NCBI GenBank assembly: GCA_020073265.1
Contig: JAIQFN010000032.1
Location: 1 to 64,000, forward strand
Reading direction: 5' to 3'
DNA: 64,000 nucleotides
Origin: Terriglobia bacterium
GTDB taxonomy: Bacteria; Acidobacteriota; Terriglobia; Bryobacterales; Bryobacteraceae
The position numbers were made by a program, and so were the translations under genes. The notes under the pieces are model-generated. The model did not search any database and had not been told where the DNA came from. It saw only the letters and a program-made list of their open reading frames with translations. How positions within the stretch are numbered: the first letter of the stretch is position 1; each line of letters starts with the position of its first letter. Shown in pieces: positions 1-64,000 of this stretch.

Positions 1-718
1 GGAAATCTATCGTCCGATGTGGTTCTCTTGCTGGCAAAGCTTGGGGGCGACTACGGCTGCCGCCCCCACCCATCGTCTCGATGAGTTTCCAGCCGGCTAT
101 TCCTCGGCGAGTTGCTCTCCAGCAGTGCCCGCTTCCGCTTCACCAGCCGGGCACCAGTATGCTGTAATGTCGTCTTGCCGGTCGAGCAGTTTTCATCGAA
201 CGGCGAACTGTGTCTTAACTATTTGTCCCAGCTCAGGGGGCCACCGCAGATCATGTATCAGGTGTTTGCATCGGCTCGAATCACCAGCACCGCCGCTCCC
301 ACCGCAGGTGTGACCGCACAAGTTCGTCCCGAGGCCAAGGGAAGATTCCGAGTTGCTGGCAACCAAGAGAGTGACGGATCGCATGTAACGCCGTCTGGCC
401 GTCAGATGCGCAATCGGGAGACCAAGCCCACGCTGGCTTCGGTCGGCTTCGGTTTCGCGGAGGCCCCGTTTCAGCTCACAAGTGTGTTCACCCAAGGTGG
501 GTTGAGAACCATCCATGACGCCTTGAGCGAGCTAGAGAAGCCGGTGATTGCTGACACCTCGATCTAATCACAAACAGGGAAAGCAAAAATACAATGACAC
601 GAGTAGCGCTTCAACTCGATCTAATCAGAAACAGGTAACGCAACACTACAATGACACGAATCGTACTTAGGTCGTTTTCACTGACTCACTTACATGTGAG
701 CGTGCGAGAAGGTACGCG
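1..718. other. Region without a supportable gene
   Basis: No reading frame here resembles a protein family. The longest open frame (112-567, plus) gives a low-complexity Ser/Thr/Pro-rich translation without domains, and the opposite-strand frame at 193-516 is no better. The only structure seen is the 57-bp tandem repeat near 558-657. The last 60 bases should hold the promoter and ribosome site of the gene at 719; a GAGAAGG stretch lies about 8 nt before its ATG. Confidence 0.5.
558..657. repeat. 57-bp imperfect tandem repeat (about 1.8 copies)
   Basis: CTCGATCTAATCA at 558 returns as CTCGATCTAATCA at 615, and ACAATGACACGA at 591 returns at 648, so the period is 57 bp with a few substitutions and no net indel. 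The repeat is A-rich compared with its surroundings and sits 60-160 bp upstream of the polysaccharide locus. It could be a duplicated regulatory segment or a decayed repeat; the sequence does not decide. Confidence 0.75.
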
Positions 719-3454
719 ATGAACGGGCAAAAGACTCAGGTTGTCCAAACATCCGGGATGGCCCTGGATGCCAAGGTCAACGGCAACGGCTTCCACATGG
801 ATCGGGGACGCATGGTGCGGCCTATCGTTGACGGAAAATTCTTGAGCGTCGCCGGTGAGCGCTTTTATGTAAAGGGCGTGACCTACGGCGCATTTGCTCC
901 CAACTCTGAAGGGCACCAGTTCCCCGAGCGCGCTGATGTGGCCCTGGACTTCTCGCTCATGCGGAAGGCCGGCATCAACTCGATTCTGACCTACACGGTC
1001 CCGCCGGTCTCGCTGCTGGACCAGGCCGAAGAGCATGGAATCCGCGTCATCGTCAACACGCCGTGGATGGCGTACGTTTGCTTCTTAGAAGAAGCCGGAT
1101 TCCGCAAGCAGGTCCGCGAAGAGGTGAGAGCCGCCGTCAGTTCCTGCCAGCGCCATCCGGCGGTCCTGATGCACTGCGTGTCGAAGGAAATCCCGCCCCA
1201 AATCGTGCGGTGGCATGGCGCCAAGAAAGTGGAGAAGTTCCTTAAGGAGTTGTACGAGGTCGCCAAGGACGTCGATCCTGAAAGTCTGGTCAGCTATACC
1301 AACTTCCCGACCACGGAGTATCTGGATCTCAACTTCGTGGACGTTTTTACATTCAACGTCTATCTACACCAGCGGCCCGATTTTTGCGCCTACCTTTCAC
1401 GGCTTCAGCACCTGGCCGGCGAGCTTCCTTTCGTGATGACCGAGTTCGGCATGTGCAGTTTCCGGCACGGCCAGGACGGCCAATCCAATTTCCTGGACTG
1501 GCAAATTGAGGAGATCTTCGATCATGGCGCGGCCGGCGCGGTGGCCTTCGGTTGGACCGATCCTTTTTATCAGGACAATTGCTTGATAACCGACTGGGGA
1601 TTTGGCCTGGTGGATGAGCATCGTCGACCCAAGCCGTCCTATGAAGTTGTCCAGCGCCGGTTCACTCGCGATGTTCCGTTCCCGCAGGACAGAGAATGGC
1701 CGCGTGTCTCCGTAGTGGTTGCGGCCTATAACGCGGGCCGCACTCTGGAGGAATGTCTCACTGCGCTCCAGAACCTGCGCTATCCCGACTACGAAGTGAT
1801 CGTGGTCAACGACGGATCGAAGGACGCAACGGAATCCATCATGCGCAAGTTCCCGTTCCACTGCATCACCACTCCGAATCAGGGGGTGAGCGCAGCGCGA
1901 AATGTAGGCTTGCGAGCGGCTACGGGGGAGATTGTGGCGTACATTGACTCGGACGCCAACGCCGATCCGGACTGGTTATCATACCTCGCCACGACCTACC
2001 TCAAATTCGACGTCGACGGCGTCGGCGGGCCGAATTTCGTTCCCCTGGAAGACAACTGGCTGGCTAAGTGCGTCTACCGCTCGCCGGGCGGACCCACGCA
2101 AGTGATGTTGAATGACGTCCATGCCGAGCACATTCCGGGTTGCAACATGTCTTTCCGCAAAGCTGCGCTGGATGGGATTGGGGGCTTCGATCCGATTTTC
2201 CGCGCCGCGGCCGACGATGTGGACATCTGCTGGCGGCTGATCGACGATGGCCGCCAGATTGGATTTAGTCCGTCGGCCGTAGTCTGGCACCACCGGCGCC
2301 CTTCGGTGAAGGCGTATTGGAAACAGCAAGTCGGATACGGTCTCTCGGAATCGATTCTGGAGCGCAAAACTCCGGACAAGTTCAACCCCTGGGGACACAC
2401 CTTCTGGAGCGGACGAATCTACGGTCCCTACCCATTCTTCCGTCTATTCTCACAGCCGCGGGTTTACCAGGGCTTGTGGGGATCGGCGCCGTTTCAGTCC
2501 ATGTACGATCCGGGCGGGGGTGGTGTGTTGAGCTTCCTGCCTCGCGCGATGGAATGGCACGTCGCGTGTGCCTTCCTGCTCGCGCTCAGTGTTGTTTTTC
2601 CTTGGGCGCTCGTGCCAGCCGGAATCGGAATCATCTATACAATCGGATACTGCGTTGCCTGCGCACGACAAGCGAAGCTGGATGTGTTGGAGATCACGGA
2701 CGGGCCTTCCACATGGCAGGACCGGCTGAAGTGGCAGGCGACCATCGCCTGGCTGCACTTCCTCGAACCGGTGGCACGAGACTGGGGCCGCCTGAAGGGT
2801 GGGCTTACACCTTGGCGGACCGTCACTTCCGAAACCGAATCCCAATCGCTGCCTAGTCCATGGTGGAAGAAGCTCCTGCCGCTCCGGCGCGATACGCAGT
2901 GGACTGTTCCGGGAACCATGGAACTGGAAAAATACAGTTTTCTCAGTGCCCTGCACCGGAAATTCACGACGCGTGGTTGTGCTGTTGGTTGGAATGATCA
3001 CTGGCAGCAGTGGGACATGAGATTTCGGCGCGGAGCTCTGGGAGTCGGCAAGCTGCACATGGTAGTGGAGCATCATGGCGGAGAGAAACGCAAGGCGCGG
3101 TTTTCGCTGTCGATCGCACCTCCGGTAACCGTATACTGGGTGCTTGCGATCCTGGCAATTCTAGCTGTCGTCACTGGATTGCTGGAGTACCCGATCGCGA
3201 CGGGATTGCTAATCTTCGCGATGGCCGTTCTGTGGTTCGCAGTTCCGGTGGAGGCGAATCGTCTGGAGAGCATGGCGATTTCTTCCGCGACTGAGGCGGC
3301 GCGCGATCTCAAGGCGTGGATGGAGCAGCAGACGATAGCAGCCCGGGAAGAGGACGAACTCTCCGGAAGCTCCCACCAGCTTGCCATACAAAAGAAGCCA
3401 GTAGAAGCAGAAGAGAGCACAGAGGAAGACGCCACAGGCGCGGTGGCGGGCTGA
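719..3454 (+). CDS. Glycosidase-like / GT2 glycosyltransferase fusion, membrane protein
   Basis: A 911-residue protein with two enzymatic parts. Residues about 35-315 look like a GH2/GH-A clan TIM barrel: a probable nucleophile Glu242 lies in MTEFG and the acid/base position is Glu157 in CVSKEIPP. Residues 328-560 are a GT2 (GT-A fold) domain with VSVVVAAYN, VVNDGS (365-367), the DSDA metal motif at 410-413 and ADDVDICWR near 498-506. Hydrophobic membrane segments follow at about 613-650 and 804-842, with a soluble stretch between them. It probably transfers sugar at the inner membrane during polysaccharide assembly; the barrel may trim or bind glycan. Family members as I recall them carry GNE where this one has SKE, so hydrolytic activity is doubtful. 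The start is supported by GAGAAGG about 8 nt upstream; in-frame ATGs at codons 14, 27 and 32 are alternatives. Confidence 0.8.
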   Translation: MNGQKTQVVQTSGMALDAKVNGNGFHMDRGRMVRPIVDGKFLSVAGERFYVKGVTYGAFAPNSEGHQFPERADVALDFSLMRKAGINSILTYTVPPVSLLDQAEEHGIRVIVNTPWMAYVCFLEEAGFRKQVREEVRAAVSSCQRHPAVLMHCVSKEIPPQIVRWHGAKKVEKFLKELYEVAKDVDPESLVSYTNFPTTEYLDLNFVDVFTFNVYLHQRPDFCAYLSRLQHLAGELPFVMTEFGMCSFRHGQDGQSNFLDWQIEEIFDHGAAGAVAFGWTDPFYQDNCLITDWGFGLVDEHRRPKPSYEVVQRRFTRDVPFPQDREWPRVSVVVAAYNAGRTLEECLTALQNLRYPDYEVIVVNDGSKDATESIMRKFPFHCITTPNQGVSAARNVGLRAATGEIVAYIDSDANADPDWLSYLATTYLKFDVDGVGGPNFVPLEDNWLAKCVYRSPGGPTQVMLNDVHAEHIPGCNMSFRKAALDGIGGFDPIFRAAADDVDICWRLIDDGRQIGFSPSAVVWHHRRPSVKAYWKQQVGYGLSESILERKTPDKFNPWGHTFWSGRIYGPYPFFRLFSQPRVYQGLWGSAPFQSMYDPGGGGVLSFLPRAMEWHVACAFLLALSVVFPWALVPAGIGIIYTIGYCVACARQAKLDVLEITDGPSTWQDRLKWQATIAWLHFLEPVARDWGRLKGGLTPWRTVTSETESQSLPSPWWKKLLPLRRDTQWTVPGTMELEKYSFLSALHRKFTTRGCAVGWNDHWQQWDMRFRRGALGVGKLHMVVEHHGGEKRKARFSLSIAPPVTVYWVLAILAILAVVTGLLEYPIATGLLIFAMAVLWFAVPVEANRLESMAISSATEAARDLKAWMEQQTIAAREEDELSGSSHQLAIQKKPVEAEESTEEDATGAVAG

Positions 3455-3712
3455 GTAAGGCCGGCGCCAAGGGCTAGACAATGATCGGACCTGGGTTTGC
3501 ACTTATGGGTGACGGCTACGGAGCCGTAAGACTGCTTTGGCATATGGCCGCGGTGGTGGTAACGCCCGGTATTGTGTCGCTCGTACCGGTTTACCCGGCA
3601 GGGCACTTCCAACGTGGCATCATCGCGGTTGGTGCGTCGGTCACTGGCGAACTCCAAGGCCGCAAGGCGGAGGCGTCTGTGGACCCTTCGGTCCCGAAAT
3701 GGGAGAGAGCGT

Positions 3713-4453
3713 ATGCCTGACATTCCCGATTTTAGCGACTTTCGCTACCTAAACGAGGTGGGATGGTTCTTGTATCGTGAGAAGTATGGATACAACCACC
3801 ACACGGGATCGTACACAGACGAGCGAAGGGTGTGGTCCCAGATGCTGTTGGACGAGGTGACCACGCTTGCCGGCAAGGATCACACTTGGATTTGTGACAA
3901 GACCGTCCTGACGGTTGGCTGCAGTTGCACTGGAGATTTGGCGGTCTGGCCAGCCGCTACTAAAATTGCCGTTGACCCGCTTCTGTACACCTATCAGCAG
4001 CTCGGCATGCTGATCGAAGACGCTCCTGGAACCAGTCGTACAGTGTTCCTCTCGCTTGGGATTGAAGCTTTGCCCCTCCTCGACGAGTCGGTTGACATCG
4101 TGATATGCCGCAATGCGCTCGACCACATGCCAGATCCAGGAATCGGGATGGAGCAGTTCTGGCGGGTTTTGAAGCCGGATGGCGTGCTGTTCCTCAGCGT
4201 GGATATTGGAGGCGACCCAACGCCCGACGAGCCTTCGCCTTTCACCGAAGGATCACTGCAAGCTATTCTGAACGAACGCATGGACGTTCTGGTCCAACGA
4301 AAGGTCGTGAAACCTCACGACGAGTGGCGTGACTACAGTGTCCGTGTTCTGGCGCAAAAGAAGGGTACGCCCGACGTGATTCTGGATAAAGCAGCACTCC
4401 TCCGGAAGTATGAAGAGTCGATTGGCGCCGACCAAGAAGCAGTTGAGAAGTAG
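3713..4453 (+). CDS. Class I SAM-dependent methyltransferase
   Basis: A 246-residue protein with a Rossmann methyltransferase core: motif I is the degenerate LTVGCSCTGD, followed by an acidic IAVDP strand end, then EALPLLDESVDIVICRNALDH and FWRVLKPDGVLFLSVD, the usual methyltransferase_11 pattern. The substrate is not evident; its place between a glycosyltransferase and an exporter suggests methylation of a sugar or lipid-linked glycan. The open frame extends upstream to 3572, but the ATG at 3713 has GGGAGAGAG just ahead and begins the family-like sequence, so I chose it. The 258 bp between it and the preceding gene show no convincing gene. Confidence 0.75.
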   Translation: MPDIPDFSDFRYLNEVGWFLYREKYGYNHHTGSYTDERRVWSQMLLDEVTTLAGKDHTWICDKTVLTVGCSCTGDLAVWPAATKIAVDPLLYTYQQLGMLIEDAPGTSRTVFLSLGIEALPLLDESVDIVICRNALDHMPDPGIGMEQFWRVLKPDGVLFLSVDIGGDPTPDEPSPFTEGSLQAILNERMDVLVQRKVVKPHDEWRDYSVRVLAQKKGTPDVILDKAALLRKYEESIGADQEAVEK

Positions 4454-4480
4454 ACCGCGGCGTATGAGGACGGGAGCGAG

Positions 4481-6268
4481 TTGCGCGAAGTGAAAAATCG
4501 GAAGCCATCGGGCGGCGACGGGGCCAGGCTCACTGGACATGGGGACTGGCATTCCATGCGTCGTCTCGTGCGCATGGCCCGGGCTTACTGGCTCCATTTG
4601 ACCGCTCTTCTTGTCCTGGGAATGATCCAGGCACCGCTGGCCCTTCTCACTCCCCTACCCGTCAAACTAGTCGTCGACAGCGTGCTTGGCTCGCGTCCCT
4701 TGCCTTCTGTTCTAGAGAAGTGGGCGCCCGTTGTACTTCGCCGAAGCGAAGGGGGGAAACTTGGACTGGCGGTCGCCCTTCTCCTCTTGGTAACGTTGCT
4801 TGTCTATATCGTCTCTCTGCTGATCTGGTGGCTCGCGACCTATACCGGCGAGAAGTTGGTGCTTGAATTCAGGACCCGACTTTTCCGCCACGCTCAGCGA
4901 TTGTCTCTGTCTTATCACGACACGAAAGGAACCACCGATTCGACGTATCGGATTCAGTACGATGCGCAATGCATTCAAGTCATCGTGCTAGGTACAATTC
5001 CTCTCCTATCAGCGTTGTTTACGCTGGTCGCCATGATCGTCGTCACGGCGGAGATGGACTGGAAGTTGGCATTGATTGCGTTGACAGTATGTCCGCTGCT
5101 CTATTTGATCACGCAGACATTTGTCCGACGAATGCGCGACCGTTGGACGGAAGCAAAGCACTGGGAAAGCTCGGCGATGTCCGTGATCCAGGAAGTGCTG
5201 GCTTCGGTCCGTCTAGTGAAGGCCTTCGGACGCGAGGATCATGAGCACGCCCGCTTCGTCGACCGATCGGGCGAGCAGGTCCAGAGGCAGGTGGAGTTGG
5301 CGTTGTTGAACGGACAATTCGATCTGTGCGTCGGTCTGACTATGGCGGCAGGTTCAGCTTTGGTTCTGCTGGTAGGCACGCTGCACGTGAAGGCCGGCAC
5401 GCTGACGCTGGGGGCGCTGCTGATGGTAATGGCATATCTGGCCCAGCTCTATGAGCCGATGAAGACCGTCAGCAAGAAACTCGGCGAGCTGCAGTCCGGT
5501 GTGGTGGGAGCGGACCGCGCCTTGAAGCTCTTGGATGAATTGCCGGAGGTACAAGAGCGCGCGGGAGCGCGGCCCCTGGTAAAAGCTGACGGATCCGTCG
5601 AGTTCAGGAGCGTGGGATTCTCCTACAATCCAGGCCAGCCAGTGCTCAAGGACGTATGCTTCAAAGTTCCGGCTGGCGCTCGAGTTGGCATTCAAGGCCG
5701 GACTGGCGCCGGCAAGAGCACCCTGATCTCTCTGCTCATGCGCTTCTATGATCCCGATGGCGGCGAAATCCGGCTGGATGACGTTGATCTGCGCGAATAC
5801 CGTCTTGCGGACTTGAGAGATCAGTTTGCGCTGGTGCTGCAGGATACGGTTCTATTTTCCACTTCGGTCGCCGAAAACATCAGCTATGGAAGGCCAGACG
5901 CGAGTCGTGACGAGATTGTCGAAGCCGCAAGGCGGGCCAACGCGGACGAGTTCATTTCTAGCTTGCCAGAAGGCTATGAGACGCAGGTCGGGGAGCGCGG
6001 GATGAAACTCTCGGGGGGCGAGCGCCAGCGTATCTCTCTGGCGCGCGCGTTTCTGAAGAACGCGCCGATCCTGATACTGGATGAACCGACCAGTTCTGTG
6101 GACGTGAAGACTGAGACGTCCATCATGCAAGCCATGGAGCGATTGATGCGCGGCCGCACCACGTTCATGATCGCGCACCGGTTGTCGACGTTGGAGAATT
6201 GCGACCTTCGGCTGGAGATGGAACACGGGCAGATCAGGGAGCGCCGGGAAAAGATGCAATCGGCATGA
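4481..6268 (+). CDS. ABC exporter, fused permease and ATPase (MsbA-like)
   Basis: About 595 residues with one ABC type-1 exporter transmembrane domain (several helices between roughly residues 35 and 320) and a C-terminal nucleotide-binding domain. Walker A GRTGAGKST lies near residue 406, the LSGGERQR signature near 509, Walker B ILILDEP near 530 and the switch His in MIAHRLS after it. Half-transporters of this kind dimerise and export lipids, lipid-linked sugars or peptides across the inner membrane; the neighbouring glycosyltransferases favour a glycan or glycolipid. The start is uncertain: TTG at 4481 has GGGAG four bases upstream, while GTG 4490 and ATG 4556 are in frame and also reasonable. 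Confidence 0.88.
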   Translation: MREVKNRKPSGGDGARLTGHGDWHSMRRLVRMARAYWLHLTALLVLGMIQAPLALLTPLPVKLVVDSVLGSRPLPSVLEKWAPVVLRRSEGGKLGLAVALLLLVTLLVYIVSLLIWWLATYTGEKLVLEFRTRLFRHAQRLSLSYHDTKGTTDSTYRIQYDAQCIQVIVLGTIPLLSALFTLVAMIVVTAEMDWKLALIALTVCPLLYLITQTFVRRMRDRWTEAKHWESSAMSVIQEVLASVRLVKAFGREDHEHARFVDRSGEQVQRQVELALLNGQFDLCVGLTMAAGSALVLLVGTLHVKAGTLTLGALLMVMAYLAQLYEPMKTVSKKLGELQSGVVGADRALKLLDELPEVQERAGARPLVKADGSVEFRSVGFSYNPGQPVLKDVCFKVPAGARVGIQGRTGAGKSTLISLLMRFYDPDGGEIRLDDVDLREYRLADLRDQFALVLQDTVLFSTSVAENISYGRPDASRDEIVEAARRANADEFISSLPEGYETQVGERGMKLSGGERQRISLARAFLKNAPILILDEPTSSVDVKTETSIMQAMERLMRGRTTFMIAHRLSTLENCDLRLEMEHGQIRERREKMQSA

Positions 6269-6353
6269 CCAAGATCGCAGTTAGCACCCGGAACATGAGT
6301 GGCCTGCGCAGGTTTGGCGGTTCAGTATGGGTCCTGGACCGGGTGGGGATCTC

Positions 6354-7565
6354 ATGACGAAACCGCGCACGATCGTTGTGGTTGGAACCATGGGGACGCA
6401 TCCCTACGCCGGAATGGCATGGATGCACATGCAGATCACCGGCGGGCTTCGAAGGTTAGGTCACAACGTCTATTACATGGAGGTGACGTCCACCTGGCCC
6501 TACGACCCGATTCGAAGGCGAAAGGTCCGGGATTCGAATTACACCCTCTCCTACGTGGCGCGCGTGGCGGCCGAATTCGGTCTAAGCGACCGGTGGGCGT
6601 ATCGCCGCAGTTATCTGGATAACGAGTGGTTTGGTTTGGGCCGTCGCCGGGCGAAAGAACTCTTACGGGATGCCGACGCGGTGTTTAATGTTTCCGGCGC
6701 TACTTTGCTGCGAACACGCGAGGATCTCGATGTTGGAAATCTCATTTACCTCGGTACAGATCCCGTGATTTGTGAGATCGGCTTTCACAATGGCGACGAC
6801 ATCTGGAAAAAGGTTGTCGAGCAGCATGATCTGTTCGCGACCTATGGTGAAAATATCGGCAAGCCGCAGTGTTCCATCCCGCCGCTGCCGCTTCTCAAGG
6901 CCCGAACCCGTCAGCCCGTGTTACTGGACCTATGGGAAGCTGGCGATCCGCAACGCGCCGAATTTACGACCGTGTGCAACTGGCGTCAGGACGGTTTAGA
7001 CCTTGATTTTCACGGAGAGATTTACCGGTGGAGTAAGCACTCCGAATTCCTAAAGGTGATCGACTTGCCGTTGCTTACAAGCCAGCCGATCGAGCTTGCC
7101 ATGGGACTCAACCCGGGCGACCCCGGCCGCGGCGAGGCAGTTCGCGCTATAGGTATGACGACTCAAGAGCGGTGCCTTCTGGACACCAATGGCTGGCATC
7201 TAGCCGACGCGCATGCGTTCACCGCTGACGTTTGGCCCTATCGCGACTATATTAAAGCATCGCGCGGGGAGTTCACGGTCGCCAAGGATCAGAACGTCCG
7301 GCTGCGCAGCGGCTGGTTCAGCGAGCGGAGTGCATGCTATCTGGCGGCAGGCCGGCCGGTAGTCACGCAGGACACCGGGTTTGGGGATGTCCTTCCTACC
7401 GGAGAGGGTTTGTTCGCATTTAAGACGACAGAGGAAGCGGCCGCTGCACTCGAAGCCATCAATTCCGACTACCCGCACCACAGCCGTGCGGCTCGTGCCA
7501 TCGCCGAGGAATATTTCCGCGCTGAGACGGTCTTAGAAAAGCTAATGAACGATTTGGGGCTATGA
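6354..7565 (+). CDS. Glycosyltransferase, GT4/CgeB-like (paralogue 1)
   Basis: A 403-residue GT-B-fold glycosyltransferase candidate. The N-terminal half begins with a IVVVGTMGTHPYAGM strand-loop, and the C-terminal half carries the signature shared with its paralogue at 9166: SRGEF-VAK, SGWFSERSACYLAAGRPVVTQDTGFG, then a TTEEAAAALEAI helix. This is the Glyco_trans_1_2 (CgeB-type) nucleotide-sugar-binding end. An ATG at 6327 is in frame, but 6354 has GGTGGGGA a few bases upstream and is preferred. The stop overlaps the next start by 4 nt (ATGA at 7562), which implies translational coupling. Donor and acceptor cannot be read from the sequence. Confidence 0.75.
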   Translation: MTKPRTIVVVGTMGTHPYAGMAWMHMQITGGLRRLGHNVYYMEVTSTWPYDPIRRRKVRDSNYTLSYVARVAAEFGLSDRWAYRRSYLDNEWFGLGRRRAKELLRDADAVFNVSGATLLRTREDLDVGNLIYLGTDPVICEIGFHNGDDIWKKVVEQHDLFATYGENIGKPQCSIPPLPLLKARTRQPVLLDLWEAGDPQRAEFTTVCNWRQDGLDLDFHGEIYRWSKHSEFLKVIDLPLLTSQPIELAMGLNPGDPGRGEAVRAIGMTTQERCLLDTNGWHLADAHAFTADVWPYRDYIKASRGEFTVAKDQNVRLRSGWFSERSACYLAAGRPVVTQDTGFGDVLPTGEGLFAFKTTEEAAAALEAINSDYPHHSRAARAIAEEYFRAETVLEKLMNDLGL

Positions 7566-8275
7566 CGGATCGAAACGCCCAGCACCGTTATCTGATCGTG
7601 AACGCCGACGATTTTGGGCAAAGCGCCGGCATCAACCGCGGCATTATAGCGGCCCGCGAGAACGGCATTGTGACCAGCACGAGCCTTATGGTGCGCTTTC
7701 GCGCCGTCGCTGAGGCAGGGGCATACGCGCGCCGCAATCCCGAGTTCGCTGTCGGTCTACATATAGATCTCGGAGAGTGGAGATTCCGCAACGATCAGTG
7801 GGAACCAGTTTACGAAGTTGTTCCGCTCTCGGACCCCCTTGCGGTCGGTGAGGAGGTTCGACGGCAAGTGGGCGCGTTTGACGCACTGGTGGGTAGGCCG
7901 CCCACTCATCTCGATTCGCACCAACACGTGCACCTAAGAGAAAGTGTGTTCCCGGTGGTGCAAGAGATCGCCGACAGGGTTGGTGTTCCTGTGCGGCAGC
8001 GCTCCTCAATACGCTACTGCGGAGCTTTCTACGGCCAGACAGCCGACGGTGCACCGATGCCGGAAGCTATCCGCTCACAGTCTCTCATTAAGATTGTGCG
8101 GGAGTTGGAACGAGGTTGGACTGAGCTGGGCTGTCATCCGGGATACGGCAATGATTTAGACACGATGTATGCACTTGAGCGTGAAAGGGAAGTGGAGGCC
8201 TTGTGCGATCCTGCGGTGCGCGCAACGGTCGCGGACTGCGGCATCGAGCTGCGCTCCTTCGGAGACTTTATATGA
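7562..8275 (+). CDS. ChbG/YdjC-family carbohydrate deacetylase
   Basis: A 237-residue protein with the YdjC/HpnK metal site in order: NADDFG near the N terminus, GLHIDL, HLDSHQHVH, and ELGCHPGYG near the end. Known family members remove N-acetyl groups from amino sugars such as chitobiose or lipid-linked sugars, using a divalent metal bound by Asp and His. It sits between a glycosyltransferase and a pyruvyl-transferase-like gene, overlapping both by 4 nt, so it likely deacetylates an amino sugar of the same glycan. All metal-ligand motifs appear intact. Confidence 0.88.
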   Translation: MTDRNAQHRYLIVNADDFGQSAGINRGIIAARENGIVTSTSLMVRFRAVAEAGAYARRNPEFAVGLHIDLGEWRFRNDQWEPVYEVVPLSDPLAVGEEVRRQVGAFDALVGRPPTHLDSHQHVHLRESVFPVVQEIADRVGVPVRQRSSIRYCGAFYGQTADGAPMPEAIRSQSLIKIVRELERGWTELGCHPGYGNDLDTMYALEREREVEALCDPAVRATVADCGIELRSFGDFI

Positions 8276-9162
8276 AGGCGTTGGTCGTAGGGTGGTTCAG
8301 TTTCGAAAAGATGGGAGCGACCGCAGGTGACCTGCTGGTGCGCGATTCCGTTTGCGAATGGCTACGCCGTACGAACTATTCGTACGACGTCGCCTTGGCC
8401 AAACCGTTTATTGGCGGCGTGAACTGGCAGTCGGTTGATCCAGCGGGTTATTCGCACGTGATATTCGTCTGCGGGCCGTTCGGTAACGGGTGGCCGATCA
8501 GCGACTTTCTCTCAAGGTTCGCAGGGCGCAAGCTCATCGGTGTAAATCTAACCATGCTCGACTCGCTGGAGACATGGAATCCCTTTGAACTGCTCATCGA
8601 GCGCGATAGCTCGCGGACGTCCCGCCCTGATATGGCGTTCCTGTCTCGGCAGTGTAAAGTGCCTGTGGTCGGCGTGGTGCTGATTCACCCGCAGCCGGAA
8701 TACAGAGATCGCGACCTGCACGAATCGGCAAACGATGCTATTCACCGTTTGGTGGCATCGCGTGAAATGTCGCCCGTGAGAATCGACACGCGACTGGATC
8801 GGAACAGCACGGAACTACGAACGCCCGCGGAGGTCGAGTCTCTGATCGCGCGAATGGACGTGGTGTTGACAACGCGTCTGCATGGTATGGTGCTGGCTTT
8901 GAAAAACGACGTCCCGGCGGTGGTGATCGATCCAGTGGCGGGCGGCGCCAAGATTCGCAAGCAGGCAGACGCTCTCGGGTGGTCTCCTGTATTCATCGCC
9001 GATCAGCTGAACGACGACGAGATGCAAAAGGCTTTTGAGGATTGTCTTTCTGCTGAGGCTCGGCGGAAGGCATGCGAATGCCGTCAGCGAGCCCAGCGGA
9101 TCCTAGCTCCTGTTGCGGATCAATTCATCGCAGGCTTGGCAGGAGAAATCGTGCGGGCCTAG
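8272..9162 (+). CDS. Polysaccharide pyruvyl transferase family protein
   Basis: A 296-residue protein beginning MKALVVGWFSFEKMGATAGDLL, a variant of the nucleotide-binding start of the polysaccharide pyruvyl transferase family (PF04230). The C-terminal part has the family hallmark LIARMDVVLTTRLHGMVLAL followed by a VPAVVIDPVAGGAKI segment. These enzymes add a ketal-linked pyruvate from PEP, giving a negative charge, to exopolysaccharide sugars. The open frame extends upstream to 8203, but ATG 8272 overlaps the previous stop by 4 nt (ATGA) and begins the family core. An acetyl- or sialyl-modifying relative cannot be excluded. Confidence 0.78.
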   Translation: MKALVVGWFSFEKMGATAGDLLVRDSVCEWLRRTNYSYDVALAKPFIGGVNWQSVDPAGYSHVIFVCGPFGNGWPISDFLSRFAGRKLIGVNLTMLDSLETWNPFELLIERDSSRTSRPDMAFLSRQCKVPVVGVVLIHPQPEYRDRDLHESANDAIHRLVASREMSPVRIDTRLDRNSTELRTPAEVESLIARMDVVLTTRLHGMVLALKNDVPAVVIDPVAGGAKIRKQADALGWSPVFIADQLNDDEMQKAFEDCLSAEARRKACECRQRAQRILAPVADQFIAGLAGEIVRA

Positions 9163-9165
9163 CCT

Positions 9166-10311
9166 ATGGCGAGGATCATCGTCGGATCTTATCTCGTTCA
9201 GTTCCCGCTCGGCGGGTACATGTCCTGGGTAGGGCAATGGCTGCTGGGCTTCCAGCGGCTAGGGCACGAGGTGTGGCTCGTCGAGCGGAGCTACGGTCCC
9301 AATTCCTGCTACGATCCATCGAGCAACGTCATGACGGACGACTGCTCTTATGGAACTGCCCAAGTGGGGAGCTTTCTGGCTCGTCACGGACTCGAGAAGA
9401 GATGGTGTTTTGTCGACTTCGGCAAGACCTATCACGGATGCGAGCGGGCCAGCATCGAGGATGTTCTCCGAGCCGCGGACCTTTTCGTGGACATGGGATC
9501 TCATGGTTTGTGGTTGGATGAAGCGGCTTCAATTCCCTTGCGGGTTTTCGTGGACGGCGAACCCGGCTATCGCCAGATGATGTTCGAAACGACCGGGCGG
9601 GAGGGTCACGCACTGCCCGAGTATGAACGGTACTATAGCGTGGGACTCAACGTGGGCACGCCGGCCTGCATTGCGCCGGATGCGGGCAAGCACTGGCGGC
9701 CAATCTTCGATCCGGTCGTGACTGACCTGTTTTCTTGCGAGCCTCCTCCGACCCGCGCCCCGTTCACCACTGTCATGAGCTGGCAGGCGCACTCGCCGAT
9801 CGAATTCAATGGCGTCACCTACGGCCAGAAGGACGTTGAATTCGCGAAGTTCATGGACCTGCCCTGTAGGGTGAAGGCTCCCATGGAACTGGCGATTTCC
9901 GGCAAGAATACGCCCATCGATCTGTTGAAGAAGCAAGGCTGGCGCCTGCTGGACTCCTTCCGCGTCACTCTGACATTCGACTCATGGCAAGACTACATCC
10001 GCGGCTCAAGAGGCGAGTTTAGCGTCGCCAAAAACGTCTTCGTCGCCACCAACAGCGGGTTCTTCAGTGACCGCAGTGCCGCCTATCTGGCCAGCGGCCG
10101 TCCGGTGGTCATGCAGGAGACCGGCTTCAGCGCTCATCTGCCCTGTGGCAGCGGGTTGTTTGCGGTTCGCAACGTTGAGGAGGCCGCGGCCGCCATCGAT
10201 AGCATCGAATCCGACTACACACGTCACTCACGCGACGCCCGCGAAATCGCAGTAGAGTATCTAGACACGCGCCGTGTCCTGGGCAACTTTCTCCGGGAGT
10301 TGGGATTGTGA
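9166..10311 (+). CDS. Glycosyltransferase, GT4/CgeB-like (paralogue 2)
   Basis: A 381-residue relative of the protein at 6354. The shared C-terminal block reads SRGEFSVAK, SGFFSDRSAAYLASGRPVVMQETGF, GLFAVRNVEEAAAAI, ending in LRELGL where the paralogue ends in MNDLGL. The N terminus (IIVGSYLVQFPLGGYMSW) differs from paralogue 1, so the two probably use different acceptors, while the similar C termini suggest similar donors. It follows the pyruvyl transferase by 3 nt, and the next gene's GTG overlaps its stop (GTGA at 10308). Confidence 0.75.
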   Translation: MARIIVGSYLVQFPLGGYMSWVGQWLLGFQRLGHEVWLVERSYGPNSCYDPSSNVMTDDCSYGTAQVGSFLARHGLEKRWCFVDFGKTYHGCERASIEDVLRAADLFVDMGSHGLWLDEAASIPLRVFVDGEPGYRQMMFETTGREGHALPEYERYYSVGLNVGTPACIAPDAGKHWRPIFDPVVTDLFSCEPPPTRAPFTTVMSWQAHSPIEFNGVTYGQKDVEFAKFMDLPCRVKAPMELAISGKNTPIDLLKKQGWRLLDSFRVTLTFDSWQDYIRGSRGEFSVAKNVFVATNSGFFSDRSAAYLASGRPVVMQETGFSAHLPCGSGLFAVRNVEEAAAAIDSIESDYTRHSRDAREIAVEYLDTRRVLGNFLRELGL

Positions 10312-11294
10312 ACGGAACACCGTTTGAGAGCAAGAACGTTCTGATCACCGGTGGATTGGGCTTTATCGGCTCCAACCTCGCGCGGCGCTTGGTCGAGTTT
10401 GGCGCCCAGGTTACGCTCCTCGACAGCCTGATCCCTGAGTACGGCGGCAACCTGTTCAACGTGACTGGCCTCGAGGACCGCCTGCGAGTTAATATCTCTG
10501 ATGTCCGCGACGCGCACAGCATGCGCTACCTGGTTCAGGACCAGGACTACCTCTTCAATCTTGCCGGCCAAACCAGCCACATGGACTCGATGGAGGACCC
10601 GTACACGGATCTGGAGATCAATTGCCGGTCCCAGCTTTCGATCCTGGAAGCATGCCGCAACTACAACCCTGGGATCAAGGTTGTTTTTGCCAGTACTCGC
10701 CAAATCTACGGCAAGCCGGATTCGCTGCCCGTGAGCGAAGATCATCTGCTGCGCCCGGTAGACGTAAACGGCATCAACAAAATGGCCGGCGAGTGGTATC
10801 ACATCCTCTATAACAACGCCTTCGGAATCAAGGCTTGCGCTCTGCGGCTGACCAATACCTACGGTCCGCGCATGCGAGTCAAGGATGCGAGACAGACCTT
10901 CCTCGGAATCTGGGTGCGGCGGTTGGTCGAAGGACGGCCCTTCGAGGTGTGGGAGGGGCAGCAGCTTCGGGATTTTACTTACGTCGACGATGCAGTGGAC
11001 GGGCTGTTGCTGGCCGCGGCTTGCCCTCAATTGAACGGCCGCACTCTGAATCTTGGCGGAGACTGCGTGATCAGCCTCCAGGATCTGGCTGAACTCCTGG
11101 TCGAGGTCAACGGAGGCGGGGAGTTCAAGGTGTGCTCCTATCCGGCGGATCGAAAGCGAATCGACATCGGCGATTACTATTCGGATTTCAGCCGGATTCG
11201 AGCGGCCGTCGGCTGGGAACCGAAGGTCGCACTGCGCGATGGTCTGGCCAGGACACTGACTTACTACCGGCAAAACCTGGAGCATTACGTCTGA
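10308..11294 (+). CDS. Extended SDR, NAD-dependent sugar epimerase/dehydratase
   Basis: A 328-residue nucleotide-sugar short-chain dehydrogenase. The NAD-binding [12 protein letters not shown] is at residues 12-23, followed by LDS at the acidic end of beta-2, [17 protein letters not shown] and [10 protein letters not shown]. It probably converts an NDP-hexose for the glycosyltransferases of this operon. The usual catalytic YxxxK reads NGINK here (in [13 protein letters not shown]): the lysine is kept but the tyrosine position is Asn, so either another residue donates the proton or the chemistry differs. The start is a GTG overlapping the preceding stop by 4 nt. Confidence 0.82.
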
Positions 11295-11295
11295 T

Positions 11296-12414
11296 ATGAC
11301 GATGCGCATCCCACAGTGCGATCCCAAGGCGAGCTATCTGGCCCACAAGGTCGAGATCGATGCCGCCATTGGCGCCGTATTGGAGCGTGGGCGCTACATC
11401 CTAGGTCCGGAAGTAGAGGCCTTCGAGCGCGAGTTCGCTGCATATCTGGGTGTAGAGCACAGCGTCGGCGTGGCGAGCGGCACCGATGCGCTAACGCTCG
11501 CCCTACGAGCCTGCCAGGTAAAAGCAGGAGATGGCGTACTAACGGTATCGCATACAGCAGTGGCGACCGTCGCAGCGATTGAGTTGGCGGGCGCCGTGCC
11601 GGTGCTGGTGGACATCGATCCGGCGAATTTCTGCGTTGACTCAAATGCACTCGAGGACGCGGTTTCGCGGGACTGGGGAGTGCCGCTGAAGGCCGTCATT
11701 GCAGTGCATCTGTACGGACATCCTGCCGACATGCCTGCCGTGATGGCGATCGCGAGAAGCCACGGGCTGGCGGTGATCGAGGATTGCGCGCAATCGCACG
11801 GAGCGTCGGTTTGCGGGCGCATGACCGGCGCATGGGGCGATATGGCGGCATTCAGCTTTTATCCCACAAAAAACCTGGGTGCGCTCGGCGACGGGGGCGC
11901 CGTGGCCACCAACGATCCCAGGTTGGCTGAGCGCGTGCGGCTGCTCAGAGAGTATGGCTGGCGCGAGCGTTACGTCAGTTCGCTCGCCGGAATGAACAGC
12001 CGATTGGACGAGTTACAGGCCGCCATCCTGCGGGTCAAGCTGCGCTATCTTGATCGCGACAATGCGCAGCGCAGGGAATTGGGGAGCGTGTATAACAAGG
12101 TGCTCACCGATACGAACCTGGGCCTGCCTGGAACGAGTGAGGCCGCCGTCCACGTATACCACCAATACGTGGTCCGCTCCGCACAACGCGATCGACTGCG
12201 AGACTGGCTGCGCGAACAGGGCGTAGGCACGCTCATCCACTATCCACAACCTGTGCATACTCAGCCCGCATATCGGGGCAGGATTCCGCACGCAGGGCTG
12301 GACCGAACGGAAGCAGCGGTCCGGGAGATCCTGAGCTTGCCGATGTATCCGGAGTTGACCCTCGAACAGGCGAGCGAGGTCGGGCAACTGGCAGCCGCCT
12401 TCTCCGGGAGATGA
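11296..12414 (+). CDS. DegT/DnrJ/EryC1/StrS aminotransferase
   Basis: A 372-residue PLP-dependent sugar aminotransferase. The [13 protein letters not shown] pocket, [11 protein letters not shown] (PLP ring Asp) and [16 protein letters not shown], containing the Schiff-base Lys, are all present. It should make an amino sugar from the keto sugar supplied by the preceding SDR, using glutamate or glutamine as donor. Together with the YdjC deacetylase this indicates that the operon's glycan contains amino sugars. It starts 1 nt after the SDR stop and is followed after 1 nt by the outer-membrane protein gene. Confidence 0.9.
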
Positions 12415-12415
12415 T

Positions 12416-15109
12416 ATGCGAACGCGCCTCCTAGTGATTCTGGGCTGTGCGGGCCTCGTCGCGCACGCCGGCGACAATTCGCTTCGTCAGCGCATCGAGT
12501 ACGTGACTACGCCTGGCGTTTCCCAGGTGTCGATATACCTCCAGGAACCCGTCCGCTTTACCTCGGGCACCTTGACAAATTCCGATCGCGTCTACGTCGA
12601 TATTCAGCATGTCTCAGGTGACCTCGCGCTCAAAGGCCCCGGAATCACCGGCAACGATGCACTGATCAGGCAGATTCGAACTAGCCGCCGGGACGCGGAC
12701 ACAATGCGTGTGGTGATGGACCTGAAGGCGCCGGCGATTTATTCCGTCGTAACCCTGCAGACCCCGCCAAGTCTCATCATAGTTCTCCGCCCTGCCCACC
12801 CGCCGGCTCCGGAGTTACTCGCGCAGCAGGTTCGCGTCGACAACCCAGGGTTTCCGATCGCGTCGCTGGCTGCGCCTGCTGCGCCGGCGATTCCCGCGGC
12901 GCCTGCAGTCGTCAGGACAGCACCCGCTGCGACCGCTGCCGTCACAACCCGGCGGATCGCCATTCCGCGAGTTACCCACGCTCCCAAGCTCGAGGATTTT
13001 CTGGACGGGCGGCAGGGCGAGGGGTCCCGCATAAGTGATTTCCGCCAGCGGGAACCTGCCGATGGAAAGCCGGTTACGCAGCCAACATCGGCCTACGTCT
13101 CCTATGACGACGACAACGTGTACGTCGTGTTCGTGTGCAAGGACGAGCCAGGCAAAGTACGCGCTCGCATGGCCAAGCGCGAAGATATTGGCGACGACGA
13201 TACAGTCAGCGTGTATCTGGATTCGTTTCACGATCACCAGCACGCGTACTACTTCACCTCTAACGCGCTCGGCATCCAGGGTGACGGCATCATCACCGAA
13301 GGCGCAAAGAACGACGACCTGTTTGATACCCTGTGGTACTCCGAAGGGCGGCTCACGCCCGACGGTTACGTGGTGTGGATGGCGATCCCGTTCAAGAGCC
13401 TGCGGTTCGCCGGCGGCGAGGCGCAGACGTGGGGTCTTGCATTGGGGCGCTCGATCGCGCGAAATAGTGAAAGTGCTTTCTGGCCCCAGATCACGCACCG
13501 GCAAAACAACTTCGTGCCGCAGATGGCAGCTCTCGACGGGCTGGATCAAATCGCGCACGGACACAACATCCAATTGATCCCCTACGGCGCGTTTACAAAT
13601 GCCAAGTTGCTCGATCCCAGCGTACCGCGGTATCAGACTCAAAATGATGCTCGCGTGGGACTCGACTCGAAAGTCGTCTTGCACAATTCCCTGTCGCTGG
13701 ATGTCACGCTGAATCCCGACTTCAGCCAAGTGGAATCGGACGACCCGCAAGTCACCGTGAACCAGCGCTATGAAGCGCTGTTTCCGGAAAAACGGCCATT
13801 CTTCATCGAAAACGCCGGTTACTTCCAAACGCCGCTCGACCTATTCTATTCGCGACGCATCGTGGACCCGGAATTCGGCGCGCGGCTTACTGGCAAAATA
13901 GGGCGGTGGGCAATCGGATTGTTGGGGATCGACGACCGCGCGCCCGGCCAGCAGGTCGACCCCGGCAATTCGCTGTTCGGGGATCATGCCGTCATTGGCG
14001 CCGCGCGCATCCAGCGCGAATTTGGCCAGGATTCACACATCGGCATTCTCATGACGAGCCGCGATTTCGGAGCGAGCTACAACCGCATGGTCTCTATCGA
14101 CACGCGTCTGAGACTGAGCCCGACCTGGTATTTCACCGGACAGCTCGCGCGGAGCTTTGACCGTAGCTATGACCAGAATTTCAAACTCATCGACGCACAA
14201 GGACCTGCGTCTTTCGCTGAGATCAAGCGGTCGGGGCGGAGCTTCACATATAGCGCTGACTATCAGGATCTGAGCCAGGATTTTCGTGCTCCGCTAGGGT
14301 ACATCAAGCGCGTGGACCTGCGACAAGTATCCCAGTATGTCGGCTACTACTTCCACCCGGAGGGCAGCAAGCTTCTTGATTTCGGTCCTTCACTCAGCTT
14401 CGGAGCGGATTGGGATCACCAGGGCCGGTTGCAGGACAGGTACTCCGATGCCGAGTTCGCGATGGATTTCACCGGGCCGGTGGGTTTCAAGCTGACGCGC
14501 TACGATGCCTACGAATTCTACTTGAACCAGGGCTTCCGCTACCACAACAGCGGCGCTTCCTTTTATGCCAATTGGATCAAGTGGCTCAACTTCAACGGAT
14601 CGTTCCAGGCGGGTTCGGGTTTGAACTACACACCCGCGAATGGGCTGGCTCCCTTCGTCGGGAGCTCGCAAAATGCATCGTTCGGACTCACGTACCGGCC
14701 CACGCCGCGATTGCGGCTCGACGAAACCTACTATTTCACGCGCCTGGGCACACGCAGCGGGTTCTTGCCCTCGGGTGGCACGCCGACCGTCTTCACAGAC
14801 CACTTCACCAGAACGAAACTGAACTATCAGTTCACGCGAGCGCTCTCGCTGCGCGCCATCATCGACTATTACGGCTTGTTGCCGAATCCAGGCTTGTTTA
14901 ATTCGGGCCGGTATAAGACACTGACGGGGGACATCCTTCTGACTTACATGCTGAACCCTGGCACTGCCCTTTACATCGGCTACAACAATCAACATGACAA
15001 CTACGCCCTGGACCCGGAAATTCCTCCCATGCTCCGCAGGTACGGAGATCCCTCATATCTAACCGGGAGCCAGATTTTCGTGAAGCTAAGCTATTTGCTC
15101 CGGTTCTGA
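12416..15109 (+). CDS. Outer-membrane barrel protein, AMIN + CBM9-like + DUF5916-type
   Basis: An 897-residue exported protein. A short signal peptide (hydrophobic to about residue 20) is followed by an AMIN-like domain at about 25-125, a Pro/Ala-rich linker near 155-180, a CBM9-like beta-sandwich (YDDDNVYVVFVCKDEPGKVRARMAKRED, about 190-340), and a C-terminal barrel of alternating aromatic strands ending in a terminal Phe, as outer-membrane proteins do. This order fits the DUF5916 family. AMIN domains bind periplasmic peptidoglycan or partner proteins and CBM9-like modules bind sugars. As last gene of the locus it may serve the surface side of glycan export or attachment; that role is inference. 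Confidence 0.75.
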   Translation: MRTRLLVILGCAGLVAHAGDNSLRQRIEYVTTPGVSQVSIYLQEPVRFTSGTLTNSDRVYVDIQHVSGDLALKGPGITGNDALIRQIRTSRRDADTMRVVMDLKAPAIYSVVTLQTPPSLIIVLRPAHPPAPELLAQQVRVDNPGFPIASLAAPAAPAIPAAPAVVRTAPAATAAVTTRRIAIPRVTHAPKLEDFLDGRQGEGSRISDFRQREPADGKPVTQPTSAYVSYDDDNVYVVFVCKDEPGKVRARMAKREDIGDDDTVSVYLDSFHDHQHAYYFTSNALGIQGDGIITEGAKNDDLFDTLWYSEGRLTPDGYVVWMAIPFKSLRFAGGEAQTWGLALGRSIARNSESAFWPQITHRQNNFVPQMAALDGLDQIAHGHNIQLIPYGAFTNAKLLDPSVPRYQTQNDARVGLDSKVVLHNSLSLDVTLNPDFSQVESDDPQVTVNQRYEALFPEKRPFFIENAGYFQTPLDLFYSRRIVDPEFGARLTGKIGRWAIGLLGIDDRAPGQQVDPGNSLFGDHAVIGAARIQREFGQDSHIGILMTSRDFGASYNRMVSIDTRLRLSPTWYFTGQLARSFDRSYDQNFKLIDAQGPASFAEIKRSGRSFTYSADYQDLSQDFRAPLGYIKRVDLRQVSQYVGYYFHPEGSKLLDFGPSLSFGADWDHQGRLQDRYSDAEFAMDFTGPVGFKLTRYDAYEFYLNQGFRYHNSGASFYANWIKWLNFNGSFQAGSGLNYTPANGLAPFVGSSQNASFGLTYRPTPRLRLDETYYFTRLGTRSGFLPSGGTPTVFTDHFTRTKLNYQFTRALSLRAIIDYYGLLPNPGLFNSGRYKTLTGDILLTYMLNPGTALYIGYNNQHDNYALDPEIPPMLRRYGDPSYLTGSQIFVKLSYLLRF

Positions 15110-15232
15110 CGAAACGAGGGGGCAATCTGCCGCTCCGACCGGAGCGTTAATCCGCAATATCGGTAGCTATCGTCGGCGCTGTATACTCGTGCGAGCGGTC
15201 ATCAAGAACGGTTTGGCAGTGACAAGGCGGAA

Positions 15233-16492
15233 ATGGAAAGCGAGCGACTCCGGCTAAATTCACTGAAGGTCGCATGCAGGCGTGGCACTCCACCAGGCGA
15301 AGCAGCAGACAAACGGCGCAGACCTTCAATGGAAGAATTTATCCAAGAGTTAGCATCGATTGCTGCGGACCCAAAAACCTCGAGTCGGGGCCGACTGCGA
15401 ATCTTGTCCGAGTTGGATTGGCTGCGATCCCCTCCGCGTTCTGATGTCACGGACCCTAGAAACGTTTTGAGGGACACGCTCAACTCACGTAATACTGAAG
15501 TCATTTCAGAGGCGCAGTGTTCGATCATTGATCACATCGAACAGTCGGATGTGATTGATGATTTCGAGGCGTCGTTAAGATATGAGCAATTGACCAGGCA
15601 ATTCTCTCCTGCAACTGCTACTCCCCAAGGCGGTAAAGATGACTTCACGTCGCACCAAACGAAACGTAGCATGGAGGGGGCTGGCGGCAAGACGCGTGTC
15701 AAAAGGCCTGACGAAGCCCAGCAGCAACGGCTCGATGACGCATCACGGGAAATGAATGAGTCCTTCCACGCCTATGAACAGATGCGGGACCTGCTGGTAG
15801 ATCCCGAATGGAAGGGCGCTGGACCGCCATCCCCGCATGCGCCAACCATGCTTGGAGAAATTTCCCGCCTAGAGCGGGACCTCCGGAAACTTGCGATCGA
15901 AACCCTGAGAGTCTACGCCGAAGCATCGTGGTTCCTTGGCTCTGTGGAGCCGTTCCGCACCCAACTTCAATCCGATGCAGGCGCCATTCTGAAATGGATC
16001 CTCGCGACAGTCAACAAGAGGGTAAGCAACGAAGATAAACCGCTCTTGAACTGGCATGCGATCGAGCAGGCAGTTCACCAGGAAGTGGCGAACCAGATAA
16101 GAAGAGCGGAACGAGAGTGGGACGTCTCGCCACCGTGGAGGACCCTTGATCCACATCGGGCGGCTCTGCCGGGAACTGGCAGCGCCACTAACGTGCCGGA
16201 GAAGCCCGATAAGCCGGCTTCGCTTTTGGTGCGCGTCGCGAGCAGCGAGGGCATCGCTCCCTCAGCTACGGAACCCCAAGCCATCGCAGAACGTGCTGCG
16301 CGCCGGCAAGCAGTCGTGAATCCGATTCTTCAGCAAAAGCGTTGGAAGCCTGGGCGCCTAGCCACGGAAGCCGGAGTGGGGAAGAACTCCGTATACCAAT
16401 ATCTCGATGGAACAAGGGTCAAGATCACGGACGAAAACAGGAAAGCCATCGCTGGGGTTCTTGGCCTGGAACCCGATCAACTCCCTGACTGA
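15233..16492 (+). CDS. Hypothetical protein with C-terminal XRE-like helix-turn-helix
   Basis: A 419-residue soluble protein, largely helical and charged, with no recognised N-terminal domain. The last 60 residues (LQQKRWKPGRLATEAGVGKNSVYQYLDGTRVKI and on to LGLEPDQLP) read as a Cro/CI-type helix-turn-helix. It lies just upstream of a perfect palindrome at 16503-16527 that could be its operator. With the small HTH protein and the integrase downstream it looks like cargo or regulator of an integrative element. Codon use is less G+C-rich than in the polysaccharide locus. ATG 15233 has AAGGCGG upstream; ATG 15329 is an alternative. Confidence 0.65.
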   Translation: MESERLRLNSLKVACRRGTPPGEAADKRRRPSMEEFIQELASIAADPKTSSRGRLRILSELDWLRSPPRSDVTDPRNVLRDTLNSRNTEVISEAQCSIIDHIEQSDVIDDFEASLRYEQLTRQFSPATATPQGGKDDFTSHQTKRSMEGAGGKTRVKRPDEAQQQRLDDASREMNESFHAYEQMRDLLVDPEWKGAGPPSPHAPTMLGEISRLERDLRKLAIETLRVYAEASWFLGSVEPFRTQLQSDAGAILKWILATVNKRVSNEDKPLLNWHAIEQAVHQEVANQIRRAEREWDVSPPWRTLDPHRAALPGTGSATNVPEKPDKPASLLVRVASSEGIAPSATEPQAIAERAARRQAVVNPILQQKRWKPGRLATEAGVGKNSVYQYLDGTRVKITDENRKAIAGVLGLEPDQLPD

Positions 16493-16493
16493 T

Positions 16494-16535
16494 CCGCGAG
16501 AAAAGTTCCGCGAGACTCGCGGAACTTCCCGCGAG
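16494..16535. promoter_or_regulatory. 25-bp perfect palindrome with extra CCGCGAG half-sites (candidate operator)
   Basis: AAGTTCCGCGAG at 16503-16514 is mirrored exactly by CTCGCGGAACTT at 16516-16527 around a single A. Two more CCGCGAG copies lie in direct orientation at 16494-16500 and 16529-16535. A one-base spacer is too short for an RNA loop without breaking pairs, so a dimeric DNA-binding site is more likely than a terminator. It sits between the HTH-protein gene and the excisionase-like gene, where an autoregulatory or excision-control operator would be expected. Confidence 0.65.
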
Positions 16536-16621
16536 ACGACAAATTTCGCAAAAGGCTGTATACATTAATTTCTCGTTGGTTTCTGGTCCATTTTGGATCG
16601 TTCAGAGCTTGCGGAGTTTTG

Positions 16622-16888
16622 ATGACCAGCCTTCCACAGACGGATCAACCACCCCCGGGTCGGGAGGCTTTCTCCGAAACGCACTTCGCGGTGCGCTACT
16701 GGGCTGAGCGGTGGGGGTTTAGCGTCAAGACAGTGCGCGAATGGTTCCGAGATGAATACGGCCCCGGCATACTCCGGCAGAGAAATTCGGGGCGCCGATC
16801 TAAACGAGACTACACCACGATCATGATTTCGGCCAGCGCGGCAGCACGGGTCTATGCAAAACGCACAGTGCGTGAGCTAATCCATTGA
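16622..16888 (+). CDS. Small excisionase-like DNA-binding protein
   Basis: An 88-residue basic protein. Residues about 20-45 (AVRYWAERWGFSVKTVREWFRDEYGPGIL) resemble the MerR/excisionase winged helix-turn-helix, followed by a basic RRSKRDY stretch that could be the wing. Such proteins bend DNA at attachment sites or recruit the integrase. It lies 30 nt upstream of the integrase gene and downstream of the palindrome. The start is ATG 16622, with GCGGAG about 6 nt upstream; a TTG directly before it is also in frame. Confidence 0.6.
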   Translation: MTSLPQTDQPPPGREAFSETHFAVRYWAERWGFSVKTVREWFRDEYGPGILRQRNSGRRSKRDYTTIMISASAAARVYAKRTVRELIH

Positions 16889-16918
16889 TGCTGCCCGACG
16901 AGAGGTAATGTCAACGAC

Positions 16919-18205
16919 ATGAAAGCAGACCACGAGCCGTACGTCTACCGCCGGCACCTTCGGCGCTGCCCGCTCTTCGGACCCGGCGGCAGGGATACTC
17001 GCGTGGATAAGTGCAGTTGCCCGTTTCACATTGACGGTCGCCGCAACGGTCGGCGGATTCGCGAATCCCTGAAGACTCGCAGCCGGCAGATCGCTGAACG
17101 TCGCCTTACCGAGAAGATACGCGAGCTTGATTCCCAAGTGGACGTACGCCTCTTGAGGGATGTCGACACTGAACCGGGAAAATTGGGAGCGCCGGCAGCG
17201 CAGCGGACAGTTTCCGAAGCCGTGGAGCACTTCCTCGGCACCAAGGGCACAATTGAACATGGAATCTACCGTGGCGATGTGGAGCGCGGAACGTACCGGA
17301 AGTACGAAAACAGCCTCCAACTCCTTTCTTCTTATTGCGATGAACATGGCGTCTCCGCAGTTAGCCGTATCGACGTAGATGTCCTGGAAGACTTCCGACG
17401 TACACGCAAAATCGGTTCAGTGACTTGGAAGGTTGAACGCCAAACGCTCGTGACCTTCTTCGCTTACTGCCTGCGACGGGGATGGATCGGCAGCAACCCA
17501 GCCAAGGAGCTGAAGGCCCCTCGCAATCTCAAGCCGAACAAAATCGTACCTTACACCCTTCAAGAGGAGAGCCGAATCCTGGCGGCCTGTGATCATATCG
17601 GTGGTGGCAAGCACAATCGCAGCGGAGCGCGTTACGAACAGCTTCGCGCGCGGGCGATGATTATGCTGCTTAGGCTAACTGCGCTGCGGGTGTCCGACGT
17701 CGCCACACTTCAAGGGGATGCAATCTCGTGGGACGAGGAGCATAAGAGTTGGCGGATCTTCCTGCATACCCAGAAGACAGGCGATCCAGTGTTCCTGCCA
17801 ATTCCCGAGAATCTGAAACTGGTTCTCGATGCGCTTCCTCTGCCGCGGAACGCCGCACAGGATTGCCCCTACTATTTCTGGAATGGACACACATCCCGGC
17901 GGGCCGTGGTCGGAATCGCCGAGAGGACGCTCTCGTTTGTGTTCAAGAAATCAGAGGTGAAGGGCGCCCACGCTCACCGGTATCGACACACGCTCGCAAC
18001 CAGGCTGCTGGAGCAAGGTGCCACTTTCGAGCAGGTGGCCGACATCCTCGGGAACAGCCCAGAGGTTGTCCGAAGGCACTACGGGAAGTGGTCAAAGGGG
18101 CGTCAGGCAAACATAGACCGGCTCATGCTAGCGCATTTTCAGACCGCAGTGGCTACACTTCCGGTCACACAACGGTCACACGAAAAAACGGAGGCTGTAA
18201 ACTAA
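16919..18205 (+). CDS. Tyrosine recombinase / integrase
   Basis: A 428-residue site-specific recombinase. The catalytic set is visible: Arg257 in LTALRVSD, the beta-hairpin Lys286 in TQKTGDPV, His353-Arg356 in HRYRHT, and nucleophile Tyr388 in VRRHYGKW; the second His position is Asn379 (LGNSP), a tolerated variant. The N terminus holds a Cys cluster (residues 17, 32, 34) and a SAM-like core-binding domain at about 95-190. The gene ends 20 bp before the CCA end of tRNA-Leu, the usual place for a tRNA-targeting integrase. Its stop codon lies in the loop of a hairpin that terminates the opposite strand. Confidence 0.92.
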   Translation: MKADHEPYVYRRHLRRCPLFGPGGRDTRVDKCSCPFHIDGRRNGRRIRESLKTRSRQIAERRLTEKIRELDSQVDVRLLRDVDTEPGKLGAPAAQRTVSEAVEHFLGTKGTIEHGIYRGDVERGTYRKYENSLQLLSSYCDEHGVSAVSRIDVDVLEDFRRTRKIGSVTWKVERQTLVTFFAYCLRRGWIGSNPAKELKAPRNLKPNKIVPYTLQEESRILAACDHIGGGKHNRSGARYEQLRARAMIMLLRLTALRVSDVATLQGDAISWDEEHKSWRIFLHTQKTGDPVFLPIPENLKLVLDALPLPRNAAQDCPYYFWNGHTSRRAVVGIAERTLSFVFKKSEVKGAHAHRYRHTLATRLLEQGATFEQVADILGNSPEVVRRHYGKWSKGRQANIDRLMLAHFQTAVATLPVTQRSHEKTEAVN

Positions 18206-18216
18206 TGAGCCTCCGT
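18183..18216 (-). terminator. Rho-independent terminator for tRNA-Leu strand
   Basis: On the minus strand ACGGAGGCT (18216-18208) pairs with AGCCTCCGT (18196-18188), a perfect 9-bp stem with an 11-nt loop, and is followed directly by a run of T opposite the six A at 18183-18188. It lies 10 nt beyond the tRNA-Leu CCA end, so it probably ends the tRNA transcript. On the plus strand it covers the last codons and stop of the integrase gene but has no T-run. Confidence 0.8.
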
Positions 18217-18225
18217 GGGTTAGTG

Positions 18226-18312
18226 TGGTGCGGAGAGGGGGACTTGAACCCCCACGAGATTGCTCCCGCTAGCACCTCAAGCTAGTGCGTCTGCCAATTC
18301 CGCCACCTCCGC
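18226..18312 (-). tRNA. tRNA-Leu (anticodon GAG)
   Basis: On the minus strand the 87-nt sequence begins GCGGAGGTGGCGGAATTGGC, with a 7-bp acceptor stem closing on TCTCCGC, discriminator A and an encoded CCA at 18228-18226. The anticodon arm is CTAGC, loop TTGAGGT, GCTAG, giving GAG for leucine. The long variable arm and GGTTCAAGT T-loop are normal for class II tRNA-Leu. It is next to an integrase gene and is the likely attachment site. Confidence 0.97.
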
Positions 18313-18326
18313 GTGGCCGAGACTCG

Positions 18327-18758
18327 TTATTTCTTTTGCGCCGGCTGCTGCTGTCCGGCCGGTGGCTGAACCGGCGTGGGCATTTGCAGCGGCACAGTGG
18401 TCGGCGCGCCACCCTCCGGCGTCACGGTGACCGAGGGCGCCTTGCCCGGCGGCACCGGAGCCGTTTGCGCCGGAGCAGTCTTCACCGGCGCCTTCTGCTT
18501 TTCCAGAACGCTGCCAGAGGACGAAGCGCCGCGCGTCGCCATGATCGCGAGCGTGAGCGACGTCAGCATGAAAACCGCGGCCGCCAAAGTGGTGGCCTTC
18601 GAGAGAACCGTGGCCGATCCGCGCGGGCCGAAGGCGGTCTGCGATCCCATCCCGCCGAATGCGCCGGCCAGGTCCGCGGCCTTGCCGCTCTGCAGCAGCA
18701 CCACCACCACCAGAAAGAAACAAACGATTACGTGAATGATTGTCAGTACAATGGCCAT
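18327..18758 (-). CDS. secG: Preprotein translocase subunit SecG
   Basis: A 143-residue protein. The first helix (AIVLTIIHVIVCFFLVVVVLLQ) is followed by the SecG hallmark QSGKAADLAGAFGGMGSQTAFG, and a second helix lies at about 52-72. SecG assists SecYE and SecA in export. The tail after residue 75 is a Pro/Ala/Gln/Lys-rich extension ending in QKK, longer than in E. coli (110 residues). An upstream in-frame start at 18791 exists, but ATG 18758 has AGGAAAT close by and starts at the conserved MAIV. It is followed on the same strand by tRNA-Leu, as secG-tRNA-Leu pairs are in many bacteria. Confidence 0.93.
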   Translation of the reverse strand: MAIVLTIIHVIVCFFLVVVVLLQSGKAADLAGAFGGMGSQTAFGPRGSATVLSKATTLAAAVFMLTSLTLAIMATRGASSSGSVLEKQKAPVKTAPAQTAPVPPGKAPSVTVTPEGGAPTTVPLQMPTPVQPPAGQQQPAQKK

Positions 18759-18956
18759 CGGAATTTCCTGTGGACGCTTCGACGCTCTCAACCTTGGGAA
18801 TCGAAGCCGACCGCGACTCCTTCAGTATAAACTAAAGCCTGCGGCGGTTGCCGTGCTTCGCAGGACTTGCCCGTTTCTGGCGAGCTCGGTCGAGCTTCGA
18901 TTCTAACCTGCTATGCTGCTTCCATTGCCTGTATTGGCGAAAAGGAGCAACGGCTT

Positions 18957-19868
18957 ATGACCACGATTCGATCCTCGCTCATCGCGCTGGCGGCTCTGGC
19001 GGCTATGACCACATCGGCGAGCGCTCAAGGGCAGCCCGACTTCAGCAAGGTGGAGATCAAGACCACTCGCATCAGCGGCAACTTCTATACGCTCGAAGGG
19101 CAGGGCGGCGTCATCGGCGTGCTGGCCGGACCGGACGGAGTCCTGATGGTGGACAGCCAGTTCGCGCCGCTGACCAACAAGATCGTCGCGGCCGTCCGGC
19201 AGATCACCGACCGTCCCATCCGCTTTCTCGTCAATACGCACGTGCACCCGGATCACACCGGCGGCAATGAGAACCTGGGAAAAATGGGCGTCACGATTTT
19301 CGCCCGCGAGGAATTGCGATCCCGCCTGGCGCATCCGGCTGCCCCGCCCAACGGCAATGCCCCGCCCGCCGCTCCCGCCGCTGCGCTTCCGCTAGTGACC
19401 TACACCGGTCGCGTCACCTTCCACATGAATGGCGAAGAAGTGCAGTTGATCCCCATCCCGCGCGCCCACACCGACGGCGACACGCTGGTCCGCTTCCCCG
19501 CTTCGGACATTATTATGACCGGCGACTTCTATCGCTCAGTCCAGTTCCCCAATATCGACCGCACCAACGGCGGCAGTCTCAACGGAATGCTGGATGGACT
19601 CGCGTTCATCATCGGCCAGTCGGGTCCCAACACCAAAATCATCCCCGGCCACGGCCCGATCGTCGACCGCAGCGCGGTCGCCGCCCATCGCGATATGCTG
19701 CTCGCCATCCGCGATCGCGTCGCCAGGATGGTGGAGCAAGGTATGACGCAGGAGCAGGTGCTCGCGGCCAAGCCGGCGTCCGACTACGATTCGAAAGTCC
19801 AGCAGCCGGGAACCACCGGCGACCGCTTCATCGGCCAGTTGTACGCCGAGCTGAAGACCGCGAAATAG
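18957..19868 (+). CDS. Secreted metallo-beta-lactamase-fold hydrolase
   Basis: A 303-residue protein with a signal peptide (hydrophobic 7-22, cleavage after ASAQ). The di-zinc motif is complete: THVHPDH at 94-100 (His95, His97, Asp99, His100), then RAHTDGDT, MTGDFYRS and PGHGPIVDR. This is the general MBL-fold hydrolase pattern, close to periplasmic cyclase or quinoprotein-relay-like members; no substrate can be assigned. The frame extends upstream to 18867, but ATG 18957 has AAGGAGCA about 8 nt before it and begins the signal peptide. Confidence 0.85.
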   Translation: MTTIRSSLIALAALAAMTTSASAQGQPDFSKVEIKTTRISGNFYTLEGQGGVIGVLAGPDGVLMVDSQFAPLTNKIVAAVRQITDRPIRFLVNTHVHPDHTGGNENLGKMGVTIFAREELRSRLAHPAAPPNGNAPPAAPAAALPLVTYTGRVTFHMNGEEVQLIPIPRAHTDGDTLVRFPASDIIMTGDFYRSVQFPNIDRTNGGSLNGMLDGLAFIIGQSGPNTKIIPGHGPIVDRSAVAAHRDMLLAIRDRVARMVEQGMTQEQVLAAKPASDYDSKVQQPGTTGDRFIGQLYAELKTAK

Positions 19869-19896
19869 ACTAGCGCAACACCATCAGACTCGATGT

Positions 19897-20760
19897 TCAG
19901 GCCAGAGCTTTGCCGTATAGCGCCAGCAAACGGCTCCAGGCCTTCTCGGCCTGTGCCTCGTTGTAGACCTGCGTGTCCGGGGGACACCAGCCATGCGCGG
20001 CGCCGGCGTACACTTCGATTTCCGCGGAAAGCTTCGCCTTTTCGAACGTCTCTTTCATAACGTCCTTATCCTTGGGCGAACGCGCATCGTCATTGGTCGC
20101 GATCGCGATGAGGAACTGCGCCTTGGTCTTCGAAGCCTGGAGATGCGGACTGTTGGGCTGGTCGGTGACCAGTCCGGCGCCATGGAACGAGGCGACCGCT
20201 CCCACGCGATCGGGCACCGCGGCCGCGGTACGAAGCGCCATCGGGCCGCCCATGCAATAGCCCTGCGTGCCCATCTTTCGATTCTTGGCCACCGGCGATT
20301 GCTGGTCCAGCCATCCCAGGAACGCTTTCGCATCCGTCATCTGCGTCGTCTCGGTCAGAGCTCGCGCCAGCGGCATCAGCTCCTGAAGCGGGGTGGCGGC
20401 GCCCGAGGCCGCGGTCGGGGCTTTCTGGGCCCGATAGAACGGATTCACCACCAGCACCGAATAGCCCGACTCGGCCAGCCGTTTGCCCATCTGGCGGAAC
20501 GCCGGCCGCAGACCGAAAATGTCCGGCCACACCAGGACGCCGGGAGCTGTGCCGGTCGCCGGATGCACGAAGTAGCAGTCCGCGGTCCCGTCCGGCGTCT
20601 TTACGTTCACCTCCGATTCGGTCACCGCAACCGCGTTTGCGACTTTCGGCAGCAGCATCGCCACGCCTGCTCCCAACATGATTCCGAATTGCTTTCGTGT
20701 CACCAAACCGAGAGCCTCGAACTGCTTGAGGTCGTCGTCAAAATGATCCTGATCACACAT
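19897..20760 (-). CDS. Dienelactone hydrolase family protein, exported or anchored
   Basis: A 287-residue alpha/beta hydrolase. The nucleophile is Cys in GYCMGGP, as in dienelactone hydrolases, and the C-terminal AAHGWCPP provides the catalytic His. The N terminus carries TRKQFGIMLGAGVAMLLP, a hydrophobic segment after a single Arg-Lys pair, which looks like a weak Tat-type or membrane-anchor signal near residues 20-42. The substrate is unknown; relatives cleave dienelactones or other cyclic esters. AGGAGCGAAC directly precedes the ATG. It converges with the MBL-fold gene. Confidence 0.83.
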   Translation of the reverse strand: MCDQDHFDDDLKQFEALGLVTRKQFGIMLGAGVAMLLPKVANAVAVTESEVNVKTPDGTADCYFVHPATGTAPGVLVWPDIFGLRPAFRQMGKRLAESGYSVLVVNPFYRAQKAPTAASGAATPLQELMPLARALTETTQMTDAKAFLGWLDQQSPVAKNRKMGTQGYCMGGPMALRTAAAVPDRVGAVASFHGAGLVTDQPNSPHLQASKTKAQFLIAIATNDDARSPKDKDVMKETFEKAKLSAEIEVYAGAAHGWCPPDTQVYNEAQAEKAWSRLLALYGKALA

Positions 20761-21044
20761 GTTCGCTCCTTATAGACACCTGGTTGCGCGGACCGCGCGC
20801 GTACTGGATATTCTATATCTATTTCGACCCCTGTGGGCGCCTCTGGGCGAAGAGTCTGTTTCTAATACCATCCCTGATTCATTTAACGGAAGGCGACAAC
20901 ACGTCCAAGTGGATAGTTTCCGGGTTGCCGGCCGCACACTATGTTGCTGACCAAACAACAGACCAGGTAGGCCGTCGCCCGCACGATGTTAGCGGGAAAG
21001 CGGCCTACCGGGTTCCGGTCACCTGAGACCAGTGCCACGCAGAG
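20761..21044. other. Intergenic region with a composite hairpin at 20966-21009
   Basis: No gene is seen. GGTAGGCCG at 20966-20974 pairs perfectly with CGGCCTACC at 21001-21009, and inside it CCCGC pairs with GCGGG, so the whole segment folds as a two-stage hairpin. It lies just past the stop of the receptor gene on the minus strand and could end that transcript, but there is no T-run, so a REP-like palindrome is equally possible. Confidence 0.5.
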
Positions 21045-24000
21045 CTAGAAGGTGTATTTCAGCCCTAGCTGCATTTGCCTTTGCGAGCCAAAGCCTCCCA
21101 GGTTCCCTTGCGTGCTGAAGCTTCGTCCAAACGTCGACGGGGCCGAGACATTCGCCTGGGGATTTGTGAACTGCGGCGTGTTAAACAGGTTGAATACTTC
21201 GTAGCGAAATTCCAGTCGCTGGCCTTCGCGCACGGCGAAGTTCTTGAACACCGAAAAGTCCCAATTGTAAGCAGAGGGTCCAATCAGCGTATTCCGGCCA
21301 AGATTCCCGGGAGCCACTGCTCCGGAACCGACGGAAGGAGGGACGGCGAAGGCCGCAAGGTTGACCTGCTGGGCGGTCGCGTTGCCGGGCAGGTCGAAGT
21401 TAGTCGGAATCGGTGCGACTCCGGGTACGACGTTCGCCCGCCCGGTATAGATCCCTAGTGTGGAATGCTGCAGTCCGTAGCCATCCACATTGCAAGCGCT
21501 GCAGATCACGCTGAATGGCGTTCCGGAGTGAATGTTGGTGATCCCGTTGACCTGCCACCCGCCTCCCAACCATTTGGGAAGCTTGGGCGCATTGGGGATC
21601 TCGTAGACGTAGTAGAAAATGAAATTGTGGCGCACGTCGTAGTCCGAGAGCGCCCATTGGTCGCTGTGATCGTACGGGAGCTGAAACGCCAGGCTGCCAA
21701 TGGAAGTACCGTCGTCCATGGCGCGCGACCAGGTGTAGTGCGCGCCGAGGCTGAGACCGCGGCTGAGCTGCCGTTTCAAACTAATCTGCAGGCCATTGTA
21801 ATCGGCGCTGCAGCAGGTGTCCTGCGTAGTGATCGTTCCAAAGCCCGGGTAGAGACGCTTGGTTGTCCCTGGAATATAGGGGTTACGTTCCTCACCGTAG
21901 CCTGGAATCAAGTGCACGGTGCGATTCCCGACGTAGCCCACCTGGAGGACATTGGCCGCCCCAATCTGCTGCTGCACGTTGAGGCTCCACTGGTACGTGT
22001 TCAGCATTTTGTAGTCCTTTTGCATGGCATTTATGTTCGGCACACCAGAAGTGGGACCGTTGAAAAGGTCGGGTGTGGGGAAACCCACCAGGTTCGGAGC
22101 GTCCACAGCCGTAAGCAGCCGGCTATAGCCGACAGTCGGGATATTGGCGGGGATCCATTGTGGCAGCGAGTAGTTCATCGAGGCGAACAGAATCCCCGCG
22201 CCGCCGCGAATCACGGTTCGCTTCGAGGCGAAGGGCGAATACGCGAAGCCAGCTCGAGGCGAAAAATTCTTTTTCGGCATGTCCACCAGTTGCGTTCCAA
22301 CCGGGTCGAGTTGGCCCGTCACAAAATTGAAGTTGGCCATCCTCCCGTGGGCTTCCGTCGGGGGCGTGTCGTACTGATACCGCAGGCCGAGATTCAGCGT
22401 GAGGTTGCTTGAAAACTTGAAGTCATCCTGCACAAAGAAACCCAGCGCCGTCCCGCGCATGCCTACCCGGGGCCATCCTTCCGTCCGAACAGAAACGGGC
22501 GTATTGGCTGCAAATGCACTCAGACTCGTGAAAGTGATATATCGCTCGAACAGGACCCCCTTGTTGTCCCAATCGCGCCGGACTTGACCGCCGAATTTGA
22601 GTTGGTGACGGCCTTTCACCCAGGACAATGAATCGGACAACATAAAGGACGTGTTGCCCACCGGCATGTTGAAAGCGCCCGGTCCAATGGTCGGCACACC
22701 ACTGCCGACGACCACTTCCGGGAAGTTCCTGACTTCCTCGCTCCCGGCATTCTGCGTCCATGCGCTCATCCGGTTGATGTAGCCAGCCACCTCATTCCAA
22801 ATTGAGGACGAAATCGCTCGCGTGTAACCAATTTTTCCCGTCTGTACGAGGTTTGGGTTCGGACGGAATTGGTCTTTGGCAACGCCGAAATAGCTCGCTG
22901 CATATGTATCGTCGCCAGTATGCCGAATGGTCAGCCGGTCTTTCGCGGTGATTTGGTAATCAACCCTCCAGGTCCACGAGTCTTCCGTAAGCTGGTTCGT
23001 GCGCGCGCCGCTATAGGCGGCCAGGCGCGGGTCGGCCGCGAAGACCGGACCGTTCGGCAGGGGCAGCTGGTCGATAGCAGGCCTGAGCGCGGGGGCCAGC
23101 GTATCTCGAAAAGCCTGCGTGGGCGTGAAGGTGCTGAAGAATGCCCCCGCCCTCTGCCGAACCGCTTCGTAATTGCCAAAGAAGAAGATCTTATCTCGCT
23201 TGATCGGTCCGCCGAACGAGCCGCCAAATTGGTTGAGCCGATAGGGAGGCTTCGCCGCCGGAGCCGCATTGAAGTAGTTCCGGGCGTCCAGGACATCGTT
23301 GCGGAAGAACTCAAACAGCGTCCCGTGATACGCGTTCGTCCCCGATTTGCTGATGTAGTTGATCAAAGCCCCCGACGTGGAGCCGAACTCCGAGGAGTAC
23401 GAATCGGTGACCATATTCACTTCCTCGACGGCGTCCATGCCGATCTTATTGAGACGGCCTCCCCCGTAGGGCATGCCCGCTCCGTCGATATCCACCGAGG
23501 AAGAGTCGCCGCCATCCACCTGGTAACGTATCCCAGGCTGCTGGATACGGGAGTCGCTCGCGCCGTTGATGTTGGGCGTCGCCCCGGTCATCGACAAGCC
23601 GGGAATAACCATCATCAATCGCGTAGCCACGCGCCCGTTGACCGGTAGGGTCGCCACCGTGTTCGTGTCAACCACGCCGCCCGACGTCGACGTCGCCGTT
23701 TGCACTAACTCGGTTTGACCGACCACCGTAACTTGCTCTGCCATGGCGCCCGGCGACAAGGTAATCGTCAAGTTCACGCGATCGTAAGCGCTTAGGCGAA
23801 TGTTCTCCTGCGCGAAGACCTTGAAGCCGCCCTTCGAAGCCGTCACCTTGTAACTGCCCACTGGGAGCAGGGGCGCGTTGAAATTTCCATTGCGATCCGT
23901 GACCAATTCCATGCCCACCGACGTCCCCATGTTCTGGACCTGGACTCTCGCCTCAGGAACCAGAGCCCCGGAAGAGTCGTACACGGTGCCCAGAATCGTT

Positions 24001-24080
24001 GCGGTGTCAAGTTGAGCCCAACAAGCCAAACTGAACCCCAGAACCATCGCGACCGTTAGTGCACAGCGTCTCAGAAACAT
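21045..24080 (-). CDS. Oar-like TonB-dependent receptor with carboxypeptidase-regulatory domain
   Basis: A 1011-residue outer-membrane protein. The signal peptide (ALTVAMVLGFSLACWAQ) is followed by a carboxypeptidase-regulatory-like beta-sandwich at about 25-105 (ILGTVYDSSGALVPEARVQV), a plug-like domain with NGR and TLPVNGR near 140-250, and a large barrel ending in the aromatic LGLKYTF. This Oar-like form is massively expanded in Acidobacteria and takes up or binds large oligomers. No SusD-like partner is adjacent. The frame extends to 24176, but ATG 24080 has AGAGGAAG directly upstream and starts the signal peptide. A promoter candidate lies at 24148-24176. Confidence 0.9.
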   Translation of the reverse strand: MFLRRCALTVAMVLGFSLACWAQLDTATILGTVYDSSGALVPEARVQVQNMGTSVGMELVTDRNGNFNAPLLPVGSYKVTASKGGFKVFAQENIRLSAYDRVNLTITLSPGAMAEQVTVVGQTELVQTATSTSGGVVDTNTVATLPVNGRVATRLMMVIPGLSMTGATPNINGASDSRIQQPGIRYQVDGGDSSSVDIDGAGMPYGGGRLNKIGMDAVEEVNMVTDSYSSEFGSTSGALINYISKSGTNAYHGTLFEFFRNDVLDARNYFNAAPAAKPPYRLNQFGGSFGGPIKRDKIFFFGNYEAVRQRAGAFFSTFTPTQAFRDTLAPALRPAIDQLPLPNGPVFAADPRLAAYSGARTNQLTEDSWTWRVDYQITAKDRLTIRHTGDDTYAASYFGVAKDQFRPNPNLVQTGKIGYTRAISSSIWNEVAGYINRMSAWTQNAGSEEVRNFPEVVVGSGVPTIGPGAFNMPVGNTSFMLSDSLSWVKGRHQLKFGGQVRRDWDNKGVLFERYITFTSLSAFAANTPVSVRTEGWPRVGMRGTALGFFVQDDFKFSSNLTLNLGLRYQYDTPPTEAHGRMANFNFVTGQLDPVGTQLVDMPKKNFSPRAGFAYSPFASKRTVIRGGAGILFASMNYSLPQWIPANIPTVGYSRLLTAVDAPNLVGFPTPDLFNGPTSGVPNINAMQKDYKMLNTYQWSLNVQQQIGAANVLQVGYVGNRTVHLIPGYGEERNPYIPGTTKRLYPGFGTITTQDTCCSADYNGLQISLKRQLSRGLSLGAHYTWSRAMDDGTSIGSLAFQLPYDHSDQWALSDYDVRHNFIFYYVYEIPNAPKLPKWLGGGWQVNGITNIHSGTPFSVICSACNVDGYGLQHSTLGIYTGRANVVPGVAPIPTNFDLPGNATAQQVNLAAFAVPPSVGSGAVAPGNLGRNTLIGPSAYNWDFSVFKNFAVREGQRLEFRYEVFNLFNTPQFTNPQANVSAPSTFGRSFSTQGNLGGFGSQRQMQLGLKYTF

Positions 24081-24482
24081 ACTTCCTCTTTCTCCCCTCA
24101 TGTCAGAGGAATCGCACCCCTCCCCACAAGGGTGTCGACTTCGCATGAGCGTATTCTGCGAAGAGTCGTGCGTCAAGAGCGATTCTTCTGCCCGCCACAG
24201 CGTTTTAATGGCAGAAATATGTTCCGAACTTGCCAGAACGTCGCCAATCGCTTGGCCTTTAACGAGTTGCGAAAGAATTGATGGGGGTTACTGATATGAC
24301 CATACAAGCCGAAGCCCCGGTTCGGCAATTTCATTTTGTGAAACTGGGCCAAGCGATCCAGCACCCACCCGGCTGGTTGCACTGCTCGCGCAATCCACGG
24401 CAGTGCCGCGCGGAATGGTAGAACGCCGTACTTACGGCCAACATCCGGACCAACGTACGATCGACAACCTCCCAGATGCCGC
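24081..24482. other. Intergenic region upstream of the receptor gene
   Basis: About 400 bp without a convincing gene lies between two minus-strand genes. Apart from the promoter candidate at 24148-24176 and the receptor leader I see nothing: no clear terminator follows the gene ending at 24483, and short open frames here have no family resemblance. Confidence 0.5.
24148..24176 (-). promoter_or_regulatory. Candidate sigma-70 promoter for the receptor gene
   Basis: On the minus strand TTGACG (24176-24171), a 17-bp spacer, then TACGCT (24153-24148). The transcript would start near 24141 and leave a leader of about 60 nt carrying AGAGGAAG before the ATG at 24080. Confidence 0.5.
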
Positions 24483-26198
24483 TTATTGGAAGTTCACGTT
24501 CTTGATGAAGAGATCGAACCAGGTGAAAGCTCCGGCGTCCGCACCGGGCACCTGGACCTTCGTCGGATTGGCGAGCCCGACCGCAACACCGAGGAAAGCG
24601 ATTGGGACGCCGCCAAGATCCGACGATAGCCCGCTGGCCGGAAGAGCTGAGAGCACATAGCTGGGGATCGTGAAGCTGGTGGCGCCGGGCGGGATGGCAC
24701 AGTTAATGATTCCAATTTGCCCAATCGAGGTATTGACGGAATTCCCCAGGATGCCAAGCGCAATGTCGGTCCCGGAGGGATTCAGCGTAATGGTCAGATC
24801 CTGGTTGCGCGGAAGATTCACCACAGCATCCTCATTCGTCCATGGATTGGAGACCGAGGGCACGCTGAGTTTGGCGCTGAAGCCTCCCACGTCGGCTCCG
24901 CCGCTGCCGCTCAGTGTGTAGGAACCAGGAAGCAAATAGGCCGGCCCCGCAGTGTCCAGAGGCGGGTCGCCTCCGAGATCCGCCTTGTACCGGAAGTCTG
25001 GTGCGCCGGGCCCGCCCGTGTCCTTGCGACTGAGTATCTGCGCGCCCTGCGGACCGGAAAGATTGAGGGACGCGCCTCCATCCAGGCCGATATAATCGTG
25101 CTGGGGACTCAGCGTGAAGTTGTCGAGCAAAGCCGTACCTGCGCTCGGCCTGTAGTACACGATGCAGCCGGTGGACGGCAGCAATACGGGCAACGACGCC
25201 AGGACGCCGCTCGCGCCATTGTACTTCCGGAAGTACGCAGAACCCTGGTCCGAGACGCCCTGCAAGACACCGCCGGCAGTGCTGAGGTCGGCGCTTATCC
25301 GAAATACTCCCAGGTCAGCTACAGTCATGGCGGTGTTGCTTTGCGCCTTCTGCAGATCCGCAACGCTGTAGCCCGTCGGATCCGAGCAAATGCTGCCGCT
25401 CTGGGCAATCGATATCGTCGCGAAATTGCTCACCACGCCCGCGGCAGTCACGACCACCGGCACATAGCAACCGGTCACGCCCGCTGGAATCGTGATCAGG
25501 ATCTGATCGATGCCCGAGCAGCAACCGGAGCGGCCCTGATAACCGATCTTCGCCTGCACTCCGCCGACGTAAACCTGAGCCGCCACGTTGAGATTGCCGA
25601 CCGGCGGCGTGTTGGCGTCGCTGCTGCTGATGGCTCCCAGCCCGCTGCCCCAGATGAACCATTGTTCGCCCGAATGCGCCGAGTTGATCAGCGTGTTCAC
25701 TTTGTAATTCGGGTCGGTGAACACACCCGGGCCCGAGCCTTGTTGATTGATGGTGAAGATACCGAAGGCGTTCGCCAGGATGGTGACCGGGACCGAGGCG
25801 CTGGTCTGATTGTTGTACGTCACCGTGAGAGTGCCGCTGCCGGTCGGCGTGTTCGACGGCACGATTCCGGCGAGCTGATCGAAGGGGCCCTGATCGTCGC
25901 TCAATCCGCCGACCACGTAGACCATCAGGACGTTGACGGTGGTCCCTCCCACTGTGATTTTCATCGACGTTCCGCCCATGGTGGCGCCCAAAGGAAAGGA
26001 ACTGGCAACCACGGTACCTTTGGCGCCCAGATTCCGGCCCTTCAGCACGAAAGTCGAACCCTGCGCGAGGCCCGCATTGGGCAGTCCGGCCGGAAGATTA
26101 TTGGCGGCGTTGACCACGCTGGAGCCGCGGATCACGGGCTGCGCCGCGGCGGAAACGGCTAGACACATCGCAGCTATGCATCCAATTTCAATTCGCAT
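24483..26198 (-). CDS. Secreted protein with Solibacter-type Ig-like (TIGR03437-like) region
   Basis: A 571-residue exported protein: signal peptide MRIEIGCIAAMCLAVSAAAQ, then PVIRGSSVVNAANNLPAGLPN and GSTFVLKGRNLG, an IPT/Ig-like start, and long stretches of small and beta-forming residues (TYNNQTSASVPVTI, GEQWFIWGSGLG). This is the domain style repeated in Candidatus Solibacter secreted proteins and modelled as TIGR03437. A second region (about 280-560) of hydrophobic beta pattern has no clear family. The function is unknown; cell-surface adhesion or matrix roles are often guessed. Confidence 0.72.
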   Translation of the reverse strand: MRIEIGCIAAMCLAVSAAAQPVIRGSSVVNAANNLPAGLPNAGLAQGSTFVLKGRNLGAKGTVVASSFPLGATMGGTSMKITVGGTTVNVLMVYVVGGLSDDQGPFDQLAGIVPSNTPTGSGTLTVTYNNQTSASVPVTILANAFGIFTINQQGSGPGVFTDPNYKVNTLINSAHSGEQWFIWGSGLGAISSSDANTPPVGNLNVAAQVYVGGVQAKIGYQGRSGCCSGIDQILITIPAGVTGCYVPVVVTAAGVVSNFATISIAQSGSICSDPTGYSVADLQKAQSNTAMTVADLGVFRISADLSTAGGVLQGVSDQGSAYFRKYNGASGVLASLPVLLPSTGCIVYYRPSAGTALLDNFTLSPQHDYIGLDGGASLNLSGPQGAQILSRKDTGGPGAPDFRYKADLGGDPPLDTAGPAYLLPGSYTLSGSGGADVGGFSAKLSVPSVSNPWTNEDAVVNLPRNQDLTITLNPSGTDIALGILGNSVNTSIGQIGIINCAIPPGATSFTIPSYVLSALPASGLSSDLGGVPIAFLGVAVGLANPTKVQVPGADAGAFTWFDLFIKNVNFQ

Positions 26199-26889
26199 AT
26201 TGAGAGTTTACTCATTTTTGCCGCCAGTCACCAGCCTCACTCCGCCCTCTTCCCTGTCCCTATCAACAACCTCCGCAACCTCCCCGCGTCGCCCGCCCCG
26301 CCCGCCATGCTATTCCGGTTCCGAGGTCACCCATATGTCAGCTACATCCATCGCCCCCGCGGACCGCGCCGCCATCAACCGCGCCAACTCCCAATTCTCC
26401 ACCGGCCCCCGCACCGATTCCGGCAAGCAGCGTTCCTCGCTCAACGCCCTGCGCCACGGCCTCACCGCCGCCTCCGCCGTCCTCCCGTCGGAAGATCCAG
26501 CCGCCTACGACGCCCATCGCCGCGCCTTCTTCGCCGAATACCAGCCCGCCGCTCGCACCGAAACCCAACTCGTCCAGGAACTCGCAGACACCTCCTGGCG
26601 CCTCAACCGCATCCCGCTGCTCGAAGCCGACGTCTTGCACCGCGCCGCCAATCCACCCAACGAACAAGCCGCGATCGACTTCGACATCGTCGACGCCCAT
26701 CGCCTCCTGAACAACCTCTCCATCGAAAGCCAGCGCCTCTCCCGCCAGTTCCAAAAAGCCCTCGACCAGCTCCGCGACATCCAAGCCGACCGCCGCGAGC
26801 GCGAGCGCCGCGACCTCAAAGACGCCGCCGCCCTCCTCGAACTCCACAACCACAAAGGAGTTCCCTTCGACCCCGCCGACCATGGCTTC

Positions 26890-26897
26890 GTTTTTTC
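26890..26897. repeat. Target-site duplication, left copy (GTTTTTTC)
   Basis: GTTTTTTC abuts the left end of the IS1595-type element and is repeated exactly at 29286-29293 abutting the right end. Eight bases is the duplication length known for the IS1595 family. Confidence 0.95.
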
Positions 26898-26923
26898 GGT
26901 GACTATTTACTTGTCTGACCAGA
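26898..26923 (+). repeat. Left terminal inverted repeat of the IS1595-type element
   Basis: Starts with GG and contains TTACTTG and CTGACCAGA, matching the inverted right end (29260-29285) at about 20 of 26 positions. Confidence 0.92.
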
Positions 26924-26937
26924 ACTGTTAAACTCCA

Positions 26938-27642
26938 ATGGATGCAACAGCCGAAAAATTTGGGCCGAAGAACGAAGAACTACGGTTTTGGGACTTCCAG
27001 GAACCTCCCATTGGGAGTGTAATCGCTATGGAATTCAGGCTGGTCTACCGTGGTCCGCTGTCGTCCTCTTCGCGATCTAATTCTAGAGCGACAGAGAAGC
27101 ATCAAATTCGAAAACAACTGTCCCCGCAACTACATCAGTTCTGGAAAGAGCACCCACATCTGAAGCATTTTCTGACAACCGGGGAATTTCTCAGAGGACC
27201 GTCAGAACTGGGCGAGCCGCAAAATCTGGTTACTCGGTTAGCAAAGCAATTTAGCCGAGGCGCGCATACGTTCGTTCCGTTGGTTAGGGAGCAAGACGAT
27301 ACATATTGCTCGCTGAACATTTTGTTCTTGAGGCGTGACGCTCCAGGGAGAATAGTCACTGGTGGCGGAGATTTGGACAATCGACTGAAGACGCTGCTGG
27401 ATGCACTGAAGGTCCCACAAACCACTGACGGCTTACCGGATGTAGTCGAGCAAGGTTTTGATCCAATTTTCTGCTTACTTCAAGACGATTCCCAAATCAC
27501 ATCTCTCAGTGTCATCGCGGATCGAATTCTTGCTCCACTAGAGGCTGCTGAAAGAGAAAAAGATGTTGTGCTAGTGATCCACGTACACGTCTATCGCGGA
27601 ACTAATGCCGCTCAAGTTACCGGACTGCCTGGGAATCTTTAG
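26938..27642 (+). CDS. Passenger protein resembling RusA Holliday-junction resolvase
   Basis: A 234-residue protein starting 40 bp inside the element. Its C-terminal half has [15 protein letters not shown] at 143-157 and LQDDSQI at 181-187, matching the RusA pattern (E. coli RRDLDN, K, then LDDAQV). The metal-binding Asp145 and Asp147, Lys151 and the Asp183/184 pair correspond to RusA Asp70, Asp72, Lys76 and Asp91. It is about twice the length of RusA (120) because of an N-terminal region of about 120 residues without a recognised domain and a gap of about 25 residues between the motifs. Codon use is less G+C-rich than the host. A nuclease or DNA-structure-binding role is inferred from the motif alone. 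Confidence 0.65.
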
Positions 27643-27662
27643 TTGGATGTTATCATGGAGCC

Positions 27663-27836
27663 ATGAAGACAGGCACGGCAGACATGATCGAAGGATCAGC
27701 GGCTTTTGAGCGATTCCGCAGCGCCGTTAAGACCGTGCTTTCGGTTCCCAAGAGTGCGGTTCCGAACCCGTTCTCAAAGCCAAAGCGTAAGAAGTCGGCA
27801 ACAAGAAAGAAGCGGGCAGGAGAGAACGTTCAATGA
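27663..27836 (+). CDS. Small basic passenger protein, 57 residues
   Basis: Encodes [20 protein letters not shown], then [12 protein letters not shown], ending in a strongly basic Lys/Arg tail ([17 protein letters not shown]). The IEG-AF-RF---VK-VLSVPKS pattern resembles short conserved proteins that precede toxin-like or nuclease genes in many bacteria. Its stop overlaps the next start by 4 nt (ATGA at 27833), so the two are translationally coupled. A DNA- or RNA-binding antitoxin-like role is possible but unproven. Confidence 0.65.
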
Positions 27837-28237
27837 CTAACCCGGTGAACTATTTCGACTGGGTATCCAGGCGTGCTAAATGTTCTCCAGGAGTAATGTT
27901 TGAAGCATTAGATGTAGCTCTAAAGCAGGACGTTGAGAGTGTTCAACGGATGCTTCAGGAACGGCATAACTCCAAACTCGTATTTCAGCACGCCAGGGTC
28001 GGAAACGCTGTCGTGGTAACGCGAGAACGGATGGATGCAGCAAATCCCGGTACGGACACAGTACAGTTCTCTCTGACTTCAGCGGGCATAACAGTACAAC
28101 GCGACAACACCATGCGGTTTGTGATTGTCCAGTCGCTCAATACGGAAGGCACATGCAAGATGAACGTGGATGGCCAAGAATTGGAAATATGGCAGGTCTG
28201 CCACAAGGCGCTTGATGGCCTATTTTTTGGGGATTGA
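27833..28237 (+). CDS. Hypothetical passenger protein, 134 residues
   Basis: No family recognised. It begins [19 protein letters not shown] and is a soluble alpha/beta-looking protein with a helical N-terminal half ([18 protein letters not shown]) and a beta-rich remainder ending ALDGLFFGD. It overlaps the preceding small gene by 4 nt and converges with the transposase gene, 37 bp away. Coupling to a small basic protein suggests a two-component unit such as a toxin-antitoxin pair, but no catalytic motif is visible. Confidence 0.6.
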
Positions 28238-28274
28238 CAATCGCTTCCCGCGCCCCTCGCGCTTGGCTTCCTTC

Positions 28275-29237
28275 TCAGTTAAACCACGTTTGCTCGTCCG
28301 CCAGATTGCCAGTGAGACGATCCCAAGTGAGGCGTTTGCCGACGATTTGAGATGCGGCCAATTTGAAGCGGTCGAAATCATCCAGCTTGCGATTGTTGTA
28401 GCGATAGCCTTGCTCGTCCAGATACCGGAACAGGTGAAACGGCTCCACGCTAATGTAGGTGCCGTGCAGACCGCGTTTCAGAAGGCTCCAGAAGTTCTCT
28501 AGGCCATTGGTATGAACGTTCCCTTCGACGTAGGATACTGCGTGGTCAATCACCTGATGCTGGTAGTTGGAATCCAGGGTGTTGTATGATTTCAGCGCAT
28601 CGCTGTAGATCGCGGAACCAGCCTCAACATGCTTCTTGATCTCAGTGTGAAGCGGTTTCCTTCGGACGGTTGGAACCACAGCGGTACGGACCTTGCCGCC
28701 ACGTTCGAGGATGCCCATTACAATGGTCTTGCCAGCGCTGCGCCGCGAACCTTTGGGCGGGTTCTTTTCGGCCCGCTTTACGGCGTGCATGTTGCGGGCC
28801 TTGCCGCCGATGAAAGTCTCGTCCACTTCGACGTGGCCGGAGAACTTCTCAATCGAGCCGGAGTGAAGAGCAAACCTGATGCGATGATCCAAGAACCATG
28901 CTGACTTCTGAGTGATGCCCAAATCGCGGGCGATCTCACAGGAAGAAATTCCATTTCGGCAATTCACGATCATCCACATTGCGGTAAGCCACTTGTCTAG
29001 GCCAATAGGGCTGTCTTCCATGATGGTCCCAACCTTCACGGAGAACTTCGGACGGTCATGCTTCCCGTAGCACTTCCAAACCCGCGCCTTTGCCAGATAG
29101 GTGACCTTTTCGGAGCCGCAGTTCGGGCACTGCACCTTGCCGTCCGGCCAACGGAGATCCGCAAGGAACTTCTGGGAGTTTTCGAGATCGGCGAAGTAGA
29201 GGATTGCTTCTTGAAGGGTCTTGGGTGCGCTTGCCAT
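28275..29237 (-). CDS. IS1595-family (ISXO2-like) transposase
   Basis: A 320-residue transposase. An N-terminal zinc ribbon (CPNCGSEKV then WKCYGKH, residues about 36-60) is followed by a helix-turn-helix-like SSCEIARDLGITQKSAWF segment and the catalytic domain: VEVDETFIGG (first Asp), IYSDALKSY (second Asp) and HTNGLENFWSLLKRGLHGTY, where the third acidic or Asn residue and the Lys-Arg of the family lie. The frame is complete and ends within 1 kb of the passengers. This places the element in IS1595. Confidence 0.96.
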   Translation of the reverse strand: MASAPKTLQEAILYFADLENSQKFLADLRWPDGKVQCPNCGSEKVTYLAKARVWKCYGKHDRPKFSVKVGTIMEDSPIGLDKWLTAMWMIVNCRNGISSCEIARDLGITQKSAWFLDHRIRFALHSGSIEKFSGHVEVDETFIGGKARNMHAVKRAEKNPPKGSRRSAGKTIVMGILERGGKVRTAVVPTVRRKPLHTEIKKHVEAGSAIYSDALKSYNTLDSNYQHQVIDHAVSYVEGNVHTNGLENFWSLLKRGLHGTYISVEPFHLFRYLDEQGYRYNNRKLDDFDRFKLAASQIVGKRLTWDRLTGNLADEQTWFN

Positions 29238-29259
29238 GAAATAAGTATGCGCTAAAACG

Positions 29260-29285
29260 TCTGGTCAGTCAAGTAATTAACTGCC
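29260..29285 (-). repeat. Right terminal inverted repeat of the IS1595-type element
   Basis: Read on the minus strand it starts GGCAGTTAATTACTTG and continues to CTGACCAGA, the partner of 26898-26923. The transposase start codon lies 23 bp inside it, so the repeat probably overlaps the transposase promoter region. Confidence 0.92.
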
Positions 29286-29334
29286 GTTTTTTCAAAAGAC
29301 CAAGTCGAGCGCTTCGCCGAACGCAACCGTCTAC

Positions 29335-31373
<2,039 letters not shown>

Positions 31374-31389
31374 GAGGAATCTAGAACTC

Positions 31390-31944
31390 ATGTCAACAGC
31401 CACCGCTAGCCCACAATCCGTTATCGCGCCACTCACCAAGGAGCAGGCCGCTGCGGAAATCCAACCGATTTTTGACAAGCTTACTCATGTCTTCGGCCGG
31501 ATGCCCGGCTTCTTCGGCACCATGGCGCGCGTCCCCGAGGCCTTGCAACACTTCCTCCCGCTCTATGCCGCGATCATCGATCGAGGAAACGTCGAAGCCA
31601 AGTACAAAGAGCTGGCGTACCTCAAAACCGCGCAGATCAACGGCTGCCAGTATTGCTTCCAGGCCCACACCGCGTCCGGGAAAAAGAACGGCGTTACCGA
31701 AGAACAGATCAAGTCCATCACGTTTTTCGCCCGCAGCGCCGCCTTCGACGAAAAGGAAAAAGCGGTGTTACTGTACGCCGAGCGCGTGACGCGCGGCGCA
31801 TCCGCGGTCCGTGGGCGCGCGCTCGAGGAGCTGAAGCAGTATTTCAACGACGATCAGATCGTGGAGCTGACGTTGACCATCTGCATGGCCAATTTCACCA
31901 ACCGCTTCAACGATACCTTCTTCGTCACGCCCGACATCGGCTGA
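31390..31944 (+). CDS. AhpD-like / carboxymuconolactone decarboxylase family protein
   Basis: A 184-residue helical protein with the AhpD-type redox motif in QINGCQYCFQAHT (C-x-x-C followed by His). Family members act as alkylhydroperoxidases or in disulfide exchange. TAGGAGGA lies 11 nt before the ATG, one of the best ribosome sites in the window, which suggests high expression. It follows the CoA-binding gene by 16 nt and may share its transcript. Confidence 0.88.
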   Translation: MSTATASPQSVIAPLTKEQAAAEIQPIFDKLTHVFGRMPGFFGTMARVPEALQHFLPLYAAIIDRGNVEAKYKELAYLKTAQINGCQYCFQAHTASGKKNGVTEEQIKSITFFARSAAFDEKEKAVLLYAERVTRGASAVRGRALEELKQYFNDDQIVELTLTICMANFTNRFNDTFFVTPDIG

Positions 31945-31961
31945 CCGCCGATGTGGCAATC

Positions 31962-32034
31962 CCGCTCCCTAAACGGTCACGGCTCGTTTCTGCATGGCAC
32001 CGCGACTTGCTGAGCCACGACCGTGAGGGAGTGG
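31962..32034. repeat. Long imperfect inverted repeat, dispersed family
   Basis: The left arm at 31962-31985 (CCGCTCCCTAAACGGTCACG and GCTC) pairs imperfectly with the right arm at 32012-32034 (GAGCCACGACCGTGAGGGAG and TGG), with a 26-nt loop. A related single arm occurs at 47244-47268. It follows the AhpD-like gene and could act as a terminator or mobile palindrome. The 250 bp around it hold no gene. Confidence 0.7.
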
Positions 32035-32198
32035 TCGCGCGGATGTTTCAGCGCGCCGGCGCACCTGATGCCGCGTCCCAGATCCGGGGGACGCCCGCTG
32101 ATCCTAGTACCAAAGTCCATCAGGCATACCAGCCTGGCATCTAGGTTCTCCGCCCGATTGGGATGACGCGTGCTTCCGCTTAGAATGCAATTGGAATC

Positions 32199-32438
32199 AT
32201 GAACGAAGCATTGCTCGCCGGCAAGCCTGCCAAAACCCAGTACTCCGAGTCCGAAGCGGCCAAGGAATTGGGCGTCACCGTGGAACAGTTGCGAACGTTG
32301 ATCCGCAGTCACATTGCGGAATCGGATGAAGATCTCACCAACGTCCCGATTACCAGCTTCCACCCGTCGGACCTGCTGCTGCTCAAGCTTCTTTCGGGGT
32401 TGAACGGGAGTCCCACGCTGCAGGGTTCAGAAGCGTAG
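32199..32438 (+). CDS. Small hypothetical protein with MerR-like helix-turn-helix
   Basis: A 79-residue protein; residues about 15-40 (YSESEAAKELGVTVEQLRTLI) look like a MerR or excisionase-type HTH, followed by DLLLLKLLSGLNG. No effector domain is present. Its last 56 bp overlap the 3' end of the converging dehydrogenase gene. A TAGAAT hexamer lies 12 nt before the ATG. Confidence 0.6.
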   Translation: MNEALLAGKPAKTQYSESEAAKELGVTVEQLRTLIRSHIAESDEDLTNVPITSFHPSDLLLLKLLSGLNGSPTLQGSEA

Positions 32439-33390
32439 GCGGGCGGCGCCCTTCCAAAGCCGCCACAGCGTTCCTCGCCGCCAGCATCGACATCTCGCGG
32501 CGCGTGTCGATGGACGCGCTGGCGATGTGCGGCGCCAGCACCACGTTAGCGAGCTTCAACAGCTCCGCATTCACCTCCGGCTCCCGCTCGAACACGTCCA
32601 GACCCGCGCCCGCGATCCAGCATTCTCCCAGAGCCTTCGCCAACGCCGCTTCGTCCACCACCGGACCGCGCGAAGTATTCACCAGCAGTGCGGACTTCTT
32701 CATGAGCCTGAGCTCGGCTTCCCCGATCAGCTTGCGCGTGGCATCGAGCAACGGAACGTGCAGGCTCACGAAGTCGGCTTCCTTCAGAAGCTGTTCCTTG
32801 GAGACGAACTCGATCCCCAGTTCTCGCTCGATCGATTCCGGCGCGCGCACCGCATCGTGATAAAGGGTGCGCATGGAGAAGCCCCGCCCCCGCCGCGCCA
32901 TCGCCTGGCCGATGCGCCCCATGCCGAAGATCCCCAGCGTGCGATGGTGCACGTCGTGACCCACCAGCAGATCGATGGTCCACTTGCGCCACCGGCCCGA
33001 GTGTACGAACTGGTGCCCCTCCACCACGCGCCGCGCCGCCGCCAGCAAAAGCGCGAAGGCGAAGTCGGCCGTCGTCTCCGTGAGCACATCCGGCGTGTTG
33101 CTCACCAGGATGCCCTTGCGCGTCGCCGCCGGAACATCGATGTTGTCGAACCCCACCGCGACGTTGGCGATGATGCGTACGCCTTCCAGCGAATCGATCA
33201 CCGCCGCGCTAAAGCGGTCGGTCAACTGCGAAACCACTGCCTGCTTTCCCCGCAGTCGCTGCTTCAGTTCATCCGGGCTGAGGCCATCGTCGGTGCCCGC
33301 ATAGTCTACATCGCAATGCTCTTCTAAGTATTCGATCGCCTCCGGATAGATACGCTTGGTGACCAGCACGCTGGGCTTCATTGCTACCAT
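32383..33390 (-). CDS. D-2-hydroxyacid dehydrogenase (glyoxylate/hydroxypyruvate reductase type)
   Basis: A 335-residue NAD(P)-dependent dehydrogenase: NVAVGFDNIDVPAATRKGI, GIFGMGRIGQAMARR (dinucleotide fold), NTSRGPVVDE (active Arg), DVFEREPEVN (Glu) and LAPHIASAS (His) are in place and in the usual order, closest to GyaR-type glyoxylate reductases. It diverges with an 8-bp gap from a tartronate semialdehyde reductase-like gene, so the pair could form a glyoxylate/glycerate module. The start may be 33390 or ATG 33381. Confidence 0.88.
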   Translation of the reverse strand: MVAMKPSVLVTKRIYPEAIEYLEEHCDVDYAGTDDGLSPDELKQRLRGKQAVVSQLTDRFSAAVIDSLEGVRIIANVAVGFDNIDVPAATRKGILVSNTPDVLTETTADFAFALLLAAARRVVEGHQFVHSGRWRKWTIDLLVGHDVHHRTLGIFGMGRIGQAMARRGRGFSMRTLYHDAVRAPESIERELGIEFVSKEQLLKEADFVSLHVPLLDATRKLIGEAELRLMKKSALLVNTSRGPVVDEAALAKALGECWIAGAGLDVFEREPEVNAELLKLANVVLAPHIASASIDTRREMSMLAARNAVAALEGRRPPTLLNPAAWDSRSTPKEA

Positions 33391-33398
33391 TCTCTCTT

Positions 33399-34292
33399 AT
33401 GGCAAACCTCGGATTTCTCGGATTGGGCCTCATGGGCTACGCGATGGCGCGCAACCTGGCGCGCGCCGGTCATCATCTCGCCGTCTGGTCGCACACCGCC
33501 GCCAAGGCCAGGCAGCTGGCCGCCGACGAAAAAGCCATCGCCTGCTCCACGCCCCGCGAGGTCGCCGAACAGTCCGAGTGCCTGTTCCTCTGCGTCGGCG
33601 ATACGCGCATGGCCGAAGAGGTCACCGTCGGATCGAACGGCGCCATCCACGGCGCCAAGCGCGGGACCGTGGTCGCCGATGCCAGCACCATCTCGCCCTC
33701 CGCCAGCCGCGCCATCGGAGCGAAGCTGTCGTCCGCCGGAATCCATTTTCTGGACGCTCCCTGCACCGGTTCGACGCCCGGCGCCAACGCCGGCACCCTG
33801 ACCTTCATGGTGGGCGGCGATCGCGCGGTCTTCGAGAGCGTCAAGCCTTACTTCGAGATCATGGGCAAGCAGTTCTACTTCTGCGGCGGCCCCGGCATGG
33901 GCCTGCAGGCCAAGCTGACACAGAACCTGATTCTCGCTAACCTGATGCAAGCGTTCAACGAAGGCATGGCGCTCAGCACCAAGGGCGGCATCGACCCGGA
34001 GCTGATGCTGGAGATCCTCAACAACAGCGCCGCCAAGTCCGGGCTAATCGCGTACAAGGCCCCTTTCGTCTTCAAACGGGACTTCACCACCAACTTTTCC
34101 ACAAAGTGGATGCACAAGGACGTCGGCCTGGCGCTCGGGTCGGCCGAGGAGCTGGGTCTGCCCCTACCCATCACCAGCCTCACCGAACAGATGTTTCGTG
34201 CTGCAATTTCAGAGGGATACGGCGAAGACGACATGTGCGCGACCATCCGGGTCATGGAGCGCTGGGCGGGCGTCCAGGTCAAGAAACATTAA
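33399..34292 (+). CDS. 3-hydroxyisobutyrate / 2-hydroxy-3-oxopropionate dehydrogenase family
   Basis: A 297-residue beta-hydroxyacid dehydrogenase: GFLGLGLMGYAMARNLARAG at the N terminus, FLDAPCTGSTPGANAGTLTFMVGG (substrate site), and the catalytic Lys in LQAKLTQNLILANLMQA. Members reduce tartronate semialdehyde or oxidise hydroxyisobutyrate; the substrate is not certain. ATG 33399 is preferred to 33381 by alignment with the family start, although no clear ribosome site precedes it. Its promoter must overlap that of the divergent dehydrogenase. Confidence 0.88.
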   Translation: MANLGFLGLGLMGYAMARNLARAGHHLAVWSHTAAKARQLAADEKAIACSTPREVAEQSECLFLCVGDTRMAEEVTVGSNGAIHGAKRGTVVADASTISPSASRAIGAKLSSAGIHFLDAPCTGSTPGANAGTLTFMVGGDRAVFESVKPYFEIMGKQFYFCGGPGMGLQAKLTQNLILANLMQAFNEGMALSTKGGIDPELMLEILNNSAAKSGLIAYKAPFVFKRDFTTNFSTKWMHKDVGLALGSAEELGLPLPITSLTEQMFRAAISEGYGEDDMCATIRVMERWAGVQVKKH

Positions 34293-34307
34293 AAATACAA
34301 AAAACTG

Positions 34308-34336
34308 TTGCGTTCCGGAATTCCATATATTATTAT
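34308..34336 (+). promoter_or_regulatory. Sigma-70-like promoter before the structured RNA
   Basis: TTGCGT at 34308-34313, a 17-bp spacer, and TATTAT at 34331-34336. The predicted start near 34343 is three bases before the first paired base of the structured RNA at 34346. Confidence 0.65.
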
Positions 34337-34345
34337 TGGAAGTAA

Positions 34346-34455
34346 GCCGGGGAGGCAACTCCCACCAAAGCGAGACTAACCTCATAAAAAGACCCCTGAA
34401 GCAACCCTCCCCGGCGCCCGAAAGGGTCAGGTCTTTTGCAGTGATGAGAGGTTAG
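34346..34455 (+). ncRNA. Candidate structured RNA / leader upstream of dxr (pseudoknot, bistable)
   Basis: Perfect complementary segments define a compact fold. P1 pairs GCCGGGGAGG (34346-34355) with CCTCCCCGGC (34406-34415). P2 pairs CTAACCTC (34376-34383) with GAGGTTAG (34448-34455). P3 pairs AAAAGACC (34387-34394) with GGTCTTTT (34430-34437) and is extended by TGA/TCA past a 2-nt bulge. P4 is CCC-GAAA-GGG (34417-34426). The 3' strand of P1 lies in the P3 loop, so P1 is a pseudoknot. The 5' strand of P1 also forms a local hairpin GGGAG-GCAA-CTCCC (34350-34363), which excludes P1: a possible switch. Two GNRA loops favour the plus strand. No known class recognised. Confidence 0.6.
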
Positions 34456-34555
34456 GCGATCCAAGGTTCCCTGAGCGGTGAAGCGTCTGTAATCTGTCTT
34501 CATCTTTGACTCGGCCGAGCGGAACGCCAATGACGGAATTTTCGTCACTTGACGA

Positions 34556-34561
34556 TATAAT
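34556..34561 (+). promoter_or_regulatory. Possible -10 box directly before dxr
   Basis: A perfect TATAAT ends 7 nt before the TTG start at 34569, so a transcript from it would be leaderless. A TGACGG 19-20 bp upstream is a poor -35. dxr may therefore be made both from this site and from the structured-leader promoter at 34308. Confidence 0.4.
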
Positions 34562-34568
34562 AAGGCCA

Positions 34569-35786
34569 TTGAAAGCCCTCACCATCCTCGGCTCCACGGG
34601 CTCCATCGGCGTCAGCACGCTGGACGTGGTAGGCCGGCATCCCGATCAATACCGCATCCACGCGCTGGTGGCCGGCCAGAACATCGATCTGCTGAGCGAG
34701 CAGGTGCAGCGGTTTCGGCCGAAAGTGGTAGTGACCGCAACCGATGAAGGCCGCGCGAGTCTAATAAAGAGGCTAGGGGATTCGAACCTGCCTCGCCACC
34801 AGTGGCCGGAGTTCGGGTGTGGCTCCCAGGCGCGCGTTGAGGTGGCTACCGATCCTGAAGTCGATTTCGTCATGTCGGCGATCGTCGGCGTGGCTGGCCT
34901 CGAAGCTACTTATGAGGCCATCCGTTGCGGAAAGCGAATCGGTTTGGCGAACAAGGAGGTCCTGGTGGCAAGCGGAAGGCTGGTGATCGCGGCCGCCCGG
35001 CAATCCGGTACCGAGCTGATTCCCGTGGATAGCGAGCACAACGGCGCTCACCAGTGCCTGCGCGCGGGCAAACGCACCGAAGTGGCTCGCCTGATCCTGA
35101 CTGCGTCCGGCGGTCCGTTCCGCGAGACGTCCGTCGACCGTCTGGCGGCCGTCACCCCGGCGGAAGCGCTGAACCACCCCACCTGGAAAATGGGTCGGCG
35201 CATCACCATCGATTCCGCCACCCTGATGAACAAAGGCTTCGAAGTGATCGAGGCCTGTTGGTTATTCGATTTTTCCGCCGATGAAGTAGATGTGGTGATT
35301 CATCCGCAGTCTTCCGTGCATGCCATGGTTGAATACACCGACGGCAGCGTGATCGCGCAGATCTCGGCCACCGACATGCGCATGCCCATTCAATACGCGC
35401 TCACCTATCCGGAACGCGAGGCCGCGCCGGTGCCCAGGCTGGACTGGAACCAGGCGCGAAGCTGGACCTTCTCGCCGCCGGACCTTGAAAAATTCCCGGC
35501 GCTCCGGCTGGCCTACCAGGCCCAGCGCGACGGCGGGTCGGCCACCTGCACGCTGAATGCGGCCGATGAGGTCGCGGTGGATGCGTTCCTCAAACAGCAG
35601 ATTTCCTTTCCAGCCATCTCCGCGGTGGTGGAGGAAACCCTGGCGCGGGTTCCCTCGCGCCAGCCGCAGTCGATCGGCGAAGTGCTGGAGATCGATGAAC
35701 GCTCCCGCGGCGTCGCGCGCCAGGTGGTCCGCGAAAAAGCAGACGCACTGCAACCGGAGCGCAGTCAGTTGTCCGTAAGAGCCTAA
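34569..35786 (+). CDS. dxr: 1-deoxy-D-xylulose-5-phosphate reductoisomerase
   Basis: A 405-residue enzyme of the MEP isoprenoid pathway, converting DXP to MEP with NADPH. LTILGSTGSIGVSTLDV is the NADPH fold; GLANKEVLVASG, the metal and substrate motif SEHNGAHQCL (usually SEHSAIFQ-type) and HPTWKMGRRITIDSATLMNKGFEV follow as in the family. The open frame reaches back to 34506, and ATG 34530 is possible, but the family begins at MK-LTILGSTGSIG, which fits the TTG at 34569. It forms an operon with the rseP-like gene 3 bp downstream, the same neighbour as in many bacteria. Confidence 0.93.
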   Translation: MKALTILGSTGSIGVSTLDVVGRHPDQYRIHALVAGQNIDLLSEQVQRFRPKVVVTATDEGRASLIKRLGDSNLPRHQWPEFGCGSQARVEVATDPEVDFVMSAIVGVAGLEATYEAIRCGKRIGLANKEVLVASGRLVIAAARQSGTELIPVDSEHNGAHQCLRAGKRTEVARLILTASGGPFRETSVDRLAAVTPAEALNHPTWKMGRRITIDSATLMNKGFEVIEACWLFDFSADEVDVVIHPQSSVHAMVEYTDGSVIAQISATDMRMPIQYALTYPEREAAPVPRLDWNQARSWTFSPPDLEKFPALRLAYQAQRDGGSATCTLNAADEVAVDAFLKQQISFPAISAVVEETLARVPSRQPQSIGEVLEIDERSRGVARQVVREKADALQPERSQLSVRA

Positions 35787-35789
35787 TCT

Positions 35790-37106
35790 ATGTCTTTCGT
35801 GATTCTGCAGAATTTCTGGTGGTTCCTGGTCCTGATCGGCGTGATGATCATCATCCATGAACTGGGACACTACTGGGCCGCGCGCTTCTTCGACGTCAAG
35901 GTGGAGACCTTCAGTTTCGGGTTCGGGCCGCGGCTGTTCGGGTTTCGAAAAGGCGAGACGGATTTTCGCTTTGCCGCCATCCTGTTCGGCGGTTACGTGA
36001 AGATGGCTGGCGAGCAGCCCGGCGATGAGAACGCTGCCGACCCGCGCAGCTTTTTGCAGAAACCGCGCTGGCAGCGCCTCATCATCGCGTTCGCGGGACC
36101 CGCCATGAATATCCTGCTCGCCGTGACGGTCCTGGCCGGCCTGTTCATGGTGCGCTTCCCCAAGATTCCCACGACCAACTCGCCCGTGGTCGGTTACGTG
36201 GTACCCGATAGCGCGGCCGCCAAGGCCGGAATCCGCGAGGGCGATCGCGTGGTGCAGATCGACAACACCTCCGATCCGACCTGGGAAGACGTCGGGATGA
36301 AGGAAGTGGCCAGCGCCGGGCACCCGCTCAGCGTCTGGATCGTGCGCAACGGCGAGCGCAAGCTGGTAACCGTGACGCCGGTGCTGGATCCCAAGACCGG
36401 AGCCGGTTTCGCGGGTTGGGCCGAAGAAAGCCAGATTGAAATCGCCGGCGTGCTGCCGGACAAGCCGGCCGCCAAGGCGGGCATCCAGCTGGGCGACATC
36501 GTGGTGAGCGTCAACGGCGAGCCGGTCCGCTCCACGCCCAAGCTGCACGACATCATCAGCAACAACGGCGGCAAGCCGGTGGAGATCGTGTATTCGAGAA
36601 ACGGCAAGCTCGCCACCGTCACCCTAACGCCCTCGCCATCGGACACCGACGGGACCCAGAAGTGGATGATCGGCGTGAGCCTCCAGCCGCGCGTGGTCTT
36701 CGTCAGCCTTTCGCTGCCTCGAGCGCTGGTGGAGTCGGTACGGCAGAACACCAAGAGTGCCACTTTCATCTACCAGTTCCTGCGCGGCATCGTGGAGCGC
36801 CGCATGTCGCCCAAGTCGCTGGAAGGCCCCATCCGGATCGCGCAGTTGTCGGGTGAGGCCGCGCGCGAAGGTCCCACCGCCTACTTCGGTCTGGCCGCGA
36901 TGTTGAGCCTCAATCTGGCCATCGTCAACATGCTGCCCATTCCGATCCTGGACGGCGGCGTGATTCTGCTGCTGTTGGTGGAGATGTTCATGCGCCGCGA
37001 TCTGAGCCTGCGCGTGAAGGAAGCCGCCTTGAAGCTCGGCTTCGTGTTCCTGATGGGCGTGGTGGCGTTCGCGATCTACAACGACATCTCGAAGCTGGCG
37101 GGTTAG
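35790..37106 (+). CDS. rseP: RIP zinc metalloprotease RseP (site-2 protease family)
   Basis: A 438-residue intramembrane protease. HELGH (residues 23-27) sits in the first membrane helix and the second metal motif is in NMLPIPILDGG near residue 390. Two PDZ domains occupy about 120-210 and 215-290 (DSAAAKAGIREGDRVVQID and KPAAKAGIQLGDIVVSVN). It cleaves anti-sigma factors or remnant signal peptides in the membrane. It lies 3 bp after dxr and its end overlaps the convergent peptidase gene by 4 bp. Confidence 0.94.
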   Translation: MSFVILQNFWWFLVLIGVMIIIHELGHYWAARFFDVKVETFSFGFGPRLFGFRKGETDFRFAAILFGGYVKMAGEQPGDENAADPRSFLQKPRWQRLIIAFAGPAMNILLAVTVLAGLFMVRFPKIPTTNSPVVGYVVPDSAAAKAGIREGDRVVQIDNTSDPTWEDVGMKEVASAGHPLSVWIVRNGERKLVTVTPVLDPKTGAGFAGWAEESQIEIAGVLPDKPAAKAGIQLGDIVVSVNGEPVRSTPKLHDIISNNGGKPVEIVYSRNGKLATVTLTPSPSDTDGTQKWMIGVSLQPRVVFVSLSLPRALVESVRQNTKSATFIYQFLRGIVERRMSPKSLEGPIRIAQLSGEAAREGPTAYFGLAAMLSLNLAIVNMLPIPILDGGVILLLLVEMFMRRDLSLRVKEAALKLGFVFLMGVVAFAIYNDISKLAG

Positions 37107-38767
37107 CGCGCGCCGCTGGTGAGCTGATTCGCGGTGACGAACTGCGGCTCGATGTCCACCGGAATGCCGTCGAGACTGTTCAACGCTTTTTGGATGGCAG
37201 GACGGAGGGCGCCCAGTTGGTCCAGCATGCGCTTGGCTCCCGCGTAATCGCCGGTGGCCTCGATGGTCAGCAGGTCGTGGTCCAGGTCGCGAACCGCGTC
37301 CTTGATCTTCGAGAAATTCACTTCGAACCGGCCATCCGGACGCGCCACGAACCCGCCTTTGTCCATCAGGTAGTTCAACTGCATCGCCATGCCCTTGCCG
37401 TGCGCATCGGTGAGACCGAAGCGCAGCGAGCGGAAGGCTGACGCCAGAAACGTCGTGTACAGCCGGTGCTCCATGGCCGGGCCGCCTTCGATCAGCTTGC
37501 GGTCGCCCAGGAACTGCAGCATGAACAGCCCGGTGACGTCGGCCTTGGCTTCTTCGATGGCGCTGTAAAGTTCCTTCAGCTCCTGGCGCGGGGTGGTGGA
37601 GCGCCCGGCCACCGTGATCTGGTGCGGCCCGATGCCATGGCTCAGCTCGTGCGCCAGAATGTGCGTGAAGAACGAATCGAAGCTCAGGTCCGCCTGGTTG
37701 GCCGGGGCCAGCACCCGTTTCGAAATCGGTTCCAGCGTGGAGTGAAACTTGGCTTCCTGCACGTTGCGCATCATCACGCGCTTACTGCCCTTTTGCGCCA
37801 CCACGCGATCGTCGTTGGGCAGGTTGTAGGCCGCGGTCTGCACGCCATGCTCGCCGTCGCCCGCCGAGAAGACTTCGTTGACCACGCGGATGGGCGCCTG
37901 GCTGCCGAGCTTCGGGTTGCGATACCTGGCGTCGATCGGCAGGTTGTTCTCCACTTCCTGCAAGTGGTCGCCGAAGAACTTGAGCTTGGCAGTCTCGGCT
38001 TCGTCGCGCAGGTTCACATACACTTCGAAGGCGGCTTTGTAGCCGAACAGCTCGTCGTTGTAGGTTTCATACGGGCCGATGGTGATGTCGATGGGCGCAT
38101 CCAGGTCCATCCAGGCCAGATCGCTTTCGTAATAGTCGTTGGAGCGGAACGCAGCCGCGCGCGAAGTAAGAAATTTCTTCAGGGTCGCATTGCCGGTGAG
38201 TCCGGCGGCCTGCTCCAGCAGCCGCGCCGCCCTGCCGAGGTCGGCCTCGTACTCCAGGCTGTAGGGCACGCTCTTGAGCTTGCGGCTAGAGTCGCGGCGA
38301 ATCACGGTGAAGAATCCCTCGGCCTGTTGCCGCTCGGCCTCGGAAAGCGTCTTGGCCCAAGTCTCGAATTCCTGGCGCGTCATATCCTCGGGATAGAAAT
38401 TCGCGCCGGGCAGCTTCCTGGCGGGAACATCGGGGAGGAACGCGGCGTGACCTTCCAGATCGGACCACGGCCCCTTGTTGATCCAGAAGTAATGCAGGCG
38501 CGCTTTCCCTAGCGGCGTGGTATCGCGGCGCAGCTTGGCGTACAGAGCCTGGTTGCCGCTCCACAGTTGATTGAGGAAAATGTCGTCCAGCACGCGCGAG
38601 GCTTCGATGAGCTTCACCAGCGCCTGGCGGTCGCCCGCGGAGAGCTTGGAAACGTCGGCGCGCAGTTCGGTGGGCGCGAAGCGGGCCGTCATTTTTTCGA
38701 GTTGGGCAAGGTCGGGGGTACTGGCGGACGCAGCGAGCATGGGTATCAGAAGAAACAGCCTTTTCAT
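37103..38767 (-). CDS. M49-like (dipeptidyl-peptidase III-type) zinc metallopeptidase, secreted
   Basis: A 554-residue exported protein with a signal peptide (KRLFLLIPMLAASAS). AHELSHGIGPHQ near residue 370 gives the zinc-binding His-Glu-x-x-His, and EEAKADVTGLFM near 405 supplies the third ligand Glu. The motif spacing and the GLGPH-type sequence resemble bacterial DPP III-like proteins rather than thermolysin; classical DPP III has HELLGH, one residue longer. The substrate is unknown. It converges with rseP. Confidence 0.72.
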   Translation of the reverse strand: MKRLFLLIPMLAASASTPDLAQLEKMTARFAPTELRADVSKLSAGDRQALVKLIEASRVLDDIFLNQLWSGNQALYAKLRRDTTPLGKARLHYFWINKGPWSDLEGHAAFLPDVPARKLPGANFYPEDMTRQEFETWAKTLSEAERQQAEGFFTVIRRDSSRKLKSVPYSLEYEADLGRAARLLEQAAGLTGNATLKKFLTSRAAAFRSNDYYESDLAWMDLDAPIDITIGPYETYNDELFGYKAAFEVYVNLRDEAETAKLKFFGDHLQEVENNLPIDARYRNPKLGSQAPIRVVNEVFSAGDGEHGVQTAAYNLPNDDRVVAQKGSKRVMMRNVQEAKFHSTLEPISKRVLAPANQADLSFDSFFTHILAHELSHGIGPHQITVAGRSTTPRQELKELYSAIEEAKADVTGLFMLQFLGDRKLIEGGPAMEHRLYTTFLASAFRSLRFGLTDAHGKGMAMQLNYLMDKGGFVARPDGRFEVNFSKIKDAVRDLDHDLLTIEATGDYAGAKRMLDQLGALRPAIQKALNSLDGIPVDIEPQFVTANQLTSGAR

Positions 38768-38814
38768 TCTCTGTCCGTCATCCTAACACGGTCCTTTCAG
38801 GCTAGAATTGTGAG

Positions 38815-39303
38815 ATGCGCGGAAACGACAAAGTATTGGAGCATCTGGGCGTAGCCCTCAGGGCCGAGCTTACAGCCATCAACCAGTATTTCCTGCATGC
38901 CAAAATGAATGAAAACTGGGGCTACTTTCGCCTGGCGCAGCACTATCGCAAGGAGTCGATCGAAGAAATGGTGCACGCCGAGAAACTCATGAACCGGATC
39001 CTGTTTCTGGATGGGACTCCGAGCATGACCGACATCGGGCCCATCAAGGTGGGCAAGAACGTCAAGGCGCAACTGGAAAACGACCTGGTGCTGGAGCTGG
39101 ACGCGGTCAAGCATCTGAACACCGCCATCCAGCACGCTGTTTCGGTGGGCGACAACGCCTCGCGCTCGCTGTTCGAGGAGATCCTGGTGGACGAAGAGGA
39201 GCACGTCGACTATCTGGAAGGCCAGCTCCACGCCATCGGCGAGATGGGCATCGAGAACTACGTGGCCCAGCAACTTCACAAAGGCGAAGAGGAAAAAGGC
39301 TAG
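38815..39303 (+). CDS. bfr: Bacterioferritin
   Basis: A 162-residue four-helix ferritin. Ferroxidase ligands appear in LRAELTAINQYFLHAKM, KESIEEMVHAEKLMNRILFLDG and ILVDEEEHVDYLEGQL, and the haem-ligating Met is kept in EEMVHAE. It stores iron as a 24-mer. A TAGAAT hexamer at 38803-38808 ends 6 nt before the ATG and no Shine-Dalgarno is present, which suggests a leaderless mRNA. The GNAT gene follows within 10 bp. Confidence 0.95.
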   Translation: MRGNDKVLEHLGVALRAELTAINQYFLHAKMNENWGYFRLAQHYRKESIEEMVHAEKLMNRILFLDGTPSMTDIGPIKVGKNVKAQLENDLVLELDAVKHLNTAIQHAVSVGDNASRSLFEEILVDEEEHVDYLEGQLHAIGEMGIENYVAQQLHKGEEEKG

Positions 39304-39312
39304 CCCGCCCCA

Positions 39313-39852
39313 GTGTTTCAGAAGACCATCCAGGAAGGCGTGTGCTTGCGATTGCTGGAGGAGAGGCACGCGGCGGAAGTCTTCGCCGTGGTGGACCGGG
39401 AGCGCGCCTACTTGCGTGAATGGCTGCCCTGGGTGGACGGCACCACGAAAGTGGACGACACGCTGACGTTCATCCAGAGCGCGCTACAGCAATATGCCGC
39501 GAACGAAGGATTCTCGGCGGGCATCTGGCGGGGCGACCAGCTGATCGGCGTCATCGGGACTCACAAGATCGACTGGCTGTATCGCAAGGTGGAGATCGGC
39601 TACTGGCTGGCTTCGAATTTTCAGGGCCGCGGGATTGTGACCGCCGCCTGCCGCGCCGTGATCGATCACGCCTTCGCGCAATGGAAGCTGAATCGCGTGG
39701 AGATCCACTGCGCTTCCGGCAACGCCAAGAGCTGCGCGATTCCCAAGCGCCTGGGATTCCAGTTCGAAGGCACGCAGCGCGAGGCGCAACTCGTCAATGG
39801 CCGGTACCTGGACATCCAGGTGTATGCTATGCTGGCGCGCGATTGGAAATAA
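39313..39852 (+). CDS. GNAT acetyltransferase, RimJ/RimL type
   Basis: A 179-residue N-acetyltransferase. LRLLEERHAAEVFAVVDRERAYLREWLPWVD is the RimL-type start; EIGYWLASNFQGRGIVTAACRAVIDHAF holds the acetyl-CoA-binding loop, and HCASGNAKSCAIPKRLGFQFEG the C-terminal motif. Targets may be ribosomal proteins or small amines such as spermidine. The start is a GTG 10 bp after the bacterioferritin stop, so the two probably share a transcript. Confidence 0.88.
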   Translation: MFQKTIQEGVCLRLLEERHAAEVFAVVDRERAYLREWLPWVDGTTKVDDTLTFIQSALQQYAANEGFSAGIWRGDQLIGVIGTHKIDWLYRKVEIGYWLASNFQGRGIVTAACRAVIDHAFAQWKLNRVEIHCASGNAKSCAIPKRLGFQFEGTQREAQLVNGRYLDIQVYAMLARDWK

Positions 39853-39876
39853 CGGCGGCGCGAGCTGCCCGGCACG

Positions 39877-40194
39877 CTAGATCGGCAGCATATCCAGCGC
39901 GGCCTGCAGCTCGCTGCGCGTGTGCTGGTCGCCAGTGCGAGAGGTAACCTCGATGCCCTTCTGATAAGTATCGCGGGCTTCGTCCAGGCGTCCGAGTTTT
40001 TCGAGCGCCTGCCCGCCATGGAAGTACGCCGCCGCATAGTCAGGATTGTGTTCGAGCAGCGCGCGGTACTCGGCCACCGCGCTTTCCAACTCGCCGTTGT
40101 TGGCATATTCCATCGCCAGACCGTAGCGCGCGAAGCTGTCGCGCGGATTCTGAGCCAGCATGGTCTTGAGAATTTCCATTCGATTGGTCGGCAT
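39877..40194 (-). CDS. TPR-repeat protein, 105 residues
   Basis: A small soluble protein made of about two and a half tetratricopeptide repeats (SFARYGLAMEYANNGELESAVAEYRALLEHNPDY and AAYFHGGQALEKLGRLDEARDTYQKGI, given here in pieces by role). It lacks a signal peptide and should be a protein-binding scaffold; its partner is unknown. It diverges from the Cys-rich gene at 40221, and a TATAGT hexamer on its strand overlaps the hexamer of that gene. AGGGAC precedes the ATG. Confidence 0.78.
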   Translation of the reverse strand: MPTNRMEILKTMLAQNPRDSFARYGLAMEYANNGELESAVAEYRALLEHNPDYAAAYFHGGQALEKLGRLDEARDTYQKGIEVTSRTGDQHTRSELQAALDMLPI

Positions 40195-40220
40195 GTCCCT
40201 ACGTGCTACTATACCGGGCG

Positions 40221-40631
40221 ATGGCGTGCCCGTACTTCTACCCGGTCGCGCGGTTCGAGACCAGTACGTGGGTGGTCCCGCCGCGGCTTCCGCTGGGGGA
40301 TGCTTACGCGGGTGAATGCCGGGCGGCTGCGGGCGCGTACCAACCGGACGAAACGCGGCTCCGCGAAACTTGCAACGTCGGTTACGGGCGGCTCTGTTGC
40401 GATCGATTCCCGGAGCAAGCCAGCGTCGACGCCGTGCGCTTCCATGTCGCTCAGGATGCCGGCGACCTGATCCGCATCCAGTACGTTTTTGAAAAGGACT
40501 GCTGGCCGCAGCAACATGGCGTGCTGGAATGTTCGGCGGCTTCGCGCGAATTTTCCGGCGGACCTCTCGACGCGGTGTTGAGCAGGCAAGCCGCGGCCTT
40601 CGTCGAGAGTTACTTGAGAAGACGGGACTGA
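40221..40631 (+). CDS. Cys-rich hypothetical protein, 136 residues
   Basis: Begins MACPYFYPVARFE and contains about seven cysteines, with CNVGYGRLCCDRF in the middle and KDCWPQQHGVLECS later, spaced as in a metal- or cluster-binding protein, though no known family was recognised. Short soluble proteins with this start occur in other acidobacteria as I recall. A TACTAT/TATACC sequence ends 5-8 nt before the ATG, and there is no ribosome site, so a leaderless mRNA is possible. It converges on the Hfq-like gene. Confidence 0.68.
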   Translation: MACPYFYPVARFETSTWVVPPRLPLGDAYAGECRAAAGAYQPDETRLRETCNVGYGRLCCDRFPEQASVDAVRFHVAQDAGDLIRIQYVFEKDCWPQQHGVLECSAASREFSGGPLDAVLSRQAAAFVESYLRRRD

Positions 40632-40654
40632 GGCCGCGCGTGGCGCGCTAGGCC
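40632..40654. terminator. Hairpin between two convergent genes
   Basis: GGCCGCGCG at 40632-40640 pairs with CGCGC (40644-40648) and GGCC (40651-40654) around a TGG loop and a 2-nt bulge. It lies between the convergent Cys-rich gene and hfq and includes the hfq stop. No T-run follows on either strand, so bidirectional termination is only suggested. Confidence 0.35.
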
Positions 40655-40956
40655 TTGTACATGTACTTGATGTTGGGTTTGAAGATCAGCAGGTTCGGCG
40701 CGCCGTCACGATTGATCTTCAGGCAGGTCTTGTCGTACCACTCGATCACGCCTTCCAGCGTCTCGCCGTCCTTCAGCACGAAAACCATGGGCGTCTTGGC
40801 CTGCATCTGCTTCATGTAGTAGAAATTCTCGGCGTTGGTCTGGTCCGGAGGCGCAGCCTTCTTCTGATGATTGTTCCGGCGATTGATCTGGTCCTTCATT
40901 TCGTTCAAGGACGGACGTATGAGTTTACGATTCCCAGACTCCACGACAGGCTCCAC
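40648..40956 (-). CDS. hfq: Hfq-like RNA chaperone (divergent Sm2)
   Basis: A 102-residue Sm-like protein. The Sm1 motif ([28 protein letters not shown], here by role) is clear; Sm2 reads [12 protein letters not shown] instead of the classical YKHAIST. An N-terminal extension of about 40 charged residues precedes the core and the C-terminal tail is absent, the reverse of E. coli Hfq. Likely a hexameric RNA chaperone for sRNA-mRNA pairing. The start is uncertain: GTG 40956, GTG 40944 (GGAG at good distance) or ATG 40899. Confidence 0.75.
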
Positions 40957-41084
40957 TCTTCCAGATTATCCAATCAGGGCCCGGAACACATAGCTATCCC
41001 GCCCGGGGCCGTTTTGAGGATTGGTGCTCAGCTCAGAAGTTCTACTAGATTTATTGAAGCACAACGGCCACGCGGCTGCAAGGT

Positions 41085-42116
41085 TCAAGCCGCGAGCCTG
41101 CGCAGTTCCACGGCGAAGGCATCCAGCGCGATGCTCTTCTGAATATTGCGGCGCACCAGGTCCGAGAGTTCGTCGGTTTTTTTCACCGCCGCGCGGATCC
41201 AATCGAACGGGACAGCGCGGGCCAGCGCTTCCAGATCGCGCCGCACGTCGGTGTTGCGGATCTCGACGGCGCCTTCGGAGAGCGCCAGCAGATCCTCCAG
41301 CAAAAGGTACAGCACATCCAGAAACAGTTCGAGTTTTTCCTGCTTGCGCGGGGCGATGGCCTCGGCGTGCTTGACCCATTCGGAGAACGCCGCACGGCCG
41401 GCCGCAACCTGGAGCAGCGTGAGCATGGCGGCGCGTCGCTGGTCGTAAACTTCCAGATCGATCGAAACGGCGAGGCCCGGACTTCCGCCCGCCAGCGCGA
41501 TGCGGCGCTCCGGATCCACCAGCGCTCGCGCCGAGACGAACGCCCGCATCTGTTCGTTCGATAATCGGCCCAGGTGGAACGGCACGGCTCGCGAGCGGAT
41601 GGTGGGCAGCAGATCGTAGGGATTTTCCGCGGTCAACACCAGGATCAGATGCTCGGGAGGTTCTTCGAGCGTCTTGAGCAGCGAATTGGCGGCCTGCTCG
41701 TTGGCCCGGTCGATGTGATCGATCAGAAAAACGCGCCGCGCGCCATGCAGCGGCTTGAACTGCGCGCGTTCCTTGAGCAGGCGCATCTGCTCGATGCTGA
41801 GCTGGCGCAGGGGCCCGTCGGGCGGGAAAGTGACGAAATCGGGATGGGTTGCAAACAGCAGCGGATCTTCGTTGCGTTTGTCGGCCGGCCATTTCTCGCG
41901 CTCGGCGACTACGGCGGCATTGGCTTCCAGGCTAAGGTCGTCTTGTTCGATCTTGTCCGCGCCGCCCAGCATGGCTGCGGCGAACCTGCGGGCCAGAGTG
42001 GCCTTGCCCACGCCTTCGGGGCCGGAGAGCAGGATGGTCTGCGGGATTCGCTCCTGGCGCGTCATCGCGAACAGCGTCTCGGACGCGGCCGCGTTGCCAT
42101 AGAAATTTTCGAACAT
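41085..42116 (-). CDS. holB: DNA polymerase III delta-prime subunit
   Basis: A 343-residue clamp-loader AAA+ protein. MFENFYGN is the usual start, followed by Walker A GPEGVGKATLA, the Walker B-like VFLIDHIDRAN, and AANSLLKTLEEPPEHLILVLT with the SRC-like DLLPTIRSRAVPF (sensor region, Arg finger). The usual zinc-binding cysteines of gamma/tau are missing, as is common in such delta-prime proteins. Upstream in-frame starts extend to 42239 and would overlap the divergent Hsp70 gene; 42116 is preferred by similarity to the family start. Bases 40957-41084 downstream hold no gene. Confidence 0.88.
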   Translation of the reverse strand: MFENFYGNAAASETLFAMTRQERIPQTILLSGPEGVGKATLARRFAAAMLGGADKIEQDDLSLEANAAVVAEREKWPADKRNEDPLLFATHPDFVTFPPDGPLRQLSIEQMRLLKERAQFKPLHGARRVFLIDHIDRANEQAANSLLKTLEEPPEHLILVLTAENPYDLLPTIRSRAVPFHLGRLSNEQMRAFVSARALVDPERRIALAGGSPGLAVSIDLEVYDQRRAAMLTLLQVAAGRAAFSEWVKHAEAIAPRKQEKLELFLDVLYLLLEDLLALSEGAVEIRNTDVRRDLEALARAVPFDWIRAAVKKTDELSDLVRRNIQKSIALDAFAVELRRLAA

Positions 42117-42192
42117 CTTCAGGCCTGTGGCACGTTCTAGTGTGACACATACTCTCCCGAGCTTCATCGCACCGGCCTGAGCTACAATCGCA

Positions 42193-43755
42193 GTGACGTC
42201 ACGTGTGAGACTAGGAATCGATTTCGGCACCACCCGCACCGTGGTGGCCGCGGTGGATCGCGGGAACTATCCGGTCCTGACCTTCGAACATCCCGACGGC
42301 GCCGCGGTCGAATGGTATCCCTCTCTGGTGGCGGTCAAGGGGAGCGAGCGGGTCTACGGCTGGCAGGCTTGGGCCTGCCAACAATATCCCGGCTGGACCA
42401 TCATTCGATCGCTGAAGCGCGTGCTCGAAGACGCGGGTCCGAACACTTTGCTGCAGCTCGCCGAACAGACCGTGCCGCTGGTCCAGGTGCTGGCTGAAAT
42501 GGCGGCGGCGTTGCGCGCGCTTCTGCCTCCCGAACCGCTGGAGGTGATGCTGGGCGTGCCGGCCAACGCCAACAGCAACCAGCGATTCCTGACGGTGGAG
42601 GCGTTTCGATCCGCGGGCTGCGACGTGATCGGGCTGCTGAATGAGCCTTCGGCCGCCAGCATCGAGTATGCGCACAAGACCAACATCCAGGGCACGCTGC
42701 TGGTTTACGATCTGGGCGGAGGAACGTTCGACGCATCGCTGGTGGAGATCGGCGAGAAGACGCATCAAGTGGTTGCGACCGAGGGCATCGCGACGCTGGG
42801 CGGCGACGACTTCGACGAGATCCTGGCGGAAATGGCCATGAGCGAGGAGGATCGCGAGCGGCTCTCGCAAGCCGAACAATTCCGCCTGCTCGAGGAGTGC
42901 CGCATCAAGAAGGAAACGCTGAATCCCAACTCGCGCAAGATCGCGCTGGACATGGACAGCGTGCGCGAAGGCTGGGACACCGTGACCGTTCCGGTGGCGG
43001 ACTATTACGAACGCTGCCGGCCGCTCTTGGACGAGACTCTGCACGTGGTGGACGATTTGCTGGCGACGCAAGCGCCGGATGGAATCGAAGCGCTGTACGT
43101 AACGGGCGGAGGCAGCGAGCTGCCGACCGTGGGCCGCGTTCTTCGGGAGAAATTTGGGAAACGAGTGCGGCGCTCGCTGCACGCGCGCTCGGCTACCGCC
43201 ATCGGGTTGGCCATTCAGGCCGATCAGGAAGCCGGCTACGTCCTGAGCGAGAAGTTCACGCGCTATTTCGGAGTGTGGCGCGAGGGCGACAGTGGGCGGC
43301 GAATCACTTTCGACCCGCTGTTTCCCAAGGGCACTCCGCTGCCCGGCCCGGACGAACAGCCCTTCGAGATTCGGCGGCGCTACCACCCGGTTCACAACGT
43401 CGGACACTTCCGCTATCTGGAGTGCAGCCAGTTGACCGACGACGGCCAGCCGTCCGGCGACGTGACGGTGTGGGACGAAATCAAGTTTCCATTCGATCCC
43501 GCGGTGCGCGACGCCAATGGCGTGCCGGTGACGCATTCCGAGGCCGCGCCCCAGCAGCAGATCGAAGAGCGCTACTCGAGCGATGCCAGCGGGACTGTCA
43601 CCGTTACCATCGCCAACACGACCGCGGGTTACCAGAGGCAATACAAGCTAGGACGTTGGGCATCCGAACAAGCGCCGGTGGTGCCGGCCAAGCCTCGCTC
43701 CAGGCATGCCCGCCGCAAGCCGCCGGCTGGAAAAACGGAGGCACATCGGCGATGA
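42193..43755 (+). CDS. Hsp70/DnaK-like ATPase, short form
   Basis: A 520-residue actin-fold ATPase. Phosphate-1 LGIDFGTTRTVVAAVD, VYDLGGGTFDASLVE (phosphate-2) and LYVTGGGSELPTVGRV (adenosine) are intact, and NEPSAASIEYA is the Hsp70 hallmark. The nucleotide-binding domain lacks part of subdomain IIB, and the C-terminal 150 residues are a beta-rich segment unlike the DnaK substrate domain and without its helical lid, ending in a basic RSRHARRKPP tail. It is thus a specialised Hsp70, not dnaK. A TACAAT ends 4 nt before the GTG start. It overlaps the cyclase gene by 4 nt. Confidence 0.85.
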   Translation: MTSRVRLGIDFGTTRTVVAAVDRGNYPVLTFEHPDGAAVEWYPSLVAVKGSERVYGWQAWACQQYPGWTIIRSLKRVLEDAGPNTLLQLAEQTVPLVQVLAEMAAALRALLPPEPLEVMLGVPANANSNQRFLTVEAFRSAGCDVIGLLNEPSAASIEYAHKTNIQGTLLVYDLGGGTFDASLVEIGEKTHQVVATEGIATLGGDDFDEILAEMAMSEEDRERLSQAEQFRLLEECRIKKETLNPNSRKIALDMDSVREGWDTVTVPVADYYERCRPLLDETLHVVDDLLATQAPDGIEALYVTGGGSELPTVGRVLREKFGKRVRRSLHARSATAIGLAIQADQEAGYVLSEKFTRYFGVWREGDSGRRITFDPLFPKGTPLPGPDEQPFEIRRRYHPVHNVGHFRYLECSQLTDDGQPSGDVTVWDEIKFPFDPAVRDANGVPVTHSEAAPQQQIEERYSSDASGTVTVTIANTTAGYQRQYKLGRWASEQAPVVPAKPRSRHARRKPPAGKTEAHRR

Positions 43756-44555
43756 ACGACCTGCTCGCGCTGCTCGGCCGCGCCCGAGTGTACGATCTTG
43801 CGCAACCTTACTTCGTGGGGATGCCGCACTTTCCGACGCATCCGCCGTTCCTGTTCGGGCTGACCAAGAAGCACGGCGATCTGGTGACCGAAGGCGGAGT
43901 GAGTTCGGCGGCCGACGCGCTGGCGCTCGGCAGCCATGTCGGCACGCACATCGACGCGCTGGCGCATTTTTCGTGCGGAGGCAAATTGCACGGCGGCTTC
44001 GAAGTGAAGGCGCTGCAGAGCGACGGGGGCGGCGTCCAGAAGCATTCGGTGGACACCATCGCGCCGATTCTGAGGCGCGGCGTGCTGCTGGACGTGGCCG
44101 CGCATCTCAACCAGGACGCGCTGCCGGTAGATTTCGGCATCACGCCGGAGCACCTGGAATCGGCCGCGAAGGCGCAGAACGTCAGCATCGCGAAGGGCGA
44201 CGTGGTGCTGCTCAGGACCGGTTGGGGACGTTACTGGAACGATGCCGCGCGATACATCACCGGAGGCAAGGGCGCGATCGCTTCCGGCCCGGGCCCGGAG
44301 CTCGCCGCGGCTCGCTGGTTGAGCGCCAACGGAATCTTCGCCGCAGGATCGGACACGGTGGCGTTCGAGCGGGTTCCCGCGGGCGAGATGCCGGTACACG
44401 TGCACCTGCTGGTGGACAACGGAATCCACATCATCGAGGCGTTGAACCTCGAAGAAATCTCCAGCCAGCGCGTTTACGAGTTTGTGTTCGTGGCGATGCC
44501 GCTCAAGATCCGCGGCGCCACCGGATCACCGATCCGACCCCTGGCGCTGGCCTGA
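43752..44555 (+). CDS. Cyclase-family (kynurenine formamidase-like) hydrolase
   Basis: A 267-residue protein of the cyclase superfamily (PF04199). The metal motif HVGTHIDALAH is intact and VYDLAQPYFVGMPHFP is the family start; DVVLLRTGWGRYW and AGSDTVAFE follow. Members hydrolyse N-formylkynurenine or isatin or act in polyketide cyclisation; a specific substrate is not evident. ATG 43752 overlaps the Hsp70 stop (ATGA), so the two are coupled, an unusual pairing. Its 3' end overlaps the convergent hydrolase gene by 30 bp. Confidence 0.85.
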   Translation: MNDLLALLGRARVYDLAQPYFVGMPHFPTHPPFLFGLTKKHGDLVTEGGVSSAADALALGSHVGTHIDALAHFSCGGKLHGGFEVKALQSDGGGVQKHSVDTIAPILRRGVLLDVAAHLNQDALPVDFGITPEHLESAAKAQNVSIAKGDVVLLRTGWGRYWNDAARYITGGKGAIASGPGPELAAARWLSANGIFAAGSDTVAFERVPAGEMPVHVHLLVDNGIHIIEALNLEEISSQRVYEFVFVAMPLKIRGATGSPIRPLALA

Positions 44556-45659
44556 CGCCGCAGTTGCTACCGGGTGCAGCCCCGCATGCGGCCTCACGCC
44601 GCGATCCTTCCACGCGCGCAGCTCCGTGAATCCCGCCGCGATTTCGTCCGCCTGGATGTTGCAATGCCCGTCGTGCTTGACGTACTGTTGCACGAACATG
44701 TCGGTGGAACCGGACTGCTCCACCAGCCCGAGATACATGTCGGGGATGCGCACCGGGACCAGTTGATCGTAGCTGGTGTGAATCGCGAGCATGGGCCGCG
44801 TGAGCTTTCCAGTGGGCGTGTACCAGGTGCGAACGTACTCGGCGGCGCGGGCATCGGCGGTGTAGCGCTTCACGCCGTCGTTCAGCGCGTTGTAGTTGTC
44901 GGGACTCTCGTAGATCTCGTTGCGATTGTCGAAGGGATTGCCGCCCGCGCGCTTCTGCAAATCCAGCAGCATGTAGGTGACGAACGTCAGCGTGCCGGCC
45001 TGATCCTTGGTATTGTGCGCGCCGGAGTAATGCAGCAAAGCCGCGGATTTCTGCGGCTGGCTGTCCAGCAGATCCTGAATCCGCTTGGTCTCTTCCGCTG
45101 TGCCCGCATAGTTGTCAGGGACTTTGTCGGGCCGTGGAAGCGCGCCCGGGAAGTAGTAATCGAACACCACGCGCAGATCGAACGCGCCGCGCTCCATGAA
45201 GTAGGTGGTGGGCGCCAGCGGTCCGCACAATGCGAGGCCCGCGTCGTAGGTGGTGGGGAAGCGCTCCATGAACATCATGGTGAGAAAGCCGCCCATGGAA
45301 TGGCCGGTGACGATGGTCTCCTTGGGCTCGCCGTACTCGGTCACGAAGTGCCGGCGGAGCGCCTCGGTGTCCTCCACCGCTTCCTGAATCGCCCAGCCGC
45401 CGGCCGCGTAGCCGGACTGCGCCAGCGCGTAGCCCTGCTCGGTGAACACTTCGAGTTGCGGCGCGAGCTTGCCTTCCTTGAACGCCCCGGATACGGCGCT
45501 GTAGCCGTGGCAATACATCACCAGGCCGCCGTTCCAGTTCTCCGGAATGTCGATGCGGAACTTGGCGCCGTTGATCTCGCCGATCTCGGTCTTCGGCCCG
45601 CTCTTCGGAGCGGCCATCGCGAGCGCGGCGCACGCGAGAAAAACGCTAAGCAATTTCAT
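44526..45659 (-). CDS. Secreted alpha/beta hydrolase
   Basis: A 377-residue exported hydrolase: signal peptide (KLLSVFLACAALAMA), oxyanion region GLVMYCHGYS, nucleophile in VTGHSMGGFLTMMF, an acidic residue in AIHTSYDQLVPV and a late His in VKHDGHCNI. Substrate unknown; an esterase or peptidase of the prolyl-oligopeptidase kind is possible. GGGAGCTC lies just before the ATG. A C-terminal tail of about 30 residues beyond the catalytic domain overlaps the cyclase gene. Confidence 0.82.
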   Translation of the reverse strand: MKLLSVFLACAALAMAAPKSGPKTEIGEINGAKFRIDIPENWNGGLVMYCHGYSAVSGAFKEGKLAPQLEVFTEQGYALAQSGYAAGGWAIQEAVEDTEALRRHFVTEYGEPKETIVTGHSMGGFLTMMFMERFPTTYDAGLALCGPLAPTTYFMERGAFDLRVVFDYYFPGALPRPDKVPDNYAGTAEETKRIQDLLDSQPQKSAALLHYSGAHNTKDQAGTLTFVTYMLLDLQKRAGGNPFDNRNEIYESPDNYNALNDGVKRYTADARAAEYVRTWYTPTGKLTRPMLAIHTSYDQLVPVRIPDMYLGLVEQSGSTDMFVQQYVKHDGHCNIQADEIAAGFTELRAWKDRGVRPHAGLHPVATAASGQRQGSDR

Positions 45660-45703
45660 AGAGAGCTCCCTTCGGGATTACTGAAAGTATAATGCATGCC
45701 GAC

Positions 45704-45738
45704 GCCGGCTGAAGCCGGCCGCGGGCAGGATTGCCCGC
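45704..45738. repeat. Double hairpin (GCCGGCT/AGCCGGC and GCGGGCA/TGCCCGC)
   Basis: GCCGGCT (45704-45710) and AGCCGGC (45713-45719) form a perfect stem with a GA spacer, and GCGGGCA (45721-45727) and TGCCCGC (45732-45738) a second with loop GGAT. They lie between two tandem minus-strand genes and could act as a terminator for the upstream one or be a dispersed palindromic repeat; there is no T-run. Confidence 0.65.
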
Positions 45739-45757
45739 CCCACAGCTACGACCTCCG

Positions 45758-47194
45758 TCAGCGGCCGATACCTGACTGCTCGGCCGCGTTGCGCGCTTCA
45801 TCGGCTTCGGGTTTGAGCCAGAAGCCGGCCTTCTCGATCGCGTCCACGGCGTGGTCGAACGACTTCACGAACGCCTGGTGCGTGGGATAAAGCTCCTTGA
45901 GCGTGTCCTGTTCGAAGGGCACGGTCTTGCCGAACAGGCGGCAGAAATTCTGCGCGCCCGCGGCGGCCTGGGCCGGTGCGTTGACCAGACCGCTCACGCT
46001 GGCGGTAGGCGCTTCGACTTCAGGCAGCCGGATGCCGCCTTTGGCGTTTCCGAAGCGGTCGCGCACGATGGGGTCGGTGGCCGCGGGATCGCCCAGTTCG
46101 ATCAGCGGCGACTTGGGAGGCACCACGCCGTCCCGCACCCAGCGCGTGAGCGCATCCATGGCCGCTTTCACCACCGCGTGTCCCGGCGCAGCGTTGATCG
46201 GATCCTTGCAACCTTGCCCGTGGTCGAGCGGCGGAGGAACCTCCACCACCCAGCGCGGAGTCTCGGCATGCGCGCCTCCGGCCACTTCCCACATCCGGAA
46301 GTGGGCGCTGTCCTCCTGCCGCGTCAGGTGCGATCGCAGCGAGACGTAATCGCCCTCCATCTGCAAGTCCAGCACGGGAACATCCACGTCGGTGCGGATG
46401 TGCGGATTCGGCGGAACGACGCCTCGCCATTCGACGGGAAATCCGTAGGTGCCGCCCACGCGGCTGTGCACCAGGAATCCGTCGTACATGTGCGTGAGCG
46501 GATGGACCGCGTTGATGTATCCGATGAGCCAGGCCGCCGACTGCGAGCGACCGACCGACAGCATGTGCTGGATGCGCAGACCGCCCAGCGGGTCGATGCC
46601 TTTCGGATGGCGCAGCGCCTGGCCGCCTTGCGAATAAATACCGAAGGCGTAGTTATCGCCGGGATGTTCGAGCGAGCCGTAGCGCGTCGGGTCCCAGGCC
46701 TTCAGAGCGGTGCGGGGCGTAACGATTCCGGCCGCCTGAACGCCCAAGCCCACCCAGGCATAGCCGTCGCGGAACAGCAGCTCCTGCATCTGCATGAAGT
46801 CGGCCGCGCCTTCCACCAGCGCCGTGACGTTCAACCACTCCACCACCAGAATGCCGTTGAAGCGGCGCGCGTCGGCGGGGCGGCGGACCAGCATGCGGAC
46901 TTTGTAGCCGGCGGTGGTGGTGGTCTTGGCCGGCCAGACGCCGTCCACGCCCCAGGCGCCCTGGTTGCCGTAGGCCGACGCGGTGCCGCTGTAGAAATAT
47001 TCGGATTCGGTGTAGCCGGCGCGCTTGAGTTCTTCGGCGGGCAGTGCGCCGAACGGCTGGCCATGGTCGCCGCCTGCGATCGGTCCGCTGACGGTGGGGT
47101 TGGGAGTTTGTCCCGCTATGGCAAGCACTGGCGCGAGGAACAACGCGAGCACGGCGGCGTGAAGATTGTATCGAGAACGGCGTGGGTTTCTCAT
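45758..47194 (-). CDS. Secreted alpha/beta hydrolase-domain protein (PF20091-like)
   Basis: A 478-residue exported protein with a signal peptide (LHAAVLALFLAPVLAIAG) and a long alpha/beta-hydrolase-like region: FNGILVVEWLNVTALVEGAADFMQMQE, YAWVGLGVQAAGI, and the nucleophile elbow in LSVGRSQSAAWLIGYINA. The family is large in acidobacteria and actinobacteria and uncharacterised. ATG 47194 has AGGAGCC 5 nt upstream and is preferred to 47212. Confidence 0.75.
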   Translation of the reverse strand: MRNPRRSRYNLHAAVLALFLAPVLAIAGQTPNPTVSGPIAGGDHGQPFGALPAEELKRAGYTESEYFYSGTASAYGNQGAWGVDGVWPAKTTTTAGYKVRMLVRRPADARRFNGILVVEWLNVTALVEGAADFMQMQELLFRDGYAWVGLGVQAAGIVTPRTALKAWDPTRYGSLEHPGDNYAFGIYSQGGQALRHPKGIDPLGGLRIQHMLSVGRSQSAAWLIGYINAVHPLTHMYDGFLVHSRVGGTYGFPVEWRGVVPPNPHIRTDVDVPVLDLQMEGDYVSLRSHLTRQEDSAHFRMWEVAGGAHAETPRWVVEVPPPLDHGQGCKDPINAAPGHAVVKAAMDALTRWVRDGVVPPKSPLIELGDPAATDPIVRDRFGNAKGGIRLPEVEAPTASVSGLVNAPAQAAAGAQNFCRLFGKTVPFEQDTLKELYPTHQAFVKSFDHAVDAIEKAGFWLKPEADEARNAAEQSGIGR

Positions 47195-47243
47195 CGTTGG
47201 CTCCTGAGGCAATGTCCAATCTTACCTCCGCGGCGTGGGGATT

Positions 47244-47268
47244 CCGCTCCCTTACCGTCGCGGCTCGG
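47244..47268. repeat. Single arm of the dispersed palindromic repeat
   Basis: CCGCTCCCTTACCGTCGCGG and CTCGG matches the left arm at 31962-31985 with few changes. It lies between two minus-strand genes, downstream of the spermidine-synthase-like gene. Confidence 0.6.
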
Positions 47269-47295
47269 TAACGATCTGCAAACCGGCGACCGCTG

Positions 47296-49683
47296 CTAGA
47301 GTCTCGCGACCGCGCCTTCGCTCGCGCGAATGCCCGCGGACTTCGTTTCGAGCCAGGCCACCGCGAGCGCGCACAAGTAAAGCAGCGCGCCGATCAGCAG
47401 CGTGGCCCGCAGGCCGATATAGACGGCCAGGAAGATGGCGGCGGCCGAGCCGAGCACGCTCGAGGCCGCGTTCAACGCCCAGGCCCAGCGCACCGCTTGC
47501 GGGAACCGAGCTTCGAGCCGCGTCAAACCAGTTGGAAACGGGATGCCCATCAAGAATGCGGCCGGCGCGATCAATCCCGCGGTAACGACCATCTTCAAAG
47601 CCAGCGGCCAGCCCACGCCGAGAGCGCTCACCGGCTGCGCGACGAAGGCCAGCACGCAAATCAACGCGGCCACGCCGATCAGCGCCGCGGACAACCGGCC
47701 CGGGCGGTCCCGACCGACGATCCGGCGGCTGAAGTAACTGCCCAAGCCGCTGGCAGTCAGCATCGAAAAAATGATCACGGTCAGAGCGTAGGTGGGATGT
47801 CCGAGGAAGAGCACGAATTTCTGGATGAGAGCAACCTGGATCAGAATATAGCCGGCGCCGATGCAGGCGAAGTAGAGCAGGAAGCCGCGCTCACCCTTTG
47901 TAACCGGCAGCCGCGCGCCGAGCAGCAGCGGCGGCAACGCCAGCACGACGATGGTTGCCAACAGGCTGACGGCCAGCAGTTCGAACAGCAGCGGCAGGGC
48001 GCGGTTCACTTTATAGTCGGCCGCCTGTGCGTTGCGTGCCAGAAAACTCCAGACGTCCCTGGGCTGCACGGTGTAAAAGAAAAATGGACGGTCGTCATCC
48101 ACCGGCGAAATATCGAAAGGATACTGTTTCCAAAAGGCCGCGGGGTCCGAAGCGCGTAGCAGCTTTCCAAATGCGTTGTCCGATTGGCCGCCGGGCAAAT
48201 AGACAACCTGGAGACGCGTTGCGGCCAGCGCGGTCTTGATCCGCGCCAGAGCGTCGCCGGCGATCGGCTTTCGGAAGACCATCACGGTATCCTGCGCGCC
48301 CCACGCCGCGAGTTTGTCTGCGTCCTCACGCACCACCACCACGTGTTTCCAGGCCTCGCGTTCGCCCAACTCTCCGAGCGCCTGCATGGCCAGAGAGACC
48401 AGCCGCAGCGACTCGCGCGGCGGCTCGAATCCCCAGCGCGTGAACGCCATCAGGCCGTCGCCGGTAAGGTGATTCAGATAGTCGCGGAACGCGTCGGTGG
48501 TGTAGAGATTGTTCTCCGACAGGGCGAACGCGCCCGCGGCCGTGGACGCCCAGGTGTCCACCAGCGTGGCCTGCAGCACCTGATACTTCTCCGGGCTGCG
48601 CCGCACGAAACTGCGCCCGTCCTCGACGAAGACCTGCACCTCGGGCCGAAAATACAGCCGCCGGCTCAAGTCGGGAAAACGCTGCTGCATGATGGTGCGC
48701 GCGATGATCGGGTTGATCTCGACGGCGGTGATGTCCTGGCTGCCGGAGCTGAGCGCGCGCGCAACGTCCCAGCCTCCGCCCGAGCCGATGATCAGCGCTT
48801 TCGCGCCCGGCCGCAGCAGGTAGGGAATTCCAGGCCCCTGGTGCAGCAGTTGATCGCGCTGCTGGCCGCTGAGATGATCGAGATCGAACGGAGGAATGTA
48901 GGTGGACGCATCCGCGTCGATGAAGATTTTGTTGCCTTCGTTGGGATCGCGCACCAGGCCGATCCGCGAGAAGCTGTTCCATCGAACGAATGCCTCATTC
49001 GGTACCGGCCGCCCTTTGGCGTAATGGATATCGATGGGATGCCACCGGACGTTGTAGACGATCAGCACGACGAACGCGAGCGCCAACGCGACTGCGCCGA
49101 CGCGTCCCCGAAGCGCGCCCGCCAGGTTGTACCAGACGGCTGCGGAAACGGCGAACAACACCGACGCCGCCAGCACCGTGTTCGGCCCGCCCAGTTGGTT
49201 CAGGAAAGGAACCAGCGCCAGGCATCCGGCGGCGGCTCCGAGCAAATCGAAAAAATACACGCGATCGACGCGCTGGATGGCTTCCGCGACGGCGATCGAT
49301 ACAATGGTCCCGGAAAAAAAGAAGGGCAGCGCGGTGGCGAAGTAGATCAGGGCCAGCGTGGATGCGGACGGGTCGCCGGTGACCGACAGCAGGATCACCA
49401 GCGAGACCAGCACGGCGAGGCTGTTCAGGACGGCCAGCGTGCCCAGCTTCGAATAGATGTTACGCCGCGGAGTCGCAATGACGTAAGAAAAAACACCGCC
49501 GGCGCCAAGCCCGAACAGCGCGATCGAGATGGCGAGAAACGCGAAGTGATAGAAGAAGACGACCGAAAAGATGCGCGTCAGGGTGAGTTCGACAATCAGC
49601 GTGCCGAGCGTAGTGAGGACCACGCCAACATACAGCAGAGCCCAGTTGGTCTTTCCGACATCGGATGAGCTGATGCGCGGCAA
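47296..49683 (-). CDS. Spermidine-synthase-like protein with multiple membrane helices
   Basis: A 795-residue protein. The N-terminal 220 residues hold about six hydrophobic helices (LYVGVVLTTLGTLIVELTLTRIF onward). The central domain (about 280-520) is a spermidine-synthase-like Rossmann fold: ALIIGSGGGWDVARAL (cofactor loop), TAVEINP and VFVEDGRSFVRR. A second helical block fills the C terminus (about 560-780). Soluble spermidine synthase is about 290 residues, so this is the membrane-fused form common in acidobacteria. The aminopropyl acceptor is unknown and polyamine synthesis is only presumed. Confidence 0.8.
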   Translation of the reverse strand: MPRISSSDVGKTNWALLYVGVVLTTLGTLIVELTLTRIFSVVFFYHFAFLAISIALFGLGAGGVFSYVIATPRRNIYSKLGTLAVLNSLAVLVSLVILLSVTGDPSASTLALIYFATALPFFFSGTIVSIAVAEAIQRVDRVYFFDLLGAAAGCLALVPFLNQLGGPNTVLAASVLFAVSAAVWYNLAGALRGRVGAVALALAFVVLIVYNVRWHPIDIHYAKGRPVPNEAFVRWNSFSRIGLVRDPNEGNKIFIDADASTYIPPFDLDHLSGQQRDQLLHQGPGIPYLLRPGAKALIIGSGGGWDVARALSSGSQDITAVEINPIIARTIMQQRFPDLSRRLYFRPEVQVFVEDGRSFVRRSPEKYQVLQATLVDTWASTAAGAFALSENNLYTTDAFRDYLNHLTGDGLMAFTRWGFEPPRESLRLVSLAMQALGELGEREAWKHVVVVREDADKLAAWGAQDTVMVFRKPIAGDALARIKTALAATRLQVVYLPGGQSDNAFGKLLRASDPAAFWKQYPFDISPVDDDRPFFFYTVQPRDVWSFLARNAQAADYKVNRALPLLFELLAVSLLATIVVLALPPLLLGARLPVTKGERGFLLYFACIGAGYILIQVALIQKFVLFLGHPTYALTVIIFSMLTASGLGSYFSRRIVGRDRPGRLSAALIGVAALICVLAFVAQPVSALGVGWPLALKMVVTAGLIAPAAFLMGIPFPTGLTRLEARFPQAVRWAWALNAASSVLGSAAAIFLAVYIGLRATLLIGALLYLCALAVAWLETKSAGIRASEGAVARL

Positions 49684-49716
49684 GATTTTAGGATAGCGGC
49701 TTTCTCGGAGTGAAAC

Positions 49717-49757
49717 GGCCGCCGGGACGCAACTACAACTGGCGTCCTCCGGCGGCC
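49717..49757 (-). terminator. Terminator-like hairpin after the OPT transporter
   Basis: On the minus strand GGCCGCCGG-AGGACGC pairs with GCGTC-CCGGCGGCC (49757-49742 with 49730-49717), a strong stem with an 11-nt loop, followed by GTTTCA. The short T-run makes it a moderate candidate, but its place directly after the transporter and before the next gene fits. Confidence 0.55.
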
Positions 49758-49820
49758 GGTCCTTCTTCCCTACACTTCAGACGGCGAGCCGGCGCGGCAG
49801 GTTGCGAGGTTGGATGGGCG

Positions 49821-51842
49821 TTACATCATGGCGGCCGGAGGAGCAGGTTCGTCGGGACTGCCGGCGTTGGCCAGCGGCAGGCGCACCAGCAACACTCCCA
49901 GCAGCACGATGACGCCGAATCCCAGCAAGTAGGACGGGTCCTTGAAAATCACCGGAACGGGCCACTCGAAGAAGCGGAAGGTGGCGATGACCAGGCCCGT
50001 GAGCGCCTCGCCGGCGATCAGGCCGGAGGCGGTCAGGATGCCTACATTTTCGACGCGAGCGCGCTGCGCTTCGTTGAGACCGCGACGCTGGCGCTGCCGG
50101 TCGGTGAACCAGCGCAGCATGCCGCCCACGAAAATGGCGAACGTGGTGTTGACGGGCAGGTACATGCCGACCGCCACCAGCATCGGGCTCTTCACTCGGA
50201 TCATGATCATGACGATGCCGAACATCACGCCAGCCACCACCAGCGGCCAAGCCATGTCGCCGCCGACGATGCCTTGCGCCAGGGTCGCCATCAGACCTGC
50301 CTGGGGCGCTGCCAGTTTGGGATCGCCGAAACCGGTTCCACCGCTCTTGATGTTGGCGGCCTGAAGAATGTACAAGGGCCAATACATGGCGAGACTCGCC
50401 ACCACCACCGCGATCAACTCCGCCATTTGAATGCGCCGCGGCGTTCCGCCCAGGATGTAGCCGACCTTGAAATCCTGAAGCAGCTCGCCCGCGACCGCGG
50501 AAGACACGCACGCCACCGCGGCCACGCCCAAGACCACCGCCACTCCGCCGGGTCCTGAAACGCCCAGCGACACCATCAGCAGCGCGGCGATGATCAGCGT
50601 GGTGAGCGTCAGCCCCGAGATGGGATTGTTGGTGGAGCCGATGGTGCCCACCAGATAGCCGGAGACGGTGGCGAAAAAGAACGCGATGATCAGCATCACG
50701 ATGGCCGCCACGATTCCCGCCATGGCCTGCCCGGACAGATAAATGTACAACGCGATCATGAAACCAAACATGAGACCGATAAGGCCGAAGACCGTTTTCG
50801 AACTCATGTACTGCTCGGTGCGGCTCAGTTGGGTGGCCTGAGCCGGCGACACGCCGAAGTCGGAGACCGCGCGCCGCAGCCCGTCGAAGAGGCCCTTCCG
50901 CATGCGGAACAACGTATACGCCGCGCCCACCATCATTCCGCCCACCGCGATGGGGCGCACGATGTAGCGCCACACTGAAGCGGTGAGACCGGACCAGGAG
51001 TCGTCCGTCGCGCCGGCCGGCAAAAAGTTCTGCAGTTGCGGACCCAGGAAGAAGATCAGCAGCGGAATCATGAGTCCCCAGGCCAGCACGCCGCCCGAGA
51101 ATTGCAGCGCGGCGAGTTCCGGCCCGATGATGTAGCCGACGCCGATGTAGGCCGGGCTCACGCTAGGTCCGGATGCCACCGTAACGCCGCCCGCGCGCAA
51201 CGTCTGATTGGCGCCGCCCAGCCTCACCACGCTCCTGCCGAGTTGCCCGACTCGCAGAAAGAAATCCTTGTCCGGCGCGAAGAACTGCATGGCTCCCAGA
51301 ATCTGAATCAGCGAGCCCAGACCCATGTTGTAGAACAGAAACTTGGCAGCTTCGGCGCCGCGCCGCCCGGCTTTGTGGATCTCGGACGCAGCCACCGACT
51401 CGGGAAACGGAAGCTCGGGATCTTCCACCATCACGCGCCGCACCAGCGAGACGAACAAAACTCCGATGATGCTGCCCACCACCATCAACGCAGTGGACTT
51501 CCAGTAAGCATCCTTGGGTTCGAAGGAAGGCCAGGCGCCGGAGATCAAGAAAGCGGGCAGCGTGAAGATGGCGCCCGCGGCTACCGATTCGCCGATCGAT
51601 CCAGCCGTGCGCGTGATGTTTTCTTCCAGCACCGATCCTTTGAAGGCCCGCAACACCGCCATGCCCACTACCGCGGCCGGATACGTGGCCGCGATGGTGA
51701 TGCCCGCGTGCAGCCCCAGGTAGGCGTTCGCCGCCCCCAGGATCACCGTCAATACCAGCCCCAGCAGCACCGCTCTCAGCGTGAACTCGCGCATCTGCAC
51801 GTTTTCAGGGACGAAAGGACGCAACCGTGGTTGTTGGTTCAT
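49821..51842 (-). CDS. OPT-family oligopeptide transporter
   Basis: A 673-residue membrane protein with about 14-16 hydrophobic segments. The motifs LGLHAGITIAATYPAAVVGMAVLRA, NPISGLTLTTLIIAALLM and GVMFGIVMIMIRVKSPMLVAVGMYLP are those of the OPT family, which imports oligopeptides or metal-chelate complexes with protons. Neighbours give no hint of substrate. A strong hairpin downstream at 49717-49757 may end its transcript. Confidence 0.92.
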   Translation of the reverse strand: MNQQPRLRPFVPENVQMREFTLRAVLLGLVLTVILGAANAYLGLHAGITIAATYPAAVVGMAVLRAFKGSVLEENITRTAGSIGESVAAGAIFTLPAFLISGAWPSFEPKDAYWKSTALMVVGSIIGVLFVSLVRRVMVEDPELPFPESVAASEIHKAGRRGAEAAKFLFYNMGLGSLIQILGAMQFFAPDKDFFLRVGQLGRSVVRLGGANQTLRAGGVTVASGPSVSPAYIGVGYIIGPELAALQFSGGVLAWGLMIPLLIFFLGPQLQNFLPAGATDDSWSGLTASVWRYIVRPIAVGGMMVGAAYTLFRMRKGLFDGLRRAVSDFGVSPAQATQLSRTEQYMSSKTVFGLIGLMFGFMIALYIYLSGQAMAGIVAAIVMLIIAFFFATVSGYLVGTIGSTNNPISGLTLTTLIIAALLMVSLGVSGPGGVAVVLGVAAVACVSSAVAGELLQDFKVGYILGGTPRRIQMAELIAVVVASLAMYWPLYILQAANIKSGGTGFGDPKLAAPQAGLMATLAQGIVGGDMAWPLVVAGVMFGIVMIMIRVKSPMLVAVGMYLPVNTTFAIFVGGMLRWFTDRQRQRRGLNEAQRARVENVGILTASGLIAGEALTGLVIATFRFFEWPVPVIFKDPSYLLGFGVIVLLGVLLVRLPLANAGSPDEPAPPAAMM

Positions 51843-51896
51843 CGGTTGAATGATATCAGGTGATTTGGCGCGGGTTGTGGAGTGCGTCGCGTCGAG

Positions 51897-54228
51897 CTAC
51901 TGGATGTACACCCAGACCGTGCTGGGGCTCGAATACTGGCCCACTCGCAGGACAATATAGTCGATTCCGATGGGGACGGCCTCAGGAACGCGGACTTGGA
52001 TTTGAAATATGCCTTCCACAATTCCAGGAGCCGGGCCGGCGCGCACAACTTCGGCCGGCAGATTGGCGATCGAAACGCTGACCGGAAGAAGCGGCATGGC
52101 TGGATCCGAGTCCGAGGCGATCTGGGCGTCCAGGCCGGCTGGATTGGTCTGACCGATCCCGGTGGAGTACAGGCTGACGATGGAACCGGGCGTCGCCGGA
52201 GCGACGAAGCTGTTGGCGGTGCCGTCCTGGTTGAGGATCGCGCCCTGGTCGCCCCCAGTACCGTCCGCGGAAAACAGCGCTGGCGTCGCGGCCGCCACCG
52301 GCGCCGTGATTTGGTTCGAAACCTCGCCATTTTCGAGAACCACCACCTGAGTACTCGGACCCGCTACACCGAACGGCACGACGGCGACAATCTGAGTGGA
52401 GGATACATACAGCAGCGGCGCCGAGACTCCGTCGAAGAAGACCTGCGTTTCGTCCAGGTAGGTGTTCACGTTGCCGTCCGAATCCAACTGCGCGCCGGCG
52501 GACTGCGGCGGCCCCAGATTCGAACCGAAGATCGCAACCACCTCGCCAGGCGCAACGGCGCCTCCCAGGTAACTGGCGCCGCTGACTACCGATGTGATTT
52601 GCGGAACACCCTCGTCCGGCTGGCTGCCGTTCAGCAATCCGTAGATAACCAGGGCGTTCGAAAAGGTAGCAACATACACGCGGCCGTTCACCACCATCGG
52701 CGAAACGAACTTTGCGAACCAACCTAGCGTGTCGCGATCAGGAACCATGTCGCTGTTCCAGAGTTCGACGGACAGGTCCGAAGCATCCAAGGCATGCAGG
52801 GTGCCGGGCACTCCGGAAACGTCGTAGTTGCCGGTGGTCACCCACACGATGCCCGATCCCTGAGCGTCTCCATTGGCAGACACCGCGATGCCCGCGTATA
52901 GCGAAGCCGCCGCCGGCGTGAACTCGGACAGCGGGTTGGGATCCACCTGCCCATTGACCACTTGCAGAGCCTTGAGCGAGTTCCAGGGCTCCAGAACGTA
53001 GACCGTGGCGCCGCCCGTGGTTTCCCACGCCGCAAAATCGAACATCTCATTGGCGCTGACTTGGAGGCCCGTGATGCCGCTGTTGCCGGCCGGGCCAGAT
53101 TGATCCGTCATCCAGCCGTCCACGAGGTACAGATTCCCGGACTTGCCGCCCAGCAGCGCTTCATTTGTGCCCGGAAGCAGGATGACGCCGGTGGATCCCA
53201 CATCCCAGTCTGTGTCGTTCAAGCTGCGCCAATCGTCGGGCGTGTAGACCTCCTGAATGGAGAGATCGGAGCCGGATAGCTTGAGAACGGATTCTCCGAA
53301 GTTGCGCATGCCGTCGACGTCCCCGTTTCCCGTGGCGACATAGAGGTTCCCGTCCCGATCGATGGCCGGAGCCCGTCCGGATTGCCAGATGGAAGCGCCG
53401 TAGCCGTCCGGCGAGGTGTTCAGCACGGCGGTCTGGCGCTGCAGATTGGAAACGTCGTAGGCGAGCAACCATCCGTGCCAGAGGCCGCCGTCGCCGTGCG
53501 AGCCGAAGCCTACATACACCGATCCATTCGCCAGCGCCAGGCCCGGTCTCTGGATTTGTTGCAGAGCATCGAACCGCAGCGTGCCGTCCTCGAGGCTGTC
53601 CACGCCTTCTCCGTTCACCGTGGCGGCGATCGTGGCGGGGCCGTTCATCATCTCGTGGCCGTCCGACAAGGACAGAGCATGGATGCGGATCGTGGCCGTC
53701 CGACAAGGACAGAGCATGGATGCGGAAGACGGGCGCGCCATTTTCAAACGTATCCGACACCACGTATATGACCTGCGCCGTCAGATCGATCACCGGCGTG
53801 CTCAAGATGCCCACTTCCGGCAGAACGCCGCTGTAGTTGAGCGCCGAGGAAGGAACGGCCGGCCCCAGGTTCACCTGCCACAACGGCGTAGTGCGCTCGG
53901 GCAAGTCTGCGTCGATCGCGTACACGCTGTTGTGAGTGGTCGCGACATAGACGACGTTGTGTCTGCCTTGACCGAGAATACTTACTCCGCAGACATACAA
54001 AGGCTGCGCGTAAATTCTACCGTCGACCGGAAAGGCGCCGAGTTTTCCAAAGCTGTCCTGGCCGATCAGTTCCGGCTGGAGCTTGGTTTCACTCAGGTTC
54101 GCGTTGGTGCGCGCGTTGTTGTAATTCGCGGTCAGCACGTTGACCTGCGCCTGCGCGAAAGCGGTTACACACAGCGCGGCTACCGCAGTTTGCACTCGAA
54201 ATCGCCCATGGATACGCTTAGTCTGCAT
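51897..54228 (-). pseudogene. PQQ-repeat secreted protein with Solibacter domain, frameshifted
   Basis: Reading from 54228: signal peptide to AFAQA, then beta-propeller strands (VVYVATTHNSVYAID, VIYVVSDTF). After the words RIHALSLSDGH the frame leaves into a Arg/His-rich shadow. The continuation (MMNGPATIAATVNG and on) is in the next frame and runs to 51897 with PQQ-like repeats and a C-terminal TIGR03437-like domain (VTSVVSGASYLGGAVAPGEVVAI style, ending VWVYIQ). A perfect 37-bp tandem repeat at 53653-53726 separates the two frames; removing one copy restores a 764-residue protein. It is therefore a recent duplication mutant, a slippage switch, or an assembly error. Confidence 0.85.
53653..53726. 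repeat. Perfect 37-bp tandem duplication
   Basis: TCGTGGCCGTCCGACAAGGA (start of the unit) at 53653-53689 is repeated without a mismatch at 53690-53726. Thirty-seven is not a multiple of three and this is what breaks the frame of the gene that contains it. Confidence 0.97.
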
Positions 54229-54395
54229 TCGTAAGTGAAGTAGGAAGCTAACTCCGCTCGGCCTGGTTGTGTCTCGGATTACAATTTGGTCCTAACTCCG
54301 GAAGACCACACTCCTTCTGGAATTACACCGGACCGGTAGCGAAGTTTCGCCGAGCAATCTGGTCGCCAGATGCCCGGTCGCCTGGACTTCGTGAA

Positions 54396-55183
54396 TTACA
54401 TTTGCACTAAGCGATGGATGGCCTGAAGCTTTTCCCACAGCGGCTTCAGATGATCCAGCCGCAGCGCGTTGGGACCATCGGACAATGCGCGCTCGGGAGC
54501 TTCATGCACTTCGAGGAAGACTCCATCCACGCCGGCGGCCACCGCGGCTCGAGCGAGGGTTGGGATGAACTGCGGCTGCCCGCCGGAAGCGTGGCCCATG
54601 CCGCCGGGGATCTGGACGCTGTGGGTGGCGTCGAAAATCACCGGCCATCCGAAGTCGCGCATGATCTCGAGACTGCGCATGTCCACCACCAGGTTGTTGT
54701 AGCCGAACGAAGTGCCGCGTTCGGTGAGCAGAATTTTGCGGTTGCCGGTGGAAGCGACTTTCTCGGCTGCGTTGCGCATCTCGTGCGGGGAAACAAACTG
54801 GCCCTTCTTGATGTTCACGGTCCGCCCGGTGCGTCCGGCGGCGATCAGCAGATCGGTCTGGCGGCACAGAAAGGCGGGGATCTGCAGAATGTCGGCGCCC
54901 TCGGCGGCCACCTCGGCTTGCGCAGGCTCGTGGATGTCGGTCAGCACCGCGAATCCCTCTTCCCGCAAGCCCGCCAGAATGCGAACGCCTTCCTTTAATC
55001 CCGGCCCCCGATACGACGTGAGGCTGCTGCGGTTGGCCTTATCGAAGGACGCCTTGAAGATGAATTCGCCGGCGATGGTACGGATCGCGTGCGCCAGGAA
55101 ATGGACGTGTTCCTCGCTCTCGATCACGCAAGGTCCGGCGATCAACACCAGCGGATGGCCGCGGCCGATGGCAGGTAGCGAAG

Positions 55184-55187
<4 letters not shown>
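54396..55187 (-). CDS. kdsA: 3-deoxy-8-phosphooctulonate synthase (KDO-8-P synthase)
   Basis: A 263-residue DAHP/KDOPS barrel. [61 protein letters not shown] and [12 protein letters not shown] are all present. It condenses PEP with arabinose-5-phosphate for lipopolysaccharide. The open frame runs to 55529 but that part is a shadow of pyrG; TTG at 55187-55185 overlaps the pyrG stop (TTGA) and aligns with the family start, so translation is likely coupled. The metal-dependent (Cys-type, IAGPC) active site is present. Confidence 0.93.
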
Positions 55188-56839
<1,652 letters not shown>

Positions 56840-56849
56840 GTGTCCTCGT

Positions 56850-57587
56850 TCATTTCGATAATGATGGCTCAAAGAGTGCAGCCACTCTTTCCAGATCCCG
56901 CGGCGTGTCGATGCCGAAGGATTCGTAGTCGGTTTCCACCACGCGGATGCGATGTCCGTTCTCGAGGGCCCGCAGTTGCTCCAGACGCTCGGCCTGCTCG
57001 AGGGGACCTACCGGAAGACCGGAGTAGGCAAGCAGGAAATCGCGCCGGTATACGTACAGACCGATGTGCTTAAAGTGAACGCCGTGGCCGTCGCGCTGGT
57101 AAGGAATCGGGCAACGCGAAAAATAAATGGCGTCGCCGGCCCGGTTGGCGACTACTTTGACGACGTTCGGATCGGTGATTTCGTGCGGATCCTCGATGCG
57201 CTTGGCGAGCGTCGCCATGGGAACGTCCGGATCGGCAGTGAGCGCGAGCACCGCGGCGTCGATGGCACCCGGATCGAGCAGCGGTTCATCGCCCTGGATG
57301 TTGACGATCACCTGAGCGTTTTCCGATGAGGCGATTTCGGCCACGCGGTCGGTTCCGGACTGGTGATCGGAGCGCGTCATCCGCGCCTGCGCGCCGAAAG
57401 CTCGCGCGGCTTCCAGGATGCGCTGATCGTCGGTGGCGATGATGAGCTTCTGAAGATAGCGTGCCTGGCTGGCCCGTTCCCAGACGTGCTGCAGCATGGG
57501 TTTTCCGGCGAGAGAGGCGAGTGCTTTTCCTGGGAAACGAGAGGAGGCGAACCGGGCAGGAATTACGCCCAGGGTTCTGGTCGGCAC
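56850..57587 (-). CDS. kdsB: 3-deoxy-manno-octulosonate cytidylyltransferase (CMP-KDO synthetase)
   Basis: A 245-residue nucleotidyltransferase: [46 protein letters not shown] and [25 protein letters not shown] are as in KdsB. It activates KDO with CTP for transfer to lipid A. The start is a GTG; a TATGAT hexamer on the minus strand (57598-57593) ends 5 nt before it with no ribosome site, suggesting a leaderless mRNA for the kdsB-pyrG-kdsA operon. Confidence 0.94.
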
Positions 57588-57632
57588 AATCGATCATAGC
57601 ATAGTCGCGGGCCGCGCCAGCAAGGGCTTTGA

Positions 57633-58403
57633 TCAAGCGGCCGACTCGATAAACTTCGCCATCCGCTCCAGCGTCGCTTCCGGCTGATCGCGGTGCGGCG
57701 CATGACCGCAGTGCGCGAGCAGCAACGTCTCGGCTTGCGGAATCCTCGCCTGGATCGCCTCCAACTGCCGCGTCGTCCCGTACTCGTCATCCTCGCCCTG
57801 GATCAACAGCACCGGACCGCGAATCGCCGGCAGGTACTCTTCGATGTTCCACGTTCGAAAGCGCGGGTCCAGCCAGATGTCGTTCCATCCCCAGAATGTT
57901 TCGTCCACGTGCGCGTGATAGCGGCCGAGCTTGCGCGCGAGATCCGTCGTCTGATACGTCGTGCGCGCCCGCGCGATGCTCTCGATCGAAACATCCTCGA
58001 CGAACACGTGCGGCGCCTCCAGGATCAACGCCGACACCGCACCGGGAAATTTCCCGGCGAAGATCAACGCGATGGACGCGCCGTCGCTGTGTCCCAGCAC
58101 CACCGGCCGCGCGATCCCCATCTGTTCGAGCAGCGCAGGCAGCACCACTTGACCCTCGCGATGCATGTAGTCCACCGGCCGCTTTTCCGCCAGCCGATCC
58201 GAATTGCCGTAGCCGTAGCGCGAATACACCAGCACGCCGCAACCGGTGCGCGCCGCGAGCCGTGCCGGAAAATCCCTCCAATGCGCCACCGATCCCAGGC
58301 CTTCGTGCAGCATGACGATCGCCGGCGCGCTCCCGTTCTTTGCGGGAAGCCACAGCGTCTCCAGCCGCCGGCCGTCGACAATCGCTGTTCCGTGCTCGCT
58401 CAA
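57633..58403 (-). CDS. Alpha/beta hydrolase, ligase-linked
   Basis: A 256-residue hydrolase: IVMLHEGLGSVAHWRDFP, nucleophile in VLGHSDGASIALIF, acid in LLIQGEDDEYGTTRQ and His in LLAHCGHAPHRDQPE. The start is TTG 58403, overlapping the stop of the benzoate-CoA ligase gene (TTGA), so it is coupled to that gene. Such hydrolases in box clusters may cleave CoA thioesters or lactones of the pathway; this is inference. The gene ends 45 bp before kdsB on the same strand. Confidence 0.82.
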   Translation of the reverse strand: MSEHGTAIVDGRRLETLWLPAKNGSAPAIVMLHEGLGSVAHWRDFPARLAARTGCGVLVYSRYGYGNSDRLAEKRPVDYMHREGQVVLPALLEQMGIARPVVLGHSDGASIALIFAGKFPGAVSALILEAPHVFVEDVSIESIARARTTYQTTDLARKLGRYHAHVDETFWGWNDIWLDPRFRTWNIEEYLPAIRGPVLLIQGEDDEYGTTRQLEAIQARIPQAETLLLAHCGHAPHRDQPEATLERMAKFIESAA

Positions 58404-59974
58404 CGCCCCGCGGCTCCGGCGCGCATTTCGTTGGCGCGCTTCTGCAACAGAAACCGCTGGATCTTGCCGGTCGCGGTCTTCGGAAGCTCCTCGACAAATT
58501 CGATCCAGCGCGGATATTTGTATGGCGCCAGCCGCGTCTTCACAAAGCCCTGCAACGCTTCCACCAATTCAGGTCCGGCGCCCACGCCCGGCTTAAGCAC
58601 CACGAACGCCATCGGCTTCACCAAGCCGCTCTCATCCCGAGCGCCCACCACAGCGGCTTCAAAAACGGACTCGTGCGCCATGAGCGCCGTCTCCACCTCC
58701 ACCGAGGATACCCAGATCCCGCTCACCTTGAGCATTTCGTCGCGACGCCCGCAATAGATGAAGTCGCCTTCCGGCGCCTGGCGGAACTTGTCGCCGGTGC
58801 GCACCCACTCATCCAGAAACGTCTCGCGCGTTCTGTCCGCATTGTTCCAATAGCAGGCCGCCGCGGTCGGTCCGCTGACGTGCATCTCGCCCACCTCGCC
58901 TGGCGCGACCTCCGCGCCATGCTCGTCCAACAGCCGCACGCGATACCCGGGCACCTCGCGTCCGGTGACGCCATAGCGCACCGCGCCTGGGCGATTCGAA
59001 ACGAAGATGTGCAGCATCTCGGTGGACCCGATCCCATCCACGATGTCCACGCCAGTATGCTCGCGCCAGGCGCGCCCCACGTGTTCAGGCAGAGCCTCGC
59101 CCGCCGACGTACACAGCCGCAGCGCATGTTCCCCATCGCGCGGCAGCCCGCCTGAAGCCAGCAGCGAGTTGAACAGCGTCGGCACGCCGCAGAAAATCGT
59201 GGGCCGCCGCTCGCGCAGAACAGCGTTCACCGCTTCGGGTGCGGGCCTGGCGGCGAGAAGAACGCTGGTCGCGCCCACCGACATCGGAAACGTGAGCGCG
59301 TTGCCGAGCCCGTAAGCGAAGAACAGCTTCGCGGCCGAATACACGACGTCCGCTTCCGTCAACCCCAGCACGCGTCGCCCGAACAGCTCGGCGGTTTGGA
59401 TCAGGCTGGCGTGCCTGTGCACCACGCCCTTCGGATCGCCGGTGGAACCCGAAGAATACAGCCAGAAACAAGTGTCGTCCGCCCGCGTCGGCGCGACATC
59501 GGAAATTGGTGAGGCCTTCGCCAGCAGATCCGAAAGCGACCCAGCTCCATCGCCAGGGACGATCACGCGCCCGCGCCACTCGGCCAGCCGCGCCGCCTCC
59601 GCGAACACCGGCATGCGAGCGTCCACCACCACCGCTGCCTTAGGCCGCGCGTCCGCCAGAATGAACGCGTAGTCTGCCGCCGTCAGCAGAGTGTTGAGCG
59701 GAATCGGAACAATGCCCGCTTCAATCGCGCCCAGAAAGCAGGTGGGAAAATCGATGGTGTCGAACAGGCACAGCGCGACGCGCTGCTCGGCTTCGACTCC
59801 CAGGCTTCGCAGCGCACTTGCGCACCGGTGCACGCGCTCCGCCAGCTCCGCATAGGTGTAGCTCCCGCGATCGTCAATCACCGCGGTCTTCTCGCCTCGC
59901 CCGCTGCTCAAATTGCGGTCGATCAGGTCGGCGGCGGCGTTGTACAACTGAGGCGGCCGGAATTCGCGCGTCAT
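58400..59974 (-). CDS. Benzoate-CoA ligase
   Basis: A 524-residue ANL-family acyl-CoA synthetase. FWLYSSGSTGDPKGVVHRH is the P-loop, YSAAKLFFAYGLGNALTFP and DGIGSTEMLHIF are typical of BadA/BclA-type benzoate-CoA ligases, and GDKFRQAPEGDFIYCGRRDEMLKVSG leads to the C-terminal domain with the catalytic Lys in LPKTATGKIQRF. The open frame extends to 60820, but that part overlaps boxC; ATG 59974 is the first start matching the family (MTREFRPP). It diverges from boxC by 30 bp. Confidence 0.88.
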   Translation of the reverse strand: MTREFRPPQLYNAAADLIDRNLSSGRGEKTAVIDDRGSYTYAELAERVHRCASALRSLGVEAEQRVALCLFDTIDFPTCFLGAIEAGIVPIPLNTLLTAADYAFILADARPKAAVVVDARMPVFAEAARLAEWRGRVIVPGDGAGSLSDLLAKASPISDVAPTRADDTCFWLYSSGSTGDPKGVVHRHASLIQTAELFGRRVLGLTEADVVYSAAKLFFAYGLGNALTFPMSVGATSVLLAARPAPEAVNAVLRERRPTIFCGVPTLFNSLLASGGLPRDGEHALRLCTSAGEALPEHVGRAWREHTGVDIVDGIGSTEMLHIFVSNRPGAVRYGVTGREVPGYRVRLLDEHGAEVAPGEVGEMHVSGPTAAACYWNNADRTRETFLDEWVRTGDKFRQAPEGDFIYCGRRDEMLKVSGIWVSSVEVETALMAHESVFEAAVVGARDESGLVKPMAFVVLKPGVGAGPELVEALQGFVKTRLAPYKYPRWIEFVEELPKTATGKIQRFLLQKRANEMRAGAAGR

Positions 59975-59989
59975 CGGTACCGTGTGCAG

Positions 59990-59995
59990 TATAAT
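59990..59995 (+). promoter_or_regulatory. Possible -10 box of boxC
   Basis: A perfect TATAAT ends 9 nt before the likely TTG start of boxC, in the 30-bp gap to the ligase. No good -35 is seen. A regulator of the two divergent transcripts would have to bind in this small space or inside the genes. Confidence 0.4.
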
Positions 59996-60004
59996 CGTGC
60001 CCGA

Positions 60005-61645
60005 TTGGCCTCCGCAAGCAATATCGAAACCGAGAGCGTCGATTTTCAAACCGATCCCTCGCGCTACCGCCACTGGCGCCTCTCGTTTGACGGCGCCGTC
60101 GCCACCTTGACGCTGGACGTCCAGGAAGACGCCACCATCCGGCCCGGCTACAAGCTCAAGCTCAACTCCTACGACCTCGGCGTGGACATCGAACTCCGCG
60201 ACGCGCTGGAACGCATCCGCTTCGAGCATCCCGAGGTGCGCTCGGTGGTGATCACCAGCGCCAAACCGCGCGTGTTCTCGTCCGGCGCGAACATCTATAT
60301 GCTCGGGCTGTCCAGCCACGCCTGGAAAGTGAACTTCTGCAAGTTCACCAACGAGACGCGCAATGGAATCGAAGACTCGAGCCAGCACTCGGGTCTCAAA
60401 TTCATCGCCGCCTGCAACGGATCGACGGCCGGCGGCGGATACGAACTGGCTCTCGCGTGCGACGAGATCGTGCTGATCGACGATCGCTCGTCTTCCGTCA
60501 GCCTGCCCGAAATTCCCTTGCTGGGCGTGCTCCCCGGCACTGGCGGTCTGACACGCCTCACCGGCAAGCGCAGAGTGCGGCGCGATCATGCCGACGTTTT
60601 TTGCACTACGCCCGAAGGCCTGCAAGGCCAGCGCGCCAAGGACTGGCGGCTGGTGGACGAAATCGTCAAGCCGCAGCAGTTCAATGAGTACATCCACAGA
60701 CGCGCCGAAGAATTGGCGCAACTGAGCGACCGCCCCGCCGACGCAGCGGGCGTCGCGCTCCCGCCTCTGAAACGAAGCATCGACGCAGCTGGCTATCACT
60801 ACGAGTACGTCGACGCGCAACTCGATCGCGCCGCCCGCACCGTCACGCTCACCGTCCGCGCTCCCGAGAAAATCTCAGGACCCGAAGCCGGCGCCGCCTG
60901 GTGGCCGCTCGCGATGAGCCGCGAGCTCGATGACGCCATCCTCAACCTGCGCACCAACGAACTCGACCTCGGCCTGTGGATACTGAAGACCGTCGGCGAT
61001 CCGAAAACGGTCCTCGCCTTCGACGCCCTGATCCTCGAACACGCGAGCGAGTGGTTCGTCCGCGAAGTCCTCGGTCTCATGCGCCGAACTTTCGGACGGC
61101 TCGACGTCACGTCCCGGTCGATCTTCGCCGTGATCGAGCCCGGGTCCTGCTTCGCTGGATCGCTGCTGGAGCTAGCGCTGTCGGCCGACCGCGTCTACAT
61201 GCTCGACGCCCCAGAAAACCAACTCACTTTCAGCGAAATGAACTTCGGCCCTCTCCCCGCGCCCAATCGCCTCTCGCGCATCGCCAACCGGTTCTACCAG
61301 GCGACTCCAGCCATCGACGCTTTGCGCCATCGCATCGGAACTCCGCTCACCGTGCGCGAGGCCGTGGAAACCGGCCTGGTGACCGCCGCGCCCGACGATC
61401 TGGATTGGGCCGACGAGCTGCGCCTCGCCATCGAAGGCCGCGCTGCACTGTCGCCCGACGCATTGACGGGCCTCGAAGCCAATCTCCGGTTCGGCGATCA
61501 TGAGACTATGGAGACGCAGATCTTCGGCCGCCTCTCGGCTTGGCAGAACTGGATTTTCAGCCGCCCGAATGCAGTAGGCCCGGACGGCGCGCTGAAAGTT
61601 TACGGCACCGGCACACGTCCGAAATTCGACCGCGACCGCGTTTAG
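60005..61645 (+). CDS. boxC: 2,3-epoxybenzoyl-CoA dihydrolase
   Basis: A 546-residue enzyme of the box pathway, made of two crotonase-like domains. YRHWRLSFDGAVATLTLDV, GYKLKLNSYDLGVDIELRDAL, FSSGANIYMLGLSSHAWKVN and CNGSTAGGGYELALACDE, then PEIPLLGVLPGTGGLTRLTGKRRV are BoxC-like, and the second half has EPGSCFAGSLLELALSADRVYM. It opens the epoxide ring of 2,3-epoxybenzoyl-CoA with loss of formate. The start is uncertain: TTG 60005 or GTG 59984. It precedes boxB by 1 bp. Confidence 0.92.
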   Translation: MASASNIETESVDFQTDPSRYRHWRLSFDGAVATLTLDVQEDATIRPGYKLKLNSYDLGVDIELRDALERIRFEHPEVRSVVITSAKPRVFSSGANIYMLGLSSHAWKVNFCKFTNETRNGIEDSSQHSGLKFIAACNGSTAGGGYELALACDEIVLIDDRSSSVSLPEIPLLGVLPGTGGLTRLTGKRRVRRDHADVFCTTPEGLQGQRAKDWRLVDEIVKPQQFNEYIHRRAEELAQLSDRPADAAGVALPPLKRSIDAAGYHYEYVDAQLDRAARTVTLTVRAPEKISGPEAGAAWWPLAMSRELDDAILNLRTNELDLGLWILKTVGDPKTVLAFDALILEHASEWFVREVLGLMRRTFGRLDVTSRSIFAVIEPGSCFAGSLLELALSADRVYMLDAPENQLTFSEMNFGPLPAPNRLSRIANRFYQATPAIDALRHRIGTPLTVREAVETGLVTAAPDDLDWADELRLAIEGRAALSPDALTGLEANLRFGDHETMETQIFGRLSAWQNWIFSRPNAVGPDGALKVYGTGTRPKFDRDRV

Positions 61646-61646
61646 C

Positions 61647-63068
<1,422 letters not shown>

Positions 63069-63072
63069 GCCG

Positions 63073-64000
63073 ATGAGCGAACTCGAGCGCCTTCCGACGC
63101 CCGCACGCAAACTGCTCAGCGTCATCACGCGCCAGGCCTACGCCGGAACGCTGCGCTCGAAACCGCGCGGCATCGCCACCATGCCCGAAGTCTACGAAGC
63201 CTGCGGCCTGGACCCCGACGAGATGGCCCCGCTTGTGGATGCTCTCATCGCTTCCGGCTTCGTCGCCGTCGAAGGCGAATATCCTTTCGAGCAGCTAAAG
63301 TTGATCGGAGTGCCCACCGAGCGCCGCATTTCCGTCCATGGAGTGGATCACGCACTTTGGGAATGGCCCGGCGACGGCCCGCCGATTTTCTTCTGCCACG
63401 GAACCGGCTTGCACTCGCGCTGCTGGGACCAGGTGATCACGCAACTCGGCGGACGCCGCTCGCTGGCTCTGGACTTTCGCGGCCACGGCCGCAGCAGCAG
63501 ACCGCCGTCGCCGTATTACTGGCGCACTTTCGGTGAAGATGCCGCCGCAGTCGCAGCGTCGCTCGGGCTCTCCGGCGCGATCGCTGTCGGCCATTCCATG
63601 GGAGCGCACGCCCTGGTGGTAGCAGCCGCGCTCCACCCCGACGCGTTCTCCGCACTGCTTCTGATCGACCCCGTGATCCGTCAACAAGAGATCTACGTCG
63701 GCCCCTTCAAGGGCGCGCAATTCGTCGCCCGGCGCCGCAACCACTGGAGCTCGCCGGAAGAAATGTTCGAAAACTTTCAGGACCGCCAACCCTTCGCCAC
63801 CTGGGACCGTCAGGTGCTGCGCGACTACTGCGAATACGGACTGGTGCCCGCCAACAGCGGCTACGAACTGGCCTGCCCGCCCGCCATCGAAGCCGAGATC
63901 TACGAAAACGGCGCGCTCCCGAACGCCAACATCTACCGCGAAATCTCCGCCGTTCAAATCCCGGCCCACATCGTCCGCGCTCGCCCGGTCCGCGACCCAT
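63073..64000 (+). CDS. Alpha/beta hydrolase with N-terminal extension (partial)
   Basis: Runs off the right edge; 309 codons are seen. An N-terminal domain of about 75 residues (ELERLPTPARKLLSVITRQAY, then DPDEMAPLVDALIASGFV, winged-helix-like) precedes the hydrolase: IFFCHGTGLHSRCWDQV, LALDFRGHGRSS and the nucleophile in AVGHSMGAHALVV. It starts 4 bp after boxB, so it belongs to the box operon; a role on a ring-cleavage lactone or CoA ester would fit but is inference. An added N-terminal domain is unusual for such hydrolases. Confidence 0.82.
   Translation, partial: MSELERLPTPARKLLSVITRQAYAGTLRSKPRGIATMPEVYEACGLDPDEMAPLVDALIASGFVAVEGEYPFEQLKLIGVPTERRISVHGVDHALWEWPGDGPPIFFCHGTGLHSRCWDQVITQLGGRRSLALDFRGHGRSSRPPSPYYWRTFGEDAAAVAASLGLSGAIAVGHSMGAHALVVAAALHPDAFSALLLIDPVIRQQEIYVGPFKGAQFVARRRNHWSSPEEMFENFQDRQPFATWDRQVLRDYCEYGLVPANSGYELACPPAIEAEIYENGALPNANIYREISAVQIPAHIVRARPVRDP

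Follow-up and report, generated by a model that had tools for sequence, protein, structure and literature searches.

Why should a small insertion sequence carry a gene for a putative structure-specific DNA endonuclease, and does this gene serve transposition or travel as cargo? The question is raised by a 2388-bp element in contig JAIQFN010000032.1 of a Terriglobia bacterium, of which positions 1 to 64,000 were analyzed (this whole stretch is referred to as the window).

An IS1595-family element within a host gene

Positions 26898–29285 are an intact IS1595-family element, with no strand assigned to it as a whole, lying within a host gene. Its ends are two imperfect inverted repeats (26898–26923, plus strand, and 29260–29285, minus strand), identical at 20 of 26 nucleotides in our end scan. 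Their outer letters are GGTGAC and GGCAGT, that is, both start with GG, and an exact 8-bp target-site duplication, GTTTTTTC, occupies 26890–26897 and 29286–29293, in agreement with the IS1595 family. Loci with no link to IS1595 reach up to 18 matching positions in the same scan, so that the ends by themselves are of moderate clarity; further evidence supports the insertion. Excision in silico of the element and one duplication restores a 243-residue frame of the host gene (plus strand, 26335–26897, resuming at 29294), a member of a multi-copy hypothetical family, and two paralogues from the same genome span the junction uninterrupted (C49, 78% over residues 1–229; C82, 92% over residues 108–218). 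The original prediction of an intact element with inverted ends and an exact duplication is confirmed, the restored frame and the paralogues adding support.

The full transposase frame that had also been predicted is present (28275–29237, minus strand, 320 aa) and is of the IS1595 type, as it matches the Pfam domains PF12762 (DDE_Tnp_IS1595; E 3.1e-39) and PF12760 (N-terminal zinc ribbon; E 1e-8), both above the cut-off, and NF033547 (E 3.2e-52; 177.5 bits, cut-off 75). In an alignment of 66 transposases the three zinc-ribbon cysteines (C37, C40, C56) are kept in 64–65 sequences, the remainder being gaps; D139 and E247 are present in all 66, D213 in 65 and N244 in 54. We take D139, D213 and E247/N244 to be the catalytic residues. 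Annotated relatives are labelled only "IS1595 family transposase", with no subgroup (ISNha5, ISPna2, ISNwi1 etc.) named.

Three passenger frames lie on the plus strand and have the predicted sizes of 234 (26938–27642), 57 (27663–27836) and 134 residues (27833–28237); the 57- and 134-residue frames share 4 nt. The element is best classed as a transporter IS (tIS), as passengers are enclosed by its ends and sister elements have different ones. Presumably these passengers have no function in transposition, although the small protein may have one.

Both ends carry an inward -35-like box. At the left end TTGTCT (26911–26916) is 17 nt from the -10-like TCCAAT (26934–26939), and at the right end TTGACT is 17 nt from CATACT, directed at the transposase. 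Of 35 transposase ends, 30 have a -10-like hexamer (at least 4/6) 16–18 nt from the -35 of the end, as do 15 of 28 cargo ends, compared to 6.8% of random positions within elements, unmatched in base composition. Judged by consensus, with such a box at each end, genes placed behind the far end are likely expressed; the ends resemble ready-made promoters for captured genes.

The 234-residue protein has a RusA-like fold

Sequence searches for RusA identity (Pfam, PHROGs, NCBIfam, PDB sequences) gave weak matches or none. The Pfam RusA model (PF05866) scored the window protein below the cut-off (E 0.075; 14.1 bits versus 22.8) and, among the 62 relatives in the alignment, none matched at E≤0.01. 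The best PDB sequence match to the family profile was an unrelated oligoadenylate synthase (E 0.037), and PADLOC anti-phage models did not match the window protein at E≤0.001.

These failures do not refute RusA membership, because fold and profile-profile comparisons hold. Alignment of the family profile with that of 11 canonical RusA proteins covered 35 columns (E 8.8e-6, probability 83%) with the catalytic residues aligned. When the 234-residue protein was modelled (pLDDT 85, pTM 0.81) and compared with known folds, as the original prediction had suggested, RusA entries 1q8r, 2h8c and 2h8e came out on top (Z 8.2–8.4; 107–112 residues; rmsd 2.7–3.0), the next entry having Z 4.7. In Foldseek the top three rows were likewise RusA (E 0.009–0.018), with nothing in PDB at E≤0.001. 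D145, D147, K151, D155 and D184 are invariant in the 62 aligned relatives (62 of 98 proteins; 28 are IS-linked), and N148 of the active-site pattern D-x-D-N-x-x-K is kept in 60 of the 62; D145, D147, K151 and D184 are presumably the catalytic residues of RusA type. The predicted RusA active-site protein within an IS is thus upheld by fold and profile-profile comparison and fails in the Pfam sequence-profile match, and the assignment to the RusA fold or superfamily rests on predicted fold plus motif.

The gene may be shorter than annotated. The best -10-like hexamer (26934–26939) runs into the start codon at 26938, residues 1–20 of the model are of low confidence, and alignments of relatives begin at residues 5–31, mostly 15–31; these observations suggest that translation may start at ATG 27028, giving 204 residues.

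Recurrent association of RusA with IS1595-type elements

The pairing of RusA with IS1595 elements is wider than first noted and recurs in related elements of other bacteria. This RusA family comprises 98 loci here, and 30 of them have a link to IS1595-type elements. An IS1595 transposase is found within 1.1 kb of RusA at 22 loci, and at eight further loci an IS1595-type end lies 10–164 bp ahead of RusA or 116 bp past it. At 17 of the 98 loci, including the window, IS1595-type ends and exact 8-bp duplications enclose RusA; these loci score 19–25 in the end scan, a narrow gap from the 18 reached by unlinked ones (L030, L046 and L082 score 19), and the calls were settled by whether both ends had IS1595-like letters. 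At L087 and L107 the ends match, without an exact duplication. L071, with a transposase 2.5 kb from RusA and no ends, was counted as unlinked. Once loci with an end beside RusA were removed, a weight-matrix scan of the remaining 714 kb of RusA loci found no position above 15. The transposase search model took its seed loci from a BLAST search; one of the five initial RusA genomes (G086, E 7.4e-4) is doubtful, being missed by the family model. Among IS families, the systematic search of RusA surroundings covered IS1595.

The RusA and transposase trees require repeated gain or loss of the association. Mapping the link on the RusA tree, which omits L069 and L089 (rows under 160 residues), gave 17 changes, at least nine of them forced, when the eight loci with IS1595 ends, initially labelled "no", were treated as linked. 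The transposase tree omits L071 and the fragments L117 and L034, and its bootstrap had not settled; its five alphaproteobacterial-type transposases all accompany RusA, but were discovered via RusA. So many gains and losses could point to a connection with IS1595 biology, as opposed to random cargo.

One 4.3-kb RusA element occurs at two sites with distinct duplications; its copies are 92% identical, and between their RusA genes dN is 0.085 and dS 0.49 (dN/dS about 0.17). The four-gene unit of the window was found in one other element, L038, in the same order; among the IS/RusA loci searched, just two have a member of the 134-residue family. With RusA inside IS1595-type elements elsewhere, the passengers are not confined to places outside the element in relatives. 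Related RusA genes also occur on their own, in chromosomes, plasmids and viral contigs, 68 of the 98 loci having no IS1595 link. Near two plasmid relatives, four of nine neighbour proteins tested match PADLOC models (a raw count, without background rate); some of these defence-like matches are weak or partial.

An exchangeable slot and a recurrent small protein

Most sister elements have unrelated genes in the place taken here by RusA. A survey of 54 frames identified restriction-modification, AIPR, AAA with DUF3226, RelA/SpoT, DUF3800 and others. L040 and L179 are 77–87% alike in transposase, small gene, ends and flanks, while their cargo is RusA and DUF3800 (above the Pfam cut-off), respectively. 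A search of the phylum found 47 transposase places (up to five candidates were scored in genomes with more); 45 were viewed with wider flanks, and two of these have RusA. An exact duplication flanks 25 of the 37 delimited elements that lack RusA, showing that movement without RusA is common. Since the slot is mostly filled by other genes, transposition probably does not depend on RusA.

The 57-residue basic protein belongs to a family that recurs beside the transposases of this IS group irrespective of cargo, and is therefore probably part of the element backbone rather than a private partner of the 134-residue protein. The family model found 48 frames (21 were its seeds and 27 non-seeds); the protein itself had no match in the family libraries used. 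Among 149 genomes, six contained 16 places, 13 with a transposase within 1.5 kb and three without; one of the latter (L227) is flanked by two IS1595-type ends. This conserved protein seems to be a regular component of elements of this IS1595 group.

The 134-residue protein has a predicted alpha+beta fold. The model, built from only two sequences, gave frataxin 4jpd as the best row (Z 10.1), XisI-like rows near Z 6, and no Foldseek match at E≤0.001. A small-protein gene adjoins in the same order at both IS/RusA loci with this family, the frames overlapping by 14 nt in L038. The two proteins had been proposed as a coupled pair; this does not stand, since the 57-residue family is general to the IS group, accompanying many cargos, and the 134-residue family turned up at just two of the searched IS/RusA loci. 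An IS1-type transposase lies near one homologue of the 134-residue protein (L023), yet no convincing ends were found, and its interpretation as an IS1 passenger was rejected.

Possible roles of RusA

Taken together, we consider it probable that this is an IS1595-family tIS in which a constant backbone is combined with a slot for interchangeable genes, RusA being cargo. Comparison of elements shows the backbone to comprise a pair of inverted ends, a transposase gene that reads inward from one of them and, usually, the small basic protein gene, in most cases tail to tail with the transposase; the cargo here is the RusA-fold endonuclease and the 134-residue protein. RusA proteins are metal-dependent dimeric endonucleases that nick branched DNA, and by analogy the protein of the window would bind four-way or other branched DNA as a dimer and nick it via D145, D147, D184 and K151. 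RusA appears dispensable for transposition as such. The most likely reading, with roughly even chances, is that it is retained because it affects the host or rival DNA, which also seems to be why sister elements keep their cargo; resolution of the element's own recombination or transposition junctions is less likely and somewhat doubtful.

A rival reading, which we regard as unlikely, makes RusA an accessory transposition or maintenance factor that resolves Holliday junctions between copies or replicative intermediates, its junction cutting taking the place of the site-specific recombination by which the Tn3 resolvase acts. Its recurrence alongside IS1595 transposases in both trees, the invariant catalytic residues, purifying selection in the one pair measured and four elements of about 1.9 kb with RusA as the sole long cargo (L026, L032, L082, L096) would fit such a role. 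It is opposed by the rarity of RusA in the phylum (2/45), the duplications around elements lacking it, the near-identical backbone with DUF3800 in its place and L030, a RusA unit of 1168 bp with ends and duplication and no transposase. That RusA is a neutral hitch-hiker from phages or chromosomes, heading for decay, would agree with the many unlinked loci, but is highly improbable given the same invariance in 62 of 62 relatives, the low dN/dS and the recurrent association. Least probable of all is a toxin-antitoxin pair of the 57- and 134-residue proteins maintaining the element in the cell. The overlapping frames in the same order suggest it, as does a sister (L008) with frames HicB-/HicA-like by eye, the HicB-like one having no Pfam match at E≤0.05; however, the 57-residue family accompanies many cargos and has no match near three 134-residue homologues, neither a toxin nor an antitoxin family was matched, and the predicted fold has no clear toxin match.

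Beyond the exchangeable-slot reading, we tentatively propose that this IS1595 branch is a two-gene mobile backbone, a transposase and an interlocked small basic protein that takes part in transposition or controls it. Its cargo slot would come with promoters, and RusA-type junction endonucleases would repeatedly be selected as cargo, either as a new kind of stand-alone defence nuclease or as resolvers speeding spread and the exchange of cargo by recombination. Because a small IS is repeatedly found with a putative structure-specific endonuclease, a connection of junction processing with the spread of IS, or with defence, becomes open to experiment.

Comparison with known systems

A literature search found no RusA passenger of an IS. 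For transporter IS of the IS1595 family, such as ISNha5, the passengers named in the excerpt of PMC11891212 (citing Siguier 2009) are regulators, methyltransferases and resistance genes. They share with our element the IS1595 transposase, the 8-bp duplication and passengers unneeded for movement; unlike it, they have no small-protein backbone gene mentioned in that excerpt.

The RusA of E. coli DLP12 (b0550; 1q8r, 2h8c, 2h8e; PF05866) resembles the window protein in fold and in the pattern D70, D72, K76, D91. It has 120 residues and is recognised by Pfam, whereas the window protein has about 200–230 and is not; the extra length lies before residue 31 and between conserved strands and helices.

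In Planktothrix rubescens the mcyT-mcyD spacer contains a 1194-bp insertion with a RusA gene, given in the excerpt of PMC4766695 as 85 aa beside a 227-aa protein. It resembles L030 in size and in being a RusA unit without transposase. Nuclease-bearing thaumarchaeal casposons, as excerpted in PMC6563490, differ in both transposition enzyme and nuclease family. Merlin DNA transposons of eukaryotes, although no RusA passenger is described in the excerpt of PMC8101967, share with the element the DDE_Tnp_IS1595 domain, duplications of 8–9 bp and terminal GG.

An intact IS1595-family element with a RusA-fold passenger

The IS1595-family element at 26898-29285 is flanked on both sides by the 8-bp duplication GTTTTTTC, and its two 26-nt ends agree at 20 of 26 positions. 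It lies at codon 188 of a host gene (26335-26897, resuming at 29294), whose frame of 243 residues is regained once the flanks are joined minus one duplication. The host protein belongs to a multi-copy family and is matched 13 times in its own genome, two matches being the halves in the window and 11 lying at further places; among these, the copies on contigs C49 (78% over residues 1-229) and C82 (92% over residues 108-218) are uninterrupted across the junction. The restored frame and the uninterrupted paralogues mark it as an insertion and not a chance repeat pair. The intact element with an exact duplication that had been described from the sequence was thus confirmed: it is a real, intact transporter IS.

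The transposase is assigned to IS1595 by both Pfam and NCBIfam and contains a zinc ribbon; D139, D213 and E247 are kept in 65-66 of 66 aligned relatives. Both ends of the element have a -35-like box, and a -10-like hexamer (at least 4 of 6 matches) lies 16-18 nt away in 30 of 35 cases at transposase ends and in 15 of 28 at cargo ends, compared with 6.8% of random positions inside elements; judged by consensus, these are putative inward promoter signals.

The window element is single-copy in its genome, which harbors two more elements with different cargo and transposases 73% and 55% identical to that of the window. In the sister element with the 73% identical transposase (L007, 3028-5285), a 328-residue cargo protein replaces RusA, and the small protein is 86% identical to the 57-residue protein over 37 residues; an exact duplication was looked for at this element and none was found. 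The third element (L008, contig C118) has the duplication AAGATTTC and frames that are HicB- and HicA-like by eye, the HicB-like one being without any Pfam match.

The passenger belongs among RusA-fold proteins but is divergent; its translation may start at either 26938 or 27028. Alone, it stayed below all thresholds in sequence-family searches. Of the 62 family members (among 98) taken into the alignment, none matched Pfam RusA at E 0.01, and two RusA PHROGs were matched weakly by six and five (E 0.12 to 1). The predicted RusA resemblance gave weak matches or none in sequence-profile searches and emerged from profile-profile and fold comparison. Against a reference of 11 canonical RusA proteins headed by E. 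coli RusA, the active site aligned over 35 columns (E 8.8e-6, probability 83%), pairing D145, D147, N148, K151, D155 and D183/D184 with D70, D72, N73, K76, D80 and D90/D91. The best solved structures for the model are RusA (Z 8.2-8.4 over 107-112 residues; next entry 4.7). Foldseek ranked RusA first in the PDB (E 0.009; no match at E<=0.001); in the viral library the top match is nameless (E 2.2e-4), and the first named RusA-like protein, followed by many others, is at rank 4 (E 1.2e-3).

Distribution of RusA-fold genes in IS1595 elements

Relatives were collected from GTDB contigs (the best 80 of 142 retained) and viral contigs (16). An IS1595 transposase is present in 21 of these 96 loci, within 1.1 kb of RusA in all except L071; with the window and locus L015 added, the close association holds for 22 of 98 loci, RusA pointing towards the transposase in 18 and lying downstream on the same strand in four. 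Since the phylum sample has at least 47 transposase places in 396 genomes, such proximity by chance should, on this rough background, be far below 1%. A weight matrix built from 68 ends identified an IS1595-type end beside RusA in eight further loci, several of them truncated where the contig stops. In total 30 of 98 are linked to IS1595, and in the remaining loci (714 kb) no position scored over 15.

RusA is enclosed by ends and an exact 8-bp duplication in 17 of the 98 loci (the window, L026, L030, L032, L036, L038, L039, L040, L041, L046, L055, L058, L061, L082, L096, L112 and L117), so that it is not confined to sites outside such elements. Going by their record titles, the loci come from Acidobacteriota, Alphaproteobacteria, a Micavibrio MAG and one MAG called Actinobacteria; L112 and L117 are contigs from the viral collection. 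L030 has RusA, ends and the duplication GACGCAAA without a transposase. In L039 and L041 one and the same 4.3-kb element (92% identical) occupies two sites, with duplications CTAGTTAG and TACTTTAG. In the genome search, two of five genomes with a RusA match have it within an IS1595 element. RusA-fold cargo is thus recurrent in IS1595 elements, and under selection where measured.

RusA as probable exchangeable cargo

The 53 delimited elements span 1859-4584 bp, every one being longer than a bare IS, and 35 have an exact duplication, including 25 of the 37 without RusA. In the cargo survey (54 frames, 50 from elements without RusA; 25 of 29 Pfam families listed), the matches listed include DUF3800 (four), N6/N4 methylases (three) and Mrr (two), with MvaI/BcnI endonuclease, AIPR, AAA with DUF3226, RelA/SpoT and Bro-N among the single cases; the PADLOC matches listed are methyltransferases. 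RusA occurs in two of 45 inspected transposase places of the phylum. Because cargo is varied, duplications occur without RusA and RusA is this rare, we read it as probable cargo rather than a gene required for transposition.

On the RusA tree, which has 96 rows, the IS1595 link requires 17 label changes, at least nine of them forced by well-supported branches; these counts follow a correction of the label of eight loci (17 and 10 before it), and the label clusters more than in all 500 shuffles. For the transposases (66 rows in the tree, RusA present in 20) the link requires 14 changes, at least nine forced. In either tree these changes may be gains or losses. What appears to be the clearest case of cargo exchange is the pair L040 (5827-8595) and L179 (2239-5214), which have transposase, small gene, both ends and both flanks in common and differ in cargo, RusA versus DUF3800 (Pfam E 2.8e-5, over the cut-off). 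The pattern looks as if cargo had been swapped in place, or both elements had entered the same repeated target.

There is a hint of a defence context for RusA relatives: beside the relatives on the only two plasmid records found, from Nitrosococcus (L205) and Nostoc (L206), four of nine tested neighbours match PADLOC models (among them PDC-S35/TIR-like and HNH effector-like; LmuB weakly, E 1.1e-4; PD-T4-6 partially).

The small proteins

A model seeded from 21 small frames matches 48 frames (E<=1e-3; 27 non-seeds) in 141 loci and the window. Forty six of these share their locus with an IS1595 transposase; the remaining pair, in L033 and L064, belong to loci where RusA adjoins an IS1595-type end. 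The frame is present in 38 of the 53 delimited elements. A scan of 149 whole genomes found 16 places in six genomes, 13 of which lie no more than 1.5 kb from a transposase. Thirty nine of the 48 frames are tail-to-tail with the transposase; in 21 of these (for example L159, L164, L165, L172, L176 and L183) exactly 3 nt separate the ends of the two open frames, and their stop codons interlock as a result. In the window the 134-residue gene intervenes. Between the window and L007 changes in the 57-residue gene are mostly synonymous (29.4/35.7 against 23.6/120.3). Judged by this and by its occurrence beside transposases, the 57-residue protein is probably translated and a conserved companion of the IS, belonging to its backbone whatever the cargo. 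Its basic character and its retention next to the transposase suggest that it may bind DNA during transposition or in regulating it.

At 561-2047 of L227, a small-protein gene is bounded on both sides by IS1595-type ends; the stretch covered includes no transposase, and this may be a non-autonomous element. In the alphaproteobacterial-type elements L082, L096 and L112, the transposase is followed on its own strand by a small frame of another kind, which overlaps the transposase stop in L082 and L096 and lies further downstream in L112; an ERFV-AKE-like pattern is common to all three by eye.

Relatives of the 134-residue protein occur in four of 396 phylum genomes, that of the window included; in the other three no pair of IS1595-type ends was found. 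Among the IS and RusA loci, another such gene is present in L038 only, where RusA, the small gene, the 134-like gene and the transposase keep the order of the window and overlap successively by 4, 14 and 4 nt. The four-gene unit therefore recurs once among the loci searched. The coupled pair of the original prediction was not supported as a dedicated pair: the two loci have the gene order in common, and the 57-residue family goes with the IS rather than with one partner.

Comparison with known elements

In the literature covered on RusA with IS1595, passengers or transposition, including portions of PMC6563490 and PMC4766695, no report of RusA in an IS was found, the founding IS1595 study being outside this scope. 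In the portions of the sources covered, seven IS1595 groups are listed (PMC8101967), a 1194-bp insertion bearing RusA is described in Planktothrix (PMC4766695), and the term transporter IS is defined (PMC9330008), an example within IS1595 being ISNha5, which carries a regulator (PMC11891212).
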